Shown: piece after piece, positions 1 to 64,000 of the stretch
How positions within the stretch are numbered: position 1 is the stretch's first letter
How the letters are laid out: each line of letters begins with the position of its first letter
Source: Pseudoclavibacter sp. Marseille-Q3772
Lineage (GTDB): Bacteria; Actinomycetota; Actinomycetes; Actinomycetales; Microbacteriaceae
DNA length: 64,000 bases
Direction: 5' to 3'
Assembly (NCBI RefSeq): GCF_916618895.1
Contig: NZ_OU745391.1
Span: 992,001-1,056,000, forward strand
Position numbers and translations under genes: made by a program
Notes under the pieces: model-generated
Databases searched by the model: none
What the model saw: the letters and a program-made list of their open reading frames with translations, nothing else
What the model was told of the DNA's origin: nothing

Positions 1-1626
1 GGCACTGTCTGCCACGACCGCATCCGCCCAGACTCCAAGCGCCGCAGCGATCGCCCGCTCGAATCCCGGTTCCACTCGGATCAGGTCGCTGAACCGACCC
101 CGCACCCCGGCAGTATCGCTACCGAGCAGCGCGCCGGCACCATCATCAATCTCTGCGGCCAGCGCAAGCGCGGATGCACGGGCCTCGAGCGAATCTCGCT
201 CACGGCGCAGCTCGTGGTCGCGTTCCCGCAGCTCGTCCACCTTCGCGCTCACCGCTGTCACCTGCTGCTGAGCGGTTTCATACCGTTCATCGAGTCCGTG
301 TGAATCAGCTTCGCCGACACTGGCTTGATCGCCCGCCTCAGCCAATTCGGCTTCGGCAGTTTCCAGACGCGAGGATGCGGAGCGCCTCGCGTTCTCGCTG
401 CGCAAGACTTCCCCGCGCACCGCCGCCAGACGGCTCGCAGCCGCATCCGCCTTTCCCTGCAACTCGGTGGTTCGCAGATCGTGTTTGGACAGTAGCGCTG
501 ATTGTGCTGCGATCTCGCGGTCAAGCTCATCGAGCGCTTCGCGAGCACGGACCGTCGTACCACTCGCCTCCTGCCAGCCAGCTTGTTGCTGCGCTGTTCG
601 TGTTTCGAGCTCTTGCACCTGCGTTTCGATCTCGGCGATTGCCTGTGCTGAAACGGTGACCGAATACGCCGGCTCTTGCAGCCGCGCCTCGAGCAGTGAC
701 TCACGTTGAGCGACGAGCAGATGGAAGTTCTGTAGCCGCTCGCGCACGCTATCGAGGTCGAAGGCGACGCGCCGCGCTGCATCCACCGCATCCGAACGCT
801 GCGCCTGCTCGAGCGACTTGATTTGCAGTACCGCTCGTTCGAGCTTCTCACTCAGCACCAGGCGTTCTGTGCTGCGGGCTTGCTCGGTGGACCCCGCCGC
901 ACGCAACTCATCCCGCAGCCGCTGCACATCATCGGCCATTAGCCGTGCCTTTGCGTCGCGAGCCACCGCGGCGATCTCCTGGGCACGCTTGGCAACTTCT
1001 GCCTGGCGTCCTAGCGGTTTCAGTTGGCGACGCACCTCGGTTACCAGATCTCGCAGCCGCTGCAGGTTCTGCTCCATGCCGTCGAGTTTGCGGACAGTCT
1101 TTTCTTTTCGGCGGCGATGCTTGAGCACTCCGGCAGCTTCTTCGATGAAGCCGCGTCTTTCCTCCGGCGTTGCCCGAAGGACCGTATCCAACCGGCCCTG
1201 CCCGACAATGACATGCATCTCACGACCGAGGCCTGAGTCGCTCAGCAGCTCCTGCACATCCAGTAGTCGAACCGGCTCACCGTTGATCGCATACTCGCTG
1301 CCACCGGTACGGAACAGTGTGCGCTGGATCGTCACCTCGGAATAGTCGATTGGCAGCGCGCCGTCGCTATTGTCGATCGTGAGCGTCACCTCTGCGCGGC
1401 CAAGCGGCCCGCGCGTTGCGGTGCCAGCAAAAATGACATCTTCCATTTTGCCGCCGCGAAGCGATTTCGCGCCCTGTTCACCCATCACCCACGCGAGGGC
1501 ATCGACCACGTTCGATTTACCCGATCCGTTTGGCCCGACCACGCAGGTAACGCCGGGTTCAAACTCCAAAGTGGTCGGTTTTGCGAACGATTTGAAGCCC
1601 TTGAGTGTCAGGCGCTTCAAATGCAT
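1..1626 (-). CDS. smc: Chromosome segregation ATPase SMC (N-terminal part, gene runs off the window)
   Basis: The frame starts at ATG 1626 (MHLKRLTLKGFKSFA) and stays open to base 1, so about 542 codons of the usual ~1,180 are present. Residues 31-39 are the Walker A loop GPNGSGKSN, followed by the head-domain segment ending in HVIVGQGRLDTVL and then long heptad-rich coiled coil. The hinge begins near the window edge (SDLIRVEPGFEPAIAAALG). SMC forms the condensin-like ring that compacts and separates sister chromosomes. In actinobacteria it normally follows rnc and mutM; here five unrelated genes lie between. The next gene upstream is divergent, 47 bases away. Confidence 0.97.
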   Translation of the reverse strand, partial: MHLKRLTLKGFKSFAKPTTLEFEPGVTCVVGPNGSGKSNVVDALAWVMGEQGAKSLRGGKMEDVIFAGTATRGPLGRAEVTLTIDNSDGALPIDYSEVTIQRTLFRTGGSEYAINGEPVRLLDVQELLSDSGLGREMHVIVGQGRLDTVLRATPEERRGFIEEAAGVLKHRRRKEKTVRKLDGMEQNLQRLRDLVTEVRRQLKPLGRQAEVAKRAQEIAAVARDAKARLMADDVQRLRDELRAAGSTEQARSTERLVLSEKLERAVLQIKSLEQAQRSDAVDAARRVAFDLDSVRERLQNFHLLVAQRESLLEARLQEPAYSVTVSAQAIAEIETQVQELETRTAQQQAGWQEASGTTVRAREALDELDREIAAQSALLSKHDLRTTELQGKADAAASRLAAVRGEVLRSENARRSASSRLETAEAELAEAGDQASVGEADSHGLDERYETAQQQVTAVSAKVDELRERDHELRRERDSLEARASALALAAEIDDGAGALLGSDTAGVRGRFSDLIRVEPGFERAIAAALGVWADAVVADSA

Positions 1627-1639
1627 GCCCTCAGCCTAA

Positions 1640-1673
1640 TTGCTGTGCCGCGCATTGCCGGTACGCTAACGGC
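1640..1673 (+). promoter_or_regulatory. Candidate promoter giving a leaderless fetB transcript
   Basis: TTGCTG (1640-1645), a 16-base spacer and TACGCT (1662-1667) are followed six bases later by GTG at 1674. Transcription would start at or next to the first base of the codon, so no ribosome binding site is expected and none is seen. The match is by eye. Confidence 0.4.
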
Positions 1674-2420
1674 GTGGACCAGCCGATGAACGCACCGCTT
1701 GTGCTTGCCGTATGCGCAGTGATGGTGGGCTGTTCGGTGCTCGTGTTAACGAGTATGCGAGTCTCACTGCGCTGGGAACCGCTCTGGGCAATTACCCGCG
1801 CAGCCCTGCAGTTAGCAGCGTTGACGCTCGTGTTGCAGATGATCGTCACCAGCATCATGTGGGTGATTGTGTTTCTCGCAGTGATGCTCGTGGTGGCCAG
1901 TTTCACCGCGGTTCGACGCATCGACCCGGAGGCATTCCGCAATGACCGCACGCTCGCCGCGGTCGTGGTTACCGCTATCGCAGCCGGTTTGATCGTGGCA
2001 GTCAGCATCGCGTTTCTCACCGGAGCGGTCGCGTTCGGCACGCAGTACCTCTTGGCGATCGGGGGTATTGTCACTGGAAACCTGATGGCAATTACAACGA
2101 TCACGGGTAAGCGGATGCGGGAACAGCTGCATGATTACCGCGGTGAGGTTGAGGGGTGGCTCGCACTCGGCGCAAAACCATCGTTGGCAACGATCCGCCT
2201 GCGACGCGAAGCGGTGAAACTCGCGCTCATTCCGAGTATCGACTCCGCGAAAACTACGGGACTCGTGACCCTTCCGGGCGCGTTTGTCGGTGCGGTATTC
2301 GCCGGTGCTTCACCAGTGGATGCGGGACTGTTCCAGCTGATCGTGCTCTCGTGCTTGCAACTGGGATGTTCGATTACCGCCGTGATTTACGCCCAGCTAC
2401 TAGCGAATCGCACGAGCTGA
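1674..2420 (+). CDS. fetB: FetB/UPF0014-family ABC transporter permease
   Basis: This is a 248-residue, very hydrophobic protein with about six or seven membrane segments. The C-terminal part carries the family signature: LGAKPSLATIRLRREAVK, then LIPSIDSAKTTGLVTLPGAF and VFAGASPVDAG. These line up with E. coli FetB (YbbM), which with the ATPase FetA exports iron. No FetA-type ATPase is next to it, so any partner is encoded elsewhere. GTG 1674 is preferred because of the leaderless promoter; ATG 1686 is the alternative. It is divergent from smc and the first of three plus-strand genes inserted between smc and mutM. Family membership is clear, but the iron substrate is inferred. Confidence 0.85.
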   Translation: MDQPMNAPLVLAVCAVMVGCSVLVLTSMRVSLRWEPLWAITRAALQLAALTLVLQMIVTSIMWVIVFLAVMLVVASFTAVRRIDPEAFRNDRTLAAVVVTAIAAGLIVAVSIAFLTGAVAFGTQYLLAIGGIVTGNLMAITTITGKRMREQLHDYRGEVEGWLALGAKPSLATIRLRREAVKLALIPSIDSAKTTGLVTLPGAFVGAVFAGASPVDAGLFQLIVLSCLQLGCSITAVIYAQLLANRTS

Positions 2421-2462
2421 GCTGCGCTAGTCAATCAGCGGTACACGCAATAAGCTCAAGGT

Positions 2463-2771
2463 ATGGATATCCGGCGATCCCTCCTTGCGGCAGCGCTGTC
2501 GGGCGTAACCGTGATTTGTCTCGCCGGCTGTGTGCTCACGCCCGCGGTGTCGTCAGTGTTTTACCGGGACGGCCCCACGACAACTCCGGAGCCACGAAGC
2601 TTCACCGGTGCGCCGAAACCGAAGCGCACGCCGACTCCACCAGCCGCGCCAAACAACTCCGACGAACCCGATGCGGATTCGGAGGGATTCACCCAGCAGG
2701 ACGACCGTTCGCTCCCGAACCAGCGCGCCCCACACATCCGTGGCGACGAACCAACCGAACTTGCTGAGTAG
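2463..2771 (+). CDS. Small proline-rich lipoprotein of unknown function
   Basis: The 102-residue product begins MDIRRSLLAAALSGVTVICLAGC, a signal peptide with lipobox LAGC and acylated cysteine at residue 23. The mature part is short, rich in Pro, Thr and charged residues (KPKRTPTPPAAPNNSDEP) and probably disordered, with no domain recognised. ATG 2463 follows a weak AAGG. It lies 42 bases after fetB in the same direction and could share its transcript. The lipobox supports it as a real gene, but it could be lineage-specific. Confidence 0.6.
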   Translation: MDIRRSLLAAALSGVTVICLAGCVLTPAVSSVFYRDGPTTTPEPRSFTGAPKPKRTPTPPAAPNNSDEPDADSEGFTQQDDRSLPNQRAPHIRGDEPTELAE

Positions 2772-2773
2772 CC

Positions 2774-2785
2774 GTCCGCGCGGAC
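2774..2785. repeat. 12-bp perfect palindrome between the lipoprotein gene and corA
   Basis: GTCCGCGCGGAC lies just after the lipoprotein stop codon (TAG 2769-2771). It has no loop and no T-run, so it is a weak terminator candidate at best and may be chance in GC-rich DNA. Confidence 0.25.
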
Positions 2786-2874
2786 CCGGCGGCTGAACGA
2801 CTTGCGGCCACTGGTAGAGCGCTACGCTTATGCAACTAGCCGTCTAACGCCAAGCCACGCACTAGGGAGACGTC

Positions 2875-3990
2875 ATGCCGGAATACCTACACGGCGAGAG
2901 CGCGCACGGGAAAACGAGCCGGTTTCGTTCGCGCCGCCATGCGCTATCCATCACCAGCTCTCCCGCGCCGCGCCAGATCCGCTATATCGTGGACGGCACC
3001 ATCCACGCCGCCCCGAACGAGACGACGCTGACCGATGCGCTGAGCTACGCGGATGCTGAGGAAGGCCGGATGGCACTGTGCCTGTTCCCTTCACCTACTG
3101 ATCACGATATTGACGAACTTGCGGCAGCGTGGGATCTGCACCCAATTTTGCTTGAGGATATTCGCGGCGGCGGCCAGCGCCCGAAAATCGAACGCTACGG
3201 CGAAGTCTTATTCGTGGTGATGCGCTCAGCCCGGTACATCGACGAGATCGAAGATGTCGACTTCTCTGAGTTTCACGTGCTGGTGCGCCCAAACGCCGTA
3301 GCGGTGATCTGCCAGGACAGCCGCTGGATCGACGGTGACGACAACACTGCGCTGACGCCGCGCTCGCTCACCTCGGTTGTGCAGGGCGATGAAGCACTCC
3401 TCGATGACGCCGAACTGCTCACGCTCGGCCCGGAAGCAGTGTTGTATCGGCTCCTTGATGCGGTCGTGGACGGATACGTCCCGGTCTTGCGCGGGGTTGG
3501 CATCGACAAAGAGCAGATCGAACGCCAGGTGTTCAGCGGAGACGCCGCCGTTGCCGAACGTATCTACCGCCTGAGTCAAGAGGTTATCGACCTGCAACAT
3601 GCCGCATCCTCACTGGCCGAGGTGCTCGCTGGCCTCAGTCGAGGATTCAACCGGTACCGCATCCCCGAACCGCTCAAGGCATACCTGCAGGACGTCACCG
3701 ACAACCTCACTCGCGTGGAAACCCACGTATTGGAGCTGCGAGAGGCGCTTGCGCAGATTTTGAACGTTAATGCCACGCTGGTTGCGCAGCGCCAGAACGA
3801 AGACATGAAGAAGATCTCGGGTTGGGCTGCGATTTTGTTTGCACCGACGCTGATCGGCGCGATCTACGGGATGAACTTCGACAAGATGCCGGAGTTGCAC
3901 TGGGAGTACGGCTATCCGGCTGCCATCGGCGCGATGGTTGTGCTGGGAGTGACGCTGTACGTCATTTTCAAACGTAAGCACTGGATGTAA
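2875..3990 (+). CDS. corA: CorA-family magnesium/cobalt channel
   Basis: The 371-residue protein has a long acidic cytoplasmic domain, a long stalk helix (about residues 270-310) and two C-terminal membrane helices. Between them is the diagnostic GMN loop (YGMNFDKMPELHW), and the chain ends with a basic tail (FKRKHWM). CorA forms a pentameric inner-membrane channel for Mg2+ that may also admit Co2+ or Ni2+. ATG 2875 is preceded by GGGAGACGTC, an acceptable ribosome binding site. The first ~50 residues are basic and variable. No magnesium riboswitch fits in the 103 bases upstream. The GNAT gene begins five bases downstream. Confidence 0.93.
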   Translation: MPEYLHGESAHGKTSRFRSRRHALSITSSPAPRQIRYIVDGTIHAAPNETTLTDALSYADAEEGRMALCLFPSPTDHDIDELAAAWDLHPILLEDIRGGGQRPKIERYGEVLFVVMRSARYIDEIEDVDFSEFHVLVRPNAVAVICQDSRWIDGDDNTALTPRSLTSVVQGDEALLDDAELLTLGPEAVLYRLLDAVVDGYVPVLRGVGIDKEQIERQVFSGDAAVAERIYRLSQEVIDLQHAASSLAEVLAGLSRGFNRYRIPEPLKAYLQDVTDNLTRVETHVLELREALAQILNVNATLVAQRQNEDMKKISGWAAILFAPTLIGAIYGMNFDKMPELHWEYGYPAAIGAMVVLGVTLYVIFKRKHWM

Positions 3991-3995
3991 CACTC

Positions 3996-4487
3996 ATGAT
4001 CCGCACGCAACGACTGACACTCACTCGCCCCGCCGAGCAGGACATCCCGGATGTGCTGCGCATCCACGGACCGGAAACCTATGCGCATATGCCGCACCTT
4101 GCGATGCGCACTCGCGCTGAGGCTGAAGAACTACTGCACTCGTGGCAGCAGCACTGGGATGCAGATGGTGTTGGTTATTACACGGTTCGTCACGGTGACG
4201 AGGTGATCGGGTTCACCGGGGTGCGGATTATCGAACAGCCCGGTCTCCGCGTGCTCAACCTGTACTACCGATTCGCGCCCTCCGCCCAGGGGAAGGGATT
4301 CGCGAGGGAATCGGCCGAAGCTGCCGTTGCGGCAGCACGCAACACGTATCCAGAGCTGCCGATCGTTGCCCGGATCGCACCACAGAACACGGCATCGGTC
4401 GCGCTGGCTGAGCGTCTCGGGATGGTGCAATCCGGCACGGATGGCGAGGATGTGTTGTTTGAGTTCCCGCCGAAAGTTCAGGTGTAG
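3996..4487 (+). CDS. GNAT-family N-acetyltransferase (RimJ/RimL-like)
   Basis: This 163-residue protein starts MIRTQRLTLTRPAEQDIPDV, the usual opening of the RimJ/RimL branch. The acetyl-CoA loop is SAQGKGFARESAEAA (about residues 97-111), followed by NTASVALAERLGM. Such proteins acetylate alpha-amino groups of ribosomal proteins or small amines; the substrate cannot be told here. It lies five bases after corA in the same direction, so the two are likely co-transcribed. Confidence 0.88.
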   Translation: MIRTQRLTLTRPAEQDIPDVLRIHGPETYAHMPHLAMRTRAEAEELLHSWQQHWDADGVGYYTVRHGDEVIGFTGVRIIEQPGLRVLNLYYRFAPSAQGKGFARESAEAAVAAARNTYPELPIVARIAPQNTASVALAERLGMVQSGTDGEDVLFEFPPKVQV

Positions 4488-4558
4488 GTACCTCACCGCG
4501 TCCTAAACGATGACCTCAGCGGCGCCGCCCCTAAGCGCTAACAACGACACTACTCATC

Positions 4559-4864
4559 TCACGCCACGCGGACTCGTTCATCACCGATCACATAGTCCAG
4601 CGTCAGAGAGCCGCCGACGGCTTCAAGATACCCACGGATCGTGCCAAGTTTGGTGTTCTCCAGATCACCGTTCTCGATTTTGGAAACCTGTCTCTGTCCC
4701 ACACCGATCCGCTGTGCAAGCTCAGCCTGTGTAAGCCCGGCCAGTTCGCGCAGCTCGCGCAAACGGTATGCACGAGCTTCAGCAAGCAGCCTCTGCCTAT
4801 GCATCTCAATCAGTGCAGGGTCAACCGGTCGCTCGGCCAAGTATTCGTCAACAGTAAGCGGCAT
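4559..4864 (-). CDS. XRE-family helix-turn-helix regulator
   Basis: The 101-residue protein has about 35 N-terminal residues, then a Cro/CI-type helix-turn-helix (RELRELAGLTQAELAQRIGV followed by RQVSKIENGDLENTKLGTI), then a short strand-rich tail (GGSLTLDYVIGDERVRVA). The tail resembles HigA/antitoxin-like XRE proteins, but no toxin gene is adjacent. ATG 4864 is chosen because AAGGG lies six bases before it; an in-frame TTG at 4870 is possible. It is convergent with the GNAT gene and sits just behind the end of mutM. A palindrome in its promoter suggests autoregulation. Confidence 0.82.
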   Translation of the reverse strand: MPLTVDEYLAERPVDPALIEMHRQRLLAEARAYRLRELRELAGLTQAELAQRIGVGQRQVSKIENGDLENTKLGTIRGYLEAVGGSLTLDYVIGDERVRVA

Positions 4865-4896
4865 GATCAACCCTTACCTTTCAGCCACATACACCG

Positions 4897-4926
4897 ATCG
4901 TAGACCCTACATGGTCTATTTGCCAA
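4897..4926 (-). promoter_or_regulatory. Promoter of the XRE gene
   Basis: On the minus strand TTGGCA (4926-4921), an 18-base spacer and TACGAT (4902-4897) form a good sigma-70-type promoter. Transcription would start near 4890 and leave a leader of about 26 bases carrying the ribosome binding site. It also overlaps the 3' end of mutM closely, so the XRE gene can be expressed on its own. Confidence 0.5.
4901..4918. promoter_or_regulatory. Palindromic operator candidate in the XRE promoter spacer
   Basis: TAGACC (4901-4906) and GGTCTA (4913-4918) are perfect inverted arms around six bases, CTACAT. The site fills the spacer and touches the -10 element of the XRE promoter, as expected for a Cro/CI-type dimer repressing its own gene. 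Confidence 0.5.
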
Positions 4927-4930
4927 ATAG

Positions 4931-5833
4931 TCAGCGGAGGCGCTGGCACCACGGACAACGATACGAGCTTCGATTCATGAAGTGCTCACGCATAATCGAG
5001 GCTCCACAACGGCTGCAGGGCTCACCCGCCCGCCCATAAACGTTCAGGCTTCGGGCAAAGTATCCCGATTCCCCGTTCACATTCACGTAGAGCGCATCAA
5101 ACGAAGTCCCGCCCTCAGCAAGCGCCTGTTCCATGACCAGCCGAGTCTGCGACAGCAGTTCGTTCACCTTGCGCGTTGAAAGCCGGTTTGCCGGTTTCGC
5201 CCAGTGCACTCTCGCGCGCCACAGCGCCTCATCGGCATAGATATTTCCGATCCCAGACACGACCCGCTGATCGAGCAACACCGTCTTCACCGCGCGCGAT
5301 GTCGCTCGCATCTTTGCCCGAACCGCATCCGCGTCAAACAGCTCATCGAGCGGGTCTCTCGCAATATGCAGCACCTGTGAGGGCACGAAGTGTTCAGGAT
5401 GCGTCGGGTCGGGTACCAGCGAATCCACCGCGAGCGAGCCAAAGCGACGCTGATCAGCGAACCGCACCTCGTATACGGTCCCATCCGGCGCTTCGACACG
5501 GACCCGAATCCGCGTATGTCGGTCTTCCTGAGCACTCGGTAACCGCACCAGCAACTGCCCACTCATGCCGAGGTGCGCGACCAGCGCTTTCGGTGGCGCT
5601 GCATCATTCGCGGCAATCGGCACCCACAGGAACTTGCCGCGACGTTCGGGCGCAACTAGCCGCATCCCCTCCAGACCGGCCACAAAATCATGTGCATTGT
5701 GTGTGGCACCGGATGCATCCCGATGGCGTTTCAGCGAACGTGCATCGAGCACGTCAACGCCCGTCACCCTGGCGCCACTCACCGCTGGTGCAAGGCCTCG
5801 ACGAACGACCTCTACTTCAGAGAGTTCTGGCAT
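4931..5833 (-). CDS. mutM: Formamidopyrimidine-DNA glycosylase (Fpg/MutM)
   Basis: The 300-residue enzyme removes 8-oxoguanine and other oxidised purines and nicks the abasic site. The start at ATG 5833 gives MPELSEVEVVRRGL, whose Pro2 and Glu3 are catalytic. The C-terminus carries the zinc finger CSRCGASIMREHF...CPWC (Cys4). GIGNIYADEALWRA before it is the helix-two-turn-helix. The gene starts four bases after the rnc stop and is in the classic rnc-mutM operon. A longer frame exists upstream but lacks the essential Pro-Glu start. Confidence 0.97.
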   Translation of the reverse strand: MPELSEVEVVRRGLAPAVSGARVTGVDVLDARSLKRHRDASGATHNAHDFVAGLEGMRLVAPERRGKFLWVPIAANDAAPPKALVAHLGMSGQLLVRLPSAQEDRHTRIRVRVEAPDGTVYEVRFADQRRFGSLAVDSLVPDPTHPEHFVPSQVLHIARDPLDELFDADAVRAKMRATSRAVKTVLLDQRVVSGIGNIYADEALWRARVHWAKPANRLSTRKVNELLSQTRLVMEQALAEGGTSFDALYVNVNGESGYFARSLNVYGRAGEPCSRCGASIMREHFMNRSSYRCPWCQRLR

Positions 5834-5837
5834 CGGA

Positions 5838-6575
5838 CTACTGCGGCCGAGGGGTGCCGGTGAGCTCGTACCAGGCCTCGAGCGCCGCCGCGTTTTCCGC
5901 CTGTTTCTTGCTCGTTCCCGTGGCTTTGCGCTGGTACACGCGCACACCATCCTTCACGAGGAACACGGTTGCCGTGAACACCTGCGCATGGGCAGGACCG
6001 GCCCCGGCCACCGTGAACTCCGGCGCCTGAGCACCACGCGCGGCAGCAACTTCCTGCAAGGCAGTTTTTGGGTCCATCACCGCACCGAGTCGATCAACCT
6101 GATCGAGGTAGGGTGCCAATAATCGCAAGACCATTGCTTCGGCGCTCTCGTAGTCGGTCGATAGATAGGCTGCTCCGATCAGCGCCTCAACAGCATCAGC
6201 AAGGATCGAATCCTTGTCATCACCACCGGTAATCTGCTCACTTCGACCGAGCCGCAGATACTTACCCACCCGCATCGTCCGGCCGATTTCAGCCAGGGTG
6301 ACGGTCGAAACCAGCGCATGCTTACGCGGCGAGAGTTCTCCTTCGGTGAGATCAGGATGCTCTCGGTACAGCAATTGCGCCGCCGCGAGTCCCAGTACGG
6401 AATCGCCCAAGAACTCGAGCCGTTCGTTATCGGCCACCTGGCCGTGCTCATACGCCCACGAAGAGTGCGTGAGTGCCAGCTCAAGGAGTTCGGGAACGAA
6501 CTCGACCCCGAGTCTCAATGCCAGCTCAGCCGGGTCGAGAATCTCGGGGTCGCGTCGTTTGCGTCGTGTTGCCAC
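5838..6575 (-). CDS. rnc: Ribonuclease III
   Basis: The 245-residue double-strand-specific endoribonuclease processes rRNA precursors and structured mRNAs. The catalytic signature NERLEFLGDS is at residues 50-59, the second acidic cluster DAVEALIGA follows, and a double-stranded RNA-binding domain ends the protein (DPKTALQEVAAARG ... GTSKKQAENAAALEAW). It starts 13 bases after the rpmF stop and runs into mutM, so rpmF, rnc and mutM are probably co-transcribed. Confidence 0.97.
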   Translation of the reverse strand: MATRRKRRDPEILDPAELALRLGVEFVPELLELALTHSSWAYEHGQVADNERLEFLGDSVLGLAAAQLLYREHPDLTEGELSPRKHALVSTVTLAEIGRTMRVGKYLRLGRSEQITGGDDKDSILADAVEALIGAAYLSTDYESAEAMVLRLLAPYLDQVDRLGAVMDPKTALQEVAAARGAQAPEFTVAGAGPAHAQVFTATVFLVKDGVRVYQRKATGTSKKQAENAAALEAWYELTGTPRPQ

Positions 6576-6588
6576 CGACTAGTGCAAC

Positions 6589-6792
6589 CTACGCGTCAGC
6601 GACCTTGCGGCCCTTGTACTCGTAGTGAAGCGGGGTGCCAGCTTCGTCTTCGACGAGCTTGGCGCGGTGCGGCAGGCTGTAGGTAACCTTGCCGTTTTCA
6701 ACGGTCTTTACAAGTGCGGGGGCCTGAGCCTTCCACTGCGAGCGACGCGCACGGGTGTTGGCGCGGCTCAGCTTGCGCTTTGGGACTGCCAT
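6589..6792 (-). CDS. rpmF: 50S ribosomal protein L32
   Basis: The 67-residue basic protein begins [20 protein letters not shown], typical of bL32. It lacks the Cys zinc ligands of some L32 forms, so this is a zinc-independent (C-minus) type. AGAAGG upstream of ATG 6792 is a good ribosome binding site. DUF177 usually sits directly upstream; here 210 bases intervene. Confidence 0.96.
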
Positions 6793-7002
6793 AAGAGCGG
6801 TTTCCTTCTGGTCAAATAATGTTCAGTGCTTCGCACACGGCGCAGGCATCGAATGCGCGCCGGGCGGTAAAGTCAGGCGGCTGCGATTCACTCGACCATA
6901 GTGTCGAGGTTGGGACAGCCTCAGAACCAACCACCAAGTTTACGCGAGATTTACCGTCGGCGCCATCCGAAGTTGAATTCGCATTCCACACTGAGGTTTT
7001 AA
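6793..7002. other. Intergenic region between DUF177 and rpmF
   Basis: This 210-base gap is unusually long for the DUF177-rpmF pair. It holds an inverted repeat, CTCGAC (6891-6896) and GTCGAG (6903-6908), around six bases. No convincing gene is seen. An rpmF-specific promoter or leader is likely, but no clear -35/-10 pair was recognised. Confidence 0.4.
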
Positions 7003-7524
7003 CTACGCGTCCTTCTCGTCATCGCGTAGCAACCCTTCCAGCGCGGCCCAGCGTGGATCGGGCTCAGCTTTGGGTTCGGGCGCCGGTTCCGTTCGTTTCT
7101 CACCGGTTTCGGGATCGATTCCGTAGCAGTCCTCACGGCACAGCGGGTTGAACGGTAGGTCAAGCACGACCGCATCCCGGATCGGTCCTTCTAGATCGAT
7201 CCGATCGTCGACGATGGCGTATTCGATGGATTCGTCTAACTCATACCCGTACAGCTCGGCGATATGACCGCTCCACTCCCGTTCGATGTCCTCAAGGCAA
7301 CGACTGCACTGACCGGTTAGGGTTCCGCGTATATCCGCAGTGGCGAGGATGCCGTCAACGAGCGTCTCCAGTCGCAGATCGACTTCGAGTTCGGCACCCT
7401 TGTCGAAGTAGAGCATGCCCTCACCGATACGTTCTGGAACCACAACATCGAGCTCGAGCTCACGCATCGAGCCGGGCTTTTGCATGATGGTGGCGACGGT
7501 TACGAAGAAGGGAGAATCTGCCAT
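7003..7524 (-). CDS. DUF177 (YceD-family) protein
   Basis: The 173-residue protein has the family pattern: GTLTGQCSRCLEDIEREWSG in the middle and PFNPLCREDCYGIDPETGEK near the end, with an acidic C-terminus. Members sit next to rpmF in most bacteria. From family knowledge they are linked to 23S rRNA metabolism or ribosome assembly; no enzymatic role is shown here. It lies between coaD and rpmF, the usual order. Confidence 0.92.
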   Translation of the reverse strand: MADSPFFVTVATIMQKPGSMRELELDVVVPERIGEGMLYFDKGAELEVDLRLETLVDGILATADIRGTLTGQCSRCLEDIEREWSGHIAELYGYELDESIEYAIVDDRIDLEGPIRDAVVLDLPFNPLCREDCYGIDPETGEKRTEPAPEPKAEPDPRWAALEGLLRDDEKDA

Positions 7525-7589
7525 AGTGCTGAGTCTATGCCGCGCTCAACTGCGGTGCGATGATTGCACCGCGAATTCACACAGCGCAC

Positions 7590-8084
7590 CTAGAAGTTTA
7601 GCCCGGGAGCCATATCTCCCTGCAGGAATTCGCGCACCACTTCGGGTACATACGGAGCCACATCGCCGCCGAGCGAGGCCACCTGACGCACGAGCGAACT
7701 CGACACATGTGCGTGCTCCGGGTTTGGCATCATAAATACGGTTTCGATCTTGCCGAGGTGGCGGTTCACAATCGCCATGGGTTGCTCGTATTCAAGATCG
7801 GCAGTGTTACGCACACCCTTCACGATCACGCGCGCGCCCACATCCGTGCAGTAATCCACGAGTAGCCCCACGCTCCACGAACGCACCACGATATTGCGGG
7901 TCGTTCCCAGCGCGGTCTCAATCAGCTCGACCCGCCTCGCGATCGGAATCATCGCCTGCTTATCGGGGTTGTGCACCACCAGCACATGCACCTCATCGAA
8001 GATGCCTGCGGCTCGTCGAATGACATCGAGGTGGCCGTTCGTTACCGGATCAAACGATCCGGGGATCACTGCAATCTGAGGCAT
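7590..8084 (-). CDS. coaD: Phosphopantetheine adenylyltransferase
   Basis: This 164-residue enzyme transfers AMP from ATP to 4'-phosphopantetheine, the penultimate step of coenzyme A synthesis. The nucleotidyltransferase motif [10 protein letters not shown] lies at residues 9-18, and [17 protein letters not shown] is the second active-site motif. It starts three bases after the CopC gene, so both are probably on one mRNA. Confidence 0.97.
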
Positions 8085-8087
8085 TCG

Positions 8088-8768
8088 TTAGGCGTCCTTT
8101 TCGGGAGTGTCCGTGGCCGAGTCCTCATCCGATACCGCCGTGGATCCGGACTTCGACGACTCACCAACACTGTGTCCGGTCGGCGAATTACCGTTGGCGA
8201 ACCGCTTGACCAGCAGCACTGCCGCCATGGCGATAACAGCAACACCGACAATGCCCAGTGCGATCATCCCAAGCGGGCTGTTCCCCTCCTTCGACGCCTT
8301 GCCGTTGTCGCCATCGTAGTCCGCTGCATCCTGGGGCTTGTTGTTGATTCCTTGACCGCCGCCGGCGTCGGCGCCACTGTCACCGATCTTGAACGGAATC
8401 GTGCCCGCAATCGGGTGCCCGTCGCTGGAGACCACCCGCCAATTGAGTTCATAGGTGCCCTGCTCAAGCTCCGGCAGCGGAACGGTGACCTTCGCCCCGT
8501 CGAACTGCGGCGAGCCGGGCAGCTCCACCGCTTCGCCGTCGCGCATCAGCGCCACTTCGGAACCGAGTTCAGCGATCTGTCCCGAAAACTCCAACGTTGC
8601 TTCGCTCGGGGCTGCCTCGAGCGTCTGTCCACTCTCAGGATTTGAGCTCACGAGCTGATCATGCGCGCTTGCGCTGGTCGCAGCGAAGGGGATCAGCGCG
8701 ACCATCACGCCCACGAGCAGAGCGAGAAGACCGACAGCACTGCGGGTTGCACGTTGCGTAAGTTGCAC
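8088..8768 (-). CDS. CopC-domain copper-binding protein with C-terminal membrane anchor
   Basis: The 226-residue protein has a signal peptide ending ATSASA, so mature secretion exposes the N-terminal histidine (AHDQLVSSNPESGQ) that binds copper. The beta-barrel CopC domain ends with the second ligand motif SSDGHPIAG. A flexible Gly/Asp linker, a membrane helix (about 168-190) and an acidic tail follow. No CopD partner is adjacent. GTG 8768 has AAAGG five bases ahead. It is a surface copper chaperone or buffer by family inference. Confidence 0.88.
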   Translation of the reverse strand: MQLTQRATRSAVGLLALLVGVMVALIPFAATSASAHDQLVSSNPESGQTLEAAPSEATLEFSGQIAELGSEVALMRDGEAVELPGSPQFDGAKVTVPLPELEQGTYELNWRVVSSDGHPIAGTIPFKIGDSGADAGGGQGINNKPQDAADYDGDNGKASKEGNSPLGMIALGIVGVAVIAMAAVLLVKRFANGNSPTGHSVGESSKSGSTAVSDEDSATDTPEKDA

Positions 8769-8789
8769 AATGACCTTTCGGTAAGAGCG

Positions 8790-8840
8790 GGATGCGGGTG
8801 TAGTCCCTAGTTAACAAGCGTTACTGTACCCGCCGCATCC
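8790..8840 (-). terminator. Possible recG terminator
   Basis: GGATGCGG (8790-8797) and CCGCATCC (8833-8840) form an eight-bp stem just past the recG stop, but with a long loop of 35 bases and no clear T-run. GGATGC is also very common in this DNA, so the pairing may be chance. Confidence 0.3.
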
Positions 8841-8845
8841 TTGAA

Positions 8846-11026
8846 CTACCCCATACCGAGATGCTCGATCTGCGTGCCGCCGAGAGCGTTCAATGAGTCG
8901 CGAAGCTGCGGGGCTGTCTGCAGGTTTGGGTCGGATGTGAGCAGTTGCGTCGCGTGGTCGCGCGCGCTGGCGATGATGTCACCATCGCGGGCGACCCGCA
9001 GCACCTTGAGCGAGGATCGCCCACCCGATTGTGCGGAGCCGAGTACGTCGCCTTCGCGTCGCAGCTCGAGATCCTGTTCCGCGAGCACAAAGCCATCGAG
9101 GGTGCCGGCGACTGCTTCCAAGCGGGCGAAAGAGATCGATTCGGGTGCCATCCGGCTCACTAGCAGGCACACGCCAGGATGCTCACCCCGACCAATGCGA
9201 CCGCGCAATTGGTGGAGCTGCGCGATGCCGAACCGATCCGCATCCAACACCACCATGACCGATGCATTCGGCACATTCACGCCGACTTCGATCACCGTCG
9301 TCGCCAGCAGCACATCCAGGTCGCCCGCGGCAAACCGAGCCATGACTGCCTGTTTTTCGGCAGCTGGAAGTTTGCCGTGCAGCACACCGATGCGCACATC
9401 GCGCAGTTGCGGCAGGGTTTCGAGCACCTGCGCCATCTCGGTGACATTTGCGGTATCGCCACCGTCTTCGGACTCGCTCGGTTCGATTGCCGGGCACACA
9501 ATAAACGCCTGCCGGCCCGCGTCGATCTCCTCCCGCATCCGCGACCACACCCGGTTGATACGCAGCGGATGCTGTTCCAGATTGACCGCGAAGGTCGAGA
9601 TCCCTCGGCGGCCGGCGGGCAGTGTGCGCAGCGTGGAAATCTCCAGATCACCGAACGCTGTCATCGCCACGGTTCGCGGGATGGGGGTTGCGGTGAGCAC
9701 CAGCAGGTGCGGGGTCGTGCTCGCGCGGCGACGGAGCGTCTCACGCTGCTCAACTCCAAAGCGGTGCTGCTCGTCGACAATGAGCAAGCCGAGATCGTTG
9801 AATTCCACCCCCTCGTTGAGGAGCGCATGGGTGCCCACCACAATGGCGCACTCACCGGTGACAATATCGAGCATGACGCGCTGCCGCTGCGACTTCGTCA
9901 TCGAACCGGTCAACAACCGCGGCTGCAACCGCTCACACAGCTCGGGCCCGAGCGCCTCGGTAATCGATTCCAGATGCTGCGTGGCAAGCACTTCGGTTGG
10001 CGCAAGGAGCGCACTTTGCCCGGGCCTATCACCCCCACCGCTCTGCGCGACTTGCAGCATCGCGCGCACCGCAACAAGCGTTTTTCCGGAGCCTACCTCG
10101 CCCTGCAGCAACCGCTGCATCGGCGCATCCTGCGCCAGATCTGCGGCAATCTCCTGCCCCGCGCGCAATTGGTCATCCGTCAACGTGAACGGAAGGGATG
10201 CGTCAAAGGAGGCAAGTAGGTCACCGTCACTGAGCGGTCGGGGTACCGCCCTGCGGTGAGCGGTTACCGCACGCTGATGGGCGAGCGCAGCTTGGAGCAC
10301 GAATGCCTCAGTGAACTTCAGCGCATCACTCGCAGCCGAAATATCCTCTGCCGTGCGTGGGAGGTGATAGCGACGCACCGCTTCGTCGTGAGTAAGACCG
10401 CCGACCGCTGCACGAATATCAGCCGGTACCGGATCCGGAATTGGCCCAACCCGGTCGATAACTCGGCGAACAATCGCCGCGAACTGCCAGGAACGCATCG
10501 CCGCAGTTCCCGGATAGATCGAGATCGGCTCCCGCGCCCACTGCGCGGCGGTTTGCGCAGTTCCTTCGTGTTCTTCGAAGAGTTCAAAGTCGGGGTGCGT
10601 CAACTGCAGTGAGCCACCGTAGTAACTGACCTTGCCCGAGAACATGCCCCTTGCCCCGGGGGTGAGCACATTCTTCAGGGCATGTCCCCCGCCAAACCAC
10701 GTCAACTGCACCTGACCGTGCCCGTCGGTGATCGTCGCGGTGAACAGTTCGCCGCGACGGTTGTGCATTCTGCGACTATCGGTGCGCACAACTTCAGCAA
10801 CCAGGGTGACTTCTTCACCGGCTTCTAAGCGCGACATGCGGGTCAATTCGCCACGCATCACATGTCGCCGCGGCAGGTGCGCCAGGAGATCGCCGACCGT
10901 CTCCATGCCGAATGCCTTAGCGAGTTTGCCGGCTTCTTTGGCACTGACAACACTGCGCAGCGGACTATCGACGGTGGCCAGCGCTCCACGCTCAGCCGGC
11001 GCGGCAGAACGGGTGTGCTCACTCAT
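8846..11026 (-). CDS. recG: ATP-dependent DNA helicase RecG
   Basis: The 726-residue monomeric helicase reverses stalled replication forks and processes Holliday junctions. An OB-fold wedge domain lies in the first third (GEEVTLVAEVVR). Walker A GEVGSGKT is at about residues 309-316 and the DEQH box at about 418-421. The C-terminal helicase domain has QLHQLRGRIGRGEHPG. ATG 11026 is chosen because its ATGAGTGA overlaps the stop of the upstream gene; ATG 11038, four codons earlier, is also possible. It follows the transglutaminase operon and is likely coupled to it. Confidence 0.96.
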   Translation of the reverse strand: MSEHTRSAAPAERGALATVDSPLRSVVSAKEAGKLAKAFGMETVGDLLAHLPRRHVMRGELTRMSRLEAGEEVTLVAEVVRTDSRRMHNRRGELFTATITDGHGQVQLTWFGGGHALKNVLTPGARGMFSGKVSYYGGSLQLTHPDFELFEEHEGTAQTAAQWAREPISIYPGTAAMRSWQFAAIVRRVIDRVGPIPDPVPADIRAAVGGLTHDEAVRRYHLPRTAEDISAASDALKFTEAFVLQAALAHQRAVTAHRRAVPRPLSDGDLLASFDASLPFTLTDDQLRAGQEIAADLAQDAPMQRLLQGEVGSGKTLVAVRAMLQVAQSGGGDRPGQSALLAPTEVLATQHLESITEALGPELCERLQPRLLTGSMTKSQRQRVMLDIVTGECAIVVGTHALLNEGVEFNDLGLLIVDEQHRFGVEQRETLRRRASTTPHLLVLTATPIPRTVAMTAFGDLEISTLRTLPAGRRGISTFAVNLEQHPLRINRVWSRMREEIDAGRQAFIVCPAIEPSESEDGGDTANVTEMAQVLETLPQLRDVRIGVLHGKLPAAEKQAVMARFAAGDLDVLLATTVIEVGVNVPNASVMVVLDADRFGIAQLHQLRGRIGRGEHPGVCLLVSRMAPESISFARLEAVAGTLDGFVLAEQDLELRREGDVLGSAQSGGRSSLKVLRVARDGDIIASARDHATQLLTSDPNLQTAPQLRDSLNALGGTQIEHLGMG

Positions 11027-13451
11027 GCCGCTGCTCATCCGCCCCGGCAGGCGCTGACCGTTCTGCCCGGCGCTTAGCGGTTCGCTCGGCGCGTCGCTCC
11101 CGCAGCGAGACCGGCAGCCATCGCGCACGCCGGCGCGCGGACTTCGGCACTGCGGCGGTCATACCTTCACGCAGCAAGACGACATCCTCCCAGGAGACAT
11201 CCTGTGACGGTGTCGCCGACGGGTTCCCAAACCATGCTGCATCGTAGGCACTCGCTAAGCGCGTGGCTGCGACGCGCTGTTCATCATCAACCGACCACGC
11301 AAACGTGTCCGCGAGCGCAGTCAGTTGCTGGCCGGTCGTACCCGAGCGCGGCACGTTTGCACCGACATCACGAGCGCTATCGATGACCTCGTACCATGCC
11401 GCAGCGGTCGCTGCCCTTGCGCTGTCGGCATCGGTGACAGACTGCCGTCGCGTTCGCCGGGTCGACCCTCGCATGAGCGCGGGCACGCTGGCGAGCAACG
11501 CCACTAGCGCGAGAACCGCCACCACGACGGCGGCGATGCCCAACCAGCGAATAATCGCGGGGTCAATCGCCGCAGGCTCGGGTGTTGGCGCCTGTGTCGG
11601 TGTCGGGGTTGCGGATGCACCGTCTACCGGTGGGGCGGACTCTTGCGTCGGTGTCGGCGTGGGTGTGGGCGTGGGCGTCGGCTGGCTTACCGTTTCGGTC
11701 GGTTCAGTATCCGGTGCCGGCGCGACTTCCTGCTGGTTGAGCGCCGAGCTCGGGGTGGTTTCCATCGGTACCCAGCCGTAGCCCGGCAGCCAAAACTCGG
11801 CCCACGCATGCAAATCATCGGTGGTTACGGCGTATACGGTCTGCCCGAGTTCGTTGACGCTCTGCGGCGTGCCCGGGGTGAAACCGACCTGGATGCGGGT
11901 GGGGATCTGCAACATCCGCCCCATTACCGCCATGGCGCTCGCGAAATGCACGCAATAGCCACTGCGATAGTCGAGGAACTGTGCGACCACATCCAGACTC
12001 GTACCGTCATAGCCACCCGACACCGGAGCGTTCTCCGAGTACGCAAACGCACCGCCTGCCATCCACTGCTGGAGTCGCTGTGCCTGTTGGAACGGTGTCG
12101 CATTCGGGTCGACGACTTCGTCCATCGCTGCGCGGATCTGCTCGAGCGCGGGATGGTCGGGAAGCTCGAGATACTGACGGAGTTCTTCTGGCACTTCGGC
12201 AGTTGCCGCCGCGATCTCGTCGTCGGTGGGCCGTGCCAACACCGATTTGCTCTGGAAGCTTTGGGCGAGCGGTTCGTCTCGCTGTTCGCGGATATCGCCG
12301 CTACGTTCGTCGCGAGAGTACTCACCGGTAACTCCCTGGAGTGAGGTGGGGACACCGACCTTTGGCAGGTACGGGCTCACACCAGCATCCATGACGATGT
12401 GATAGTTCACCTCTTGCAGGTTCACGGCTCGTTCAATGGATTGCGGCCTGGGAAGATCGCCGTCACCGCTGATCGGTGTGCCTCGAAAGTCATCCGGCTG
12501 CCATTCGCTATCCGCCGGCAACCGTGTCAGCGACGTCAACGAGAGGTATGGCAGCGACCCCTCGGGGATCGATGTAGCGTATCGCAACACTTCAGTGGGG
12601 GTGCCACGCCGGAGATCATCACCGAGGTCAATGATCGGGTTGACCCTGGTGGTCGAGAGAATCTGTCCGCCACCGATCGCGTTCCATAATGCTCCGGATG
12701 CGGGCGGAAGCAGCGGTGAAAGCAACGCGACCACGGCGATAGTCGCACCGCCTAGTGTGAGGGCGCCGGTGACGCCACCGAGTTTGCGGCCATCTGCGGT
12801 GAAGCCCAACGAGGTACGTGCCTCATCGTCTCCCCGCTGCAAAAAACGGTTCCCGAGATAGAACCAGAACACGAGCGCCGCTGCGAACACCAGCCATTGC
12901 CAGAGCTCGGCTGCGGGCAGGCCAAGCAGTGTCGGCGCGAGGGCGTACGGCAACGCAACGAGTGGCGCCATTACCGGTCGCTGCCAGCTCAGCGCACAGA
13001 TATCAGCAAGTAGTGCAAGCGCCCCACTGAGCAACGCCAGTGTTGTGGTGACCGCAATGGAGTTTCGCAGTGGAGGTTGATCGCTGGCGAGCTGCTGCCC
13101 GAATTCAGCGAGCCGCACGCCCAGGACGGTAACCGCATCCATGAGCTCAGCCGGAGTGGCAACCACAATTGCGGCAGCAACCATGCCGATCACGCCGCCC
13201 AGTAGGGCAAGCGCGCTATTGGCGGTGAGCTGGCGGATGCACTGTGCTGCCGCGAGCGTCACCGTTACGGTGATCAGCGCCGGCAGGTACCAGCCTTCGG
13301 TGCTCATCAGCGGCGTGGCGAGCAGTAACGCGGCCGCGAAGAGGGCGACCAGACCGACGGTGAGCGGCCATGATCCGCGACGCGTGGCGGCGAGCGCAAC
13401 CTGTTTCAATTCTGTGCTGCGGCGAGGGTTCAGCATGGATTGTTGACTCAT
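11019..13451 (-). CDS. Transglutaminase-like membrane protein (TgpA/DUF3488 type)
   Basis: The 810-residue protein starts with about six membrane helices (TgpA N-terminal domain). An extracytoplasmic transglutaminase core follows with Cys500 (YCVHFA) and His548 (DDLHAWAE), then a Pro-Thr repeat linker, a single membrane helix and a cytoplasmic DUF4129-like tail. Such proteins are encoded with DUF58 and MoxR; cell-envelope protein cross-linking or peptidase activity is assumed. ATG 13451 overlaps the DUF58 stop as ATGA. Codon repeats in the linker make an imperfect GTGGGC tandem repeat at about 11646-11683. Confidence 0.92.
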   Translation of the reverse strand: MSQQSMLNPRRSTELKQVALAATRRGSWPLTVGLVALFAAALLLATPLMSTEGWYLPALITVTVTLAAAQCIRQLTANSALALLGGVIGMVAAAIVVATPAELMDAVTVLGVRLAEFGQQLASDQPPLRNSIAVTTTLALLSGALALLADICALSWQRPVMAPLVALPYALAPTLLGLPAAELWQWLVFAAALVFWFYLGNRFLQRGDDEARTSLGFTADGRKLGGVTGALTLGGATIAVVALLSPLLPPASGALWNAIGGGQILSTTRVNPIIDLGDDLRRGTPTEVLRYATSIPEGSLPYLSLTSLTRLPADSEWQPDDFRGTPISGDGDLPRPQSIERAVNLQEVNYHIVMDAGVSPYLPKVGVPTSLQGVTGEYSRDERSGDIREQRDEPLAQSFQSKSVLARPTDDEIAAATAEVPEELRQYLELPDHPALEQIRAAMDEVVDPNATPFQQAQRLQQWMAGGAFAYSENAPVSGGYDGTSLDVVAQFLDYRSGYCVHFASAMAVMGRMLQIPTRIQVGFTPGTPQSVNELGQTVYAVTTDDLHAWAEFWLPGYGWVPMETTPSSALNQQEVAPAPDTEPTETVSQPTPTPTPTPTPTQESAPPVDGASATPTPTQAPTPEPAAIDPAIIRWLGIAAVVVAVLALVALLASVPALMRGSTRRTRRQSVTDADSARAATAAAWYEVIDSARDVGANVPRSGTTGQQLTALADTFAWSVDDEQRVAATRLASAYDAAWFGNPSATPSQDVSWEDVVLLREGMTAAVPKSARRRARWLPVSLRERRAERTAKRRAERSAPAGADEQRHE

Positions 13452-14725
13452 GCGGTCGCCTCCAATCGCTGCAATTGCGCCCAGGGATTCGCCGCGGAAG
13501 CGTTCATGCACACAACGTCCCAACCCGCTGACCGCAACTGTTGCGCACTCGTGTACATCGCATCCCGCTCGTTCGCTTCGGCGCACAGGATGGCGATCGC
13601 CGGTTGCCCAAACCCGGCAAGATCAACAACCGCGGTAGAAGCGGTACGGCCCACATACACGAGCGGACCGCTAGCGTTTCGAGCGAGCTGTTGCGCGATC
13701 TGGTCAACCTGCTCGCGGGCGTCCGACGCTGCCCATTCCAGCAGCATGAGTTTGCGCATCAGCGGGTCAAGCGGTGCCGTCGCGCCCGTGCGCACGCCGT
13801 CGATACTGTTCCCCTCGATATCGGAAGTTGCGCAGGTGCCGGACAGTTCTGTATCAAATCCGACCTCGTGTAACCGATTAATCACCGAAGCGGCCACGGA
13901 AACGCTGAGTTCGAAACCGTCGTGATAATCCGCATCCCCGCAACTGCTGGTGTCGAGGATGACGTGACTTACCGCCTCGGAATGGTGCTCTTCCTGGCGG
14001 ATACGCAGTTCGCCCGCACGAGCAGTCGCCTTCCAGTGCACGCGACGTAACGGGTCGCCGCGACGATACTCGCGGGTGATGACGTCATCAGCCTCGCCGC
14101 TGCGGCCCAGGGAAACTTCGATCTCTCGTCCCATCCGTAGTGCCGGGATCTCGAAGGCATCGACATCGTGCACCTGCGGCCACACCTCGACGGTGGTGCC
14201 CTCCCCCAGCAACATCACTCGCCGGGTTAGGCCCAGACCATCGACGTTTTCATATAGCAGCGGACCAACCTGACGAACGCCACGACGCATCCGATCCAGG
14301 CTGTAAGCAATGCGGCGCCGGCGCTTGCCCTCGCGCGGATGGAGTCGGGAGGCGATTGCGGGTAGGACACCGCCGACGTGGCTGCGATCCGCGCCGGTGA
14401 CGATATCCGCGTAGGAGCTTGGTTCGACACCGAATACCGAGTTGTTGCGAAGTTCCGTCACGACGCGCAAGCGGTCGCCGGCAGCGACAGTGCGCGGATA
14501 CACGGTGCGAGTGAGTTCGAGTCGAGGGGGTGTGAGCGCCCGAACCAGCCACATCACCAGCGGCAGGGCCACGAGCACGATTCCGAGGAAGCGCAGCTCA
14601 TTGCTGCCCAGTATTTCCCCCGTCACCGCAAGCACCACACCGGCCAAAACCAGCACCACCGCACGACGGGTGGGCCGTAACGGTCGCGCTCGAAGCTCAG
14701 ACGAGTTCAACGTCTGTGGTTGCAC
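13448..14725 (-). CDS. DUF58 domain protein
   Basis: This 425-residue protein has two N-terminal membrane helices (about residues 23-65) and a cytoplasmic DUF58 domain. The signature DPLRRVHWKATARAGELRIR lies near residue 220, and a von Willebrand-A-like fold follows (VILDTSSCGD). These proteins act with a MoxR ATPase in putative chaperone or assembly complexes. GTG 14725 follows the MoxR TAA with no gap, and the stop overlaps the transglutaminase start, so the three genes are translationally linked. Confidence 0.92.
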   Translation of the reverse strand: MQPQTLNSSELRARPLRPTRRAVVLVLAGVVLAVTGEILGSNELRFLGIVLVALPLVMWLVRALTPPRLELTRTVYPRTVAAGDRLRVVTELRNNSVFGVEPSSYADIVTGADRSHVGGVLPAIASRLHPREGKRRRRIAYSLDRMRRGVRQVGPLLYENVDGLGLTRRVMLLGEGTTVEVWPQVHDVDAFEIPALRMGREIEVSLGRSGEADDVITREYRRGDPLRRVHWKATARAGELRIRQEEHHSEAVSHVILDTSSCGDADYHDGFELSVSVAASVINRLHEVGFDTELSGTCATSDIEGNSIDGVRTGATAPLDPLMRKLMLLEWAASDAREQVDQIAQQLARNASGPLVYVGRTASTAVVDLAGFGQPAIAILCAEANERDAMYTSAQQLRSAGWDVVCMNASAANPWAQLQRLEATA

Positions 14726-15697
14726 TTACGCTCCCGTTGGTGCGGCCACGCTGGCAGCGATTTCGCTAACGACGCGCTCGGCCTCTGCATATCCGGTCTG
14801 TTGACGTCCCCCGCGCACACCGAGCACGAGCCGGTGCGCGAATACCGGGCCGAGGAGGTCTTGAACGTCATCGGGAATCACATATCCGCGACCAGCCACT
14901 GCGGCTGCGGCTTTTGCCGCACGCAGCAATTGCAGGGACGCTCGCGGACTCACGCCCACGCGAACGGCCGGATGTTCACGGGTAGCTCGCGCGAGGTCGA
15001 CCACATAGCGCTTCACGCTGGGGGCGACGAACACCTGTTCCACCTGCGCGATCATGGCGCGCACATCGTCCGCACTGAGCACCGGACGCAGGGCGGCAAG
15101 CGGATCAGCGCCGTCGCGGGACTCAAGCATCGCGAGTTCCGCCTCCCGATCCGGGTACCCCATTGAAATTCGCGCCATGAAGCGGTCGCGCTGTGCTTCT
15201 GGCAGCGGATAGGTGCCTTCCATCTCCGTGGGGTTCTGGGTAGCGAACACAGTGAAGGGGTTGGGTAGGCGATGCGTTTCACCGTCCACCGAGACTTGCC
15301 GCTCTTCCATACACTCCAACAGCGCCGACTGTGTTTTCGGGGAGGCACGGTTGATTTCGTCGCCGATGACGACGTTCGCAAAAATCGGTCCCGGTTGGAA
15401 CTCGAAGCGGTTCGCGGTCTGGTCGTACACGGCCACACCGGTCACATCGCTGGGCAACATATCGGGGGTGAACTGGATGCGGTTCACTTTCGTATCCATG
15501 GCGCGCGCGAGTGTTTTCGCAAGCACGGTCTTACCGACGCCCGGCACGTCTTCCATGAGGAGGTGGCCACCGGCAAGCAGCACGGTGACCGCAATCTTGA
15601 CCTGGTCTTCTTTACCAACAACGACGCTGCTCACGGCTTGGCGCAGCCGGGCAGTGTGCTGGAAGAGTTCGGTGGAGGTGTCGGTGCGCTCACTCAT
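14726..15697 (-). CDS. MoxR-family AAA+ ATPase
   Basis: The 323-residue protein has Walker A GVGKT at residues 53-57 (EDVPGVGKTVLAK), Walker B with VIGDEINRASPKTQSALLE, and sensor 1 in FATQNPTEMEGTYPLPEAQ. MoxR ATPases work as chaperones for partner complexes containing VWA or DUF58 proteins. ATG 15697 (MSERTDTSTEL) is preferred because upstream in-frame codons overlap the rsmD promoter region. It heads the three-gene operon and is divergent from rsmD. Confidence 0.93.
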   Translation of the reverse strand: MSERTDTSTELFQHTARLRQAVSSVVVGKEDQVKIAVTVLLAGGHLLMEDVPGVGKTVLAKTLARAMDTKVNRIQFTPDMLPSDVTGVAVYDQTANRFEFQPGPIFANVVIGDEINRASPKTQSALLECMEERQVSVDGETHRLPNPFTVFATQNPTEMEGTYPLPEAQRDRFMARISMGYPDREAELAMLESRDGADPLAALRPVLSADDVRAMIAQVEQVFVAPSVKRYVVDLARATREHPAVRVGVSPRASLQLLRAAKAAAAVAGRGYVIPDDVQDLLGPVFAHRLVLGVRGGRQQTGYAEAERVVSEIAASVAAPTGA

Positions 15698-15749
15698 ACG
15701 GCCTATCTTTCCATGCCGCGCGTGCAATTCCCCGATTAGCATCGTGACT

Positions 15750-16331
15750 ATGACGCGAATCATTGCCGGAGCCGCAGCCGCCACGCAGCTGGACGTGCCT
15801 GCTCGCGGCACGCGCCCTACCAGCGACAAAGTTCGCGAGGCACTGTTCTCTTCGCTCGAGTCCTGGTTCGATTTCGCGGATGCGCGAGTGCTTGACCTCT
15901 ATGCAGGCTCGGGCGCGCTGGGACTCGAAGCAGTTTCACGCGGCGCCGAATCCCTCGTGTTGGTTGAGCAAGCTGCGAAGGCTGCCCGCATCGCGCGCGC
16001 GAATGTCTCGAAGGTGCTGTTGCGCTGCCAGCAACCGGTTCCGCAGGTGAGCGTCGCCACCGCATCCGTTCGCCACTGGCTCGCGAATGCCATCGGCATG
16101 TTCGATCTGGTCTTCTGCGATCCGCCATACGATCTACCGACCGAAGTACTTGAGGGAGATCTAGCGCTGCTGCGCCAGCGCCTGTCCGAGGATGCGCTCG
16201 TGGTGGTTGAGCGCTCCACCCGCACAGCAGCCATCACCTTGCCGCAGGGGTACTCGCTGTGGCGAACGCGTGATTATGGCGAGACGCAGATCAGCTATCT
16301 CGAAGTCGCGCCGATCGAACCGGCCGCATAG
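15750..16331 (+). CDS. rsmD: 16S rRNA (guanine966-N2)-methyltransferase
   Basis: The 193-residue protein begins MTRIIAGAAAATQLDVPARG. Family motifs are RPTSDKVREALFSSL, the SAM-binding LDLYAGSGALGLEAVSRGA and the catalytic DPPY (FCDPPYDLP). It methylates G966 of 16S rRNA in the 30S subunit. In many actinobacteria rsmD precedes coaD; here it is reversed and isolated. Its last 37 bases overlap the 3' end of thiL on the other strand. Confidence 0.95.
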   Translation: MTRIIAGAAAATQLDVPARGTRPTSDKVREALFSSLESWFDFADARVLDLYAGSGALGLEAVSRGAESLVLVEQAAKAARIARANVSKVLLRCQQPVPQVSVATASVRHWLANAIGMFDLVFCDPPYDLPTEVLEGDLALLRQRLSEDALVVVERSTRTAAITLPQGYSLWRTRDYGETQISYLEVAPIEPAA

Positions 16332-17308
16332 GGGTCCCATCCCTTCGCCGACGCTGCTTCTCCGTCTACGGTGACGCCCGGTACATCGGCTGCGCTAACC
16401 GTGCCGATCATTCGGAAGGGATGCGGGAGTGCGTCACCGGTTGCGGGGAATGTTGCCAGTAGGGCGTGGTCCTCACCACCGGTGAGCTCGAGGTGGAGGG
16501 CATGGGCTCGGGAACTACCGAGTTCGGCGGCGAGTCGGTCAGTGGTGTTCGCCCAATCACTGGTGTGAAGGTTCAACTGCACACCGCTTGCCTCGGCGAG
16601 GCGGTGCGCATCGAGTAGTAGGCCGTCCGAAACATCCATCATCGCGCTGGCTTTCGATGCGCGAGCGATGATGCCGGCCTGTAGCGGTGGTGTGGGCGCG
16701 AGTTGAGCGGCAATGAGCGCCTGCTGTTCGGGCGTGCAGTGCGCCCAGTCCTCCCGAGCGGTGTTGAAGCACAGCTCGAGACCGGCGGCCGCGCGACCCA
16801 TATCGCCGGCGATGGCGAGGATGTCGCCGGGACGCGCGCCGCTGCGAGTGACCGCGTCCCCTCCGTCGAGTGAGCCGAACGCGGTGATTGCGATCGTAGT
16901 CCGTTCGGCGGTGGCGAGATCGCCGCCGACGACGCCCGCATCCGGGGCGTAGTGGGAGAGCGCATCGCGCATACCTCGGCAGAGTTCCTCCACCCAGGTC
17001 ACGGCCGTGTCATTCGGGGCCGCGAGCGCCATCACTATCCCGGTAGTGCGTGCGCCCATCGCAGCGACATCGGCGAGGTTCACGACGATGGATTTATACC
17101 CGAGCTGGCGAGGAGTCGACCAGTCGTTACGGAAATCTGGCCCCTCAATAAGCGTGTCGCAGGTGACGACGAGCCGTCCGTCGCCGGCGGTGAGCACAGC
17201 AGCGTCGTCGCCGGGCCCGAGTTGCGCTGTTCCTGCCGGCAGTAGCGGCAGGATGCGGTCCAGCAGCGATCGCTCGCCAATATCGCGAATGGTCTGCACG
17301 TCGGTCAC
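16295..17308 (-). CDS. thiL: Thiamine-monophosphate kinase
   Basis: The 337-residue enzyme phosphorylates thiamine phosphate to thiamine pyrophosphate. Motifs are LGPGDDAAVL (ATP/Mg binding), YKSIVVNLADVAAMGA and MMDVSDGLLLDAHRLAEASG. GTG 17308 is preferred, four bases after AGGG; GTG 17299 is also possible. The first codons lie opposite the divergent DUF3515 start region, and the 3' end overlaps rsmD by 37 bases. Confidence 0.94.
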   Translation of the reverse strand: MTDVQTIRDIGERSLLDRILPLLPAGTAQLGPGDDAAVLTAGDGRLVVTCDTLIEGPDFRNDWSTPRQLGYKSIVVNLADVAAMGARTTGIVMALAAPNDTAVTWVEELCRGMRDALSHYAPDAGVVGGDLATAERTTIAITAFGSLDGGDAVTRSGARPGDILAIAGDMGRAAAGLELCFNTAREDWAHCTPEQQALIAAQLAPTPPLQAGIIARASKASAMMDVSDGLLLDAHRLAEASGVQLNLHTSDWANTTDRLAAELGSSRAHALHLELTGGEDHALLATFPATGDALPHPFRMIGTVSAADVPGVTVDGEAASAKGWDPYAAGSIGATSR

Positions 17309-17325
17309 GATACCCTGAATACACC

Positions 17326-17844
17326 ATGTCACGTTTCGTTCGCTTGCTGTCGCTGAGCGCAGCCACCCTCATCCTTAGCGCTTGCTCTGGCCCGGTTGTG
17401 CCAATGCAACCGGCGAAGGATGCGGCAGCACCCGAATGCGCGGAGGTTTCCGTTCGGTTGCCGGAGCGCGTTGCCGATCTCGGGGTGCGCAACACCAACG
17501 CGCAGGCCACCGCCGCGTGGGGTAATCCGGCGTCGGTGTTGTTGCGCTGCGGCGTACCCACTCCCCCGCCAACGAGCGATCGCTGCGTTTCGATTAACGA
17601 TATTGACTGGGTTGAGGATGCGTCACAGGCACCGCGGTACCGGTACACGACCTATGGGCGCACTCCGGCGCTTGAGGTCATCGTGGATGGAGATGCGGGA
17701 GTTTCTGGGCTCACCGCACTGAGCGATTTGGGTTCAGCCGCCGCGTACCTTCCAAAAACCGGTGCTTGCGTTGGCGCGGAAGACCTGCTGGAGGTTCCCG
17801 GGCAGCCTCCATCACCGAGCGCGTCGCCGACTGCGGCGGGTTAG
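17326..17844 (+). CDS. DUF3515 lipoprotein
   Basis: This 172-residue protein has a signal peptide with lipobox LSAC (Cys20) and the DUF3515 pattern with paired cysteines: PECAEVSVRLPERVADL, the TAAWGNPASVLLRCGV motif and DRCVSINDIDW. It sits divergent from thiL, as in other actinobacteria. Function is unknown; the conserved cysteines suggest disulfides outside the membrane. Confidence 0.9.
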   Translation: MSRFVRLLSLSAATLILSACSGPVVPMQPAKDAAAPECAEVSVRLPERVADLGVRNTNAQATAAWGNPASVLLRCGVPTPPPTSDRCVSINDIDWVEDASQAPRYRYTTYGRTPALEVIVDGDAGVSGLTALSDLGSAAAYLPKTGACVGAEDLLEVPGQPPSPSASPTAAG

Positions 17845-17873
17845 CTGACGCACTCGGCCCGCAAATGGCCCCG

Positions 17874-18644
17874 CTACTTGACCGCTTCCAAGAAGTTCTT
17901 GATTCGGATCGACGACGTCTCCGTCAGCAATTCATTCGGCGGGCGCTTCTCCACAACAACGCCCTGATCAAAGAACGCAAGCGAGTCACCAACTTCGCGG
18001 GCGAACCCGATCTCATGAGTCACCACGACCATAGTCATACCATCGGCCGCAAGCTCCTTCATGATCTCCAGCACCTCCCCGACCAGCTCCGGGTCGAGGG
18101 CACTCGTCGGCTCATCAAAGAGCATCAGCTCTGGCTTCAATGCGAGCGCACGAGCAATCGCCACACGCTGCTGCTGGCCGCCAGACAGCTGATGAGGGCG
18201 CTTATACGCGTGGTCGGCAAGCCCCACGCGTTCAAGCTCAGTCATGGCGATCTCGTGCGCCTCTTTCGGTTTCATTCCCTTGACGTGGATGAGGCTAAGT
18301 GCGACGTTCTCGGCCGCATCCTTGTGTGAGTACAGATTGAAGCGCTGAAACACCATGCCGATGCGCGAGCGGAACTGTGCGTACTGCTTGTCACCCCATT
18401 CGTGCGCCTGCCCGTCGGCGATGGTGTACCCGACCTCTTCACCGCAGACCTGCAAGCTACCGTCAGAGATGGTCTCCAAACCGTTCATGGCACGGAGAAA
18501 TGTCGACTTCCCCGATCCCGAGGGCCCGATGATGACGCTCACTTCACCGGGGGCAACATCGAAGTCAATTCCCTTCAACACCTCGACATCGCCGAAGGAT
18601 TTCCGTACTCCTCGAGCCCGAACGAGTGGTTCCTGTGTAGTCAT
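17874..18644 (-). CDS. Polar amino acid ABC transporter, ATP-binding protein
   Basis: The 256-residue ATPase has Walker A GPSGSGKST, the signature LSGGQQQRVAIARALA, Walker B LMLFDEPTSALD and the switch histidine VVTHE. It matches the GlnQ/HisP group. It starts four bases after the permease stop and ends the amidohydrolase-SBP-permease-ATPase operon. It is convergent with the DUF3515 gene, 29 bases apart; no terminator hairpin was recognised in between. Confidence 0.94.
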   Translation of the reverse strand: MTTQEPLVRARGVRKSFGDVEVLKGIDFDVAPGEVSVIIGPSGSGKSTFLRAMNGLETISDGSLQVCGEEVGYTIADGQAHEWGDKQYAQFRSRIGMVFQRFNLYSHKDAAENVALSLIHVKGMKPKEAHEIAMTELERVGLADHAYKRPHQLSGGQQQRVAIARALALKPELMLFDEPTSALDPELVGEVLEIMKELAADGMTMVVVTHEIGFAREVGDSLAFFDQGVVVEKRPPNELLTETSSIRIKNFLEAVK

Positions 18645-18647
18645 CGT

Positions 18648-19595
18648 TTACTTCCCCTGACGGCTCGGCAACCGGATGCTTCCGGTCGCAAGGTTAAGAA
18701 TGCGGCTCTGTGTCGAATTCGGCTTCATCTGACGTACGCGATCCTTCCCAAAGCGCTTCTCCAGGAGCGATTGGAAGTACGTCGCGATTGCGGTCATCAC
18801 CATGTACCAGATGCTCGCAACAATGAGCAGCTCAATAATGAGGTTGTTCTGCTTGTAGATCTTGCTCGCCTCGGTCATGAGGTCGCTACCGGCAACGACG
18901 ATGATCAGCGATGTTGTCTTCAACATCGAAATGAACTCGTTTGCGGTCGGCGGAATGATGATCCGCAACGCCTGTGGAAGAACCACCAAGCGCATTGCCT
19001 GACCACGGGTCATACCGCCGGCGAGCGCTGCCTCGGTCTGTCCCGCATCCACGGCCAGGATGCCCGCACGTACTGTCTCGGCAAAGTACGCGGCGAGGTT
19101 GAGCCCGAGCCCGAGTACTGCAGCGGTATTCCCGGCAATGACCACATTGGTATCCCACCGGTAGCCGATCAGCGTCCACGGAATCTGGATCGTGATGTAG
19201 GGCAGGAGGAATGCCAGGTTGAACCAGAAAATCAGCTGCACCAGTACCGGCGTACCGCGGAAGAACCAGATGTACCCCTCAGCCAGCCATTTGAGCACTG
19301 GGTTATGTGACAGCTTCATTACCGCGATCACAACACCCAGTAACAGCCCGAGCACAGTAGCCACGATACTGATCAGGATGGTGACCCAAATACCCGACAG
19401 AATGCGCTCGTCAAAGAGGTATTTACCCACCTCATCCCAATGAATCTTGGGGTTAAACACCACAATGCTGAGCACCCATGCGGCAAATGCCAGGGCAATC
19501 GCACCGATAATCCATCGGCTCGGATGCCGCTTTCGCGCAATGGCGATCTGCGTACCATCATCAGCTACGAACGGTGTTGTTCGACGTTTCGTCAT
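18648..19595 (-). CDS. Polar amino acid ABC transporter, permease
   Basis: The 315-residue membrane protein has the His/Glu/Gln/Arg permease EAA loop (GQTEAALAGGMTRGQAMRLV) and about six helices. Its N-terminus is extended and basic (MTKRRTTPFVADDGTQIAIA). ATG 19595 follows GGGAAGAG four bases ahead, a strong ribosome binding site. It lies 32 bases after the binding-protein gene and just before the ATPase gene. A single permease suggests a homodimer. Confidence 0.92.
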   Translation of the reverse strand: MTKRRTTPFVADDGTQIAIARKRHPSRWIIGAIALAFAAWVLSIVVFNPKIHWDEVGKYLFDERILSGIWVTILISIVATVLGLLLGVVIAVMKLSHNPVLKWLAEGYIWFFRGTPVLVQLIFWFNLAFLLPYITIQIPWTLIGYRWDTNVVIAGNTAAVLGLGLNLAAYFAETVRAGILAVDAGQTEAALAGGMTRGQAMRLVVLPQALRIIIPPTANEFISMLKTTSLIIVVAGSDLMTEASKIYKQNNLIIELLIVASIWYMVMTAIATYFQSLLEKRFGKDRVRQMKPNSTQSRILNLATGSIRLPSRQGK

Positions 19596-19627
19596 TATTC
19601 TCTTCCCATCGCCTGAATCAGGTGGCG

Positions 19628-20596
19628 CTATTGCCCGCCGTTGATTGTCGCCTCGGTGAGTGCCATCGCTTCGACGTTCCACGCCGCGAGGATTTCCGCG
19701 TAGGTGCCGTCATCGATGAGTGATTGCAGCGCGATCCGTAGCGCCTCGGCAAACTCGGGGTCGTCCTTGCCGACGCCGATCCCCCAAATGCTGGCATCGC
19801 CCTCGATCGGCACCGATTCCATGTCGTTTTCCGGCTCGGATGCGCGTAGCTGAGCCACGGGATAGTCCGTCACCGTTGCGTCGGCGCGGCCACTCTTTAA
19901 CGCCAGGTTCGCGTTCTGATCACCGTCGAATGGCAGGATCGTATACGGTGGTTTACCGGCATCAACGCACTCTTGCGAGTACGCCTCGGCAAGCTTCGCG
20001 CTTGAACCCGCATCCACGACGGCAATCGTCAGCCCGCACGCATCCATCGGCTCTTTAATGCCCTTGGGGTTGCCCTTCTTGACCAAGAACGAGTTCCCCG
20101 ACTGCACATAGTCCACGAAGATCGCCGTCTTACGTCGCTCTTCGTTATCGGTCATCGAGCTAATCACCACGTCATAGCGACCGGACATAATGCCGGGAAT
20201 CTGCGAGTTGAACTCTTGATTCTCGATCGTCATCTCCAGTCCCATACGCCGCATCAACGCCTGGCTAATCGCCGCATCCACACCGATAATGTCTCGACCA
20301 TTGGATCCATACACCTCCATGGGCGGGTAACCGACGGATGTGGTCCATTTCACCGGACGCGAAAGGTATTCTTCCGGCACCATTGCCCGAATTTCCTCGT
20401 CTGGTTCGATGGCTTCCAGAACGTCTTTTGCTTTCTCTTCATCGGGCACCGGTAGGTAGTTGACCTGTGAGAGATCGCCCGATTTCTGTGCCTCGATCTC
20501 CCACAACCACTGTCCACCGCAACCGGTCAGCGAGACCGCCACCAATGCTGCGCTTGCGAGCACGCTCACGCACCGCCGTAACGAAATACCGGTCAT
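19628..20596 (-). CDS. Polar amino acid ABC transporter, substrate-binding lipoprotein
   Basis: The 322-residue protein has a lipoprotein signal with lipobox LTGC (Cys26). An N-terminal segment of about 60 residues precedes the SBP_bac_3 fold (WTTSVGYPPMEVYGSNGRDI ... VDAAISQALMRRMGLEMTI ... MSGRYDVVISSMTDNEERRK). The extra segment is acidic and not typical. It starts by ATGA overlap with the amidohydrolase stop. The substrate could be an amino acid freed by that enzyme (inference). Confidence 0.9.
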   Translation of the reverse strand: MTGISLRRCVSVLASAALVAVSLTGCGGQWLWEIEAQKSGDLSQVNYLPVPDEEKAKDVLEAIEPDEEIRAMVPEEYLSRPVKWTTSVGYPPMEVYGSNGRDIIGVDAAISQALMRRMGLEMTIENQEFNSQIPGIMSGRYDVVISSMTDNEERRKTAIFVDYVQSGNSFLVKKGNPKGIKEPMDACGLTIAVVDAGSSAKLAEAYSQECVDAGKPPYTILPFDGDQNANLALKSGRADATVTDYPVAQLRASEPENDMESVPIEGDASIWGIGVGKDDPEFAEALRIALQSLIDDGTYAEILAAWNVEAMALTEATINGGQ

Positions 20597-22197
20597 TGCC
20601 CTGCTCCTTCGCCGCCGTAAACAGCTTCCCCGCCAACAACCGTTGTCTCGACGGTGATCTTGTGCAGATTCGCGGGCTCAACCTCGAATGGATCGGCGCC
20701 GAGGACAACGAAATCCGCGAATGCACCCGCCTCGATCCGGCCACGCACACCCTCGCGTTCATCCATCCGCGCTGCCTGTTCAGTGAAGGCGGCGATCGCT
20801 TCAGCAACCGATAGCCGCTGGTCCGGCTCACGACCGCCGTCGGGTTCACCGTCGCGGCGCTGACGGGTCACTGCCGCGTGAATACCGAACAGCGGATCAG
20901 CCGGTTCAATCGGCGCATCGGATCCGAACACGAGATGAACTCCCGCGTCGAGTAGCGACCGCCACGGGTAGTGCAACGTCTGGCGTTCACCGAGCAGATG
21001 CACGCTCAGCGGGTAGTCACTCGTACAGTGCGTTGGCTGCATCGAGGCGATGACCTCGAACTTCGCATACCGGTCGATATCTTCCGCGCGAATATGCTGG
21101 GCATGCTCCACCGAGTTATGCAGTCCTTCACTGCGGGTGATCGACGCCACCTGTTCGTACGCATCGAGTACATTCGTGTTCGCCTTATCGCCAATCGCGT
21201 GCGTTGACACGGCAATACCGTTGCTATTGGCGAAGCGCACCCGCTCGAGCAGGTCTTCTTCCGAGATCACGGCAACGCCGCAATTGCAGCTGTCGCCCTC
21301 ATATCCCTCGTGCATCAGCGCCGTGTGCGATCCGAGCGCGCCGTCGCTGAACAGCTTGACCGACCCGGTCATCAGCCACTGCGTGCCCTGGCCCGAACGC
21401 TTGCCCGCTGCCACTGCGTCATCAAGTGAAGTGGCAGGAATCCCTTTTCGAACTCGCAGCCGCAGTTTGTCACTGGCCTCGAGCGCCTCGTAGCCGCGTC
21501 GGATCTCATCACCGTCGAGATCGGTGATGGCAACGATACCGCGCTCGTGCAGATGCCGTTGCACGGCGGTGAGTAGCTCGTCGGGTCGACTCAGCAGGGC
21601 CTTCTCGGCAATCACGCGGATGTATTCGCTCGCGTTCTCGCGCAGCACACCAGAGAGCCTGCCGTCGTCATCGCGTTCGATGACTCCGCCGTCGATCTCG
21701 GGGGTGCTCTCATCCACTCCCGTCAATTGCAATGCCCGCGAGTTTGCACAGACCGAGTGGCCGTCGATTGTATTCAGCACAGCCGGCCGGTCACCAAAAA
21801 TCTCGTCGAGATCGTTGCGATGCAGGCTCTCCCCCGGCCCCCAGCGGTTCGCGTCCCATCGTCCGCCAACAACCCAGTCGGTGCCGGGGTTCGCGTTTGC
21901 CCATTCGCGCAACTCAGCGAGCGCTTGCTCGCGTGAAGTGGCAAGACTGACGTCGGGCGAATTAAATTGCAGCGCGAGTGATCCGGTGTGGATATGCGCA
22001 TCGTGGAATCCGGGGAGTACCGCTTCACCAGATAGCGTCACCGTTGCGGCTTCGTCACCGGCCAGCTGTTCACAGTCCGCTAACGCACCGACAAATGTGA
22101 CCTGACCGTCCTGAACCACAATGCCACCCGAAATCGGCGGCTCATGCGAACTGGTGTAAATACGCTGGTGCTGGAAAATCGTCGTCGTTGACGTCAT
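20593..22197 (-). CDS. YtcJ-like metal-dependent amidohydrolase
   Basis: This 534-residue amidohydrolase-family-3 protein has the metal motif HDAHIHTG, the segment GSVKLFSDGALGSHTALM, then VSTHAIGDKANTNVLDAYE, NSVEHAQHI and late GSDAPIEPADPLFG. Family members hydrolyse amides or N-acyl amino acids; the substrate cannot be told. Its stop is coupled to the binding-protein start by four bases, which links hydrolysis to uptake of the product. Confidence 0.92.
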   Translation of the reverse strand: MTSTTTIFQHQRIYTSSHEPPISGGIVVQDGQVTFVGALADCEQLAGDEAATVTLSGEAVLPGFHDAHIHTGSLALQFNSPDVSLATSREQALAELREWANANPGTDWVVGGRWDANRWGPGESLHRNDLDEIFGDRPAVLNTIDGHSVCANSRALQLTGVDESTPEIDGGVIERDDDGRLSGVLRENASEYIRVIAEKALLSRPDELLTAVQRHLHERGIVAITDLDGDEIRRGYEALEASDKLRLRVRKGIPATSLDDAVAAGKRSGQGTQWLMTGSVKLFSDGALGSHTALMHEGYEGDSCNCGVAVISEEDLLERVRFANSNGIAVSTHAIGDKANTNVLDAYEQVASITRSEGLHNSVEHAQHIRAEDIDRYAKFEVIASMQPTHCTSDYPLSVHLLGERQTLHYPWRSLLDAGVHLVFGSDAPIEPADPLFGIHAAVTRQRRDGEPDGGREPDQRLSVAEAIAAFTEQAARMDEREGVRGRIEAGAFADFVVLGADPFEVEPANLHKITVETTVVGGEAVYGGEGAGQ

Positions 22198-22353
22198 GAG
22201 TTCGAAAGCTCCATTGCTACGAGGGACTTATAACGCTCCATTGCGTTGCAGTTAGCGTACCCCGAGCGCTGTCACGCTGTTCAGAAAACTCCCAGCAGGT
22301 TACCGAACCGCAGCGGTATCGATTCTGCCGGTACTGCACGGCGCGGTGTACGG

Positions 22354-23469
22354 CTAGCCACGGCGTTGCGCCGCGTGCGCGAGCGCAACATCGATCAGCT
22401 CGGTGATCAGCTCCGGATAGCTAATACCGCTTTCGGCCCAGCAGCGCGGGAACATTGAGATAGGCGTAAATCCGGGCATCGTGTTGATCTCGTTCACGAG
22501 GAACCCTTCGTCATCGAGGAAGAAATCCACGCGCGATAGCCCCGAGCATCCCAATGCCTCGAACGCTCGAATGGCAAGTTCTTGCATCTGCCTGAGCTCG
22601 GCGTCGGTAAGCTCCGCCGGGCAAACGAGTTTGGCGGCCGATGCGTCCAGGTACTTGGAGGCGAAATCGTAAAACTCGCCGTGTTCCATCACGATTTCTC
22701 CGGCAACGGATGCGCGGGGTCGCTCCCCGGGGCGCGATTCGAGGATCGCGACTTCAAGTTCGCGGCCGGAGATACCCGTCTCGATGAGTACGTGATCATC
22801 TTCCGCGAAGGCCACACCCATGGCTTCCGGGAGCGCATCGGCGCTCTTTACCTTCGACACCCCAACGGACGATCCTGCTCGCGCAGGTTTCACGAACACG
22901 GGATACGCGCAGGTGTTCTCGATCCGTGTCAGCACCTCACTCGCATCCGCATCCCACTCCCGGCGGTGCACCGTCAGGCCCGGAGCCACCCGAATGCCGG
23001 CCGCTGCCAGCACCAGTTTGGTGTAGTGCTTATCCATCCCGGCAGCACCTGCCAGCACACCAGAGCCGACGAACGGAACATCCGCCAGCTCCAGCACACC
23101 CTGCACCGTGCCGTCCTCTCCGAACGGTCCGTGCAAGAGGGGGAACACAACGTCGATGTCACCGAGTGATTCCAGGGCACCGTCGCGGACCATCATCACT
23201 TCTCGGCTACCAACTTCGTTCGGTAGCAGCACGCGCGTTCCGTTGTCCTGCACCTGCGGCATATGCTCCGGATCGAGCCGGAACTTCTCAGGACGATCTT
23301 CTTCGAGCACCCACTGACCGCTGCGAGTGATCCCAACCGGCAGCACATCGAATCGTTCGCGGTCGATTGCGCTCAGCACCCCGGCTGCGGTGGCGCAGGA
23401 AATCTCGTGCTCACTCGAACGGCCACCAAAGAGCACCAGGACTCGTGTGCGCGTAGTTGCAGTGGTCAT
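22354..23469 (-). CDS. ddl: D-alanine--D-alanine ligase
   Basis: The 371-residue ATP-grasp enzyme joins two D-alanines for peptidoglycan precursors. Motifs are VLFGGRSSEHEISCATAAGV at the N-terminus, HGPFGEDGTVQG, the ATP-grasp FVKPARAGSSVGVSKV and the C-terminal SRVDFFLDDEGFLVNEINT. ATG 23469 overlaps the gpsA stop as ATGA. It is the last gene of the leuC-to-ddl operon. Confidence 0.97.
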   Translation of the reverse strand: MTTATTRTRVLVLFGGRSSEHEISCATAAGVLSAIDRERFDVLPVGITRSGQWVLEEDRPEKFRLDPEHMPQVQDNGTRVLLPNEVGSREVMMVRDGALESLGDIDVVFPLLHGPFGEDGTVQGVLELADVPFVGSGVLAGAAGMDKHYTKLVLAAAGIRVAPGLTVHRREWDADASEVLTRIENTCAYPVFVKPARAGSSVGVSKVKSADALPEAMGVAFAEDDHVLIETGISGRELEVAILESRPGERPRASVAGEIVMEHGEFYDFASKYLDASAAKLVCPAELTDAELRQMQELAIRAFEALGCSGLSRVDFFLDDEGFLVNEINTMPGFTPISMFPRCWAESGISYPELITELIDVALAHAAQRRG

Positions 23470-24476
23470 GCGGTCTCCCCCTTTGGGGTTTCGTCGTTAT
23501 CGGTGGCAAGGTGCGGGGCGAGCTCTGTGGGATGCATCCGGCCGTCGAGTACAGCGGCGATCTGTTGCACGATCGGCATCGGCACATTCTCTTCCTGAGC
23601 GATCTCAAGAATCGACTCGACCGACCGCAGCCCCTCCGCAGTCTGCTGCATCCGACTATTCACATCCACATAGCTGTATCCCTGGCCGAGCAAGCGTCCG
23701 GCCGTGAAGTTTCGCGAGAGCGGTGACATACAGGTGGCGATGAGATCCCCCATCCCGGCGAGCCCCATCATGGTGTCGCGCTGTGCCCCAAGCGCAGTAG
23801 CGAAGTCGGTGATCTCGGCCAGACCACGCGTCATAATCGACGCCTTCGTGTTCTCACCGAACCCAACCCCATCCGCGATACCGATGGCAATCGCGATGAG
23901 GTTCTTCAGCACGCCACCGAACTCGGTGCCAATCACGTCGGTACTCACAAAGGAACGCAGATACGAGCAGCGAGCCACCTTGGCAACATCCGTCGCCAAC
24001 TCCAGCGATTCGCTGGCCACTAGGATGGCCGTGGGCTGCTCCCGAGCGATCTCGAGAGCAATATTCGGACCGCTCGCCACCGCGATTCGATCAGCGCTGA
24101 TCGCGGCAACCTCGGCGATCACCTCGCTCATCCGCTTACCGGTGGAGCGCTCAACGCCCTTCATCAGGCTGATGATGGCTGCGTTCTGTGCCAGTAGCGG
24201 TCGAATCTCTTCGAGGTTCTCTCGGCAGGACTGCGCTGGAACAGAAAGAAACACGTAGCGCGCGTCAGGAATCGCCTGGGCGAGGTCGGTCGTAGCACGG
24301 ATGCGGTCGGGAAGGTTCACACCCGGCAGGTAGGCGGTATTGCGGTGCGCGTCGTTGATCTCTTCGGCGAGGTCCGCGCGGCGCACGACGAGGGTGACCT
24401 CGTGACCACCATCGGCAAGCACTTTGGCGAAGGTCGTTCCCCAATTGCCGCCGCCCACAACGGTGATTTCGCTCAT
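23466..24476 (-). CDS. gpsA: Glycerol-3-phosphate dehydrogenase [NAD(P)+]
   Basis: The 336-residue enzyme makes sn-glycerol-3-phosphate for phospholipids. The Rossmann motif GGGNWGTTFAKVLADGG is at residues 8-24, MKGVERSTGKRMSEV follows, and the active-site part is EFGGVLKNLIAIAIGIADG ... GLAGMGDLIATC. It overlaps both neighbours by four bases (ATGA). Its product is the acceptor for the acyltransferase encoded just upstream. Confidence 0.97.
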   Translation of the reverse strand: MSEITVVGGGNWGTTFAKVLADGGHEVTLVVRRADLAEEINDAHRNTAYLPGVNLPDRIRATTDLAQAIPDARYVFLSVPAQSCRENLEEIRPLLAQNAAIISLMKGVERSTGKRMSEVIAEVAAISADRIAVASGPNIALEIAREQPTAILVASESLELATDVAKVARCSYLRSFVSTDVIGTEFGGVLKNLIAIAIGIADGVGFGENTKASIMTRGLAEITDFATALGAQRDTMMGLAGMGDLIATCMSPLSRNFTAGRLLGQGYSYVDVNSRMQQTAEGLRSVESILEIAQEENVPMPIVQQIAAVLDGRMHPTELAPHLATDNDETPKGETA

Positions 24477-25303
24477 TCTGCCTTCCTCGCGGAGCCACGT
24501 CGCTTTGATCGCCGTGAGCGCGACGGTGTTGCTGCATCGGACTCAGTCGGCATCCCATACTCGGTTTGTCCGTGCGCGACCGGGTCGTACAGTTCCGTTG
24601 GTGCCTGGTCACCACGAATATCTTCGAGCAACCGGGTGATCTCACGCATCACCTGCTCGGTGGCCTGCTGGTTCACCGTTCGAGAAGCATGTTTGCCCTG
24701 CCACTGCGACAGATCGACCGGTTCCCCAACTCGAATGGTGAGCGGCGTGCGGAACCGGAACCGAAACTTCTTCGCGAACCGAGGCATCACCTCGTGCGCG
24801 CCCCACGTCGCCATGGGGATGATGGGGATGTTGTGCTCGAGAGCAAGCCGCACCGCGCCAGACTTGCCGCGCATCGGCCAACCGGCCGGTTCACGGGTGA
24901 GTGTGCCCTCCGGATAGATGATTACCAAACCGTCGGCGGCAATCAGCTGCTGCGCGGCCGAAATCGAGTCGCTGCGATTTGCCCCTGCCGAGCGGTCAAC
25001 AGAAATCTGCCCCGTACGGCGCATAATCCAACCGAGCACCGGCACACGAAACAGCGATTCCTTCGCCATGAAGCGAGGCTTACGGCCCAATTTCCATACG
25101 GCAACCGCGTTTGCGAGCGGATCGATATCCGAATAGTGGTTACTGCACAGAATCATCGGCCCGGTGGCGGGAATGCTGCCACGAATGTCGTATTTGAAGA
25201 GTACGCCCATGAGCGGCTCGGCGATCGGCGCGAACAGCCAAAAGATCGACGGTCGGCGGCGCTCAGGGTAGCGGGCGCGGCGCCCGGGTTTGGATGTAGC
25301 CAT
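24473..25303 (-). CDS. 1-acyl-sn-glycerol-3-phosphate acyltransferase (PlsC family)
   Basis: The 276-residue protein has the acyltransferase motifs NHYSDID (HX4D) and YPEGTLTREPAGW. It starts with a basic, partly hydrophobic N-terminus for membrane attachment and ends in a Ser/Arg/Lys-rich tail. It makes phosphatidate from lysophosphatidate. The start is three bases after the murA stop and the stop is coupled to gpsA. Placement between murA and gpsA is typical for actinobacteria. Confidence 0.93.
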   Translation of the reverse strand: MATSKPGRRARYPERRRPSIFWLFAPIAEPLMGVLFKYDIRGSIPATGPMILCSNHYSDIDPLANAVAVWKLGRKPRFMAKESLFRVPVLGWIMRRTGQISVDRSAGANRSDSISAAQQLIAADGLVIIYPEGTLTREPAGWPMRGKSGAVRLALEHNIPIIPMATWGAHEVMPRFAKKFRFRFRTPLTIRVGEPVDLSQWQGKHASRTVNQQATEQVMREITRLLEDIRGDQAPTELYDPVAHGQTEYGMPTESDAATPSRSRRSKRRGSARKAE

Positions 25304-25306
25304 CGC

Positions 25307-26677
25307 CTAGTCTTCAACCTCAAACACGGCGCCGAGGCTACGCAGTTTGTCGAGGAAGTTCTCGTATCCGCGCGCAATGATGCCGACATTCGACACGCGC
25401 GACTTCCCCTGTGCCATGAGTGCGGCGATGAGGTGGCTGAAGCCGCCGCGCAGATCGGGAACTTCAATATCGGCGCCAGTCAGGTGCGACGGACCAGAGA
25501 CAACCGCCGAGTGTACGAAGTTGCGCTGTCCGAAACGGCATTTCTGTCCGCCAAGGCACTCCCGGTGCAGCTCAATGGTCGCGCCCATCTTCACGAGCGC
25601 CTCGGTGAAACCAAAACGCTGTTCGTATACCGTCTCGTGCACGATCGATACGCCGGTGGCCTGCGTCAGCGCAACAACCAGGGGCTGCTGCCAGTCCGTC
25701 ATAAACCCGGGGTGCACATCCGTTTCAATCACCACCGGTGACAGGTTGTCACCCGGGTGGTAGAAGCGAATGCCGTCATCTTGGATCTCGAACTTACCGC
25801 CGCATTTGCGGAACACGTTCAAGAACGTAAGCATTTCGGCCTGCTGCGCCCCCTCGACAAAAATATCGCCTCGGGTGGCGAGTGCGGCGGCGGCCCAGCT
25901 GGCAGCCTCATTGCGGTCGAATAGGGATTTGTGATCGTAGCCGCCCAGATTCGGTACGCCCTCAATGCGGATCACGCGGTCGGCATCCACCGAGATAATC
26001 GCGCCCATCTTCTGCAGCACATTGATGAGGTCCATGATCTCGGGCTCAATTGCCGCATTCGACAGCTCGGTGAGCCCCTGTGCGCGCACAGCGGTGAGCA
26101 GCACCTGCTCGGTTGCACCTACCGACGGGTACTCAAGAGTAATCTTCGCGCCGATCAAACCGTTCGGGGCGGTGAGATGGATGCCGTCCGGCAGTTTGTC
26201 GACTACGGCACCGAACGAGCGCAGCGCGGCAAGGTGAAAATCAATCGGTCGGTCGCCGATGCGGCAACCGCCAAGGTCTGGGATAAATGCTTCGCCGAGC
26301 TGATGCAGTAACGGTCCGCAGAACAGGATGGGGATGCGGCTCGAACCGGCATGCGCGTTGATCTCGGCCATGTGCGCACTTTTCACCGCGGTGGGGTCGA
26401 GCTGGACTTCACCGCTGGCAACATCATGGGCAATCTTGACGCCGTGAACTCCGAGCAGTCCCGCAACGATGCGCACATCAGAGATATCGGGCACGTTCCT
26501 CAGTACGCTAGGGGCGTCGCCCAGCAGTGCCGCGACCATGGCCTTGGTGACGAAGTTCTTTGCTCCGCGCACCCGCACGGTTCCCCGTAATGGTTGGCCA
26601 CCATTGAAGGTGATGGTGTCACCTTGCAGACCAGAAAACTTCGCAAACCGTGCGGCGTCCTCAGTCAGCGTGCTCAC
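25307..26677 (-). CDS. murA: UDP-N-acetylglucosamine 1-carboxyvinyltransferase
   Basis: The 456-residue protein catalyses the first committed step of peptidoglycan synthesis. [18 protein letters not shown] lies near the N-terminus, the active-site cysteine is in [15 protein letters not shown], and [20 protein letters not shown] and [17 protein letters not shown] follow. The cysteine is the target of fosfomycin, so sensitivity is predicted unless uptake fails. It overlaps the leuD stop by four bases. Confidence 0.97.
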
Positions 26678-27330
26678 GAGTGGTTCCCTCCGGCGGTTTC
26701 GGTATCAGGGACGACTGTCCCCGGTTCAGTGTCTCCCATAGCGGGCACCGTTTTCGGCATCCAACCTGGGCGAGTTGCTTCGAAGGCGTCGATCGCATCC
26801 TCGTCGCGTAGCGTCAGCGCGATGTCGTCAAGCCCTTCCATCAGGCGCCAGCGAGTGTAGTCATCGATTTCGAAGCTGTACTCCTGCTCGTCCACCGTTA
26901 CGGTACGGGCTTCGAGGTCAACCACTGCCTGCGTGCCCGGGTTCGCTTCGAGCTGTTGCCAGATCTCCTCAACCTGAGCCTCGGGCAGCACGCCAACGAG
27001 CAGTCCCTGTTTTCCGGCGTTACCTCGGAAAATCTCACCGAAACGAGCACCGATCACCGCCCGAAACCCGTAGTCACGCAGCGCCCATACGGCGTGCTCG
27101 CGGCTCGATCCGGTACCGAAGTCTGGCCCGGGGAACAGAATGGTGGCGCCGCTGTATTCGGGTCGGTTCAACACGAACGATTCTTCCTGTCGCCAGCCGG
27201 CAAACAGCGCATCCTCAAAACCGGTCTTAGTAACCCGTTTCAGGTAGGCAGCGGGAATGATCTGGTCGGTGTCAACGTTCGACCGCTTCAGCGGCACGGC
27301 CACACCGGTAACGCGTTTGATTGGTTCCAT
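26674..27330 (-). CDS. leuD: 3-isopropylmalate dehydratase, small subunit
   Basis: The 218-residue swivel-domain subunit of isopropylmalate isomerase carries [31 protein letters not shown] and [13 protein letters not shown] tail of about 20 Pro/Thr-rich residues ([19 protein letters not shown]) goes past the usual end. The start overlaps the leuC stop by one base (TAATG), and the stop overlaps murA by four. Confidence 0.97.
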
Positions 27331-28784
27331 TAGTTGCTGGCCTCCATCTCGAGCTCGGGTAGATCAGCGGGGCTCGCCAGTGTGCCGCGCACTGCTGTGG
27401 CAGCTGCGACCAGCGGTGACACCAGGTGGGTTCGCCCGCCTTTACCCTGCCTGCCTTCAAAGTTTCGGTTGGATGTGGATGCGCAGCGTTCTCCGGGTGC
27501 GAGCTGGTCAGGGTTCATCCCCAAGCACATCGAACAGCCGGCGAAGCGCCACTCGCCACCGAAGTCGGTAACGATCTTGTCGATCCCCTCCGCCTCTGCC
27601 TGTAAGCGCACGCGCGCCGACCCGGGAACGACCATGACCCGCATCCCGTCGGCCTTCTTGCGACCTTTAATGACGCTGGCAAACGCACGCAGGTCTTCGA
27701 TACGCGAGTTCGTACACGACCCCATGAACACGGTGTCCACGCTGATTTCCTTCAGCTGCGTGCCGGGATCCAGGTCCATATATTCCAGGGCCCGCTCTGC
27801 GGCGGTGCGCTCGTTGGGGTCGGAGAAGTCTTCGGGCGACGGCACGGACTGCGATAGCGGCAGTCCCTGTCCGGGGTTCGTCCCCCAGGTCACAAAGGGT
27901 TCGAGCTCATCCGCGTTGATGTCGATCTCGGCGTCGAATGTTGCCCCTTCATCGGTGGGGAGGGTTCGCCAGTACGCAACGGCTTCGTCCCATGCCTCAC
28001 CCGACGGCGCGTGCGGACGCCCCTTCAGGTACTCAAATGTGGTCTCGTCGGGCGCGACCATACCGGCGCGGGCACCCGCCTCAATCGACATATTGCAGAT
28101 GGTCATCCGCCCCTCCATGGAGAGCGAACGAATCGCCGAACCGCGATATTCAAGTACGTAACCAGCACCACCGCCGGTGCCGATCTTGGCGATCACGGCG
28201 AGGATGATGTCCTTTGCTGTCACGCCCGGGCGGAGCGTGCCCTCGACATTCACCGCCATCGTCTTGAATGGCTTGAGCGGCAGCGTCGAGGTGGCCAGTA
28301 CGTGCTCGACTTCACTCGTGCCGATACCGAACGCCATGGCGCCGAATGCACCGTGGGTAGAGGTGTGCGAGTCACCGCACACGACCGTGATCCCCGGCAT
28401 CGTGAGCCCAAGCTGCGGGCCGACAACGTGGACAATGCCCTGCTCGCGGTCGCCCAGTGGGTGCAGACGTACACCGAATTCCTGCGCGTTCTTTCGCAGT
28501 GTTTCGATCTGTGTGCGCGATGTGTCATCGGCGATGCGGTTGAGGATGTTGACCGTGGGAGTGTTGTGGTCTTCAGTCGCGATGGTCTGATCCACTCGAC
28601 GAACGCTTCGGCCTGCCTGGCGGAGACCGTCAAACGCCTGCGGGCTGGTGACCTCATGCATGATGTGCAGGTCGATGTAGAGCAGGTCTGGGTGACCGTT
28701 CTCACCACGCTTCACTACGTGGGCATCCCAAACCTTTTCCGGCAGCGTTTTCGGGGCCGTGGCCGCGACGCGTTCTGTGGTCAT
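27330..28784 (-). CDS. leuC: 3-isopropylmalate dehydratase, large subunit
   Basis: The 484-residue iron-sulfur subunit converts 2- to 3-isopropylmalate in leucine synthesis. [4Fe-4S] ligands are in [14 protein letters not shown] and [33 protein letters not shown] is a further signature. It heads the operon leuC-leuD-murA-plsC-gpsA-ddl. Only 54 bases separate it from the PP2C gene, so its promoter is short; no leader peptide or T-box was recognised. Confidence 0.98.
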
Positions 28785-28838
28785 GTAAGGATTCCTACCA
28801 TTCGTTGAGTAACCGCAATGGTACCAACGCTCGCACGA

Positions 28839-29660
28839 TCAGCTGCGCGTAGGTTCCTCGACTCCATCGGCGGTTTCCACACTGGACTGCACGATTACGA
28901 CGCTCACGTTATCCCGGCCGCCACGCTCCAATGCCTCATCGACGAGCCGCTGTGCGAGGGACCCCCGGGGTTCAGGTTCCGTGAGGTACTCGGCAATGAT
29001 TGCCGCGATATCAGCGTCGGGGAGCTCCTTGTTGAGCCCGTCTGAGCAGATCAGAAACAACTGGTGGCCCTGGACCGGCATCAGCCAAAGATCAGTCTCG
29101 ACATTCGCTTCTGATCCAACGGCGCGAGTAATGACGTTGCGGTCGGGATGGTGTTCGGCTTCTTCCGGGGTGATGATGCCGAGTGAGACGAGCTCCTGCA
29201 CCGCAGAGTGGTCAACTGTGACTTGAACGAGATCGCGACCGTTCCAGCCATACACGCGTGAATCTCCGACGTTGAAGATCATCCAGTGCGGGGAGGATCC
29301 TTCACCGTCTTCCGGGGCAACATCGACGAGCGCGATACCGGATACTGTTGTGCCGGCCACAGCACCCGGACTGTCGGCGTTCACCAAATCCTGGATATTC
29401 GTATTCGCTCGATCAATGGTGCTCAGTACGTCCTCGGGCGAAGCGGTTTGTACATCGGCAAATGCTTCGGCAAATGCCTCGGCGACGGCCTGACTCGCCC
29501 GGTCACCGTACGAGTGTCCACCCATACCGTCGGCCACGAGGAATACGGGCGAAACGGCGTGCACGGAATCTTCGTTGACCGCGCGGACAGCACCAACGTC
29601 GGTCACCGCATCCGCTTGGATAGCAATGTTGCCGACACTGGTTGATGCCAGATCCGTCAA
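28839..29660 (-). CDS. PP2C-family protein serine/threonine phosphatase
   Basis: The 273-residue protein is a compact PP2C catalytic domain: VRAVNEDSVHAVSPVFLVAD, the metal motif DGMGGHSYGD, FLICSDGLNKELPDADIAAI and GGRDNVSVVIV. No membrane segment is present. TTG 29660 is supported by AGGGG five bases before it. It lies alone between leuC and tRNA-Glu, away from any Ser/Thr kinase gene in this window, so its target is unknown. Confidence 0.92.
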   Translation of the reverse strand: MTDLASTSVGNIAIQADAVTDVGAVRAVNEDSVHAVSPVFLVADGMGGHSYGDRASQAVAEAFAEAFADVQTASPEDVLSTIDRANTNIQDLVNADSPGAVAGTTVSGIALVDVAPEDGEGSSPHWMIFNVGDSRVYGWNGRDLVQVTVDHSAVQELVSLGIITPEEAEHHPDRNVITRAVGSEANVETDLWLMPVQGHQLFLICSDGLNKELPDADIAAIIAEYLTEPEPRGSLAQRLVDEALERGGRDNVSVVIVQSSVETADGVEEPTRS

Positions 29661-29760
29661 AATTTCCCCTGTCGTTGCCGCAGCACAGTTGGCGTTGCCT
29701 GAAAAACTTTATCCTGTTTATCGCAATCGAGGGAACCAAGCGGACTGAGTAATTCAGCAT

Positions 29761-29777
29761 TGCGTAATTGATACGCA
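29761..29777. repeat. Small inverted repeat beside the tRNA-Glu terminator
   Basis: TGCGTA (29761-29766) and TACGCA (29772-29777) form six-bp arms around five bases. It is adjacent to the strong terminator of the tRNA and its role is unclear. Confidence 0.3.
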
Positions 29778-29805
29778 GAAACCCCCGCCGAAGCGAGGGT
29801 TTCTG
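29776..29805 (-). terminator. Intrinsic terminator of tRNA-Glu with a TTCG loop
   Basis: A 13-bp stem (one G-T pair) with a C(TTCG)G tetraloop on the minus strand covers exactly 30 bases, ten bases after the tRNA CCA end. The UUCG loop is unusually stable. No long T-run follows. Confidence 0.75.
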
Positions 29806-29817
29806 TGTTGTTCGTGG

Positions 29818-29890
29818 TGACCCCAGCGGGATTTGAACCCGCGCCGCCGCCGTGAGAGGGCGGTGTCCTAGGCCGCTAAACGATGGGGCC
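29818..29890 (-). tRNA. tRNA-Glu (anticodon CTC)
   Basis: The cloverleaf reads cleanly on the minus strand. The acceptor stem pairs GGCCCCA with TGGGGTC (one G-U), the anticodon loop is CTCTCAC with CTC centred, and the T-arm has GGTTCAAATCC. The discriminator A is followed by an encoded CCA at 29815-29817. In related genomes tRNA-Glu and tRNA-Gln lie near gltX, as here. Confidence 0.96.
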
Positions 29891-29972
29891 GCGCTGACAA
29901 CTCCACAATCCTGCCACAGAACTCCAAACGTTGTCAACTACCCGTGTGCAACAGCTCAGCCGCGGGCGGCTG

Positions 29973-31451
29973 CTATGAGTCGCCTTCCGCTTTCTCCTCA
30001 GCATCGAGCGGATGCTGCACCGTCGGAATCACACCAGTGACCGGCTTTCCTTCGCGCAGCAATGAGCGCTTGCGGACCTGCCACAGCACGGTAAGCAGCA
30101 CGAACCAAATCGGCGCACACAGGAATGGCACGCGAGTGTCATCGGCGATGATCAGCATGACCGCGATGAATACGAAGAACGCCAGCACCAGCCAGGGGGC
30201 CACCGGAGCAATCGGTGTCTTGAACGCTGACGCTTTGTGGGCACTCGGGTCTTTGCGCAGGTAGCAGATATACGACACGCAGATCATGCCCCAGGTGAAC
30301 AACACCAGCGTCGCGCAGATCGACGAAACGAACTTGAATCCCTCAACGACCGAATCTCCGGCCAACAGGATCGGGATCGACAGGAACAAGAACACACAGG
30401 TAAACAGCACGGCATTGCGCGGAGTACCCAGACGCCCCAGCTTGCCGAGCGGCTTCGGTGCATGACCGTCATGCGACAGCGCAAACAGCATTCGAGTATC
30501 CGAGTAGATACCAGAGTTCGCGCTGGATGCGGCGGAGGTCAGCACAACGAGGTTGATGATCACGGCCGCGAGACCAAAGCCGGCCAGCGAGAGCGTTGAC
30601 ACAAACGGACTCTTCTCAGGGTCAACATCCTGCCACGGGGTAACCATCATGATGACCAGCAGCGCACCAACATAGAAAATCAGGATGCGAACCACGATCG
30701 AGTTGATCGCCTTGGGCAGGGTCTTGCGCGGGTTCTCAGTTTCGGCCGCAGCGGTACCCACGAGCTCAACTCCGATGAAGGAGAAGATTCCCATCTGGAA
30801 TCCGAGCAGCAAGCCCGAAATACCCATCGGCAGGAACCCACCGTACTCCCACAGGTTCGACACCTTCGCTTCCACACCCGAGGGGCTGGTGAAGCCGGTA
30901 ACGACGAGCACGACGCCAACCACGATCAAGCCGAGGATGGCAATGATCTTGATAATGGCGAACCAGAATTCCGCCTCGCCGAAGAACTTCACCGGCAGCA
31001 GATTGAGCAGCGTCAGCACTACCGCTGCAATGAGTGCCGGTAGCCAGGTCGGGATGTCCTCATTGAAGAAGTTCACGTATCCCGTGATTGCAATGATGTC
31101 GGCGATACAGGCCACGATCCAGCTGAACCAGTAGTTCCACGAAACAAAGAACCCGGCCCACGGGCCGACCTGGTCCTTGGCGATATCGCCGAAGGTCTTG
31201 TAGTGGAGGTTCGAGAGCAGCAGCTCTCCGAGCATCCGCATGATCAGGAATACGAACAGACCGATGATGAGGTACACCAGCACAATGCCGGGTCCCGCGG
31301 TGTTGATTAGCGAACCTGACCCCATAAACAGGCCGGTGCCGATCGAACCGCCGATTGCGATCAGCTGGAGGTGGCGGTTCTTGATCCCGCGCTCCATCTG
31401 TGGGGGCTCAGTTGTGTTCTCGTCGGTGGTTCCGACAGAGGTGGATGACAA
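29973..31451 (-). CDS. APC-superfamily amino acid permease (AAT type)
   Basis: The 492-residue protein has about 12 membrane helices and the AAT-family N-terminus MERGIKNRHLQLIAIGGSIG followed by TGLFMGSG. It resembles GABA, lysine or aromatic amino acid permeases. TTG 31451 is the likely start because AAAGGAG lies seven bases ahead. It lies downstream of the PLP decarboxylase gene (108-base gap), so it may import the decarboxylase substrate or exchange substrate and amine (inference). Confidence 0.9.
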   Translation of the reverse strand: MSSTSVGTTDENTTEPPQMERGIKNRHLQLIAIGGSIGTGLFMGSGSLINTAGPGIVLVYLIIGLFVFLIMRMLGELLLSNLHYKTFGDIAKDQVGPWAGFFVSWNYWFSWIVACIADIIAITGYVNFFNEDIPTWLPALIAAVVLTLLNLLPVKFFGEAEFWFAIIKIIAILGLIVVGVVLVVTGFTSPSGVEAKVSNLWEYGGFLPMGISGLLLGFQMGIFSFIGVELVGTAAAETENPRKTLPKAINSIVVRILIFYVGALLVIMMVTPWQDVDPEKSPFVSTLSLAGFGLAAVIINLVVLTSAASSANSGIYSDTRMLFALSHDGHAPKPLGKLGRLGTPRNAVLFTCVFLFLSIPILLAGDSVVEGFKFVSSICATLVLFTWGMICVSYICYLRKDPSAHKASAFKTPIAPVAPWLVLAFFVFIAVMLIIADDTRVPFLCAPIWFVLLTVLWQVRKRSLLREGKPVTGVIPTVQHPLDAEEKAEGDS

Positions 31452-31559
31452 GAGGTCACTCCTTTGTGATGAGGGATGGGAAGCTGCGAAGGCAAAGAAC
31501 CCACCGCAGATGAGGGTGCGGGATGCGACCGCACTGCGCTCGCATCCCACGTTTGTTGG

Positions 31560-33089
31560 TTATTTCAGTACTCGGAAAGTATCGACATTCGGGTCATTCG
31601 CACCGCGAACATATCCGGAAGGCGCAGCTCCGGCCGACCGCAGGAAGTCAACAACCTCCTGGGTGAGCCGCTCACCGGGGATGACATTCGGCACACCGGG
31701 AGGATATGCGGCCAACGAGTCGGCAGAGACGCGACCCACCGCATCCGCTGCCGAAACCACTTCCATCGGTGCGAAGAAGGCGTCGGTGGGCTTCAAAACG
31801 CGCTCACCGGGAGCGGGCAGGGGCTGCATCGTGCTGACGCTGGCGTCATTGTCCATCCGCGGCAACGCATGCAGCGCCTTCAGCACTCGCGGTGCGTCAA
31901 TCGGCGATGTGGCGCCGACCAGCAGGATGATGGCCGTTGCCGTCGCCAGCTCGATGACTACCTGGTGGTCACGGATGAGGATGTGGTGTGCCTGCGTTCC
32001 AGAGATTCCGGAATTACGCAGGTCAATTACGACCTTGAAGGGATCGTGGTCGATCGCATCCGGCATACCGCGCACGGCTGGCGTTGCATCGCCGAAACGT
32101 CCACCCTCACGAATACCCTGGCGGACCGCTTCAACCGATTCGAGGGCCTGAGTAATGCGGTCGTGTCCGGTGGTCATCAGGTTGCGGCGCGCCTCATCGA
32201 TCGAGGCGAGCAGCAGCGCGGAGCTACTGGTTGATTGGTATGAGCGCACGACCCGATCCACGAGCCCCTCGAGCGCCTCGGCGCATTGACCGTGTCCGAG
32301 CTGGATCATGGCGGTCTGGGTGAGCGATCCGGCTGCCTTGTGGGTGCTGGAGATCACCAGGTCCGCACCGGCGCGGACTGCATTCACCGGCAATCCCTCA
32401 TGGAAACCGAAATGAGAGCCCCACGCTTCATCGACAATCAATGGCACACCGAATGAGTGCGCAACCTCTGCAATGGCGGCGACATCAGCAACAGCGCCGA
32501 AGTAACTTGGCGTGACAATGAACACAGCGGCAGATTCGGGATGCTCACGCAGCGCTTGCTCGATCTGCTCGGCAGTAACACCGTGGGCGGCGCCCAGTAG
32601 GGTATCAACCGAGCCCTGCACAAAGTAGGGGTCGAGACCGACGTGCACGATGCCATCGATGACGCTGGAGTGCACACTGCGCTGGGCAATGAACTGCTCA
32701 CCCAGGCCGCGGATCACATTCGTCGCGATGTGGTTGCATCCAGAGGCCCCATTGGTGACGAACCAGGTTCGCGACGCACCCCAGGCATCCGCTGCGAGGT
32801 ACTGCGCCTGTTCGAGGGGAGTTCGCTGGCCGGCTCGGACGCTCGTCCAGCTGTGCTGGTCGATACTGCTGAACAGCATTGGGAAGTCATACCGCAGCGC
32901 CTCGTCACCAACGACGTTCACCAGACCGGGAACGTTTTCCGGGTTCGCCTGGTGCCCAGGCACGTGCAGTCGTTGCCAATCATGCGCCGCGAGCGATCGC
33001 AATGCTTCGGCATACGGCGCAACACTGTGGGGGTCCCCCACCGCTGGCTGCGCGTCATCGCGCAGCGCATCCACTGGAGTAATACGCAT
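31560..33089 (-). CDS. PLP-dependent Orn/Lys/Arg decarboxylase-family protein
   Basis: This 509-residue fold-type-I protein has HVPGHQANPENVPG, WFVTNGASGCNHIA, the PLP-binding Asp in VDEAWGSHFGFHEG and the Schiff-base Lys251 in SSTHKAAGSLTQ. This is the group-III-like Orn/Lys/Arg decarboxylase pattern of Gram-positives. The product would be a polyamine such as cadaverine or agmatine; the exact substrate is uncertain. ATG 33089 is chosen, but it has no clear ribosome binding site. It is divergent from a LysR regulator. Confidence 0.9.
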   Translation of the reverse strand: MRITPVDALRDDAQPAVGDPHSVAPYAEALRSLAAHDWQRLHVPGHQANPENVPGLVNVVGDEALRYDFPMLFSSIDQHSWTSVRAGQRTPLEQAQYLAADAWGASRTWFVTNGASGCNHIATNVIRGLGEQFIAQRSVHSSVIDGIVHVGLDPYFVQGSVDTLLGAAHGVTAEQIEQALREHPESAAVFIVTPSYFGAVADVAAIAEVAHSFGVPLIVDEAWGSHFGFHEGLPVNAVRAGADLVISSTHKAAGSLTQTAMIQLGHGQCAEALEGLVDRVVRSYQSTSSSALLLASIDEARRNLMTTGHDRITQALESVEAVRQGIREGGRFGDATPAVRGMPDAIDHDPFKVVIDLRNSGISGTQAHHILIRDHQVVIELATATAIILLVGATSPIDAPRVLKALHALPRMDNDASVSTMQPLPAPGERVLKPTDAFFAPMEVVSAADAVGRVSADSLAAYPPGVPNVIPGERLTQEVVDFLRSAGAAPSGYVRGANDPNVDTFRVLK

Positions 33090-33252
33090 AATTCGCACAC
33101 TACCGAGCACTCGATTTCGACGGAATATCAAGAATTAATCAGCTGCCGAATACTCTCTATGCCAGCACCTAAAGACCGCAAGGGAAACCGCATCCGACTA
33201 CTCACACAACATCGAACGCTTCGAGCACCGTTTTCCATGCCACACTAACGGT

Positions 33253-34146
33253 GTGCTGACTTTTCAACAGATGCGAGTGCTGGTGGCGCTGGCCGAACAC
33301 GGCAGCCTGTCTCGCGCAGCAGATTCACTCACCTACGGCACACCAACGGTGACGCACCACCTCAACGCCATGGAGCGCGAACTCGGCACCAAATTGGTCA
33401 ATCGCAATTCTCGCGGGGTCACCCTGACCGAGATCGGCCAGATCGTGTTGCAAGAAAGCCAACGCATCCTGCAACAAACGCAGCACCTCCACCACACCGT
33501 GACGCAGATGAAGGATGCGGGGGTAACCACGCTGCGCATCGGTACCTTTGCCTCCAGCGGGTTCCGGCTCCTGCCGCCCGCGATCCGTGAACTCCAACAG
33601 GCATTTCAGGTCCGCGTCGAGGTGATCGAGGCCGAGCCAACCACTGTGGTGAACATGCTGGATCGCCAAGAGATCCACGCCGGGTTGATTTACGACTTCG
33701 CCGATGACCCCTCGTTCGGAGCGACCGGGCTGGAGCTGACCGTGCTGCAACGCGAGCCGTACCGCATCCTTATTGCCAATGACCATCCGCTCGCGCACCA
33801 CGAGCGGCTCGATTTCGCGCAGCTGCGGGATGTAAGCTGGGTGTGCGCACGCCACGAGGATGAGTCCCCTGGCCGCGCCTTGCAACGTGCTTGCCGCAGC
33901 GCCGGGTTCATCCCGAATGAGCTCATCCGCACCGATGACCTCTTGATGATTCACGGACTCGTCGCCGCGGGGTTAGGGATGGCCGTGCTCACCGAGTCGG
34001 CGACAGTCCCTCAGCTCGGGGTCACGCTGCGACCCGCCCTGCAGCCCCTGGGTGAACGCGTAGTGGCGCTTGCATCCCGTCCAGAGCACACTCCCCCGGC
34101 CGTGCACGAACTGGCGCGCATCCTGCGTGATCTCAGCGCGCAGTAG
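33253..34146 (+). CDS. LysR-family transcriptional regulator
   Basis: The 297-residue regulator starts at GTG 33253 with the winged helix-turn-helix LTFQQMRVLVALAEHGSLSR, then YGTPTVTHHLNAMERELG. The effector-binding domain follows from about residue 90 (TLRIGTFASSGFRLLPPAIR). It is divergent from the decarboxylase/permease genes across a 163-base gap, the classic arrangement for control of the divergent operon by a small effector, probably the substrate amino acid. Confidence 0.94.
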   Translation: MLTFQQMRVLVALAEHGSLSRAADSLTYGTPTVTHHLNAMERELGTKLVNRNSRGVTLTEIGQIVLQESQRILQQTQHLHHTVTQMKDAGVTTLRIGTFASSGFRLLPPAIRELQQAFQVRVEVIEAEPTTVVNMLDRQEIHAGLIYDFADDPSFGATGLELTVLQREPYRILIANDHPLAHHERLDFAQLRDVSWVCARHEDESPGRALQRACRSAGFIPNELIRTDDLLMIHGLVAAGLGMAVLTESATVPQLGVTLRPALQPLGERVVALASRPEHTPPAVHELARILRDLSAQ

Positions 34147-34347
34147 CGGATAACACGCAAGTAAGAAGCCTCTCAAGCTCCTCCACTGTGTGGCCCCTGT
34201 TAGGGCTCCGTAAGTGCGCCCCGACAGTGCGTATGGATTCCGTTAGGACGCCACCATACGGGCTTCGCCGTCGACTTGACTCGGAGGTGTGCGTCACCCG
34301 GCGCGCGGCGAACTGATTCGCCGAACACCTCATAACTGGAGCAAAAC
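34147..34347 (+). promoter_or_regulatory. kdp control region with a structured leader
   Basis: The 201 bases before the kdp locus hold several inverted repeats. CGTATGG (34230-34236) pairs with CCATACG (34254-34260). GAGGTGT (34284-34290) pairs with ACACCTC (34325-34331) and encloses a second stem, CGGCGAA (34306-34312) with TTCGCCG (34317-34323), loop CTGA. The ribosome binding site GGAG follows at once. These could be KdpE operators and/or an RNA switch; no known riboswitch class was recognised. Confidence 0.5.
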
Positions 34348-34431
34348 ATGATCGATGCCGTGTATTTCATCGGCGTGATTGCACTGTTCGTGTGCATCGG
34401 ACTGATTGGCAAGGCGGTGGACAAACTGTGA
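34348..34431 (+). CDS. 27-residue membrane microprotein upstream of kdpF
   Basis: ATG 34348 follows GGAGCAAAAC and encodes MIDAVYFIGVIALFVCIGLI then GKAVDKL: one transmembrane helix and a short positive tail. The TGA stop overlaps the kdpF GTG (GTGA). Similar microproteins occur ahead of kdpF in other actinobacteria by my recollection. It may stabilise KdpA or KdpFABC as KdpF does; no homolog search could be run. Confidence 0.65.
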   Translation: MIDAVYFIGVIALFVCIGLIGKAVDKL

Positions 34432-34517
34432 TCGCTATTCAAGCTATCGCCGCGGTATTAGCCGTCAGCGCCATTGTCTACCTCGTATACGCCCTCGTGA
34501 AGCCGGAGAAGTTCTAA
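34428..34517 (+). CDS. kdpF: Potassium-transporting ATPase subunit KdpF
   Basis: This 29-residue single-helix peptide begins at GTG 34428 (MIAIQAIAAVLAVSAIVYLV) and ends YALVKPEKF, close to the E. coli KdpF ending YALINAEAF. KdpF binds KdpA and stabilises the complex. Its start overlaps the preceding stop by four bases and its TAA directly abuts the kdpA ATG. Confidence 0.88.
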   Translation: MIAIQAIAAVLAVSAIVYLVYALVKPEKF

Positions 34518-36191
34518 ATGACTTGGCTACCTGCGCTCCTAACGCTACTCACTGTCGCGCTCGCCCTTGCCGTTATACACCGACCGTTCGGTGACTACAT
34601 GGCCTGGGTGTACACCGCCGAACACGACCTGGCACCGGAACGGGTGGTCTACCGAGTATTCGGAGTCGACCCGAAATCGCCACAGACCTGGCAGGCCTAT
34701 CTGCGCAGTGTGCTTGCGTTCTCAGCTGTCGGACTGTTGTTGCTGTACACGCTGCAACGCCTCCAGCCGGTCCTCCCGTATTCCCTGGGCCTCGACGCAC
34801 CGTACGAGCCGCTTGCGTTCAACACTGCGGCGTCCTTCGTCGGTAACACCAACTGGCAGTCCTATTCACCAGAAACCACCCTGGGGTACACCGCTCAGCT
34901 CGCGGGTCTCACGGTTCAGAACTTCGTTTCAGCAGCCGTGGGTATGGCTGTTGCTGTCGCCCTGGTACGTGGTTTCGCGGCGCGTCGCACCGGAACCATC
35001 GGAAACTTCTGGGTTGACCTGACCCGCGGCCTCTACCGCATCCTGCTTCCGCTGTCGGTCCTCGGCGCGATCGTACTGGCGCTGGGCGGTGTCATCCAGA
35101 ACTTCAACGGGTTCACTTCGGTGGAGTCGCTCACGGGTGCTGCCCAGACGATTCCAGGCGGACCAACTGCTTCCCAAGAAGTAATCAAACTCCTCGGCAC
35201 TAACGGTGGCGGGTTCTTCAACGCAAACTCGTCTCACCCGTTTGAGAACCCGAACGCCTGGACGAACCTGTTTGAAGTACTGCTAATGCTGGCCATTCCG
35301 TTCTCACTACCACGCACATTCGGCACGATGGTCAAGGATCGACGTCAGGGATACGCCATTCTTGGCACGATGGCAGTGCTGTACATCGGTTCCTACGCCG
35401 CGCTGGTGGCATTCGAGTCAATGGCACACGGCACTGCGCCGGCCATCGCCGGTGGCGCTATGGAAGGTAAAGAAGCGCGGTTCGGCATCATCAGCACCGC
35501 AATCTTTGGTACCACCAGCACTGGAACCTCGACGGGTGCAGTCAACGCGATGCACGACTCCTTCACTGGTTTGGGCGGCATGATGCCGTTGCTCAACATG
35601 ATGCTCGGCGAGGTTTCGCCCGGTGGTGTCGGTTCTGGCCTGTACGGAATCCTGGTTCTTGCCGTGATCTCGGTGTTCATCTCCGGTTTGCTCATCGGCC
35701 GTACACCGGAATACCTCGGCAAAAAGATCGGCCCGAAGGAAATCAAACTGGCGGCACTGTACATCCTCGTGATGCCCACGCTGGTACTCGCTGGCACCGC
35801 GCTCAGCTTTGCTATCCCCGGCATCCGCGAAGAAGTCATTACCACTTCACTAAACAACACCGGATCGCACGGTATGTCAGAGGTTCTGTATGCCTTCACA
35901 TCCGCAGCGAACAACAACGGTTCAGCATTCGCGGGTTTGACCGCCGACACTCCCTGGCTGGCAACCGCACTTGGTGTTGCGATCCTCGTCGGACGGTTCC
36001 TGCCCATCGCATTGGCACTTGCTCTGGCAGGCACGCTCGCGAAGCAGGACAAAGTTCCGGAAACTTCCGGCACGCTGCCCACTCACCGACCGCTATTTGT
36101 CGGCATCCTGACCGCCGTCACGCTGCTCGTTTCGGCACTCACCTTCTTCCCCGTACTTGCTGTGGGACCACTCGCAGAAGGGCTCATGTAG
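34518..36191 (+). CDS. kdpA: Potassium-transporting ATPase subunit KdpA
   Basis: The 557-residue channel-like subunit of KdpFABC has about ten helices and four pore loops. The selectivity motif [18 protein letters not shown] is intact, and a later loop has [16 protein letters not shown]. It belongs to the SKT superfamily of K+ transporters and draws in K+ at very low external concentration. It is translated directly after kdpF. Confidence 0.98.
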
Positions 36192-36195
36192 ATCA

Positions 36196-38370
36196 ATGTC
36201 AACCACAACCTCTCTCAAACAAGACCACGAACGTCTCGACAAGAAATCGGAGCGACAACAGACTGCGCGTAACCGCAGCGGCTTCAGCTGGCAACAGCTA
36301 CGCGAGGCGCTCCCCGTTGCCGGCCGCAAACTGAACCCTGCTGAACAGTGGCGTAACCCGGTCATGTTCATCGTCTGGGTCGGCGCGGCGCTCACCACCG
36401 TATTGTCGGTCGTTGAGCCAATGCTGGGCGGCCCTACGCAATCCGGTGGCGCCGAAGTCCCTTGGTCATTCACTCCCATCATTGCGCTTTGGCTGTGGGC
36501 AACCGTCTACTTCGCAAATATTGCCGAAGCCGTCGCGGAGGGCCGCGGTAAAGCTCAGGCGGAAACCCTGAAGCAAACACGCAGCAACACCATGGCGACA
36601 CTGGTGGAGCAATACGACGCCACCAAGGATGCGAGTGCTCGGCACGCAAAGACGATCCAGGTCAGCTCAACCGAGCTGAAGATCGGTGACATCGTCACGG
36701 TTGGCGCGGGTGAGCTGATCCCGGGCGATGGTGACATCATTTGGGGTATTGCTTCAGTGGACGAATCCGCGATCACGGGTGAATCTGCACCGGTCGTGCG
36801 TGAGTCCGGCGGTGATCGGTCCGCAGTAACAGGCGGCACTCGAGTACTGAGCGACCGGATCGTAGTGCGCATCACTTCCAAACCCGGCGCCACCTTCGTG
36901 GATCGCATGATTGCCTTGGTTGAGGGCGCGGCACGCCAGAAGACACCGAACGAGATCGCTCTCAACATCCTGCTGGCATCCCTGTCGATCATCTTCTTGG
37001 TTGTTGTCCTCACCCTGAACCCTATGGCGACGTATGCTGCCGCACCGGTCAGCGTCACTGTGCTCGTAGCGCTGCTCGTTTGCCTCATCCCAACCACGAT
37101 CGGTGCCTTGCTCAGCGCAATTGGTATCGCTGGTATGGACCGATTGGTACAACGGAATGTGCTGGCTATGTCTGGGCGTGCTGTAGAGGCCGCCGGTGAC
37201 GTAACGACACTGCTGCTCGACAAGACCGGAACCATCACATACGGAAACCGGAGAGCAAGCGCCTTTCTCCCCGTTGACGGTGTCGACGAAGCGGAACTCA
37301 TCCGCGCTGCTGCGTTTTCCTCAGCCGCGGACCCGACCCCAGAAGGCGTATCAATCGTCGAGCTCGCAGCAACCAAGGGTTGTGTACTCGAAGAGCACGT
37401 CGATGGCGAGGTCGTTCCGTTTACGGCTGAGACTCGTATGTCTGGGCTTGACCTGCCGGATGGTGGTCAGATCAGGAAGGGTGCCGGGTCTGCCGTGAGC
37501 GCCTGGGTACAGCAGATGGATGCGAAATTACCGGTGTCGACCGAGATCCAACTCGATCGCCTCGTCTCCGAGATCTCCGAACAGGGCGGTACTCCGCTGG
37601 TGGTGGCCGAAAGCTCGGCAGAGGACACCACCCGCCTGCTCGGCGTTGTGCATCTCAAGGACGTCGTCAAAGAAGGCTTGCCCACCAAGTTCAAGGAACT
37701 CCGCGCAATGGGTATCCGCACGGTCATGATCACGGGTGATAACCCACTGACGGCAAAGGCAATCGCCGCTGAAGCCGGGGTGGACGACTTCCTCGCTGAA
37801 GCCACGCCCGAGGACAAACTTGCCTATATCAAGAAGGAGCAAGAAGGCGGCAATCTTGTCGCGATGACCGGTGACGGCACCAACGACGCTCCTGCCCTGG
37901 CTCAGGCTGACGTGGGCGTCGCCATGAACACCGGTACTTCGGCCGCGAAAGAAGCCGGAAACATGGTTGACCTGGACTCGGACCCGTCCAAACTCATCGA
38001 AATCGTTCGTATCGGTAAGCAGCTGTTGATTACCCGCGGTGCACTCACCACGTTCTCCATTGCCAATGACGTCGCGAAGTACTTCGCGATTATTCCGGCA
38101 ATGTTCATGGGTGTGTTCCCTCAGTTGAGCGCGCTCAACGTAATGGGACTGCATTCCCCAGCTTCGGCGGTGCTCTCGGCGATCATCTTCAACGCGATCG
38201 TGATTATCTTCCTAATCCCACTCGCGCTGCGAGGCGTGAAGTACCGCGCGGCATCCGCTGCAAACATTCTCAGTCGGAACCTCACGATCTATGGCCTCGG
38301 TGGCATCATCACCCCGTTTATCGGTATCGGACTCATTGACCTGCTAGTTCGCCTCATCCCTGGCTTCTAA
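36196..38370 (+). CDS. kdpB: Potassium-transporting ATPase subunit KdpB
   Basis: The 724-residue P-type ATPase has phosphorylation site Asp342 in [13 protein letters not shown], the actuator loop ITGESAPV, and [19 protein letters not shown] and [20 protein letters not shown] in the phosphorylation domain. The ~45-residue N-terminal extension is charged ([16 protein letters not shown]) and longer than in E. coli. ATG 36196 lies four bases after the kdpA stop. It supplies the energy for K+ uptake. Confidence 0.98.
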
Positions 38371-38392
38371 CAACCGCAGAGAAAGATTCATC

Positions 38393-39010
38393 ATGCACAA
38401 CTCATCACGTCAGACGTGGCGAACCATTCTGGTTGCCTTGCGCTCGATGGTGTTCCTCACACTCGTTCTTGGTGTTGGATACACCGCCGTTATGACCGGC
38501 GTTCTGCAGCTCACGCTGCCAGCCCAGGCAAACGGGTCCATGGTCACAACAAAGGATGGCCACACGGTTGGTTCATCGCTCATCGGGCAAAACTTCACCG
38601 ATGATGACGGCAACCCGCGTCCCGATTATTTTCAGTCGCGGCCGTCCGCGGCAGGAGACAACGGTTACGACGGTGGTAGTTCTTCCGGTTCGAACTACGG
38701 GCCCGAAAACGAAGATCTGATCGCAGCCATTACCGAACGCAAAGAAGCCATTGCCAAGTTCAATAGTGTGTCACCGGATGAGGTGCCCGCGGATGCGGTT
38801 ACCGCTTCCTCGTCAGGGCTCGACCCGCACATTAGTCCCGCGTACGCGAACATCCAAATTGCGCGTGTTGCCAAGGCTCGCGGTCTTGATGAAGCAGCAG
38901 TCCGTACACTCGTGACCGAGCACACATCCGGAGCAAGCCTCGGCTTCGTCGGTGAGCAAGTCGTGAACGTGCTTGAACTTAATGTCGCTCTCGACGAGCT
39001 GAAGGGATAG
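38393..39010 (+). CDS. kdpC: Potassium-transporting ATPase subunit KdpC
   Basis: The 205-residue subunit has one N-terminal helix (about residues 14-36) and an extracytoplasmic domain with SLIGQNFTDDDGNPRPDYFQ, SRPSAAG and YDGGSSSGSNYGPENEDLI. The end has DPHISPAYANIQIARVAKAR and the VNVLELN motif. KdpC raises ATP affinity of KdpB and helps assembly. It ends two bases before kdpD. Confidence 0.97.
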   Translation: MHNSSRQTWRTILVALRSMVFLTLVLGVGYTAVMTGVLQLTLPAQANGSMVTTKDGHTVGSSLIGQNFTDDDGNPRPDYFQSRPSAAGDNGYDGGSSSGSNYGPENEDLIAAITERKEAIAKFNSVSPDEVPADAVTASSSGLDPHISPAYANIQIARVAKARGLDEAAVRTLVTEHTSGASLGFVGEQVVNVLELNVALDELKG

Positions 39011-39012
39011 CT

Positions 39013-41556
39013 ATGGCTGAACGTGGTCGCCTCCGGGTGCTCCTCGGTGCCGCACCTGGAGTCGGCAAGACTTTCACCATGCTCGAAGAGGGCCAGCGAC
39101 TTCTTGCCGAAGGTAACGATGTCGTCATTGGTTTCCTCGAAACTCACGGACGGCGGGCCACGGCACGAATGGCCGAAGGCCTGCCGTCCGTACCACGGGC
39201 GAAGGTCATCTACCGCAATGTCGAAGTTGAAGAAATGGACCTCAATGCGGTGCTGGCTAGACACCCACAGATCGCTCTAGTCGACGAGTTGGCCCACACC
39301 AACACCCACTCAGATAACACACCTGGAAACGCAAAACGGTGGCAAGACGTTGAGGCGCTCCTGGACGCGGGGATCGACGTCATTTCAACGCTCAACATCC
39401 AACACATCGAATCACTCAACGACGTCGTAGAGCAGATTACCGGGGTGCCCCAGCGCGAAACTGTGCCCGATTCGGTACTGCGTGCCGCCGATCAGATCGA
39501 GCTCATTGACCTCGCTCCACAGGCGTTGCGAGACCGACTTACTCGAGGCGTGGTTTACCCAGCAGACCGCATCGACGCCGCACTTTCAAACTATTTCCGA
39601 CTCGGCAACCTCACCGCACTACGCGAGCTCGCTCTGGTCTGGCTGGTCGACGAAGTCGATATCGCCCTCCAGCGTTATCGCGATAGCAACGGCATCGGCA
39701 ACACGTGGGAAGCCCGCGAGCGCGTCGTGGTTGCGCTCACGGGTGGGCCCGAAGGCGAAACCCTGCTCCGACGTGGTGCGCGGATCGCCGCTCGCGCGGG
39801 TGGAGAGTTGATGGCGGTACATGTCACCAGCCAGGACGGACTTCGAGAGGGCAACCCTGCTGCCCTCGCGATGCAGCGCAGTCTTGTCGAGCAGCTCAAC
39901 GGTAGCTACCACCAGATTGCGGGTGAAGACATTCCTGCGGCGTTGGTGCAATTCGCCAAATCCGTAAATGCAACCCAGCTTGTGCTCGGCGCGAGCCGAC
40001 GCGGGTGGTTGATGACGGCACTCACCGGTCGAGGCATCGGCGCGACCGTGGTGCGTGAGTCTGGCGATATTGATGTGCACATGGTCAATATCGCCGGCGC
40101 ACCCCAAGGGTGGGCGCTCCCCCGAATCACGGGCGCACTGACCCGTCAGCGTCGCATCCTGGGCTACGTACTCGCGCTCCTCGGCGGTCCACTGTTGACC
40201 ACCGTTCTGATGCCGTTCCGTGACCCGGATGCCGTATGGACTATCGGAATCTGCTATCAGCTGCTCATCGTCGTCACCGCACTCGTCGGCGGGTTCTGGC
40301 CGGCGCTGATCAGTGCCGTGTTCTCGGGAATCACGATCGATTTCTTTTTTATCGAGCCGTATTCAACGGTGCACATCTATCAGCCCGAACATTGGCTCGC
40401 CCTGCTGATGTCGGTGGTGGCAGCAGCACTGGTGAGCTTCATCGTCGACCGCGCTGCAAAGGACACTCGCATTGCACGTAGAGCAGCTGCCGAGTCGGAG
40501 CTTATCCAAACCGCTGCTGGCAGTGTGCTTCGCGGTGACAATGCTATTCAGGCGTTAGTCGATCGAACCCGCGAAGCTCTCCAGGTCCCCGGCGTTCGAC
40601 TCGTGCAGCGATCGACAGATGCGTCTTCGTCGGTGCGTGTCGTTGCTACTGCCGGTGAGCCGGTCCGTGATGAGCAGTTCTCGACTGTGGATATCGATGA
40701 CACGACGGTCCTGGAAATCCATGGCCCCCAGTTGCATGCCTCAGAACAGCGCCTGCTGGCAGTATTGGCAGCACAGATGACTGCCGCGATGGAGTTCGAG
40801 CAACTGAGCGAGACCGCAAAGAGTATCGAGCCACTGGCCGCATCCGACCGCATCCGTGGCGCGCTACTGTCTGCGCTCAGTCACGACCTTCGCAAACCGC
40901 TTGCTGCCGCCACGGCCGCCGTCGGTGGGATACGACTTGCTGGGGATGATCTGTCGGTTGCTGATCGTGATGAGCTCTTGCAAACGGCTGAAGAGAGCCT
41001 GGCCTCCTTGGGTGCGCTCGTCACCGATCTCTTGGATGTGACGCGAGTGCAATCGGGCACGCTGCGGCTCCACTGTTCCGGCCACGACCCGGCGGGTGCC
41101 ATCGCCTCCGCGCTGGATGAGCTTCAGCTGGGACCAGATCGGGTTACGCTCGCACTCAACCACGACGGCGCGCAGGCCGAGATAGATCCGGCGTTGTTGC
41201 AGCGCGCCGTTGCGAATCTACTCACTAACGCAGTTCGCCACAGTCCTCGCGATGTTCCGGCACATGTGAGTACCAGTGTGTTCGCGAGCAACATTGAGAT
41301 TCGCATCATTGATCACGGCCCGGGTGTCGACCCGGAACGTCATGACGAAATGTTCGTACCTTTCCAGCGCTTGGGCGACACGGACAACTCCACCGGTCTC
41401 GGTTTGGGGCTAGCGCTGTCGCGCGGGTTTATCGAGGCGATGCACGGCACCATCACTCCGGAAACCACTCCGGGAGGTGGCCTGACGATGGTGATCACAA
41501 TCCCGAGGGCGGCCCCTACCGCAGATTCGTCCCGGTCGCACGATACGCTTGCTTAA
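39013..41556 (+). CDS. kdpD: Osmosensitive K+ channel histidine kinase KdpD
   Basis: The 847-residue sensor kinase starts with the KdpD domain with Walker A GAAPGVGKT (residues 12-20), then a universal-stress-like domain to ~370 and four short-loop membrane helices (~380-480, DUF4118). A GAF-like region precedes HisKA with His624 (SALSHDLRKPLAAATAAV) and HATPase_c (GLGLGLALSRGFIEAMHG). It reads K+ limitation and phosphorylates KdpE. It lies two bases after kdpC and five before kdpE. Confidence 0.98.
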   Translation: MAERGRLRVLLGAAPGVGKTFTMLEEGQRLLAEGNDVVIGFLETHGRRATARMAEGLPSVPRAKVIYRNVEVEEMDLNAVLARHPQIALVDELAHTNTHSDNTPGNAKRWQDVEALLDAGIDVISTLNIQHIESLNDVVEQITGVPQRETVPDSVLRAADQIELIDLAPQALRDRLTRGVVYPADRIDAALSNYFRLGNLTALRELALVWLVDEVDIALQRYRDSNGIGNTWEARERVVVALTGGPEGETLLRRGARIAARAGGELMAVHVTSQDGLREGNPAALAMQRSLVEQLNGSYHQIAGEDIPAALVQFAKSVNATQLVLGASRRGWLMTALTGRGIGATVVRESGDIDVHMVNIAGAPQGWALPRITGALTRQRRILGYVLALLGGPLLTTVLMPFRDPDAVWTIGICYQLLIVVTALVGGFWPALISAVFSGITIDFFFIEPYSTVHIYQPEHWLALLMSVVAAALVSFIVDRAAKDTRIARRAAAESELIQTAAGSVLRGDNAIQALVDRTREALQVPGVRLVQRSTDASSSVRVVATAGEPVRDEQFSTVDIDDTTVLEIHGPQLHASEQRLLAVLAAQMTAAMEFEQLSETAKSIEPLAASDRIRGALLSALSHDLRKPLAAATAAVGGIRLAGDDLSVADRDELLQTAEESLASLGALVTDLLDVTRVQSGTLRLHCSGHDPAGAIASALDELQLGPDRVTLALNHDGAQAEIDPALLQRAVANLLTNAVRHSPRDVPAHVSTSVFASNIEIRIIDHGPGVDPERHDEMFVPFQRLGDTDNSTGLGLGLALSRGFIEAMHGTITPETTPGGGLTMVITIPRAAPTADSSRSHDTLA

Positions 41557-41561
41557 CATCC

Positions 41562-42263
41562 ATGAATATCAACATCCTTATCGCTGACGACGACCCCCAG
41601 ATACTCCGCGCGCTGCGCATTACGCTCACCGCTAAGGGGTACAGAATCGCGACTGCGAGCGACGGCGCAACCACGATCACAGCGGCAATCGAGCACAAAC
41701 CCGACTTGGTACTACTCGACTTGGGGATGCCGAACCTCGACGGAGTCGAAGTGATCCAGGCTATCCGCGGCTGGTCGACAGTGCCGATTCTGGTGGTCTC
41801 CGGCCGCGCCGGTGCGGCCGACAAAGTCGAGGCACTGGACGCGGGTGCAGATGATTACATCGTGAAGCCGTTCGCGATTGAGGAATTGCTCGCTCGCGTA
41901 CGGGCACTCACTCGACGACTACCAAGGGAAGAGTCGACCGCTACTACCCCGCTTGTTCGTTTCGGGGACGTAACTGTTGACCTTGGGGCACACAGCGTCA
42001 CCCGTGCGACCGACGGCGAACAGCGGACCGTGCGATTGACACCAACCGAGTGGCAATTTCTGGAGATTCTGGTGCGCAATGCGGGGAAACTCGTGACACG
42101 GCAGACCATTCTTAAACAGATCTGGGGAACCGAGCACGCCGAAGATACTGGCTATCTTCGGCTGTACGTATCGCAGTTGCGCCGCAAACTTGAGGCGAAT
42201 CCAGCACACCCCGAACACATCTTGACCGAACCAGGTATGGGATATCGACTGAACATCGATTAG
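41562..42263 (+). CDS. kdpE: Response regulator KdpE
   Basis: The 233-residue OmpR-type regulator has a receiver domain with acid pocket DDD (9-11), phospho-acceptor Asp53 (LVLLDLGMPNLDG) and the Lys in IVKPFAIEELLARV. The winged helix has TPTEWQFLEILVRNAGKLVT. It activates the kdp genes when KdpD signals low K+. It is the last gene of the kdp locus; the tRNA-Gln terminator lies just past it. Confidence 0.98.
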   Translation: MNINILIADDDPQILRALRITLTAKGYRIATASDGATTITAAIEHKPDLVLLDLGMPNLDGVEVIQAIRGWSTVPILVVSGRAGAADKVEALDAGADDYIVKPFAIEELLARVRALTRRLPREESTATTPLVRFGDVTVDLGAHSVTRATDGEQRTVRLTPTEWQFLEILVRNAGKLVTRQTILKQIWGTEHAEDTGYLRLYVSQLRRKLEANPAHPEHILTEPGMGYRLNID

Positions 42264-42299
42264 TAGTTCGATTACCGATCAACACCCGGAAACGAGAAA

Positions 42300-42323
42300 C
42301 GCCCCGACCGAATAGCCGAGGCG
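42300..42323 (-). terminator. Intrinsic terminator of tRNA-Gln, probably also stopping kdpE
   Basis: On the minus strand a nine-bp stem (two G-T pairs) with a six-base loop is followed by TTTCTCGTTT. It lies six bases after the tRNA 3' end. On the plus strand the same hairpin sits 36 bases after the kdpE stop but has no T-run. Confidence 0.7.
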
Positions 42324-42329
42324 ATCTTG

Positions 42330-42401
42330 CTGGGGTACCTGGACTCGAACCAAGAACAACTGAACCAGAATCAGCCGTGTTGCCAATTACACCATACCCC
42401 A
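42330..42401 (-). tRNA. tRNA-Gln (anticodon CTG)
   Basis: The 72-base cloverleaf reads on the minus strand. The acceptor pairs TGGGGTA with TACCCCA, with the U1-A72 pair typical of tRNA-Gln; the anticodon loop is TTCTGGT with CTG centred, the T-arm has GGTTCGAGTCC, and G is the discriminator. No CCA is encoded (GCAA follows). Confidence 0.95.
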
Positions 42402-42442
42402 AGGGGCAGCTAACGCTTTCGCGTTTGCAGCACTGAGCAAGC

Positions 42443-43051
42443 CTAGCGCATCTCGCTCAACTCCCGCAACATGTTCACTCGCGCGCGATCCTCCCACCGC
42501 GCGAACCCGTATTCGGTGTGGAAGATTCGCTCACGCGAGACGAGCGATTGCAGCTGCACTGAACGCCGCTCACGCCAGCTCGCCTCACTGAGGTGCGGTA
42601 ACTCAGCGCGGATGCCGGCGGCGTTTTCGAGGTAGTCCGGCCAGTCTGCCGCGAGCCCCGCCAAATCTGCATCCGAGATGCGCGCACCGGCAGCATCACC
42701 GGACCGTGGGGAATGGTGGATGGTGACGAGGATGAGCCGAGTCACTTCTTCGAGTTCAGCGTCGGAGATCCTGCCCCAGAGCAATTCTTCGGCAATATCG
42801 ACGGATGCGTGCTCATCACTCGGGGAGGTATTGGTGTGGACCGCGTCATGACACCAATAGGCGATGCGTTCGAGCCGCTGCGCACCCAGTTGTGCCAATG
42901 CATCCAGCCCAAACCGAAGGTGCCCGACCCCGTGATATCTGCGATGTGGTTCATGCCAACGCTCCAACAACCGGCGCCGAACCATATCGGGCAGGTCGTC
43001 ACTAGGAATCTCGATGTGCTCCGGCAGCATCGAACCCTCGAATTCACTCAC
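42443..43051 (-). CDS. HD-superfamily metal-dependent phosphohydrolase
   Basis: This 202-residue protein has the pattern of predicted metal-dependent HD phosphohydrolases: YHGVGHLRFGLDAL, AYWCHDAVHTNTSPSDEHAS and LVTIHHSPRSGD, giving His and Asp ligands. The C-terminus is WRERRSVQLQSLVSRERIFH. The substrate, perhaps a nucleotide, is unknown. GTG 43051 overlaps the upstream gene's stop by four bases (GTGA), so the two are coupled. Confidence 0.85.
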   Translation of the reverse strand: MSEFEGSMLPEHIEIPSDDLPDMVRRRLLERWHEPHRRYHGVGHLRFGLDALAQLGAQRLERIAYWCHDAVHTNTSPSDEHASVDIAEELLWGRISDAELEEVTRLILVTIHHSPRSGDAAGARISDADLAGLAADWPDYLENAAGIRAELPHLSEASWRERRSVQLQSLVSRERIFHTEYGFARWEDRARVNMLRELSEMR

Positions 43052-43443
43052 CACGTATTCACCACCCCGTAGGCAATTCCAGCAAATGCGGCCGCCCACA
43101 GCATTGACGCAAACGTACCAATGATGAAGAGCTCACCCACGCGGGGGTTGGCCTGCGCACGCAACTCCGGATACCGCCCAAGACCCTTGATTGCGATCAC
43201 GAACGCCAGCCCGGCAGGAAGGCCCGCAACCAAACAGGCATACACAGCGATTCGCTCGAGTATCCCGATCCACCGCCCGCCGGGTAGGTCGCGCTCGGCG
43301 CTCAAGAGCGGCAGCGAAGATTCGTTGGATGCGGTCGCCGGGGAGATCTTCCGCAGCAGCAGTCGGATCACCGGGTTGGCAATGAGCGCACCAACCCCAC
43401 ACGCGGCGATCACGAGGGCGTCGACGAGCACTCCCCAGTTCAC
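43048..43443 (-). CDS. Small membrane protein divergent from satD
   Basis: The 131-residue protein has three clear membrane helices: the first ~25 residues (VDALVIAACGVGALIANPV), IAVYACLVAGLPAGLAFVIA, and LFIIGTFASMLWAAAFAGIA. A hydrophilic segment of ~40 residues lies between the first two. GTG 43443 is preferred because GGAGGG lies five bases before it; TTG 43473 is possible. The family was not recognised. Divergence from the SatD regulator and coupling to the HD hydrolase suggest one functional unit. Confidence 0.75.
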   Translation of the reverse strand: MNWGVLVDALVIAACGVGALIANPVIRLLLRKISPATASNESSLPLLSAERDLPGGRWIGILERIAVYACLVAGLPAGLAFVIAIKGLGRYPELRAQANPRVGELFIIGTFASMLWAAAFAGIAYGVVNTW

Positions 43444-43536
43444 CTGCACCCTCCATCCCGGCAGCGATTGCAAATCTCAACCGGAACGATCCTACTCAGA
43501 ACGAGCGGTGCAGCCGACAGACAACTCGGCCACGCA

Positions 43537-43553
43537 TTAAGGAAATAGCTTAA
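43537..43553. promoter_or_regulatory. Inverted repeat in the satD/membrane-protein divergent region
   Basis: TTAAG (43537-43541) and CTTAA (43549-43553) flank seven bases. It lies in an AT-rich stretch within a GC-rich genome and between divergent genes, so it may be an operator. Confidence 0.35.
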
Positions 43554-43573
43554 CTACCTCGTTATTCCGCTTA

Positions 43574-43610
43574 TTGCTTCATTTCTACATAATGAAGGTA
43601 TTATCTTCAT
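43574..43610 (+). promoter_or_regulatory. satD promoter with three overlapping half-sites
   Basis: Half-sites CTTCAT (43577-43582), ATGAAG (43592-43597) and CTTCAT (43605-43610) form two overlapping palindromes. TATTAT at 43599-43604 is a good -10 element and would start transcription at the ATG (43611), giving a leaderless mRNA; the -35 is weak (TTGCTT, 43574-43579). Binding to these sites would cover the -10, which fits autoregulation. Confidence 0.5.
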
Positions 43611-44276
43611 ATGACTGCGATTAAGGCTCCTGCTACATCACCCGCGCAACACCACGCGGCGTTGCTCGTCGATATCGTGCGCTCACGCAATAGCGATCGC
43701 GATCAGAGCCACCGCACCCTCATTGCTGCCGCCGAACACACGAATGCCCTTCATCAAGCGATTGATCCGATCCGCCCCACCGTCGGCGATGAGGCTCAGG
43801 CCGTCTACGCCACACTCGGAAGCGCACTTGCCGCCGCATACACGCTGCGATTGCACTGCGCCAGCGCGCAGCATCCCGTCGACCTGCGCATCGGAATCGG
43901 CACCGGCGAAGTACGAACCGTAGATGCCGACCGGCACATCCAAGATGGCTCAGCATGGTGGGCAGCACGCGAGGCTATTGATTTCATCACCGCAACGGCA
44001 CAGCAGGCGCATTTCGCCCACCTGCGAATGCATGTCATCGACTCGCGCCCCGAAGCCAACTCACTCACGAACCCCACACTGCAGTTGCTCGACGCGCAAC
44101 TGTCGAGGATGCGGCCACAGCCGTTGGGCACACTCCGTCACCTACTCGAAGGTGTCAGCAATCAGGATGCGGCAGCCCAACTTGGTATATCGGCCTCGGC
44201 AAACTCGCAGCGCGTTCGGCAACACCACATGCACACGATGGCCGAAGCAATCACCGCGCTCGCTACGCTGCCCTAA
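43611..44276 (+). CDS. SatD-family regulator: nucleotide-cyclase-like domain plus helix-turn-helix
   Basis: The 221-residue protein matches the SatD family. Its first ~145 residues read like a class III nucleotide cyclase: LLVDIVRSR with Asp21, TVGDEAQAVYATLGSALAAA with Asp60, the dimer motif RIGIGTGEV (93-101) and GSAWWAAREAIDF (113-125), which keeps Arg120 but has Trp for the usual Asn. Residues ~175-212 are a LuxR/sigma-4-like helix-turn-helix (GVSNQDAAAQLGISASANSQ). SatD was named in the Streptococcus mutans acid-tolerance operon. The fold reading is my inference. Confidence 0.75.
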   Translation: MTAIKAPATSPAQHHAALLVDIVRSRNSDRDQSHRTLIAAAEHTNALHQAIDPIRPTVGDEAQAVYATLGSALAAAYTLRLHCASAQHPVDLRIGIGTGEVRTVDADRHIQDGSAWWAAREAIDFITATAQQAHFAHLRMHVIDSRPEANSLTNPTLQLLDAQLSRMRPQPLGTLRHLLEGVSNQDAAAQLGISASANSQRVRQHHMHTMAEAITALATLP

Positions 44277-44281
44277 CCCGA

Positions 44282-45226
44282 CTACAGCCCGACCGCATCC
44301 CGGTGACAGGCTATTGCCGTGCGAGCGCCCTTTCCTGCCGCAATAATGAGGACCTCTGGCCCGGGGGCGGTGAGCTCGCCGGTCGCGTACAACCCCGCAA
44401 TCGACGTTCGCCCGAATGCATCCGCTGCGACGAGCCCGCGTTTGTCGAGCTCGGGCTGGATTTCTTCGGCAAGAAAATCGAACTGTGCGGCAAAATCTGG
44501 CAGCACGAATGCCGCGTCTACCGGTGTGACCTCGCCGTCGACCGTGCGGATCCCGGTGAGCGTTGCTCGCTCCCCCACCACATCCTCGATCGCACGACGG
44601 TCAACAATCACGCCGCGGTTGCGCAGCTCGGCCGCCTGCTCTTCAGTGACCTGCGTTTCGTTCGCGAACAGTGTTACGTGCTCGCCGATTCGCTCCAATT
44701 GCGCCGCGCGGTACGCCAGCGTCTGCGCGCCGGGAGCACCAAAGACGGCGATCTTCTCGCCGCGCTCGTTCCAGGCGTCGCACACCACACACGAGTGAAT
44801 ATCGGTGCCGTAGAACGCCCGCAGGGACGGTAGCTCGGGTAGCAGCTCTTTGAGTCCGGTAGCCAGAATCACTCGCTCGGCGAACACCTCGCGGTTCGGG
44901 GTGCCACGCACACCGCGAGCGCGTACCGCAAACCCTTCGCCTGCGCGAGCGATACGCTCGACGAGCGCGAATTGCACCTGCGCGTTGTCGTATGCCTGTA
45001 CGGATTCGCGGCCGGCCGCACGCAGCTCCCCGGGAGGGATGTTGTCGCGCGACAAGAACCCGTGCGCCTCCAGGGTGGCCGAGTGGCGGGGACGGTTGCT
45101 GTCGAGCACCAATACCCGCCGCAGCTGTCGGGCGAGGATGAGGGCGGCTTGCAGCCCGGCTGGACCGCCACCGACGATGACAACCTCGTAGCGGTCGTCA
45201 TCCGGGTAACGAATCACATCAGACAT
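44282..45226 (-). CDS. Thioredoxin-reductase-like FAD/NAD(P)H oxidoreductase
   Basis: The 314-residue protein has the FAD motif IVGGGPAGLQAALILARQLR, the redox pair CVVC (SCVVCDAWNERG) and the C-terminal FAD motif GLYATGELTAPGPEVLIIAAG. The NADPH domain has IAVFGAPGAQTLAYRAAQLE, with Gly-Ala-Pro-Gly instead of GGG. It may reduce thioredoxin-like or other disulfide partners, but no thioredoxin gene is adjacent. ATG 45226 is placed by GGAGGTG ahead. It is in line with gltX, 20 bases downstream. Confidence 0.88.
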   Translation of the reverse strand: MSDVIRYPDDDRYEVVIVGGGPAGLQAALILARQLRRVLVLDSNRPRHSATLEAHGFLSRDNIPPGELRAAGRESVQAYDNAQVQFALVERIARAGEGFAVRARGVRGTPNREVFAERVILATGLKELLPELPSLRAFYGTDIHSCVVCDAWNERGEKIAVFGAPGAQTLAYRAAQLERIGEHVTLFANETQVTEEQAAELRNRGVIVDRRAIEDVVGERATLTGIRTVDGEVTPVDAAFVLPDFAAQFDFLAEEIQPELDKRGLVAADAFGRTSIAGLYATGELTAPGPEVLIIAAGKGARTAIACHRDAVGL

Positions 45227-45246
45227 GGTCACCTCCGCGGTGCGAG

Positions 45247-46755
45247 CTATTTTGTCGTGATGGAGCGCAGCTTCTCGAGTCGCGCGAGCGTTTCTTGTTT
45301 GCCGAGCAGCTCCATCGATTCGAACAGCGGAGGCGACACTCGGCGCCCGGAGATTGCCACCCGGCCGGGGCCGAAGGCCAACCGCGGCTTCAATTCAAGC
45401 TCATCGAGCAGTTTGGCACGCATTGCCTGTTCGATCATCGGGGTGGTCCACTCGGTAACCGCCTCGAGCGCTTCCCGGGTCGCATCCAGCGTTGCCGAAG
45501 CGCCATCCTTCAGCGTCTTCAGGGCGTCTTCGGCGTACTCAAGATCCGCCGTCGACGTAAAGAGGAATCCGAGCATTCCTGGTGCCTCGCCGAGCAACTG
45601 CATCCGCTCCTGCACGAGCGGTGTGGCGCGGCGAAGCAGCGCATACTGCTCGTCGGTCGGTTTGCCGTCGTCAAAGAACTCGGCAAGATATGGGACCATC
45701 CGCTCAGTGAAGGTGTCCGGATCCAATCGGCGCATGTGTTCGCCATTGATCGCCTCAGCCTTCTTTAGGTCGAACCGTGCCGGGTTGGGGTTGACATCGT
45801 GCACGTCGAACGCGGCGGTCAGCTCGTCGATGGTGAATACGTCACGGTCTGGAGCAATCGACCAGCCCAAGAGCGAGAGGTAGTTGAGCAGACCCTCGGG
45901 GAGGAATCCGCGGTCACGGTGGTGGAATAGGTTCGATTCCGGGTCGCGCTTGGAGAGCTTCTTGTTACCCTCACCCATCACATACGGCAGGTGACCAAAC
46001 TGCGGGATGAACTCCGCAACACCGATCTCGATGAGTGCGTGGTAGAGCGCGATCTGACGCGGTGTGGATGAGAGCAGGTCCTCGCCGCGCAGCACGTGGG
46101 TGATCCCCATCAGGGCGTCGTCAACCGGGTTGACCAGGGTGTAGAGCGGTTTTCCGTTCGGGCGAACCACAACAAAGTCGGGGAACGATCCGGCCTTGAA
46201 CGTGATCTCGCCGCGCACGAGGTCGGTGAAGGAGAGGTCGGTGTCCGGTACGCGCAATCGCAGGCTCGGGGTGCGGCCTTCGGCGCGCAGTGCCGCGCGC
46301 TCTTCCTCGCTGAGGTCACGCTCGAAGTTGTCATAGCCCTGTCGCGGGTCGCGACCATTGGCCACGTTACGCGCTTCAATCTCTTCTGCCGTGGCGAAGG
46401 ATTCGTACAGGAAGCCGCCTGCCTTCAGCTTGTCGATCACATCCGCGTAAATCTCACCGCGCTGAGACTGCCGGTACGGCTCGTGGGGACCACCAACGCC
46501 CACGCCTTCACTCCAGTTGATTCCGAGCCACGCGAGTGACTCGAGGATCATGTCAAAGCTCTCCTCCGAGTCGCGCTCGGCGTCAGTGTCTTCGATGCGG
46601 AACACCATAGTGCCGCCCACATGCTTCGCGTAGGCCCAGTTGAACAGCGCCGTGCGGATCATACCTACGTGTGGCGTGCCCGTGGGCGATGGACAAAAAC
46701 GAACACGGATATCAGAGCCGGTGGCGGATGCAATGGGCGCAGTTGAAGCAGTCAT
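45247..46755 (-). CDS. gltX: Glutamyl-tRNA synthetase
   Basis: The 502-residue class I synthetase has the HIGH-type motif [20 protein letters not shown] and the KMSKS-type motif KLSKRDPES. It charges tRNA-Glu, and in most actinobacteria also tRNA-Gln, which is then amidated by GatCAB. Both cognate tRNA genes are in this window. It starts at ATG 46755, divergent from metN; an FAH-family gene is its usual upstream neighbour but is displaced here. Confidence 0.97.
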
Positions 46756-46792
46756 GATTCCTTTATTCTAGTCGGCCGCAATCTGCAGCATC

Positions 46793-46814
46793 CCCTACGC
46801 CCGTGCATGTAGGG
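46793..46814. repeat. Inverted repeat in the gltX/metN divergent region
   Basis: CCCTAC (46793-46798) and GTAGGG (46809-46814) flank ten bases in the 167-base divergent gap. It could be an operator for metN or gltX. No S-box or SAM riboswitch was recognised in the gap. Confidence 0.3.
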
Positions 46815-46922
46815 CGCAAACGACCACCGCACACTGCCGCACAATTGTTACGTACCGCGTCGCCCGTCTTTTGTGCAAATGAATGCGATTGATTGAATAG
46901 GGCCATTCACGAAAGGTGACCA

Positions 46923-47915
46923 ATGATTTCCGTAACTAATCTCGTCAAGGAGTATCGCGCGCAGGCTCGAACTGTGCGCGCCCTCGACGACGTGACGCTC
47001 TCCGTACCCGGCGGAGAGATCCACGGCATTATTGGCCACTCCGGCGCCGGTAAATCCACGCTGGTTCGCTGTTTGGCGGGACTAGACCGGCCTACATCCG
47101 GCAACATCGTGATCGACGACGAAGACCTCACCACGGCGAGCGCGGCCCGACTGCGGTCGGCACGTCGCCGCATTGGGCTCGTATTCCAACACGCTAACCT
47201 CTTCGATGCACGCACCGTCGTCGGTAATGTCGCCTACCCGATGCTGATCGCTGGCACCGCCCGCAAGCAGGCCTACGCTCGGGCCGAAGAACTCCTCGAA
47301 CGCGTTGGCCTCAAAGATGCAGCCAAGGTCTACCCCGCACAGCTCTCCGGCGGTATGCGCCAGCGCGTTGGTATCGCCCGCGCACTTGCGGTAAGCCCCG
47401 ACGTATTGCTGTTCGATGAGCCAACATCAGCGCTCGATCCGAAGACTACCGACGAGATCCTCGAGCTCATTACCTCACTGCGCAGCCCGAAGGTGGCAAT
47501 GCTCATCATCACTCACGAGATGCACGTGGTGAAGCAGGTGTGTGACTCTGTATCGCTGCTCGAACGCGGCCGCATTATCGAATCCGGTCCGCTCACCGAA
47601 GTGGTCTCCTCACTGCGCGGCAAACTCAGCCAGCAATTGCTTGGTGTCGGCCGCCACGAAGCCGTGTCCGGCACGCTCATTGACGTCCTCAGCCGCGGAG
47701 CGGATGCGGCTCGACCCGTGATTGCACACACGTCTGCTCAGCTCGGGGTCGAGCTGGCAATTGTCGCCGGCAGCGTCGAATACCTCGCGGGCACAACCTT
47801 CTCGCACCTACGCCTTGCCGTGCCCGAGGGTACAGACGCCCAGCAGGTCATTCGCGCCCTGAACGAGCAGGGTGCCGACGCCTGCCTCACCAGCGAGCTG
47901 GCGGAGGTGGCGTAA
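46923..47915 (+). CDS. metN: Methionine ABC importer, ATP-binding protein
   Basis: The 330-residue protein has Walker A GHSGAGKST (38-46), signature LSGGMRQRVGIARALA, Walker B VLLFDEPTSALDPKTT and a C-terminal NIL ligand-binding domain (~245-330) for feedback by methionine. AAAGGTG precedes ATG 46923. The stop overlaps the metI start by one base (TAATG). Confidence 0.96.
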   Translation: MISVTNLVKEYRAQARTVRALDDVTLSVPGGEIHGIIGHSGAGKSTLVRCLAGLDRPTSGNIVIDDEDLTTASAARLRSARRRIGLVFQHANLFDARTVVGNVAYPMLIAGTARKQAYARAEELLERVGLKDAAKVYPAQLSGGMRQRVGIARALAVSPDVLLFDEPTSALDPKTTDEILELITSLRSPKVAMLIITHEMHVVKQVCDSVSLLERGRIIESGPLTEVVSSLRGKLSQQLLGVGRHEAVSGTLIDVLSRGADAARPVIAHTSAQLGVELAIVAGSVEYLAGTTFSHLRLAVPEGTDAQQVIRALNEQGADACLTSELAEVA

Positions 47916-48577
47916 TGCTCGAGACAATTACTCCGCAGATTTGGGAGAAAATCTTCGAAGCAATCGGCGAAACGCTGATCATGGTCGGTGTTTCTGGTGC
48001 GCTTGCGGTCGTGCTCGGTCTCCCACTGGGTGTCGCCCTGTTCGCGCTACGCCGTGGTGGGCCTACAAGCCGCACCGTGAACGTCATCCTCGGTGTCATT
48101 GTGAACATCGTGCGCTCGTTCCCCTACGCGATCTTGATGGTCTGGCTCATTCCGTTCACGCGGCAATTGATTCAAACCTCCACCGGCCCGCTGGCCGCGA
48201 GTGTGTCGCTCACCATCGCCGCGATCCCATTCTTTGCCCGACTGGTTGAACGCGCGCTACTGGACCTACCCAGTGGTAAGACGGATGCTGCACTCGCGAT
48301 GGGCTCGTCCCCGTGGCAGATCGTGTGGCAGGTTTGGCTGCCCGAAGCAATGCCAACACTGGTGTCTGCCATGACTACCACTCTGGTTACGATCGTTGGC
48401 TACTCCGCAATGGCGGGCATCATCGGCGGTGGCGGTCTTGGACGCCTGGCCTACAACTACGGCTACCAGCGGTTTATCCCGGAAGTCATGTTTGTCACCA
48501 TCGTCATCCTCATCGCTCTGGTCCAGCTCATTCAGCTGCTCGGCGATCAAATCGCGAAGGCGGTCGATCACCGATGA
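47915..48577 (+). CDS. metI: Methionine ABC importer, permease
   Basis: The 220-residue permease has five or six helices and the MetI EAA loop DAALAMGSSPWQIVWQVWLP. GYSAMAGIIGGGGLGRLAYN is the C-terminal family motif. It is coupled to metN by TAATG and followed by metQ after a 95-base gap. Confidence 0.96.
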   Translation: MLETITPQIWEKIFEAIGETLIMVGVSGALAVVLGLPLGVALFALRRGGPTSRTVNVILGVIVNIVRSFPYAILMVWLIPFTRQLIQTSTGPLAASVSLTIAAIPFFARLVERALLDLPSGKTDAALAMGSSPWQIVWQVWLPEAMPTLVSAMTTTLVTIVGYSAMAGIIGGGGLGRLAYNYGYQRFIPEVMFVTIVILIALVQLIQLLGDQIAKAVDHR

Positions 48578-48672
48578 AGCGAATGCCGTAGGTGCGCAAG
48601 CACCGACCTTCGACCAAATCCATCATCAAATCAGCCGGATGCATCCCACCGGCCTTAACTAAGGAATCCACT

Positions 48673-49497
48673 ATGCGTAAACGTTTCGCAATTTTGGCAG
48701 CTACGGCCGCCGCTGCGCTCGCTCTGAGCGGATGTGCCGCATCCGGCGGCGAAGAGGTCAGCAACCCCGGCGGCGAAGCCGAACTGGTCATCGGCGCTAG
48801 CCCCGTGCCCCACGCACAGATCCTCGAGTACGTCCGCGACAACCTCGCTGAAGACGAAGGACTCAAGATCACCATCAAGGAGTTCGACGACTATGTGCTG
48901 CCGAACCAAACCCTGAACGATGGTGAACTCGACGCGAACTACTTCCAGCACCTTCCCTACCTCGAAAGCGAAATGAAGGAGAAGGGCTACGAGTTTGAGC
49001 ACGGCGAGGGTGTGCACATTGAGCCGCTGCGCCTGTTCTCCTCGAAGGTGAAGTCGCCGGACGAAATCAAGGACGGCGCCACCATCGCGATCACCAATGA
49101 CGTATCGAACCAGGCTCGCGGCCTACTGCTGCTTCAGGAAGCCGGCCTGCTCAAGGACATCACCACCGAAAGCTCGGTACTTGAGCTGACGGCAGAGCAG
49201 AACCCGAAGAACCTGCAGTTCGAAGAGACTCAGCCCGAGGTTGTTGTGCAGCTCGTTGACGACCCGAAGATTGATGCCGCACTGGTGAACGCAAACTTCG
49301 TGTTCTCCGCGGGCCTCAACCCTGAGGAAGCGATTCTGTCGGAGAGTGTTGACGGCAGCCCGTACGCAAACGTACTCGTTTGGAAGAAGGGCAATGACGA
49401 CCCGAACGTAAAGAAGCTTGAAGAACTGCTGCACTCGCAGGAGGTTAAGGACTACATCAAGGAGACCTGGCCGAACGGCGACGTCGTAGCCGGCTAG
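48673..49497 (+). CDS. metQ: Methionine ABC importer, substrate-binding lipoprotein
   Basis: The 274-residue NlpA-family lipoprotein has lipobox LSGC and the family motifs GASPVPHAQILEYVRDNLAE, FDDYVLPNQTLNDGELDANY, FQHLPYLESEM and AITNDVSNQARGLLLLQEAG. It delivers L- or D-methionine. ATG 48673 is set by AAGGAATCCACT ahead; upstream in-frame codons give no signal peptide. A strong hairpin ends the operon. Confidence 0.96.
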   Translation: MRKRFAILAATAAAALALSGCAASGGEEVSNPGGEAELVIGASPVPHAQILEYVRDNLAEDEGLKITIKEFDDYVLPNQTLNDGELDANYFQHLPYLESEMKEKGYEFEHGEGVHIEPLRLFSSKVKSPDEIKDGATIAITNDVSNQARGLLLLQEAGLLKDITTESSVLELTAEQNPKNLQFEETQPEVVVQLVDDPKIDAALVNANFVFSAGLNPEEAILSESVDGSPYANVLVWKKGNDDPNVKKLEELLHSQEVKDYIKETWPNGDVVAG

Positions 49498-49521
49498 TTA
49501 TCGCGCCCTAATCTCATCCCC

Positions 49522-49561
49522 AATATCGGGGGTTCCGTACGGCCTCGGAACCCCCGATATT
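49522..49561 (+). terminator. Terminator of metNIQ
   Basis: A perfect 15-bp inverted repeat (49522-49536 and 49547-49561) with a 10-base loop begins 24 bases after the metQ stop and is followed by ACTTTTCC. It is likely to act as an intrinsic terminator on the plus strand. Confidence 0.8.
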
Positions 49562-49778
49562 ACTTTTCCGGTTGTTTGACATTGATGCCGTGCAGCTTCA
49601 GACCGATGCCATTCGGCTCCAGACCGATGGTGCCCCGCCCTGCCCGCTCCGTCTCCGCCCGGAGAAATGGCGAAAATACGGCTAAGCAACGCGCATATTC
49701 GTATGCCTACCCGTATTTTCGCCATTTATCCGCAACAGGCGCCGCTAGTCGCGCGCCGGTGCAGGAAATCTCTCAGAC
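49562..49778. other. Structured non-coding gap between metQ and the FAH-family gene
   Basis: 217 bases between convergent genes hold two direct repeats of CAGACCGATG (49599-49608 and 49620-49629) and a 17-bp perfect inverted repeat (49665-49681 and 49711-49727). No gene is supported here. A reading frame on the minus strand has no start context or family. Confidence 0.6.
49665..49727. repeat. 17-bp perfect inverted repeat with an inner TTCG hairpin
   Basis: Arms AAATGGCGAAAATACGG (49665-49681) and its complement (49711-49727) enclose 29 bases, in which GCATA (49693-49697) and TATGC (49702-49706) flank TTCG. The arms are AT-richer than the surroundings. It lacks a T-run on either strand, so a plain intrinsic terminator is unlikely; a small palindromic element is possible. 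Confidence 0.6.
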
Positions 49779-50555
49779 CTATGCGCCGGCAGCAACCACC
49801 GGGTTGCGCAGCTGGCCGAGTCCCGAAATCGCACACACGACCTCGTCTCCCGCGCTCAGCGGCGCTACCCCTGCGGGGGTTCCCGTCAGCAGCACGTCTC
49901 CGGGAAGCAGCGTAAACACACTCGACGCGTACTCAACCAGTTCGGCCACTGAACGCTCCATTAGTGAGAGATCACCCTCCTGCTTGGTCTCCCCATTGAT
50001 CTGGCTACCGATCGCGCCCGAGGACGGATCAAATTCGGTGTCGATATAGGGGCCGAGGGGGCAGAACGAGTCGAAGCCCTTGGCGCGAGTCCACTGATCA
50101 TCACTGGACTGCAAATCACGGGCCGTCACATCGTTCGCAACTGTGTAGCCAAAAATCACTTCGGCTGCGCGCTCGGCTGGCACCGAACGAGCGACCTTAC
50201 CAATCACCACCGCAAGCTCGGCCTCCAGATCCACGCGCTGCGACTGCTCCGGCAACACAATCGGGTGCCCCGGCCCGATAATCGAAGTGTTCGGCTTCAA
50301 GAACATCAGCGGCGCCTCCGGCACAGTGTTACCAAGCTCTTCGGCGTGAGCGGCGTAGTTTCGCCCGAACCCAACCACCTTTGAACGCGGAATAACCGGC
50401 GCGAGCAGACGCACCGCATCCGCCGGGACTCGTTCATCAACGGTGTTGAACCCGGCGTAGAGCGGATCTCCCTCAAGCCGCACAAACTCTTGGGTGGATT
50501 CGTCGAGCAGACCAAAGGCCAGCTGACCTTGATATTCGTAGCGCGCAAACTTCAT
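49779..50555 (-). CDS. Fumarylacetoacetate hydrolase (FAH)-family protein
   Basis: The 258-residue FAH-fold protein has VVGFGRNYAAHAEELG, MFLKPNTSIIGPG, the metal-site segment VDLEAELAVVIGKVARSV and NDVTARDLQSSDDQWTRAKG, then LTGTPAGVAPL. It could be a hydrolase or an isomerase of 2-oxo acids; the substrate is unknown. ATG 50555 begins MKFARYEYQG; longer frames lack homology. In other actinobacteria this gene adjoins gltX. Confidence 0.92.
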   Translation of the reverse strand: MKFARYEYQGQLAFGLLDESTQEFVRLEGDPLYAGFNTVDERVPADAVRLLAPVIPRSKVVGFGRNYAAHAEELGNTVPEAPLMFLKPNTSIIGPGHPIVLPEQSQRVDLEAELAVVIGKVARSVPAERAAEVIFGYTVANDVTARDLQSSDDQWTRAKGFDSFCPLGPYIDTEFDPSSGAIGSQINGETKQEGDLSLMERSVAELVEYASSVFTLLPGDVLLTGTPAGVAPLSAGDEVVCAISGLGQLRNPVVAAGA

Positions 50556-50613
50556 GGCGCCCACCCTATGGGCAAGCGCCATGAAAATCGCAGTGAACGA
50601 GAGGATGCATCCC

Positions 50614-52212
50614 CTACTCGGGTAGGACCTCCACGCCTTCGACCTGGTCGCGTTCGTACTCCGAGACCTCGATCGTTTCACCGCGGAAGAATGTTGGGTC
50701 GTAGAACCGCATCGCAATCATAATGATCACACCCAACAGCAGCACACCGATACCGAGCACGAAGACGAGTCCGATACCGTCCTGAGCAATACCTTCGGCG
50801 TTGTAGTGGGTAGCAAAGATTGCCGATCCCGAACCGTAGTCGGGTTTCATCGAGTCAACGCAGGTGAGCACGAACATGTACATGAGCGACAAGCCGCCGA
50901 GCAGTGGCAGCAGCAGCCGCATGAAGAAGTTACGCACGCTCGTGAACCAGCTCTTACGGAAGTACCACACGGCAGCAAGACCGGTGACGCCGTAGTAGAA
51001 GCACACCATCATGCCGAGTGCCGTGATCGTATCCCACAGCGCATTTTCACTGAGCAGACGCATCACGATGTAGAACACGATCGATGCTCCGGCAGCCCAG
51101 AACGTTGCTGTTGCCGGCGACTTGTAGCGAGGCGAAATCTTCGCCATCGACTTCGGCAGGGCTTGGTAGTACCCCATGGCAAGCAGGGTACGGGCCGGCG
51201 ACACCATGGTGGCGTTTAGCGACGACAGGGATGAGGTCAGAATCGCGATCGACATCAAGATCGCGAACGGCCCCATGATTTCCGGTGCGAGCACGGCAAA
51301 GATAGATTCCTGGTTGGCGGGGTTACCGGCGCCGAGCTCACCCTCACCAATACCCGACCACATCAACGTGCCGATGGTCACCAGCAGGTACAGCGACACG
51401 ATGGAGACGATCGTAACCACCGACGCCTGCGCTGGTGTGCGCTTGGGGTCACGGGTCTCTTCGTTCATCGTGATCACCGTGTCCCATCCCCAGAACATGA
51501 AGATGGACAGCGATACGCCGGCGACGATCGTGGACAGACCGCCCTCAACGGCACCGGGGTTCAGCCATGACACATCGAACTCGGTGTAGTCGAAGGCATT
51601 CCCACTATTGGCCGAGATGACCGCGGAGATGCCGTACCAAACCATGACGATCAGCTGCAGTACGACCAGGCCCCACTGCACGCGTTCGGTCGCCTCGATA
51701 CCGCGGTAACCGACGTATGCCGCCACGATGACAAAGACGGTGGTGACGAGGATGTTAACCAGCAGGTTCTCGGCCGGCAGCGACGCGAGCTCGGGACTGC
51801 GGAAGATCTGTCCCAGCAGGATGAAGAAGAAATCAGTCGCGACGGCGGCCAGGTTCGAGAGCACAAGCACCGTTGCCGAGATCAGTCCCCATCCGCTCAT
51901 CCAACCGATCCACGGGCCGAAGGCCCGCGAACCCCAGGTGAAGGAGGTTCCCGAGTCGGGAATCGCACGGTTGAGTTCGCGATACCCGAACAGCACCAGC
52001 AGCATCGGGATGAACCCGATGAGCAAGATCGCGGGGGTTTGTAGCCCCACGACCGAAACAGTGGGGCCAAGACCGGAGGTCAGTGTGTAGGCAGGGGCGA
52101 CGGTGGAGATACCAATAACGGCCCCGCCGAGCACACCAACCTTGCCGACACTGAGCCCCTTTGAGCCGGGAGTCAACGCGCCACTGCGCGTCTTCGTCGA
52201 AGATTCGGACAT
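50614..52212 (-). CDS. APC-superfamily amino acid permease
   Basis: The 532-residue protein has about 12 to 14 membrane helices, with GVLGGAVIGISTVAPAYTLT and PDSGTSFTWGSRAFGPWIGW as APC motifs. It groups with permeases taking GABA, putrescine or other amines rather than with the AAT type at 30-31 kb. It lies 58 bases upstream of the FAH-family gene and 34 bases downstream of the universal stress gene, all on one strand. gabT lies 1.9 kb away, so a GABA-type substrate is possible but unproven. Confidence 0.9.
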   Translation of the reverse strand: MSESSTKTRSGALTPGSKGLSVGKVGVLGGAVIGISTVAPAYTLTSGLGPTVSVVGLQTPAILLIGFIPMLLVLFGYRELNRAIPDSGTSFTWGSRAFGPWIGWMSGWGLISATVLVLSNLAAVATDFFFILLGQIFRSPELASLPAENLLVNILVTTVFVIVAAYVGYRGIEATERVQWGLVVLQLIVMVWYGISAVISANSGNAFDYTEFDVSWLNPGAVEGGLSTIVAGVSLSIFMFWGWDTVITMNEETRDPKRTPAQASVVTIVSIVSLYLLVTIGTLMWSGIGEGELGAGNPANQESIFAVLAPEIMGPFAILMSIAILTSSLSSLNATMVSPARTLLAMGYYQALPKSMAKISPRYKSPATATFWAAGASIVFYIVMRLLSENALWDTITALGMMVCFYYGVTGLAAVWYFRKSWFTSVRNFFMRLLLPLLGGLSLMYMFVLTCVDSMKPDYGSGSAIFATHYNAEGIAQDGIGLVFVLGIGVLLLGVIIMIAMRFYDPTFFRGETIEVSEYERDQVEGVEVLPE

Positions 52213-52246
52213 TACCCAAACTTTCTAGCGGTTGTACGAAGTAAAA

Positions 52247-53194
52247 CTAGTCGTCGTCGCTCACGACAATCGGTAGCGCACCGGTTGGGCTCTCGTGGTG
52301 GCGCGGCCCCTGGTAGCTCGAGGGCAGCACCACCGCCGGCACCGGTAGGGCTGACAGGATGCGGTGAGCACGCTGGCCAAGGAATACACTGCCATGTTTT
52401 GCCAGTCGACTCGAACCGAGCACGGCAACTTCGGTGTCAATCCACTCGACGTTGCGGATGGCGTCTTCGAGACTCTCACCCTCGGCAATCTGGATCGTCG
52501 CCTTTCCTGAGGAGAGCATACCGATGGCGATCTCTTCGAGGTGCCGGCCACCGAACTCGCGGACCTCGTCACTGACATCGCGTTGCTCCCGCGGGTCGGT
52601 CTTGTCGACCTGCACGAGGGAAAGCAAGCGCAGCGGTATCTTGCGTTCCACGGAACGTTGTACGGCACGACCAATGACGACTTCTGACCCTGGGTGAGCA
52701 CCGTAAATGCCAGTGATTCGCGAAACGGGTTCATTCGGGGCTTCGTACCCCCTCGGCACCAACGCCACGGGGATCGGCGAAGCGTGCAGCAGCGTATTGG
52801 CGACGCTCCCAATAGTGAATGCCCTCAGCAGCGGCGAAGCCTTCGCACCAACCACGATCATCGATGCGTCGTATTCTTCGGCAGCCTCGAGCAGGCCGAT
52901 GGCTTCACCGGTTGCGTATCGCAATTCAAACCGAGCGTTGACCCCCTCGGGGATACGCCGCAGCGCCTCCTCAGTCCACGCCTGCACCTGTTCCGCCAGG
53001 ATCGGGTCTTCTGGGGTGAACGGCCCAATATGCGCACCTGCATACAGGTTCGGCTGTGGCATCACCATCGTGATGATCAAATCGATGCTGCTGTGTCGCG
53101 CGAAGAACCCGGCGAACTCGAGCGCATCATAACCGCGACCGTCGGCAACATACCCGACAATCACGCTTTCCCGATGTACGTGGGCGTTCGGCAT
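52247..53194 (-). CDS. Tandem universal stress protein
   Basis: The 315-residue protein has two UspA domains. The first ends with MIVVGAKASPLLRAFTIGSV and VANTLLHASPIPVALVP, the second with AVLGSSRLAKHGSVFLGQRA and HRILSALPVPAVVLP, both near the ATP-binding G-x2-G-x9-G pattern. ATG 53194 is preceded by GGAG. It lies upstream of the permease in the same direction and divergent from the TetR gene, which may control both. Confidence 0.9.
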   Translation of the reverse strand: MPNAHVHRESVIVGYVADGRGYDALEFAGFFARHSSIDLIITMVMPQPNLYAGAHIGPFTPEDPILAEQVQAWTEEALRRIPEGVNARFELRYATGEAIGLLEAAEEYDASMIVVGAKASPLLRAFTIGSVANTLLHASPIPVALVPRGYEAPNEPVSRITGIYGAHPGSEVVIGRAVQRSVERKIPLRLLSLVQVDKTDPREQRDVSDEVREFGGRHLEEIAIGMLSSGKATIQIAEGESLEDAIRNVEWIDTEVAVLGSSRLAKHGSVFLGQRAHRILSALPVPAVVLPSSYQGPRHHESPTGALPIVVSDDD

Positions 53195-53330
53195 CAGCCA
53201 CAACTCCTACAGGGTCAAGTTACGTTGCATGTAATAGAAAGTTTACCGTGTTACGTAGTGACGTGAGATTCAGTGAGAATTCGATACGCTGACCTGGATA
53301 CAAAGTCGTATGGACTCGCAGGAACCAATC

Positions 53331-53984
53331 ATGCCCACCACTCGTAGACCCGCAGGTCGCCCCAAAACCCGCATCCTCGACCGTGCGGTGATCACCTCGA
53401 CGGCTCGCCAATTGGTGACCGAATACGGTATCGATGGGTTCACGATGACGCACCTGGCGAGTGAGCTTGGCGTCACTCCGTCGGCGGTATACAACCACGC
53501 CGAGTCGAAGCTCGAGATCCTGCGCTGGATCGAAGACGCAATTATGAGCGAGGTCGACACCACGGCGTTTGGCGCACTCCCCTGGCGCGACGCCCTGCGG
53601 GTGTGGGCACGCAGCTACCGCGACATCATGGCGGCAAACTTCGGCTTGATCACCCTGATCGCCACCACTGAGGTCCGCGACTCACCGCAAACGGTGCGCA
53701 TGTACGAACAGGTCTCCGGGGTGCTTGTGGATGCGGGCTGGCCGCTAGCATCGGTCGTCCCGTTTGTTACGGCACTGGAATCGTTTATTTACGGCAACGC
53801 GATGAACGAGTTTGCCCCCGAAACCATTTTTGATGTCGGTGAACACCGGGATGAGGCCCCCACCTTCGCGAGCGCCGTCGCGGCACTACCTGACCGTGAC
53901 CAGCACGAGATCAACAATGAGCTCTTTGATCTCGGCTTCGACGCCATCGTCGAATGGAGCGCAGGGCGCCTCGGTATCGAATAG
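53331..53984 (+). CDS. TetR-family transcriptional regulator
   Basis: The 217-residue protein has the TetR helix-turn-helix (ITSTARQLVTEYGIDGFTMT, then LASELGVTPSAVYNHAESKL), and its C-terminal domain (~70-200) is of the TetR_C type with many Trp and Glu residues. ATG 53331 is preferred because AGGA lies seven bases before it; ATG 53310 is possible with a leaderless transcript. It is divergent from the universal stress/permease genes across ~136 bases containing TTAC/GTAA half-sites. Confidence 0.88.
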   Translation: MPTTRRPAGRPKTRILDRAVITSTARQLVTEYGIDGFTMTHLASELGVTPSAVYNHAESKLEILRWIEDAIMSEVDTTAFGALPWRDALRVWARSYRDIMAANFGLITLIATTEVRDSPQTVRMYEQVSGVLVDAGWPLASVVPFVTALESFIYGNAMNEFAPETIFDVGEHRDEAPTFASAVAALPDRDQHEINNELFDLGFDAIVEWSAGRLGIE

Positions 53985-54034
53985 GACGCACTCTCAAGCG
54001 CTCCCTATCGGCCAGCAATCCACGCTAGATGCAA

Positions 54035-54065
54035 AATTGCCCCGACCCAATCGGTCGGGGCAATT
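54035..54065. terminator. Bidirectional terminator between tetR and gabT
   Basis: A perfect 13-bp stem (54035-54047 and 54053-54065) with five-base loop CAATC lies between the convergent stops. On the minus strand it is followed by TTGC after an AATT arm, giving a short T-run for gabT. On the plus strand it follows the tetR stop by 50 bases. Confidence 0.75.
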
Positions 54066-54077
54066 ACCTAGTGCGGT

Positions 54078-55409
54078 TTAGGCAGCCTTGCGAATTGCGT
54101 CGATGAGCACCTGCAGGCCGTCACGGAGCAGCTCTTCGGTGATAACCAGCGGGGGCAGCAGACGGATAACGTTGCCGTAGGTACCACAGGTGAGGAACAT
54201 GGCGCCTTCCTTCAGCGCGTCAGCAACGATCTGCTTAACGGCCTCAGGGTTCGGCTCCTTCGAGCCGTCCTTGACGAACTCGATGGCGAGCATCGCACCG
54301 CGACCACGAATCTCACCGACGATGCCGACCTCGGCCACAACCGGTTCGAGCATTTCGCGGAAGATCTCTTCGATACGGATCGCTGCGTCGAGCAGGCCTT
54401 CGGTCTCGTATGCCTCGATCGTGGCGAGCGCCGAAGCGTTCGATACCGGGTTACCGCTGTAGGTACCGCCGATACCGCCGGGCTGCGGGGCATCCATGAT
54501 CTCGGCGCGACCGATAACTGCCGAGATCGGCATACCGCCACCGAGGCCCTTGGCCGAGGTGATCAGGTCGGGCTCGATACCGCTCCACTCCGAAGCGAAC
54601 CACTTACCGGTACGTGCCATACCGGACTGGACCTCATCCGAAACGTACACAATGCCGTTCTCACGGGCGAAGTCGACCAGGGCTTTCATGAAGCCGTCGG
54701 CCGGAACAATGAAGCCACCTTCACCAACAACGGGCTCGAGGATGATGGCAGCAACGTTCTCGGCACCAATCTGCTTCTCGATCATGGTGATGGTGCGCTT
54801 GGCGGCCTCTTCGCCGGTCATGCCTTCCGGGTCGCGGAAGGGGTAGCTCAGCGGCATGCGGTACACCTCAGGAGCGAACGGACCGAAACCGATCTTGTAC
54901 GGCGATGCCTTCGCGGTCATTGCCATGGTGAGGTTGGTGCGGCCATGGAATGCGTGTTCGAACACCACGATGGCCTGGCGGCCGGTGTACTTGCGAGCAA
55001 TCTTTACTGCGTTCTCGAGGGCTTCCGCGCCGGTGTTGAACAGGGCGGCCTTCTTCTCGAAGTTACCTGGGGCAAGCTCGGTCAGGCGCTTGCACAGCTC
55101 GATGTAGCTTCCGTACGGAGCGGTGTTGATCTGCAGGTGAGTACCGGCAGCGGCTGCATCCTGAACGGCCCTAACGACCTTCGGGTTCGAGTTACCGACC
55201 GTGGTTACACCAATACCGGAACCAAAGTCGATGAACTGGTTGCCATCGACGTCACGCAGGATGGCGCCGTCGGCCTGCTCCACGTAGCTGGGGAGCGACG
55301 AGCCGATCGACTTGCTCACGTACTTGTCGCGGTCAGCCTTGAAGGCCTGCGACTTCGGGCCTGGAATCTCGGTTACGATCTGACGCTTCTGCTCGAGACG
55401 GAACTCCAT
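54078..55409 (-). CDS. gabT: 4-aminobutyrate aminotransferase
   Basis: This 443-residue class III aminotransferase has the PLP lysine Lys287 (LITSAKGLGGGMPISAVIG), FFSGAEALENAVKIARKY-like NTGAEALENAVKIARKYTGR, and EPVVGEGGFIVPADGF. It transfers the amino group of GABA to 2-oxoglutarate to give succinate semialdehyde. No gabD lies in the window. ATG 55409 has AAAGGCAG before it. It is divergent from the PucR regulator, which probably controls it. Confidence 0.93.
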   Translation of the reverse strand: MEFRLEQKRQIVTEIPGPKSQAFKADRDKYVSKSIGSSLPSYVEQADGAILRDVDGNQFIDFGSGIGVTTVGNSNPKVVRAVQDAAAAGTHLQINTAPYGSYIELCKRLTELAPGNFEKKAALFNTGAEALENAVKIARKYTGRQAIVVFEHAFHGRTNLTMAMTAKASPYKIGFGPFAPEVYRMPLSYPFRDPEGMTGEEAAKRTITMIEKQIGAENVAAIILEPVVGEGGFIVPADGFMKALVDFARENGIVYVSDEVQSGMARTGKWFASEWSGIEPDLITSAKGLGGGMPISAVIGRAEIMDAPQPGGIGGTYSGNPVSNASALATIEAYETEGLLDAAIRIEEIFREMLEPVVAEVGIVGEIRGRGAMLAIEFVKDGSKEPNPEAVKQIVADALKEGAMFLTCGTYGNVIRLLPPLVITEELLRDGLQVLIDAIRKAA

Positions 55410-55542
55410 TGCTCTGCCTTTCTGTTGTAGACACTGCGACGCGGTGGATGTCGCACACTTCAACTGTACGACTCACCCACGGGGTATTTCATGTGTAGTC
55501 GCACGATGTTTCCTTGAATCATTGTGCGTACGCATGAGCACG

Positions 55543-55554
55543 TACGATTGGGGC
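55543..55554 (+). promoter_or_regulatory. -10 element of pucR consistent with a leaderless transcript
   Basis: TACGAT (55543-55548) lies six bases before ATG 55555. The -35 match is weak (ATTGTG, 55521-55526). Just upstream, GCGTACGC is a perfect palindrome (55526-55533). Confidence 0.35.
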
Positions 55555-57021
55555 ATGTCCACGACAATCGCGGAGCTTCTGCGCGTACGAAAGTTCGGTC
55601 TACGCATCCGTCACGGCAGCGCCGCCGCCATGCAGCAGCGCCTCGACTGGGCGACCGTAAGTGAACTCGTTGACCCCTCCCCTTCGCTCACGGGTGACGA
55701 ACTCGTGCTTACCGCCGGCGTGCAATTGCGTTCCGCGCGAGCATGCCGCACTTACGTTTCCGCGGTGGCCCAAGCAGGATGTGCGGGGATCGGCTTCGGC
55801 ACCGGCGTCAGTCACGAGCACATTCCGCAGGCGTTATTGGATGCGGCCCTGGAGGCCGGCGTCGCGGTGCTGGAGGTGCCGCTACATATTTCCTTCGCCG
55901 ACATCACTCGATACATCGCCGAAACGAATGTCAGCGCCCGACTCGCTTCCTTGGAATCCCAATACCGTCGCCGCCACCACCTGGTGGAGTTGCTGCTCGG
56001 CGATGGCGGCCTAGATGCCATGCTGCAAGAACTCGGCCGACAATCGAATGCACACTACGCGGTTTCCATCAACGGTGAGCTCATTTCGGGCACGCTTGAA
56101 ATCGATGATGATCGTGTGACCGGATGGGATGCGCTCCCCATCGCGCTTGCCGACTCCAGTCAGGCGACACTGCACGCATCCCGCCCTCGCGATGACTCTG
56201 CGGTCAACACGGCCCGCTCGCTCGTCGGCCTGCACATTTCGCAGGAAGCCAGGCGGCTTTATACCGCTCGACACGAGGCCGGACGCGTTATTGAAGACCT
56301 CAACCGGGGCAAGCTCTCGCTCTCGGCAGCGGTCTCCCGACTCGAGAGTTACGGCCTGGATGCGGGCGGGCGGTATCGCACGCTCGTGGTCACCACGCAG
56401 GCATCGAGCCGGGACGAGCTCGGGCGGATTCTGATGCCATCGGGAATCGATGCTCCGCTGACCGCAATGGTGCACGGCAAACTCGTGGTGCTCGTACCGC
56501 CGGACGGCACCACCGGCCGGCTCAAGGCAGAGTCGATCAGTGCCGCATGCCGCGCGATTGGCCACACCACCCGCATTGGCATCGGCGGGGTCTACCCCGC
56601 CGCGGATGCGTTGCGCTGGGGGTGGTTGGAGGCAACGGATGCACTGACTCGGCTCAACGACGGTGATGAGATTGGTGAGGCGCCACCGCTGTCGATGGCC
56701 TCGCTTATCCTGAGTGCCGAAGGAGCACCGGTTGGTGAGCTTGCCGAACGCATCCTCTCCCCGATTGAGACGCTCGACGCAGACCAGGGCACTCGCTTAG
56801 TTGAGACCCTCGAGACCTGGATCACGCACTCCGGGGCTGTCGCCGAAGTGGCCACTGCACTGGGAACACACCGCAATACCGTGCGCTATCGAATCGCGCA
56901 GATTGCAACACTCACCGGCTTTGACCCGCGAGTCACCACCGATGTAGTGCAGCTCGCGCTAGCGTTGATGGCTCGCAAGCTGTCACCGGCGTTGCGATCC
57001 GCTAGTGAACGCAAGCGTTAG
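55555..57021 (+). CDS. PucR-family transcriptional regulator
   Basis: The 488-residue regulator starts MSTTIAELLRVRKFGLRIRH with the PucR N-terminal domain (~1-115, GCAGIGFGTGVSHEHIPQAL), a middle GGDEF-like domain and the C-terminal CdaR-type helix-turn-helix (LETWITHSGAVAEVATALGT, then HRNTVRYRIAQIATLTG). It is divergent from gabT, which similar regulators activate in actinobacteria. ATG 55555 has no good ribosome binding site. Its TAG stop (57019-57021) lies inside the duplicated ilvE end. Confidence 0.92.
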   Translation: MSTTIAELLRVRKFGLRIRHGSAAAMQQRLDWATVSELVDPSPSLTGDELVLTAGVQLRSARACRTYVSAVAQAGCAGIGFGTGVSHEHIPQALLDAALEAGVAVLEVPLHISFADITRYIAETNVSARLASLESQYRRRHHLVELLLGDGGLDAMLQELGRQSNAHYAVSINGELISGTLEIDDDRVTGWDALPIALADSSQATLHASRPRDDSAVNTARSLVGLHISQEARRLYTARHEAGRVIEDLNRGKLSLSAAVSRLESYGLDAGGRYRTLVVTTQASSRDELGRILMPSGIDAPLTAMVHGKLVVLVPPDGTTGRLKAESISAACRAIGHTTRIGIGGVYPAADALRWGWLEATDALTRLNDGDEIGEAPPLSMASLILSAEGAPVGELAERILSPIETLDADQGTRLVETLETWITHSGAVAEVATALGTHRNTVRYRIAQIATLTGFDPRVTTDVVQLALALMARKLSPALRSASERKR

Positions 57022-57186
57022 CGCACCGCGGTCAGCCGGCCGTGCCGGTCGGCGACGGTGCCGTTCTGGATACCGGTCAGTTCCTGCCGCAAGCGCATTG
57101 CGACGGAATGCTCATCGACCGGCGGGTTGGTGAGCTCGAACTCCTCCCCCTTGAGCACCCCAATCGGGGCGACGACCGCCGCGGTG
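57017..57186. repeat. Left copy of the 170-bp ilvE-end duplication
   Basis: These 170 bases match 60093-60262 with six substitutions, about 96.5% identity and no gaps. Identity begins and ends sharply at GTTAGCG and GCGGTG. It flanks the three-gene cassette together with the right copy. Confidence 0.95.
57018..57186 (-). pseudogene. ilvE: 3'-end fragment of ilvE
   Basis: The last 55 codons and stop of branched-chain aminotransferase are present in frame: VVAPIGVLKGEEFELTNPP, then VDEHSVAMRLRQELTGIQNG. The frame continues upstream into unrelated cassette sequence, so no functional enzyme is made. Of the six differences from the intact gene, five are synonymous and one changes Trp to Arg near the end (HGRLTAVR against HGWLTAVR). 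Its stop TAA (57018-57020) overlaps the pucR stop on the other strand, so this end looks like the ancestral junction. Confidence 0.9.
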
Positions 57187-57330
57187 GAACCACCTCCTAA
57201 CTTATGGCCGACTACGGATGCGTCACGCCCCGGGGTGAATCGGTCGTATCCGGAAACCAATCGAAAGTGTGACAGGTCCGATAGGCAACTCTTGTTAAGC
57301 TGTGGGTAAAAAGCTGCGCCGGAGGAGCTT
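57187..57330 (+). promoter_or_regulatory. Leader of the ESX-like cassette
   Basis: The 144 bases between the ilvE fragment and the first cassette gene carry the strong ribosome binding site GGAGGAG just ahead of ATG 57331. GTGACA and TGTTAA 18 bases apart are a weak promoter candidate. No similarity to either flank was seen. Confidence 0.35.
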
Positions 57331-57663
57331 ATGGAAACGCGGATCATTGACGGCGAATTTCGTACGGTGAGCCGTTTGTGCGACGACGTTGTTGAGGGCG
57401 TCGGCGAAAGCACCTCCATTCGCGATGTGCAGGATTTAGTGAGCGAGGGAATGCAAGGTGGCAAGGCAGGTAGCCTGTTTGCGCGGGTCGTGGACCACCT
57501 TGAAGATGCCCGCAACTCGATCATGACCGCGGCGGAGGCGATCTCCGATGCTTCATTCGCGGCAGAAACAGCGTTCCAGGCTGGTGACGAAGTGTCCGCA
57601 GAGCGCCTGAACGATATTCACCACGAACTCCTAACGGTTGATTACCGTTCGTTTAAGGGGTAG
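57331..57663 (+). CDS. Small helical protein, probable partner of the ESX-like hydrolase
   Basis: This 110-residue acidic, nearly all-helical protein (MQGGKAGSLFARVVDHLEDA, then NSIMTAAEAISDASFAAETA) has no Cys, Trp or signal peptide and no WXG motif. Its size, helical-hairpin look and position two bases ahead of the hydrolase gene fit a WXG100-like or DUF partner of type VII secretion substrates; this is inference. ATG 57331 follows GGAGG with five-base spacing. It sits in AT-richer DNA. Confidence 0.7.
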   Translation: METRIIDGEFRTVSRLCDDVVEGVGESTSIRDVQDLVSEGMQGGKAGSLFARVVDHLEDARNSIMTAAEAISDASFAAETAFQAGDEVSAERLNDIHHELLTVDYRSFKG

Positions 57664-57665
57664 TC

Positions 57666-59393
57666 GTGGCAATGGTTTCGTGGTCAGATGTGTGTGAGTG
57701 GCGGGCGGAACCGATCGACGCTGCCGAATATCGGATTGGGAGCGCCGAGGCAGCAATGCAAGCCAATGGAGAATTGCTCTACCGTGCGCGTGAGGCGCTT
57801 ACTGGTAGCGGGTTGACAGTAACTGCGGCGCAGAATGCGCTCGCTGAGGCCGCAGATGACACTGACTTCGTCGAAGCCCAGTTGACAGATCTATTGGTAG
57901 CGATGGGCACGGCATTGGGGCGGGTTTCAGAGATTGAACGCTGGGTGCAAGCCGCGCAGGACTACGCGTATGACGAATTGCTCTTGATTCATGAAACCGG
58001 TTCGGTGCATTTGTCGGAGCGGATGTGGGATCGAGCCCGGTCCGAGGCAACCGAAATGGAGGAGGCCTTGCCACCCAATTACGGGTCTTACAATTACGGG
58101 GGCGCAACGGGGAAAAGCCATCCGCCTAATGTGTCACCCGAGTCTACGCCGACCTATTGCCGAGCGGTACAGGCTAAGGAGCTGTTGACGGATGAGATCG
58201 CCCAGATTCTCGAGTTGGCTCAGGAAACCGATGAGGCACTCGCCCGGGCCTGTGAACTGATTTTGCAGGCACGGGCATCGACAGCCGCGACTGAAATTTC
58301 GGGGCGAGTGGTCAACCCAAACGAGTTCGCGAACCTGCTAGAGCAGATGTCATCAGCCAGTCAGGTACGGTCACTGTGGAGCAGTCTTTCTCCGCAAGAA
58401 CAGCAGGCAATCAAGCACGCCTATCCCGCAGTCGTTGCTGAAACCAACGGGATTCCGTTCGTTGATCGCCGGGACGTAAATGCCCGTTTGGCGCAAGCGC
58501 GCCTCGAGGATATTCAGAATGAGATCGACTCGATTGAGGAGCAACTTGCGAAAGGCGACAGGGAATTACGTGAGAACTTAAATGACCCTTTCGTTTCGGA
58601 ACATGAAAAATGGTCCCGACCAGGCGAATTGGGTGAGCTCAAAACGAAGCAGGATCGACTCCTGCAAGAGCAGCGCTATATCACCGATGTGCTCAACGAT
58701 CCCGCGCGGGGATTTTTATTATTCGACGCAGAACATAATCGGATCATTGAACAGAACGGGTATCTTACGCCGAATACGGATGAGGTGTACACGCATGTTC
58801 CAGGCACGACGGTCTCGCCCGAGTCGTTCTATGACGGCTCCGCATCTGCATTCGCCCGGCGAGTTTTCAGTGAAGGCAAAGTGGACGGCACCGATTTTGC
58901 GACATTCACGTATATGGATGGTGGTTACGAAGGAATGGGTGACAGCATTCGCTGGGGGTATGGCGAGCGCGGGAATGCGAACGAGTCGTTCTTGCTGGCC
59001 GAAGGAAAAGAGTTGAAGGAATTCCAGGATGCGGTCACGCTTGACGCAATGGCCGTCGGCGCCGACGTGAATATTGGCGGCCACAGTGCGGGGATGAGCC
59101 TCATTTTCGCGTCAGAAACTCACGGGGCCCGTTACGATCAAGTTCACTCTCTGTCAGGATCGTTCGCCCCTGGATCAGATTGGCATCCGTCATTGGCAAC
59201 AGAATACGATCACTACTACTACAGCCCCGAGCCACTAAATGCGTTGGAACGCAGTCCATTCAAGGACCCGAGTTTCGAGAGACACGCCTATGAGGGTGGC
59301 GACCCAATGGATAATCACGGCCGCACGAACTCCGGCAACGACGACAACTACGATCTCATCGTAGATTTCATCGCTGAGTCCCGCGGTGATTAA
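57666..59393 (+). CDS. ESX-substrate-like protein with alpha/beta-hydrolase core (DUF1023-like)
   Basis: The 575-residue protein starts MVSWSDVCEWRAEPIDAAEY after GTG-Met-Ala, like actinobacterial proteins whose N-terminal helical hairpin is linked to type VII secretion. Residues ~235-300 (SSLSPQEQQAIKHAYPAVVA, then NGIPFVDRRDVNARLAQARL) match the linker typical of these hydrolases, followed by a coiled coil. The C-terminal third has the nucleophile elbow GHSAG with Ser474 and His551 (MDNHGRTN) as candidate partner; the acid is uncertain. A secreted lipase or esterase toxin is plausible. Confidence 0.75.
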   Translation: MAMVSWSDVCEWRAEPIDAAEYRIGSAEAAMQANGELLYRAREALTGSGLTVTAAQNALAEAADDTDFVEAQLTDLLVAMGTALGRVSEIERWVQAAQDYAYDELLLIHETGSVHLSERMWDRARSEATEMEEALPPNYGSYNYGGATGKSHPPNVSPESTPTYCRAVQAKELLTDEIAQILELAQETDEALARACELILQARASTAATEISGRVVNPNEFANLLEQMSSASQVRSLWSSLSPQEQQAIKHAYPAVVAETNGIPFVDRRDVNARLAQARLEDIQNEIDSIEEQLAKGDRELRENLNDPFVSEHEKWSRPGELGELKTKQDRLLQEQRYITDVLNDPARGFLLFDAEHNRIIEQNGYLTPNTDEVYTHVPGTTVSPESFYDGSASAFARRVFSEGKVDGTDFATFTYMDGGYEGMGDSIRWGYGERGNANESFLLAEGKELKEFQDAVTLDAMAVGADVNIGGHSAGMSLIFASETHGARYDQVHSLSGSFAPGSDWHPSLATEYDHYYYSPEPLNALERSPFKDPSFERHAYEGGDPMDNHGRTNSGNDDNYDLIVDFIAESRGD

Positions 59394-59407
59394 TCGGAGT
59401 GGTCGTT

Positions 59408-59944
59408 GTGCGCCGCCTGTGCTCGTTATTGATTGCCGTTCTCTTTTCCGTCTCGATGTCGGCCTGCTCGCCAGGAGAATCGCCACCAGTGGATACGCTG
59501 TCAGAAATCACCACGATCGAGGAAGCTAAGCGGGAGAGCTTACGCATCATGCGCGAGCTCGTGGGGATGGCTGACGGGTTGGCGATTTCACCAGCTGAGG
59601 ATCAGCCAGAATCGATCGAGACTCAAAAGCTGGTGCTTGCACCATGTCGCGATGGTGGGTATCAGTACCCGGGTATCACTGCAGTGGTGTTTGCCGACGA
59701 TGCGAGCGTGTTGGAATTCGAGGAGAGAATTCTCTCGCATTTCCGGAGTTCATCTGCCTGGGAAGAACGACGCCGAACCCGCCCCTCAGGCGAAGTCGTT
59801 ATCACGTTCAATGGCACGAATGGCTTCACCGTGGGCACGGTCACTCATACGGACGCGAACAACAAACGCGTGGTCATCCGTGCGTACAGCCCGTGTGTGG
59901 AATTACCGGAAGATTTCCCAAACCACGGTGGCTACACCTACTGA
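59408..59944 (+). CDS. Lipoprotein of the ESX-like cassette (candidate immunity protein)
   Basis: The 178-residue protein begins MRRLCSLLIAVLFSVSMSAC with lipobox MSAC and would be anchored on the outer face of the membrane. Conserved-looking cysteines are in LAPCRDGGYQYPG and SPCVELPEDF. No family was recognised. GTG 59408 has GGAG eight bases before it; GTG 59399 is possible. It follows the hydrolase by 14 bases. An immunity role against a secreted enzyme is inference from position and location. Confidence 0.65.
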   Translation: MRRLCSLLIAVLFSVSMSACSPGESPPVDTLSEITTIEEAKRESLRIMRELVGMADGLAISPAEDQPESIETQKLVLAPCRDGGYQYPGITAVVFADDASVLEFEERILSHFRSSSAWEERRRTRPSGEVVITFNGTNGFTVGTVTHTDANNKRVVIRAYSPCVELPEDFPNHGGYTY

Positions 59945-60080
59945 TCCCAATATCTTCCTCGACACGAAGCAGGCGCGGCACATCGCGCTCACGTCCGGCA
60001 GGCATGGCTCGCCATGACTGCGACAAATCCGCGGGCAGCCGCCCATCTCGGATGGAGCTAATGCTTAAACCGCCGCGCGC

Positions 60081-60097
60081 CTAACAGGCACTGTTAG
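60081..60097. repeat. 17-base palindrome at the right ilvE junction
   Basis: CTAACAG (60081-60087) and CTGTTAG (60091-60097) flank GCA and include the ilvE stop. It lies across the edge of the duplicated segment, which starts at 60093. It may be a terminator stem or mark the recombination point. Confidence 0.45.
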
Positions 60098-60262
60098 CGA
60101 ACCGCGGTCAGCCAGCCGTGCCGGTCGGCGACGGTACCGTTCTGGATACCGGTCAGTTCCTGTCGCAAGCGCATTGCGACGGAATGCTCATCGACCGGCG
60201 GGTTGGTGAGCTCGAACTCCTCACCCTTGAGCACCCCAATCGGAGCGACGACCGCCGCGGTG
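60093..60262. repeat. Right copy of the 170-bp ilvE-end duplication
   Basis: This copy is the genuine 3' end of ilvE and matches 57017-57186 with six substitutions. Between the copies are 2,906 bases carrying three foreign-looking genes. Confidence 0.95.
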
Positions 60263-61188
60263 CCCACAGCGAATGCTTCAACGATCTCGCCCGACTCGGT
60301 GCCAGCGCGCCACTCGTCGATCGTGACCGGGCGACGCTCAACCCGCATCCCCGCATCCTGTGCCAGTTCAAGGAGTGACTTATTGGTGATCGAATCGAGA
60401 ATCGAATCGGACTTCGGCGTGACGATGGTGCCATCCCGGAACGCAAACACGATGTTCATACCACCGAGCTCTTCGATGTACTTCCCCTCACAGGAGTCGA
60501 GGAAGAGCACCTGCTCGCAGCCGTTCGCATAAGCAGTCTCCTGCGGTAGCAGCGAGGCAGCGTAGTTACCACCACACTTGGCAGCACCGGTACCGCCCTT
60601 GCCGGCACGGGCGAGCTCGGCTTCGAGCCAGATATTGACCGGCTGAGTCGGGTCAGCAAAATACGAACCGGCGGGGCAGGCAATAACCATGTATGTCACT
60701 CGCTGGGCCGCGCGCACACCGAGGAAGTCCTCGTTCGCAATCATGAATGGCCGCAGGTACAGTGACTTGTCTTCGCCGTGCGGCGGCACCCACGCTTCGT
60801 CAATGGCAACCAGTTGTCGCAGCGACTCGATGAACAGTTCGGTTGGCAGCTCGGGCAGAGCGAGTCGGCGGGCGGATGCTTGCAATCGGGCAGCGTTTTG
60901 GTCGGGTCGGAAGATGTGGGTGGATCCGTCAGCGTGCCGGTACGCCTTAATGCCCTCGAATATTTCCTGCCCGTAGTGCAGCACGGCGTTCGCGGGGTTG
61001 AGCGATAACGGGCCATAGGGCACGACGCGCGCATCGTGCCAGCCTGCTTCGCGAGTCCAATCGATCATGACCATGTGATCGGTCATGTAGTTACCGAACC
61101 CGGGGTTTGCGTGCGCGGTCGCGATTGCCTCCGCATCGGCCGCCTGCGGATTCTTAGTGACGTGAAACGTGATGTTTTCGCTGGTCAT
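60094..61188 (-). CDS. ilvE: Branched-chain amino acid aminotransferase
   Basis: The 364-residue fold-type-IV enzyme makes Leu, Ile and Val from their 2-oxo acids. The PLP lysine Lys204 is in AAKCGGNYAAS, with FEGIKAYRHADGSTHIFRPD early and EELGGMNIVFAF later. ATG 61188 begins MTSENITFHV. It follows leuB by 37 bases in the same direction. Its last 55 codons are duplicated 3.1 kb to the left, so part of its 3' end may have come with the cassette. Confidence 0.97.
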   Translation of the reverse strand: MTSENITFHVTKNPQAADAEAIATAHANPGFGNYMTDHMVMIDWTREAGWHDARVVPYGPLSLNPANAVLHYGQEIFEGIKAYRHADGSTHIFRPDQNAARLQASARRLALPELPTELFIESLRQLVAIDEAWVPPHGEDKSLYLRPFMIANEDFLGVRAAQRVTYMVIACPAGSYFADPTQPVNIWLEAELARAGKGGTGAAKCGGNYAASLLPQETAYANGCEQVLFLDSCEGKYIEELGGMNIVFAFRDGTIVTPKSDSILDSITNKSLLELAQDAGMRVERRPVTIDEWRAGTESGEIVEAFAVGTAAVVAPIGVLKGEEFELTNPPVDEHSVAMRLRQELTGIQNGTVADRHGWLTAVR

Positions 61189-61225
61189 TGGCGTTCTTTC
61201 TCCAGTGCGTGTTGGTGTGTGCGAG

Positions 61226-62314
61226 CTAGCGCTCATCTGCGGCGCGTGAGCTCGAAATAATTGCTTCAGTAATCGCATCGCCGATTTCGGTGGTGGTGCG
61301 CGCTGCACCGGATCGCGAGCGCATGTCCTGTTCACAGGCTGCTTCAACGCGAGCAGCGGCATCCTCATGACCGAAGTGACGCAGCAGCATCGCGCCAGAG
61401 AGGATGGCGGCGGTTGGGTCAGCTTTCCCCGTGCCAGCGATATCGGGGGCCGATCCGTGCACCGGCTCAAACATGCTCGGGAAGTCTCCGGTCGGGTTGA
61501 GGTTTCCGGATGCGGCCAGACCAATTCCGCCGGTGACGGCGCCGGCAAGGTCGGTGATGATATCGCCAAAAATATTGTCAGTAACGATGACGTCGAAGCG
61601 TGCCGGGTCGGTAACGAAGAAGATTGTTACCGCGTCAATGTGCAGGTAGTCGACTTCGACGTCAGGGTACTCCTCGGCGATTTCTTTCACAATTCGGTTC
61701 CACAGTGCGCCTGCGTTCACCAGCACGTTCTTCTTGTGTACGAGCGTGAGTTTGCCACGGCGGCTGCGGGCGAGTTCGAACGCGTAGCGCACCGTTCGGG
61801 TGACGCTGTGCGCGGTGTTGATCGACACTTCGGTGGCGATTTCGTGTTCGGTGCCCTGGCGCATTGCGCCACCGTTTCCGGTGTAGAGGCCTTCGGTGCC
61901 TTCTCGCACAACCACGAAGTCAATCTCGCCGGGGTCGGCGAGTGGGCTGGATGCATTTGGCCACAGTTTTGCGGGTCGCAGGTTGATGTAGTGGTCGAAT
62001 GCGAAGCGCAGTTTCAGCAGCAGGCCGCGTTCAAGGATGCCACCGGCCAGGCGCGGGTCGTTGGGGTCACCGCCAATTGCACCAAGCAGGATGGCGTCGT
62101 GTGTTGCAAGCGATGCCATCGCCTCGTCGTCGAGAATCTCGCCAGTTTCCAGGTAGTGACGGGCGCTGTGCGGATACTCGGTCTCGGTGAGCGTGACACC
62201 ATCCGGCAGCGCCGCACGAAGCACTTTACGCGCCTCGGCGATTACCTCCGGACCAATTCCGTCGCCGGCAATGACGGCGAGATCGATCGCTTGCGCTGCG
62301 CTTTGTGCTGCCAC
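61226..62314 (-). CDS. leuB: 3-isopropylmalate dehydrogenase
   Basis: The 362-residue NAD-dependent enzyme oxidises 3-isopropylmalate in leucine synthesis. [18 protein letters not shown] is at the N-terminus, with [15 protein letters not shown] in the active site and [20 protein letters not shown] and [20 protein letters not shown] later. GTG 62314 is selected because AAAGGATGCATC precedes it. It probably shares an mRNA with ilvE, while leuC and leuD are 33 kb away. Confidence 0.97.
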
Positions 62315-62390
62315 GATGCATCCTTTCACTCTGCTTCGTTCTAGCCTACGCGCTCCCCCGATCCGCAAGTCGTCTCGTTACGCGCGGTAG

Positions 62391-62439
62391 GCATCCGGAA
62401 ACGAAGGATGCGGTGCAACGTTTCCGTCACACCGCATCC
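62391..62439 (-). terminator. Competing hairpins after the oligopeptide ABC gene
   Basis: GGATGCGGTG (62406-62415) pairs with CACCGCATCC (62430-62439), ten bp with a 14-base loop. GGAAACG (62397-62403) can instead pair with CGTTTCC (62419-62425), and GCATCC (62391-62396) with GGATGC (62406-62411). Only one can form at a time. On the minus strand the first is followed by TTCGTTTCC, so it is likely the terminator. Confidence 0.5.
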
Positions 62440-62471
62440 GATCCGTAGCGTTACTGAGCAGAAGGTGGGTT

Positions 62472-64000
62472 CTACGCCTCGAGATCGGCAAAGCGTCCGA
62501 TCGGCAGCGTACCGCCCGGAACCGCTTCAATGAGTTCGCGCGTGTAGTCGGTCTGCGGGTTCGAGAACACCGCGCTCGCACTGCCGTGCTCAACCAAACG
62601 TCCACGCTCCATGACGACAATATCGTCGGCATTCTCGCGGACCACCGCCAGGTCGTGCGTAATAAACAGATACGAGAGCCCGAGTTCTCGCTGCAGGTTA
62701 TTGAGCAGGTCAAGGATCTGGTCCTGCACCAGCACATCCAGCGCAGACACGGCCTCATCGAGCACGATTACCTCGGGCTTGAGGGCGAGCGCACGTGCGA
62801 TCGCCACGCGCTGTCGCTGTCCACCCGAGAGTTCGTTCGGGAACCGACGCATCGCTGACTTCGGCAGCGACACCATCTCCAGCAGCTCCGCGACCCACTG
62901 TTCGCGTTCCTTGCGAAGCTGTCGGCGGCTCAGCCGCTGGGCGCGCTCAATCGCTTCTCCCTCAGCGCGGGTTTGTTCGGGTACCGCAGCAAAACCGTGG
63001 GTTCGCAGCGGCTCCTCAATCACGCGATATACCGAGTAGGTGGGGTCAAGCGATCCGTACGGGTTCTGGAACACGACCTGCATCCGGCGACGCATCGCAA
63101 AGAGCTCCTTGCGATTCATCTCGGTGATATCGACACCGTCGAACTTCACCGAACCGCTCGTGGGTTCAAGCAGGCGAAGCACCATGTTCGCAATGGTTGA
63201 CTTACCCGAACCAGACTCACCAACAACCGCGAGAGTGGTACCGCGGCGAAGATCGAACGACACGTTATCGACGGCGCGGAACGGCTCCTTGCGACCGCGG
63301 ATCGGGAATTCCTTCACCAAATCCCGAACCTGAATGATGGCGTCACTCTTCGTATCGACACTTGCCGCGGTGGGCCGGTCTGCCGCGTCGAGTGTGGCAC
63401 CATCAACCGTCTCCACCACCGGGATGCTCTGGGTGTAGTCGATCTTCGCGCGGTGCGAAGCAATCGACGGCGCCGCCGACACCAGCCGTTTCGTGTAGGG
63501 ATGCTTCGGGTTCGTGAGAATCTCGAGCGACGGACCCGACTCAACCACGCGACCTCGGTGCATTACCACCAGGTGCGAGGCACGCTCGGCAGCAAGGCCC
63601 AGATCGTGCGTAATGAACATCACAGCCGTTCCCTTGGATGCGGTGAGTCGCTCCAGGTGGTCAAGGATGCGGCGCTGCACGGTCACGTCGAGCGCGCTCG
63701 TGGGCTCATCCGCAATGAGCAGCTTGGGGTTCGACGAGAGCCCAATTGCGATCAACGCACGCTGCCGCATACCACCCGAGAACTCGTGCGGGTACTGCTT
63801 GGCGCGAGCCGCCGCATCCGGCAGCCCCGCCTCGCCGAGCACCTCGATCGTGCGCTCACGGGCAGCAGAACCCTTTGGCATACCATTGGCAACGAGCGCT
63901 TCTTCGACCTGGGTACCGATCCGCCATACCGGGTTGAGGTTGGACATCGGGTCCTGCGGGATCATGCCAATCTCACTACCGCGTAGCTCCACCAGCTCAC
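62472..64000 (-). CDS. Dual-domain oligopeptide/dipeptide ABC transporter ATPase (5' part missing)
   Basis: The frame is open through base 64000, so the start lies outside. The N-terminal ATPase domain shows signature FSGGMRQRALIAIGLS and Walker B LLIADEPTSALDVTVQ, but its Walker A is beyond the edge. A linker of ~50 residues leads to the second domain with Walker A GESGSGKST, signature LSGGQRQRVAIARALA and Walker B IVLDEAVSALD. This is the fused DppD-DppF layout common in actinobacteria. Partners should lie to the right. Confidence 0.93.
   Translation of the reverse strand, partial: ELVELRGSEIGMIPQDPMSNLNPVWRIGTQVEEALVANGMPKGSAARERTIEVLGEAGLPDAAARAKQYPHEFSGGMRQRALIAIGLSSNPKLLIADEPTSALDVTVQRRILDHLERLTASKGTAVMFITHDLGLAAERASHLVVMHRGRVVESGPSLEILTNPKHPYTKRLVSAAPSIASHRAKIDYTQSIPVVETVDGATLDAADRPTAASVDTKSDAIIQVRDLVKEFPIRGRKEPFRAVDNVSFDLRRGTTLAVVGESGSGKSTIANMVLRLLEPTSGSVKFDGVDITEMNRKELFAMRRRMQVVFQNPYGSLDPTYSVYRVIEEPLRTHGFAAVPEQTRAEGEAIERAQRLSRRQLRKEREQWVAELLEMVSLPKSAMRRFPNELSGGQRQRVAIARALALKPEVIVLDEAVSALDVLVQDQILDLLNNLQRELGLSYLFITHDLAVVRENADDIVVMERGRLVEHGSASAVFSNPQTDYTRELIEAVPGGTLPIGRFADLEA

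Follow-up and report, generated by a model that had tools for sequence, protein, structure and literature searches.

How did three genes of foreign appearance come to lie between pucR and ilvE in Pseudoclavibacter sp. Marseille-Q3772, with the end of ilvE standing on both sides of them? To our knowledge, the movement of toxin modules to new sites without mobility genes has been little studied in actinobacterial type VII systems, and the present locus, which lies in a 64,000-nucleotide stretch of DNA referred to here as the window, offers a case in which such a movement may have left its trace. The answer that we favor on balance, and with modest confidence, is that the pucR-ilvE junction acquired a polymorphic ESX effector-immunity cassette, the 3′ end of ilvE having served as the anchor for recombination.

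The repeated ilvE end and the pucR-ilvE junction

The gene for a pucR-type regulator (55558-57021, + strand; Pfam PucR and HTH_30) is a long-standing neighbor of ilvE (60094-61188, − strand), which is intact here and encodes a branched-chain amino acid aminotransferase (NCBIfam PRK13357, E 1.3e-150; 84% to G001). The sister comparison proposed in a preliminary description of this DNA finds the two genes adjacent, and the cassette absent, in all 10 other genomes of the genus, and in G001 the two are separated by about 90 bp. In our genome the end of ilvE occurs twice as a direct repeat, at 57017-57186 and 60093-60262, and alignment confirms the dimensions first reported for it, namely two gapless copies of 170 nt, 164 of them identical (96.5%), around a spacer of 2,906 nt (57187-60092), the copies lying 3,076 nt apart from start to start. 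The right copy is the true 3′ end of the intact gene, as judged from the repeat alignment and the IlvE search, while the left copy, also on the − strand, is truncated and retains the stop codon and about 55 codons. Its stop codon (57018-57020, −) overlaps that of pucR (57019-57021), as had been noted.

The six differences between the copies fall at left-copy positions 57024, 57038, 57060, 57087, 57147, and 57168 and, in agreement with the earlier count, five of them are synonymous in the ilvE frame; the remaining one places Arg (CGG) in the left copy and Trp (TGG) in the right. Such a repeat is not due to chance, because the pair scores 280 bits by blastn, against 77 bits for the top direct match around any of 57 control genes. 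A search of the same genome with positions 57000-57400 finds the repeat at precisely two places, the known pair, and a search with the IlvE protein returns the same two places only. The ilvE homology lies on one side of the cassette, and the joint at 57186/57187 is abrupt.

The foreign look ascribed to the three genes finds support both in the cassette-free sister junctions and in codon composition, given that GC3 is low here (0.609, where the window averages 0.707 with a standard deviation of 0.036) and that ORF2 has the lowest GC3 among the 37 window ORFs of at least 250 aa; values below 0.62 also occur in 4 of 76 ORFs elsewhere in the same genome. Neither the left edge with its leader (57187-57330) nor the non-coding right edge (59945-60092) has a match among the loci with which it was compared, and no DNA edge common to other cassettes was found among the loci compared. 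The region 57000-60300 yields no promoter-like site in the promoter scan and four terminator-like sites, versus 2.5 in shuffled sequence. A recent copy of another cassette of the same genome is ruled out as the source, both by the closest relatives, which reach 46% protein identity, and at the DNA level, where the longest match to another compared locus is 181 nt at 71%. Regarding mobile DNA, plasmids, phages, and viral contigs gave no match (tblastn with ORF2, and alignment A4 run against viral contigs). Among genome contigs, ORF2 alone retrieved nothing and alignment A4 retrieved one locus, belonging to the species of G001.

Descent of the two copies and the route of insertion

In a tree built on the final 55 codons, in which this genome is the only one of its species, the two copies are sisters with support of 100/99 and share a long branch, which means that any donor belonged to this species or to one very near it. 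The left copy is a decaying relic, since its one amino-acid change replaces a Trp that is present in all 11 IlvE proteins of the genus. The five synonymous changes could not be polarized by means of the sisters, any of which has at most 108 of 165 bases in common with the copies.

These observations bear on two claims of the preliminary description, which held that both copies had diverged under selection as coding sequence and that one had been brought in from a related genome. The first keeps weak support, as five or more synonymous changes among six come with P = 0.011 under neutrality of both copies, but it is countered by the loss of Trp from the left copy and by the P = 0.078 for at most one nonsynonymous change in six under duplication in situ with only the right copy constrained. 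As for the second, no donor was found and the copies are sisters, which would narrow any source to this species or one very near it. The grouping of both copies within this lineage, which had been named as a sign against import, was indeed seen, but it is not decisive in a tree with a single genome of this species. The earlier view of the left copy as the original junction may or may not hold, given the gap of about 90 bp in G001 and given that a crossover within the repeat would turn each copy into a chimera.

The same evidence frames an explanation in which the arrival of the cassette was accompanied, in this very lineage, by a duplication of the ilvE end (through replication-based template switching, for instance), after which the two copies would have drifted under constraint on the right one alone. 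Sister copies, the lost Trp, and the P = 0.078 are all as such an event would leave them, whereas five synonymous changes in six exceed the expectation for a free relic (the P = 0.011 given above for two neutral copies), and we regard this in-situ origin as unlikely, albeit a serious contender. Under the favored reading of recombination anchored on ilvE, the incoming DNA would have brought the cassette together with an adjoining ilvE 3′ end that came from this species or one very near it, and this homology would have recombined with the resident ilvE, either from a closed circle by a single crossover or by homology-facilitated illegitimate recombination. The outcome would be the arrangement described here, with a whole ilvE next to the cassette and a truncated 3′ end next to pucR.

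Genes of the cassette and the ESX machinery

The cassette looks like a set of partner, effector, and lipoprotein genes from a type VII (ESX) effector family of the polymorphic kind, with a predicted antibacterial toxin role. ORF1 (57331-57663, +) encodes a putative small partner of 110 aa that is EspC-like, scoring 20.4 bits against PF10824 and hence under the Pfam cut-off of 23.5; the eight partners of its type that were aligned (A3) are 14-39% identical to it. ORF2 (57666-59393, +) encodes a T7SS-type effector of 575 aa, in which the N-terminal domain of the family precedes a C-terminal hydrolase-like domain with a GHSAG motif at residues 472-476. Its relatives are 23-46% identical, and this genome holds seven genes of the family, ORF2 included (8 matching stretches). 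W6 and W12 are invariant across the family alignment, as are Ser474 and His551 in all 13 aligned members, while matches to WXG100 are weak and confined to three of the 13 (best E 0.0021), ORF2 having none.

ORF2 matches no Pfam family at E up to 1, and thus not Abhydrolase_8 (PF06259), which only its relatives match. The Abhydrolase_8 effectors of the genus do resemble it in having a related N-terminal domain and a GHSxG motif, and hhalign relates the ORF2 family to one Abhydrolase_8 member with 99.8% probability over 406 columns. A search of solved structures gave an unconvincing top match (E 0.051) that is not a hydrolase. Eight further effectors, picked by similarity to the ORF2 family, carry either Endonuclea_NS_2 (three) or Abhydrolase_8 (five) joined to the family N-terminal domain, so that the family appears to be of the polymorphic toxin type, with a constant N-terminal domain and exchanged toxin domains.

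ORF3 (59399-59944, +) encodes a lipoprotein of 181 aa, which is a putative immunity protein. Among 14 relatives its lipobox Cys23 is nearly invariant and an SPC motif is invariant, and the family accounts for 16 matching stretches in this genome. A lipoprotein gene of this kind lies 3′ of the effector gene and on the same strand in 12 of the 13 aligned members, and on the opposite strand in the thirteenth. In addition, EccB, EccC above its cut-off, the effector family, and the lipoprotein family are found in the same four of 11 genomes, the remaining seven having EccC matches below the cut-off only; for EccB and the effectors the co-occurrence has a Fisher P of 0.003 (11 genomes). The EccB of this machinery is joined to a subtilase domain and an EccD-like protein. 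Genes predicted to specify the ESX machinery thus occur alongside ORF2-family effectors in the same genomes.

We infer that ORF1 and the N-terminal domain of ORF2 would serve as the export signal for the ESX system, that the C-terminal serine hydrolase domain may act on envelope lipids, or on some other envelope ester, of competing bacteria, and that ORF3 would shield the producer at the cell surface. It is quite unlikely, in our judgment, that the cassette instead serves another role, such as host interaction or envelope maintenance; in favor of such a role, the immunity label of ORF3 comes only from position and copy number, but the exchange of nuclease for hydrolase domains among members of a single family and the many lipoprotein genes in this genome argue against it. 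Domain swapping and numerous immunity-type genes are typical of effector-immunity systems (PMC5361080).

A comparable T7SS lipase toxin is described for Staphylococcus aureus TslA-TilA-TlaA, where it goes together with small helical partners and an immunity lipoprotein with tandem paralogues (PMC10730906). The present cassette, as predicted from its sequence, resembles this set in its lipase- or hydrolase-type toxin, putative small partner, and lipoprotein. ORF2 is set apart by domain order, as TslA has its lipase domain N-terminal and an LXG-like domain C-terminal; with GHSAG behind the N-terminal family domain, ORF2 is not a reverse-arranged lipase of the TslA type.

Bracketing repeats at other effector cassettes

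Near-identical direct repeats bracket four of 23 effectors of the genus and none of the 57 control genes (P = 0.0056; P = 0.019 without the ilvE case), so that three further cassettes share this feature with ours. Flanks of 5 kb were examined, two effector ORFs of less than 1,000 bp (L115, L121) were left out, and the controls were drawn from the window (its first 48 kb), from nine more stretches of this genome, and from nine in other genomes of the genus, G006 excepted. The four repeats measure 27, 37, 45, and 170 nt, and in three of the four cases (ilvE, recR, and a 145-aa gene behind the effector) the full gene adjoins the cassette while a truncated 3′ end lies on the far side. The scar is not general, as 19 of the 23 genus effectors and all 40 effectors outside the genus are without a near-identical repeat, and with 0 of 40 we do not claim the pattern for the wider family; this outside sample covered 40 of 45 places, with the first ORF per locus and 6-kb flanks, and direct matches around its controls (n = 28) reached 69 bits (50 nt, 90%).

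The placing of a full gene beside the element and a displaced 3′ end on its far side is also known from islands that integrate in gene ends. It would therefore suit site-specific integration, by a satellite element that uses a recombinase in trans and supplies a replacement 3′ end of its target, the repeats being attL and attR. However, the repeat lengths vary, the targets of the four cases differ, no motif common to the four repeats rises above shuffles and their shared words are no longer than in shuffled sequence, and the search for a recombinase, which covered the three cassette ORFs, pucR, ilvE, and 10 further neighboring ORFs, found none. Site-specific integration is accordingly very doubtful, and the missing integrase among these same ORFs likewise sets the locus apart from an integrative genomic island. 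The short bracketing repeats had no exact copy elsewhere in the compared loci.

Returning to recombination anchored on a gene end, close parallels come from type VI systems. In Vibrio cholerae T6SS clusters, Kirchberger 2017 (PMC5361080) describes effector-immunity modules gained without evidence of an integrase, with old 3′ parts displaced behind the new module and accumulating immunity arrays, and proposes a mechanism akin to homology-facilitated illegitimate recombination. The ilvE cassette is alike in having no integrase among the ORFs searched and in its shifted 3′ end; unlike those clusters, it belongs to an ESX/T7SS of an actinobacterium. Here, too, two of the displaced ends come from housekeeping genes (ilvE and recR), and the insertion has left a direct duplication behind. 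In Pseudomonas aeruginosa, homology-facilitated illegitimate recombination anchored in vgrG accounts for the gain of a T6SS effector gene at one fixed locus (PMC11751169), whereas the anchor here would be an unrelated metabolic gene. For the T7SS immunity genes esaG and tipC, expansion and shrinkage go by homologous recombination over short blocks, in that case between paralogues (PMC9484751), while here the homology lies in the end of a housekeeping gene.

Two observations weaken the favored reading. In this genome (G000), a non-effector gene between recR and lysC is flanked by two 74-nt copies of 97% identity; these belong to a dispersed palindromic repeat, and the flanked gene lies outside the control sample. 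Furthermore, in none of G000, G001, and G004 do recR and lysC lie side by side. Both findings lowered our confidence in insertion by recombination anchored on ilvE to slightly better than even.

Fresh scars such as those at ilvE, recR, and pucR/gabT offer insertion events with cassette-free sister junctions, on which the route by homologous recombination can be put to the test, and a housekeeping gene that is duplicated in part may point to an effector cassette of recent arrival. A bolder idea, which we put forward as speculative and rather improbable, is that ESX cassettes of the genus carry a captured conserved gene end as a homing arm, such that homologous recombination alone, without a dedicated recombinase, would repeatedly target housekeeping loci while the target gene stays working and the direct repeat is kept as an exit route.

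As a separate matter, locus L073 contains an 81-nt repeat away from its effector, which from its sequence looks like a tRNA pair.

The repeated ilvE end and its origin

The end of ilvE does occur twice around a three-gene cassette, as the preliminary description had it: the 170 bases at 57017-57186 match, without gaps and at 164 of 170 positions, those at 60093-60262, which are the genuine terminus of the intact ilvE gene (protein 84% identical to that of sister genome G001). A search of the 2,009,013-bp single-contig genome found no third copy of this 3' end. The spacer, 57187-60092, carries ORF1 (57331..57663), ORF2 (57666..59393) and ORF3 (59399..59944), all on the plus strand, and the left copy is an ilvE fragment whose stop codon, as had also been noted, overlaps that of pucR. 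The comparison of this junction in sister genomes, proposed beforehand, found gabT, pucR, ilvE and leuB in one common order in all 10 other genomes of the genus, with no match to ORF1-3 between pucR and ilvE in any of the 10. The pucR-ilvE gap of one of them, G006, holds a 139-aa ORF, and a related cassette lies there between pucR and gabT, i.e., on the opposite side of pucR.

The two copies differ by five synonymous changes and one Arg/Trp replacement, and at all six sites the plus strand has G or C in the left copy and A or T in the right one. Under neutrality of both copies, five synonymous changes or more out of six would have P = 0.011, which weakly favours the earlier claim that they diverged under coding selection; on the other side, the left copy has Arg where Trp is kept in IlvE of all 11 genus genomes, and for this reason it is regarded as a relic. 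If the repeat had instead arisen by duplication in situ, with the right copy alone constrained, at most one nonsynonymous change of six would have P = 0.078. In the tree of the last 55 ilvE codons, likewise set beforehand, the two copies form a pair at 100/99, set apart from the 10 sister genomes by a long branch that they share, so that a donor, if any, would be of the same species or very near. We lean tentatively towards import, the earlier reading, rather than in-situ duplication. Any crossover within the repeat would leave both copies chimeric, so that they do not reveal which junction is the older.

Regarding composition, ORF2 ranks lowest in GC3 (0.609) among the window's 37 ORFs that reach 250 aa, whose mean is 0.707 and sd 0.036; nine stretches elsewhere in the same genome yielded 76 further ORFs, 4 of which likewise fall below 0.62. 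The nearest relatives of ORF2, one in its own genome and one in G001, each sit behind what is probably a glgX-like gene. They are 46% identical to ORF2 and 55% to each other, and ORF2 as a recent copy of either was therefore rejected.

Cassette proteins and the ESX machinery

ORF1 encodes a small partner of 110 aa whose match to EspC (20.4 bits) falls below the 23.5 cut-off, and ORF2 (575 aa) has no Pfam match and no convincing NCBIfam match. In a 13-member alignment of the ORF2 family, Ser474 (within a GHSAG motif), His551, Trp6 and Trp12 are invariant, and profile comparison relates the family, over 406 columns and up to GHSxG, to the Abhydrolase_8 member of locus L107 (the same gene as in L120) with 99.8% probability. 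Eight further effectors, as ORF2-family genes are called here, were scanned for C-terminal domains, giving Endonuclea_NS_2 in three and Abhydrolase_8 in five. ORF3 (181 aa) is a lipoprotein; across 14 lipoproteins the SPC motif never varies and Cys23 hardly does. In 12 of the 13 aligned cases the effector is followed, on its own strand, by a member of this lipoprotein family; in the thirteenth the lipoprotein gene is on the opposite strand. The genome has eight stretches matching ORF2, spread over seven genes including ORF2 itself, and 16 matching the lipoprotein profile. The ORF1-3 family thus has the pattern of a polymorphic type VII effector-immunity system, for which export, toxicity and immunity are each predicted.

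Effector matches occur in four of the 11 genus genomes (G000, the own genome, G001, G004 and G006), and the lipoprotein family is confined to the same four. EccB and EccC of the type VII (ESX) machinery are above cut-off in these genomes; the remaining seven give no match to EccB and weaker ones to EccC. The own genome also encodes an EccD-like protein, next to a single 850-aa ORF (L131:9473-12022) that combines EccB with a subtilase (S8) domain and looks like a fusion of EccB and the ESX protease. In a survey of 398 genomes of the bacterial family, 44 gave an effector match with an E value of 1e-15 or lower, those outside the genus mostly to the C-terminal part only. The effector-alignment query matches NZ_BCSP01000002.1 of [Zimmermannella] bifida NBRC 103089, presumably the present-day Gulosibacter bifidus; taxonomy places the latter in Gulosibacter, Microbacteriaceae, and among the papers searched none joined Gulosibacter with type VII secretion.

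At L074:8069-12387 (own genome) an effector is followed by six lipoprotein genes in a row, the first five sharing a near-identical WSPCFIPEGGTLPPGRK tail. Inverted lipoprotein-gene copies flank the effector at L075:6079-9634 (own genome; 221 nt at 94.6% and 171 nt at 95.3%) and L078:11305-14812 (G001; 478 nt at 95.0%), so that both units could invert.

Bracketing repeats around effectors

Near-identical bracketing repeats, i.e., direct repeats of at least 25 nt and at least 95% identity, surround 4 of the 23 effector ORFs in the four ESX genomes and none of 57 control genes, one of which has a 77% repeat (Fisher P 0.0056; 0.019 without the ilvE case). Besides the 170-nt ilvE 3' end, they are a 45-nt end of a 145-aa gene 3' of a nuclease effector (L071, own genome), a 37-nt recR end whose second copy adjoins lysC (L080, G006), and a 27-nt pucR/gabT intergenic repeat (L066, G006). 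Both effectors of L078 lie between direct repeats of lower identity (90% and 79%). In tests beyond the genus, none of 40 effectors and none of 28 controls lay between near-identical repeats; the weaker matches reached 429 nt at 74% for the former and 50 nt at 90% for the latter. The L071, L080 and L066 repeats had no exact further copies among 225 sequences compared, the four repeats share no common motif, and no recombinase was found among the genes scanned.

For ilvE, recR and L071, the cassette adjoins the complete gene and the truncated end lies on the far side, an arrangement that would result from a single crossover of a circle or from homology-facilitated illegitimate recombination. A process akin to the latter has been proposed for effector-immunity modules inserted, with shifted 3' parts, into V. 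cholerae T6SS clusters (PMC5361080), and such insertion has also been reported at T6SS effector loci of P. aeruginosa (PMC11751169). A known T7SS lipase toxin that has small partners and a lipoprotein as its immunity protein is TslA of S. aureus, with a domain order the reverse of that in ORF2 (PMC10730906). The components of the ilvE case are of known kinds. The new element is the recurrent gene-end scar around ESX cassettes, since the literature matches listed for type VII secretion, direct repeats and insertion sites include no such case by title or abstract start.

Other sites

The recR-lysC distance is at most ~300 bp in 7 of the 11 genomes and longer in exactly the four ESX genomes (~1.3 kb in G000, 1.4 kb in G001, 3.6 kb in G004, 4.4 kb in G006). 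Non-effector genes occupy the interval in G000 and G001, and in G000 a 292-aa ORF lies between two 74-nt palindromic repeats, 97% identical (one at G000:C1:1041660-1041733); near-identical bracketing repeats are therefore not confined to effectors. This repeat is of a different, dispersed kind, with further genomic copies at 72-78%, and a diverged, self-complementary 72% copy lies at 49660-49733 of the window. Also in the own genome, an 81-nt repeat at 94% (L073:774-854 and 4433-4513), away from the effector, is perhaps two similar tRNA genes.

The L071 cassette is missing from G001. At L071:7310-9933 a nuclease-type effector (485 aa) has a 208-aa partner, and directly behind it stands no full immunity gene, only the 45-nt copy of the end of the 145-aa gene, which itself comes after the preceding nuclease effector. 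In the other genomes examined pucR and gabT are adjacent and their junction is cassette-free; that of G006 (L066) also contains about 180 bases of the pucR start a second time, decayed and broken in frame. A 901-nt direct repeat at 83% (L066:9535-11351), beside the cassette in this junction, spans the pucR remnant together with a lipoprotein gene. In two species pucR is flanked by cassettes on different sides.
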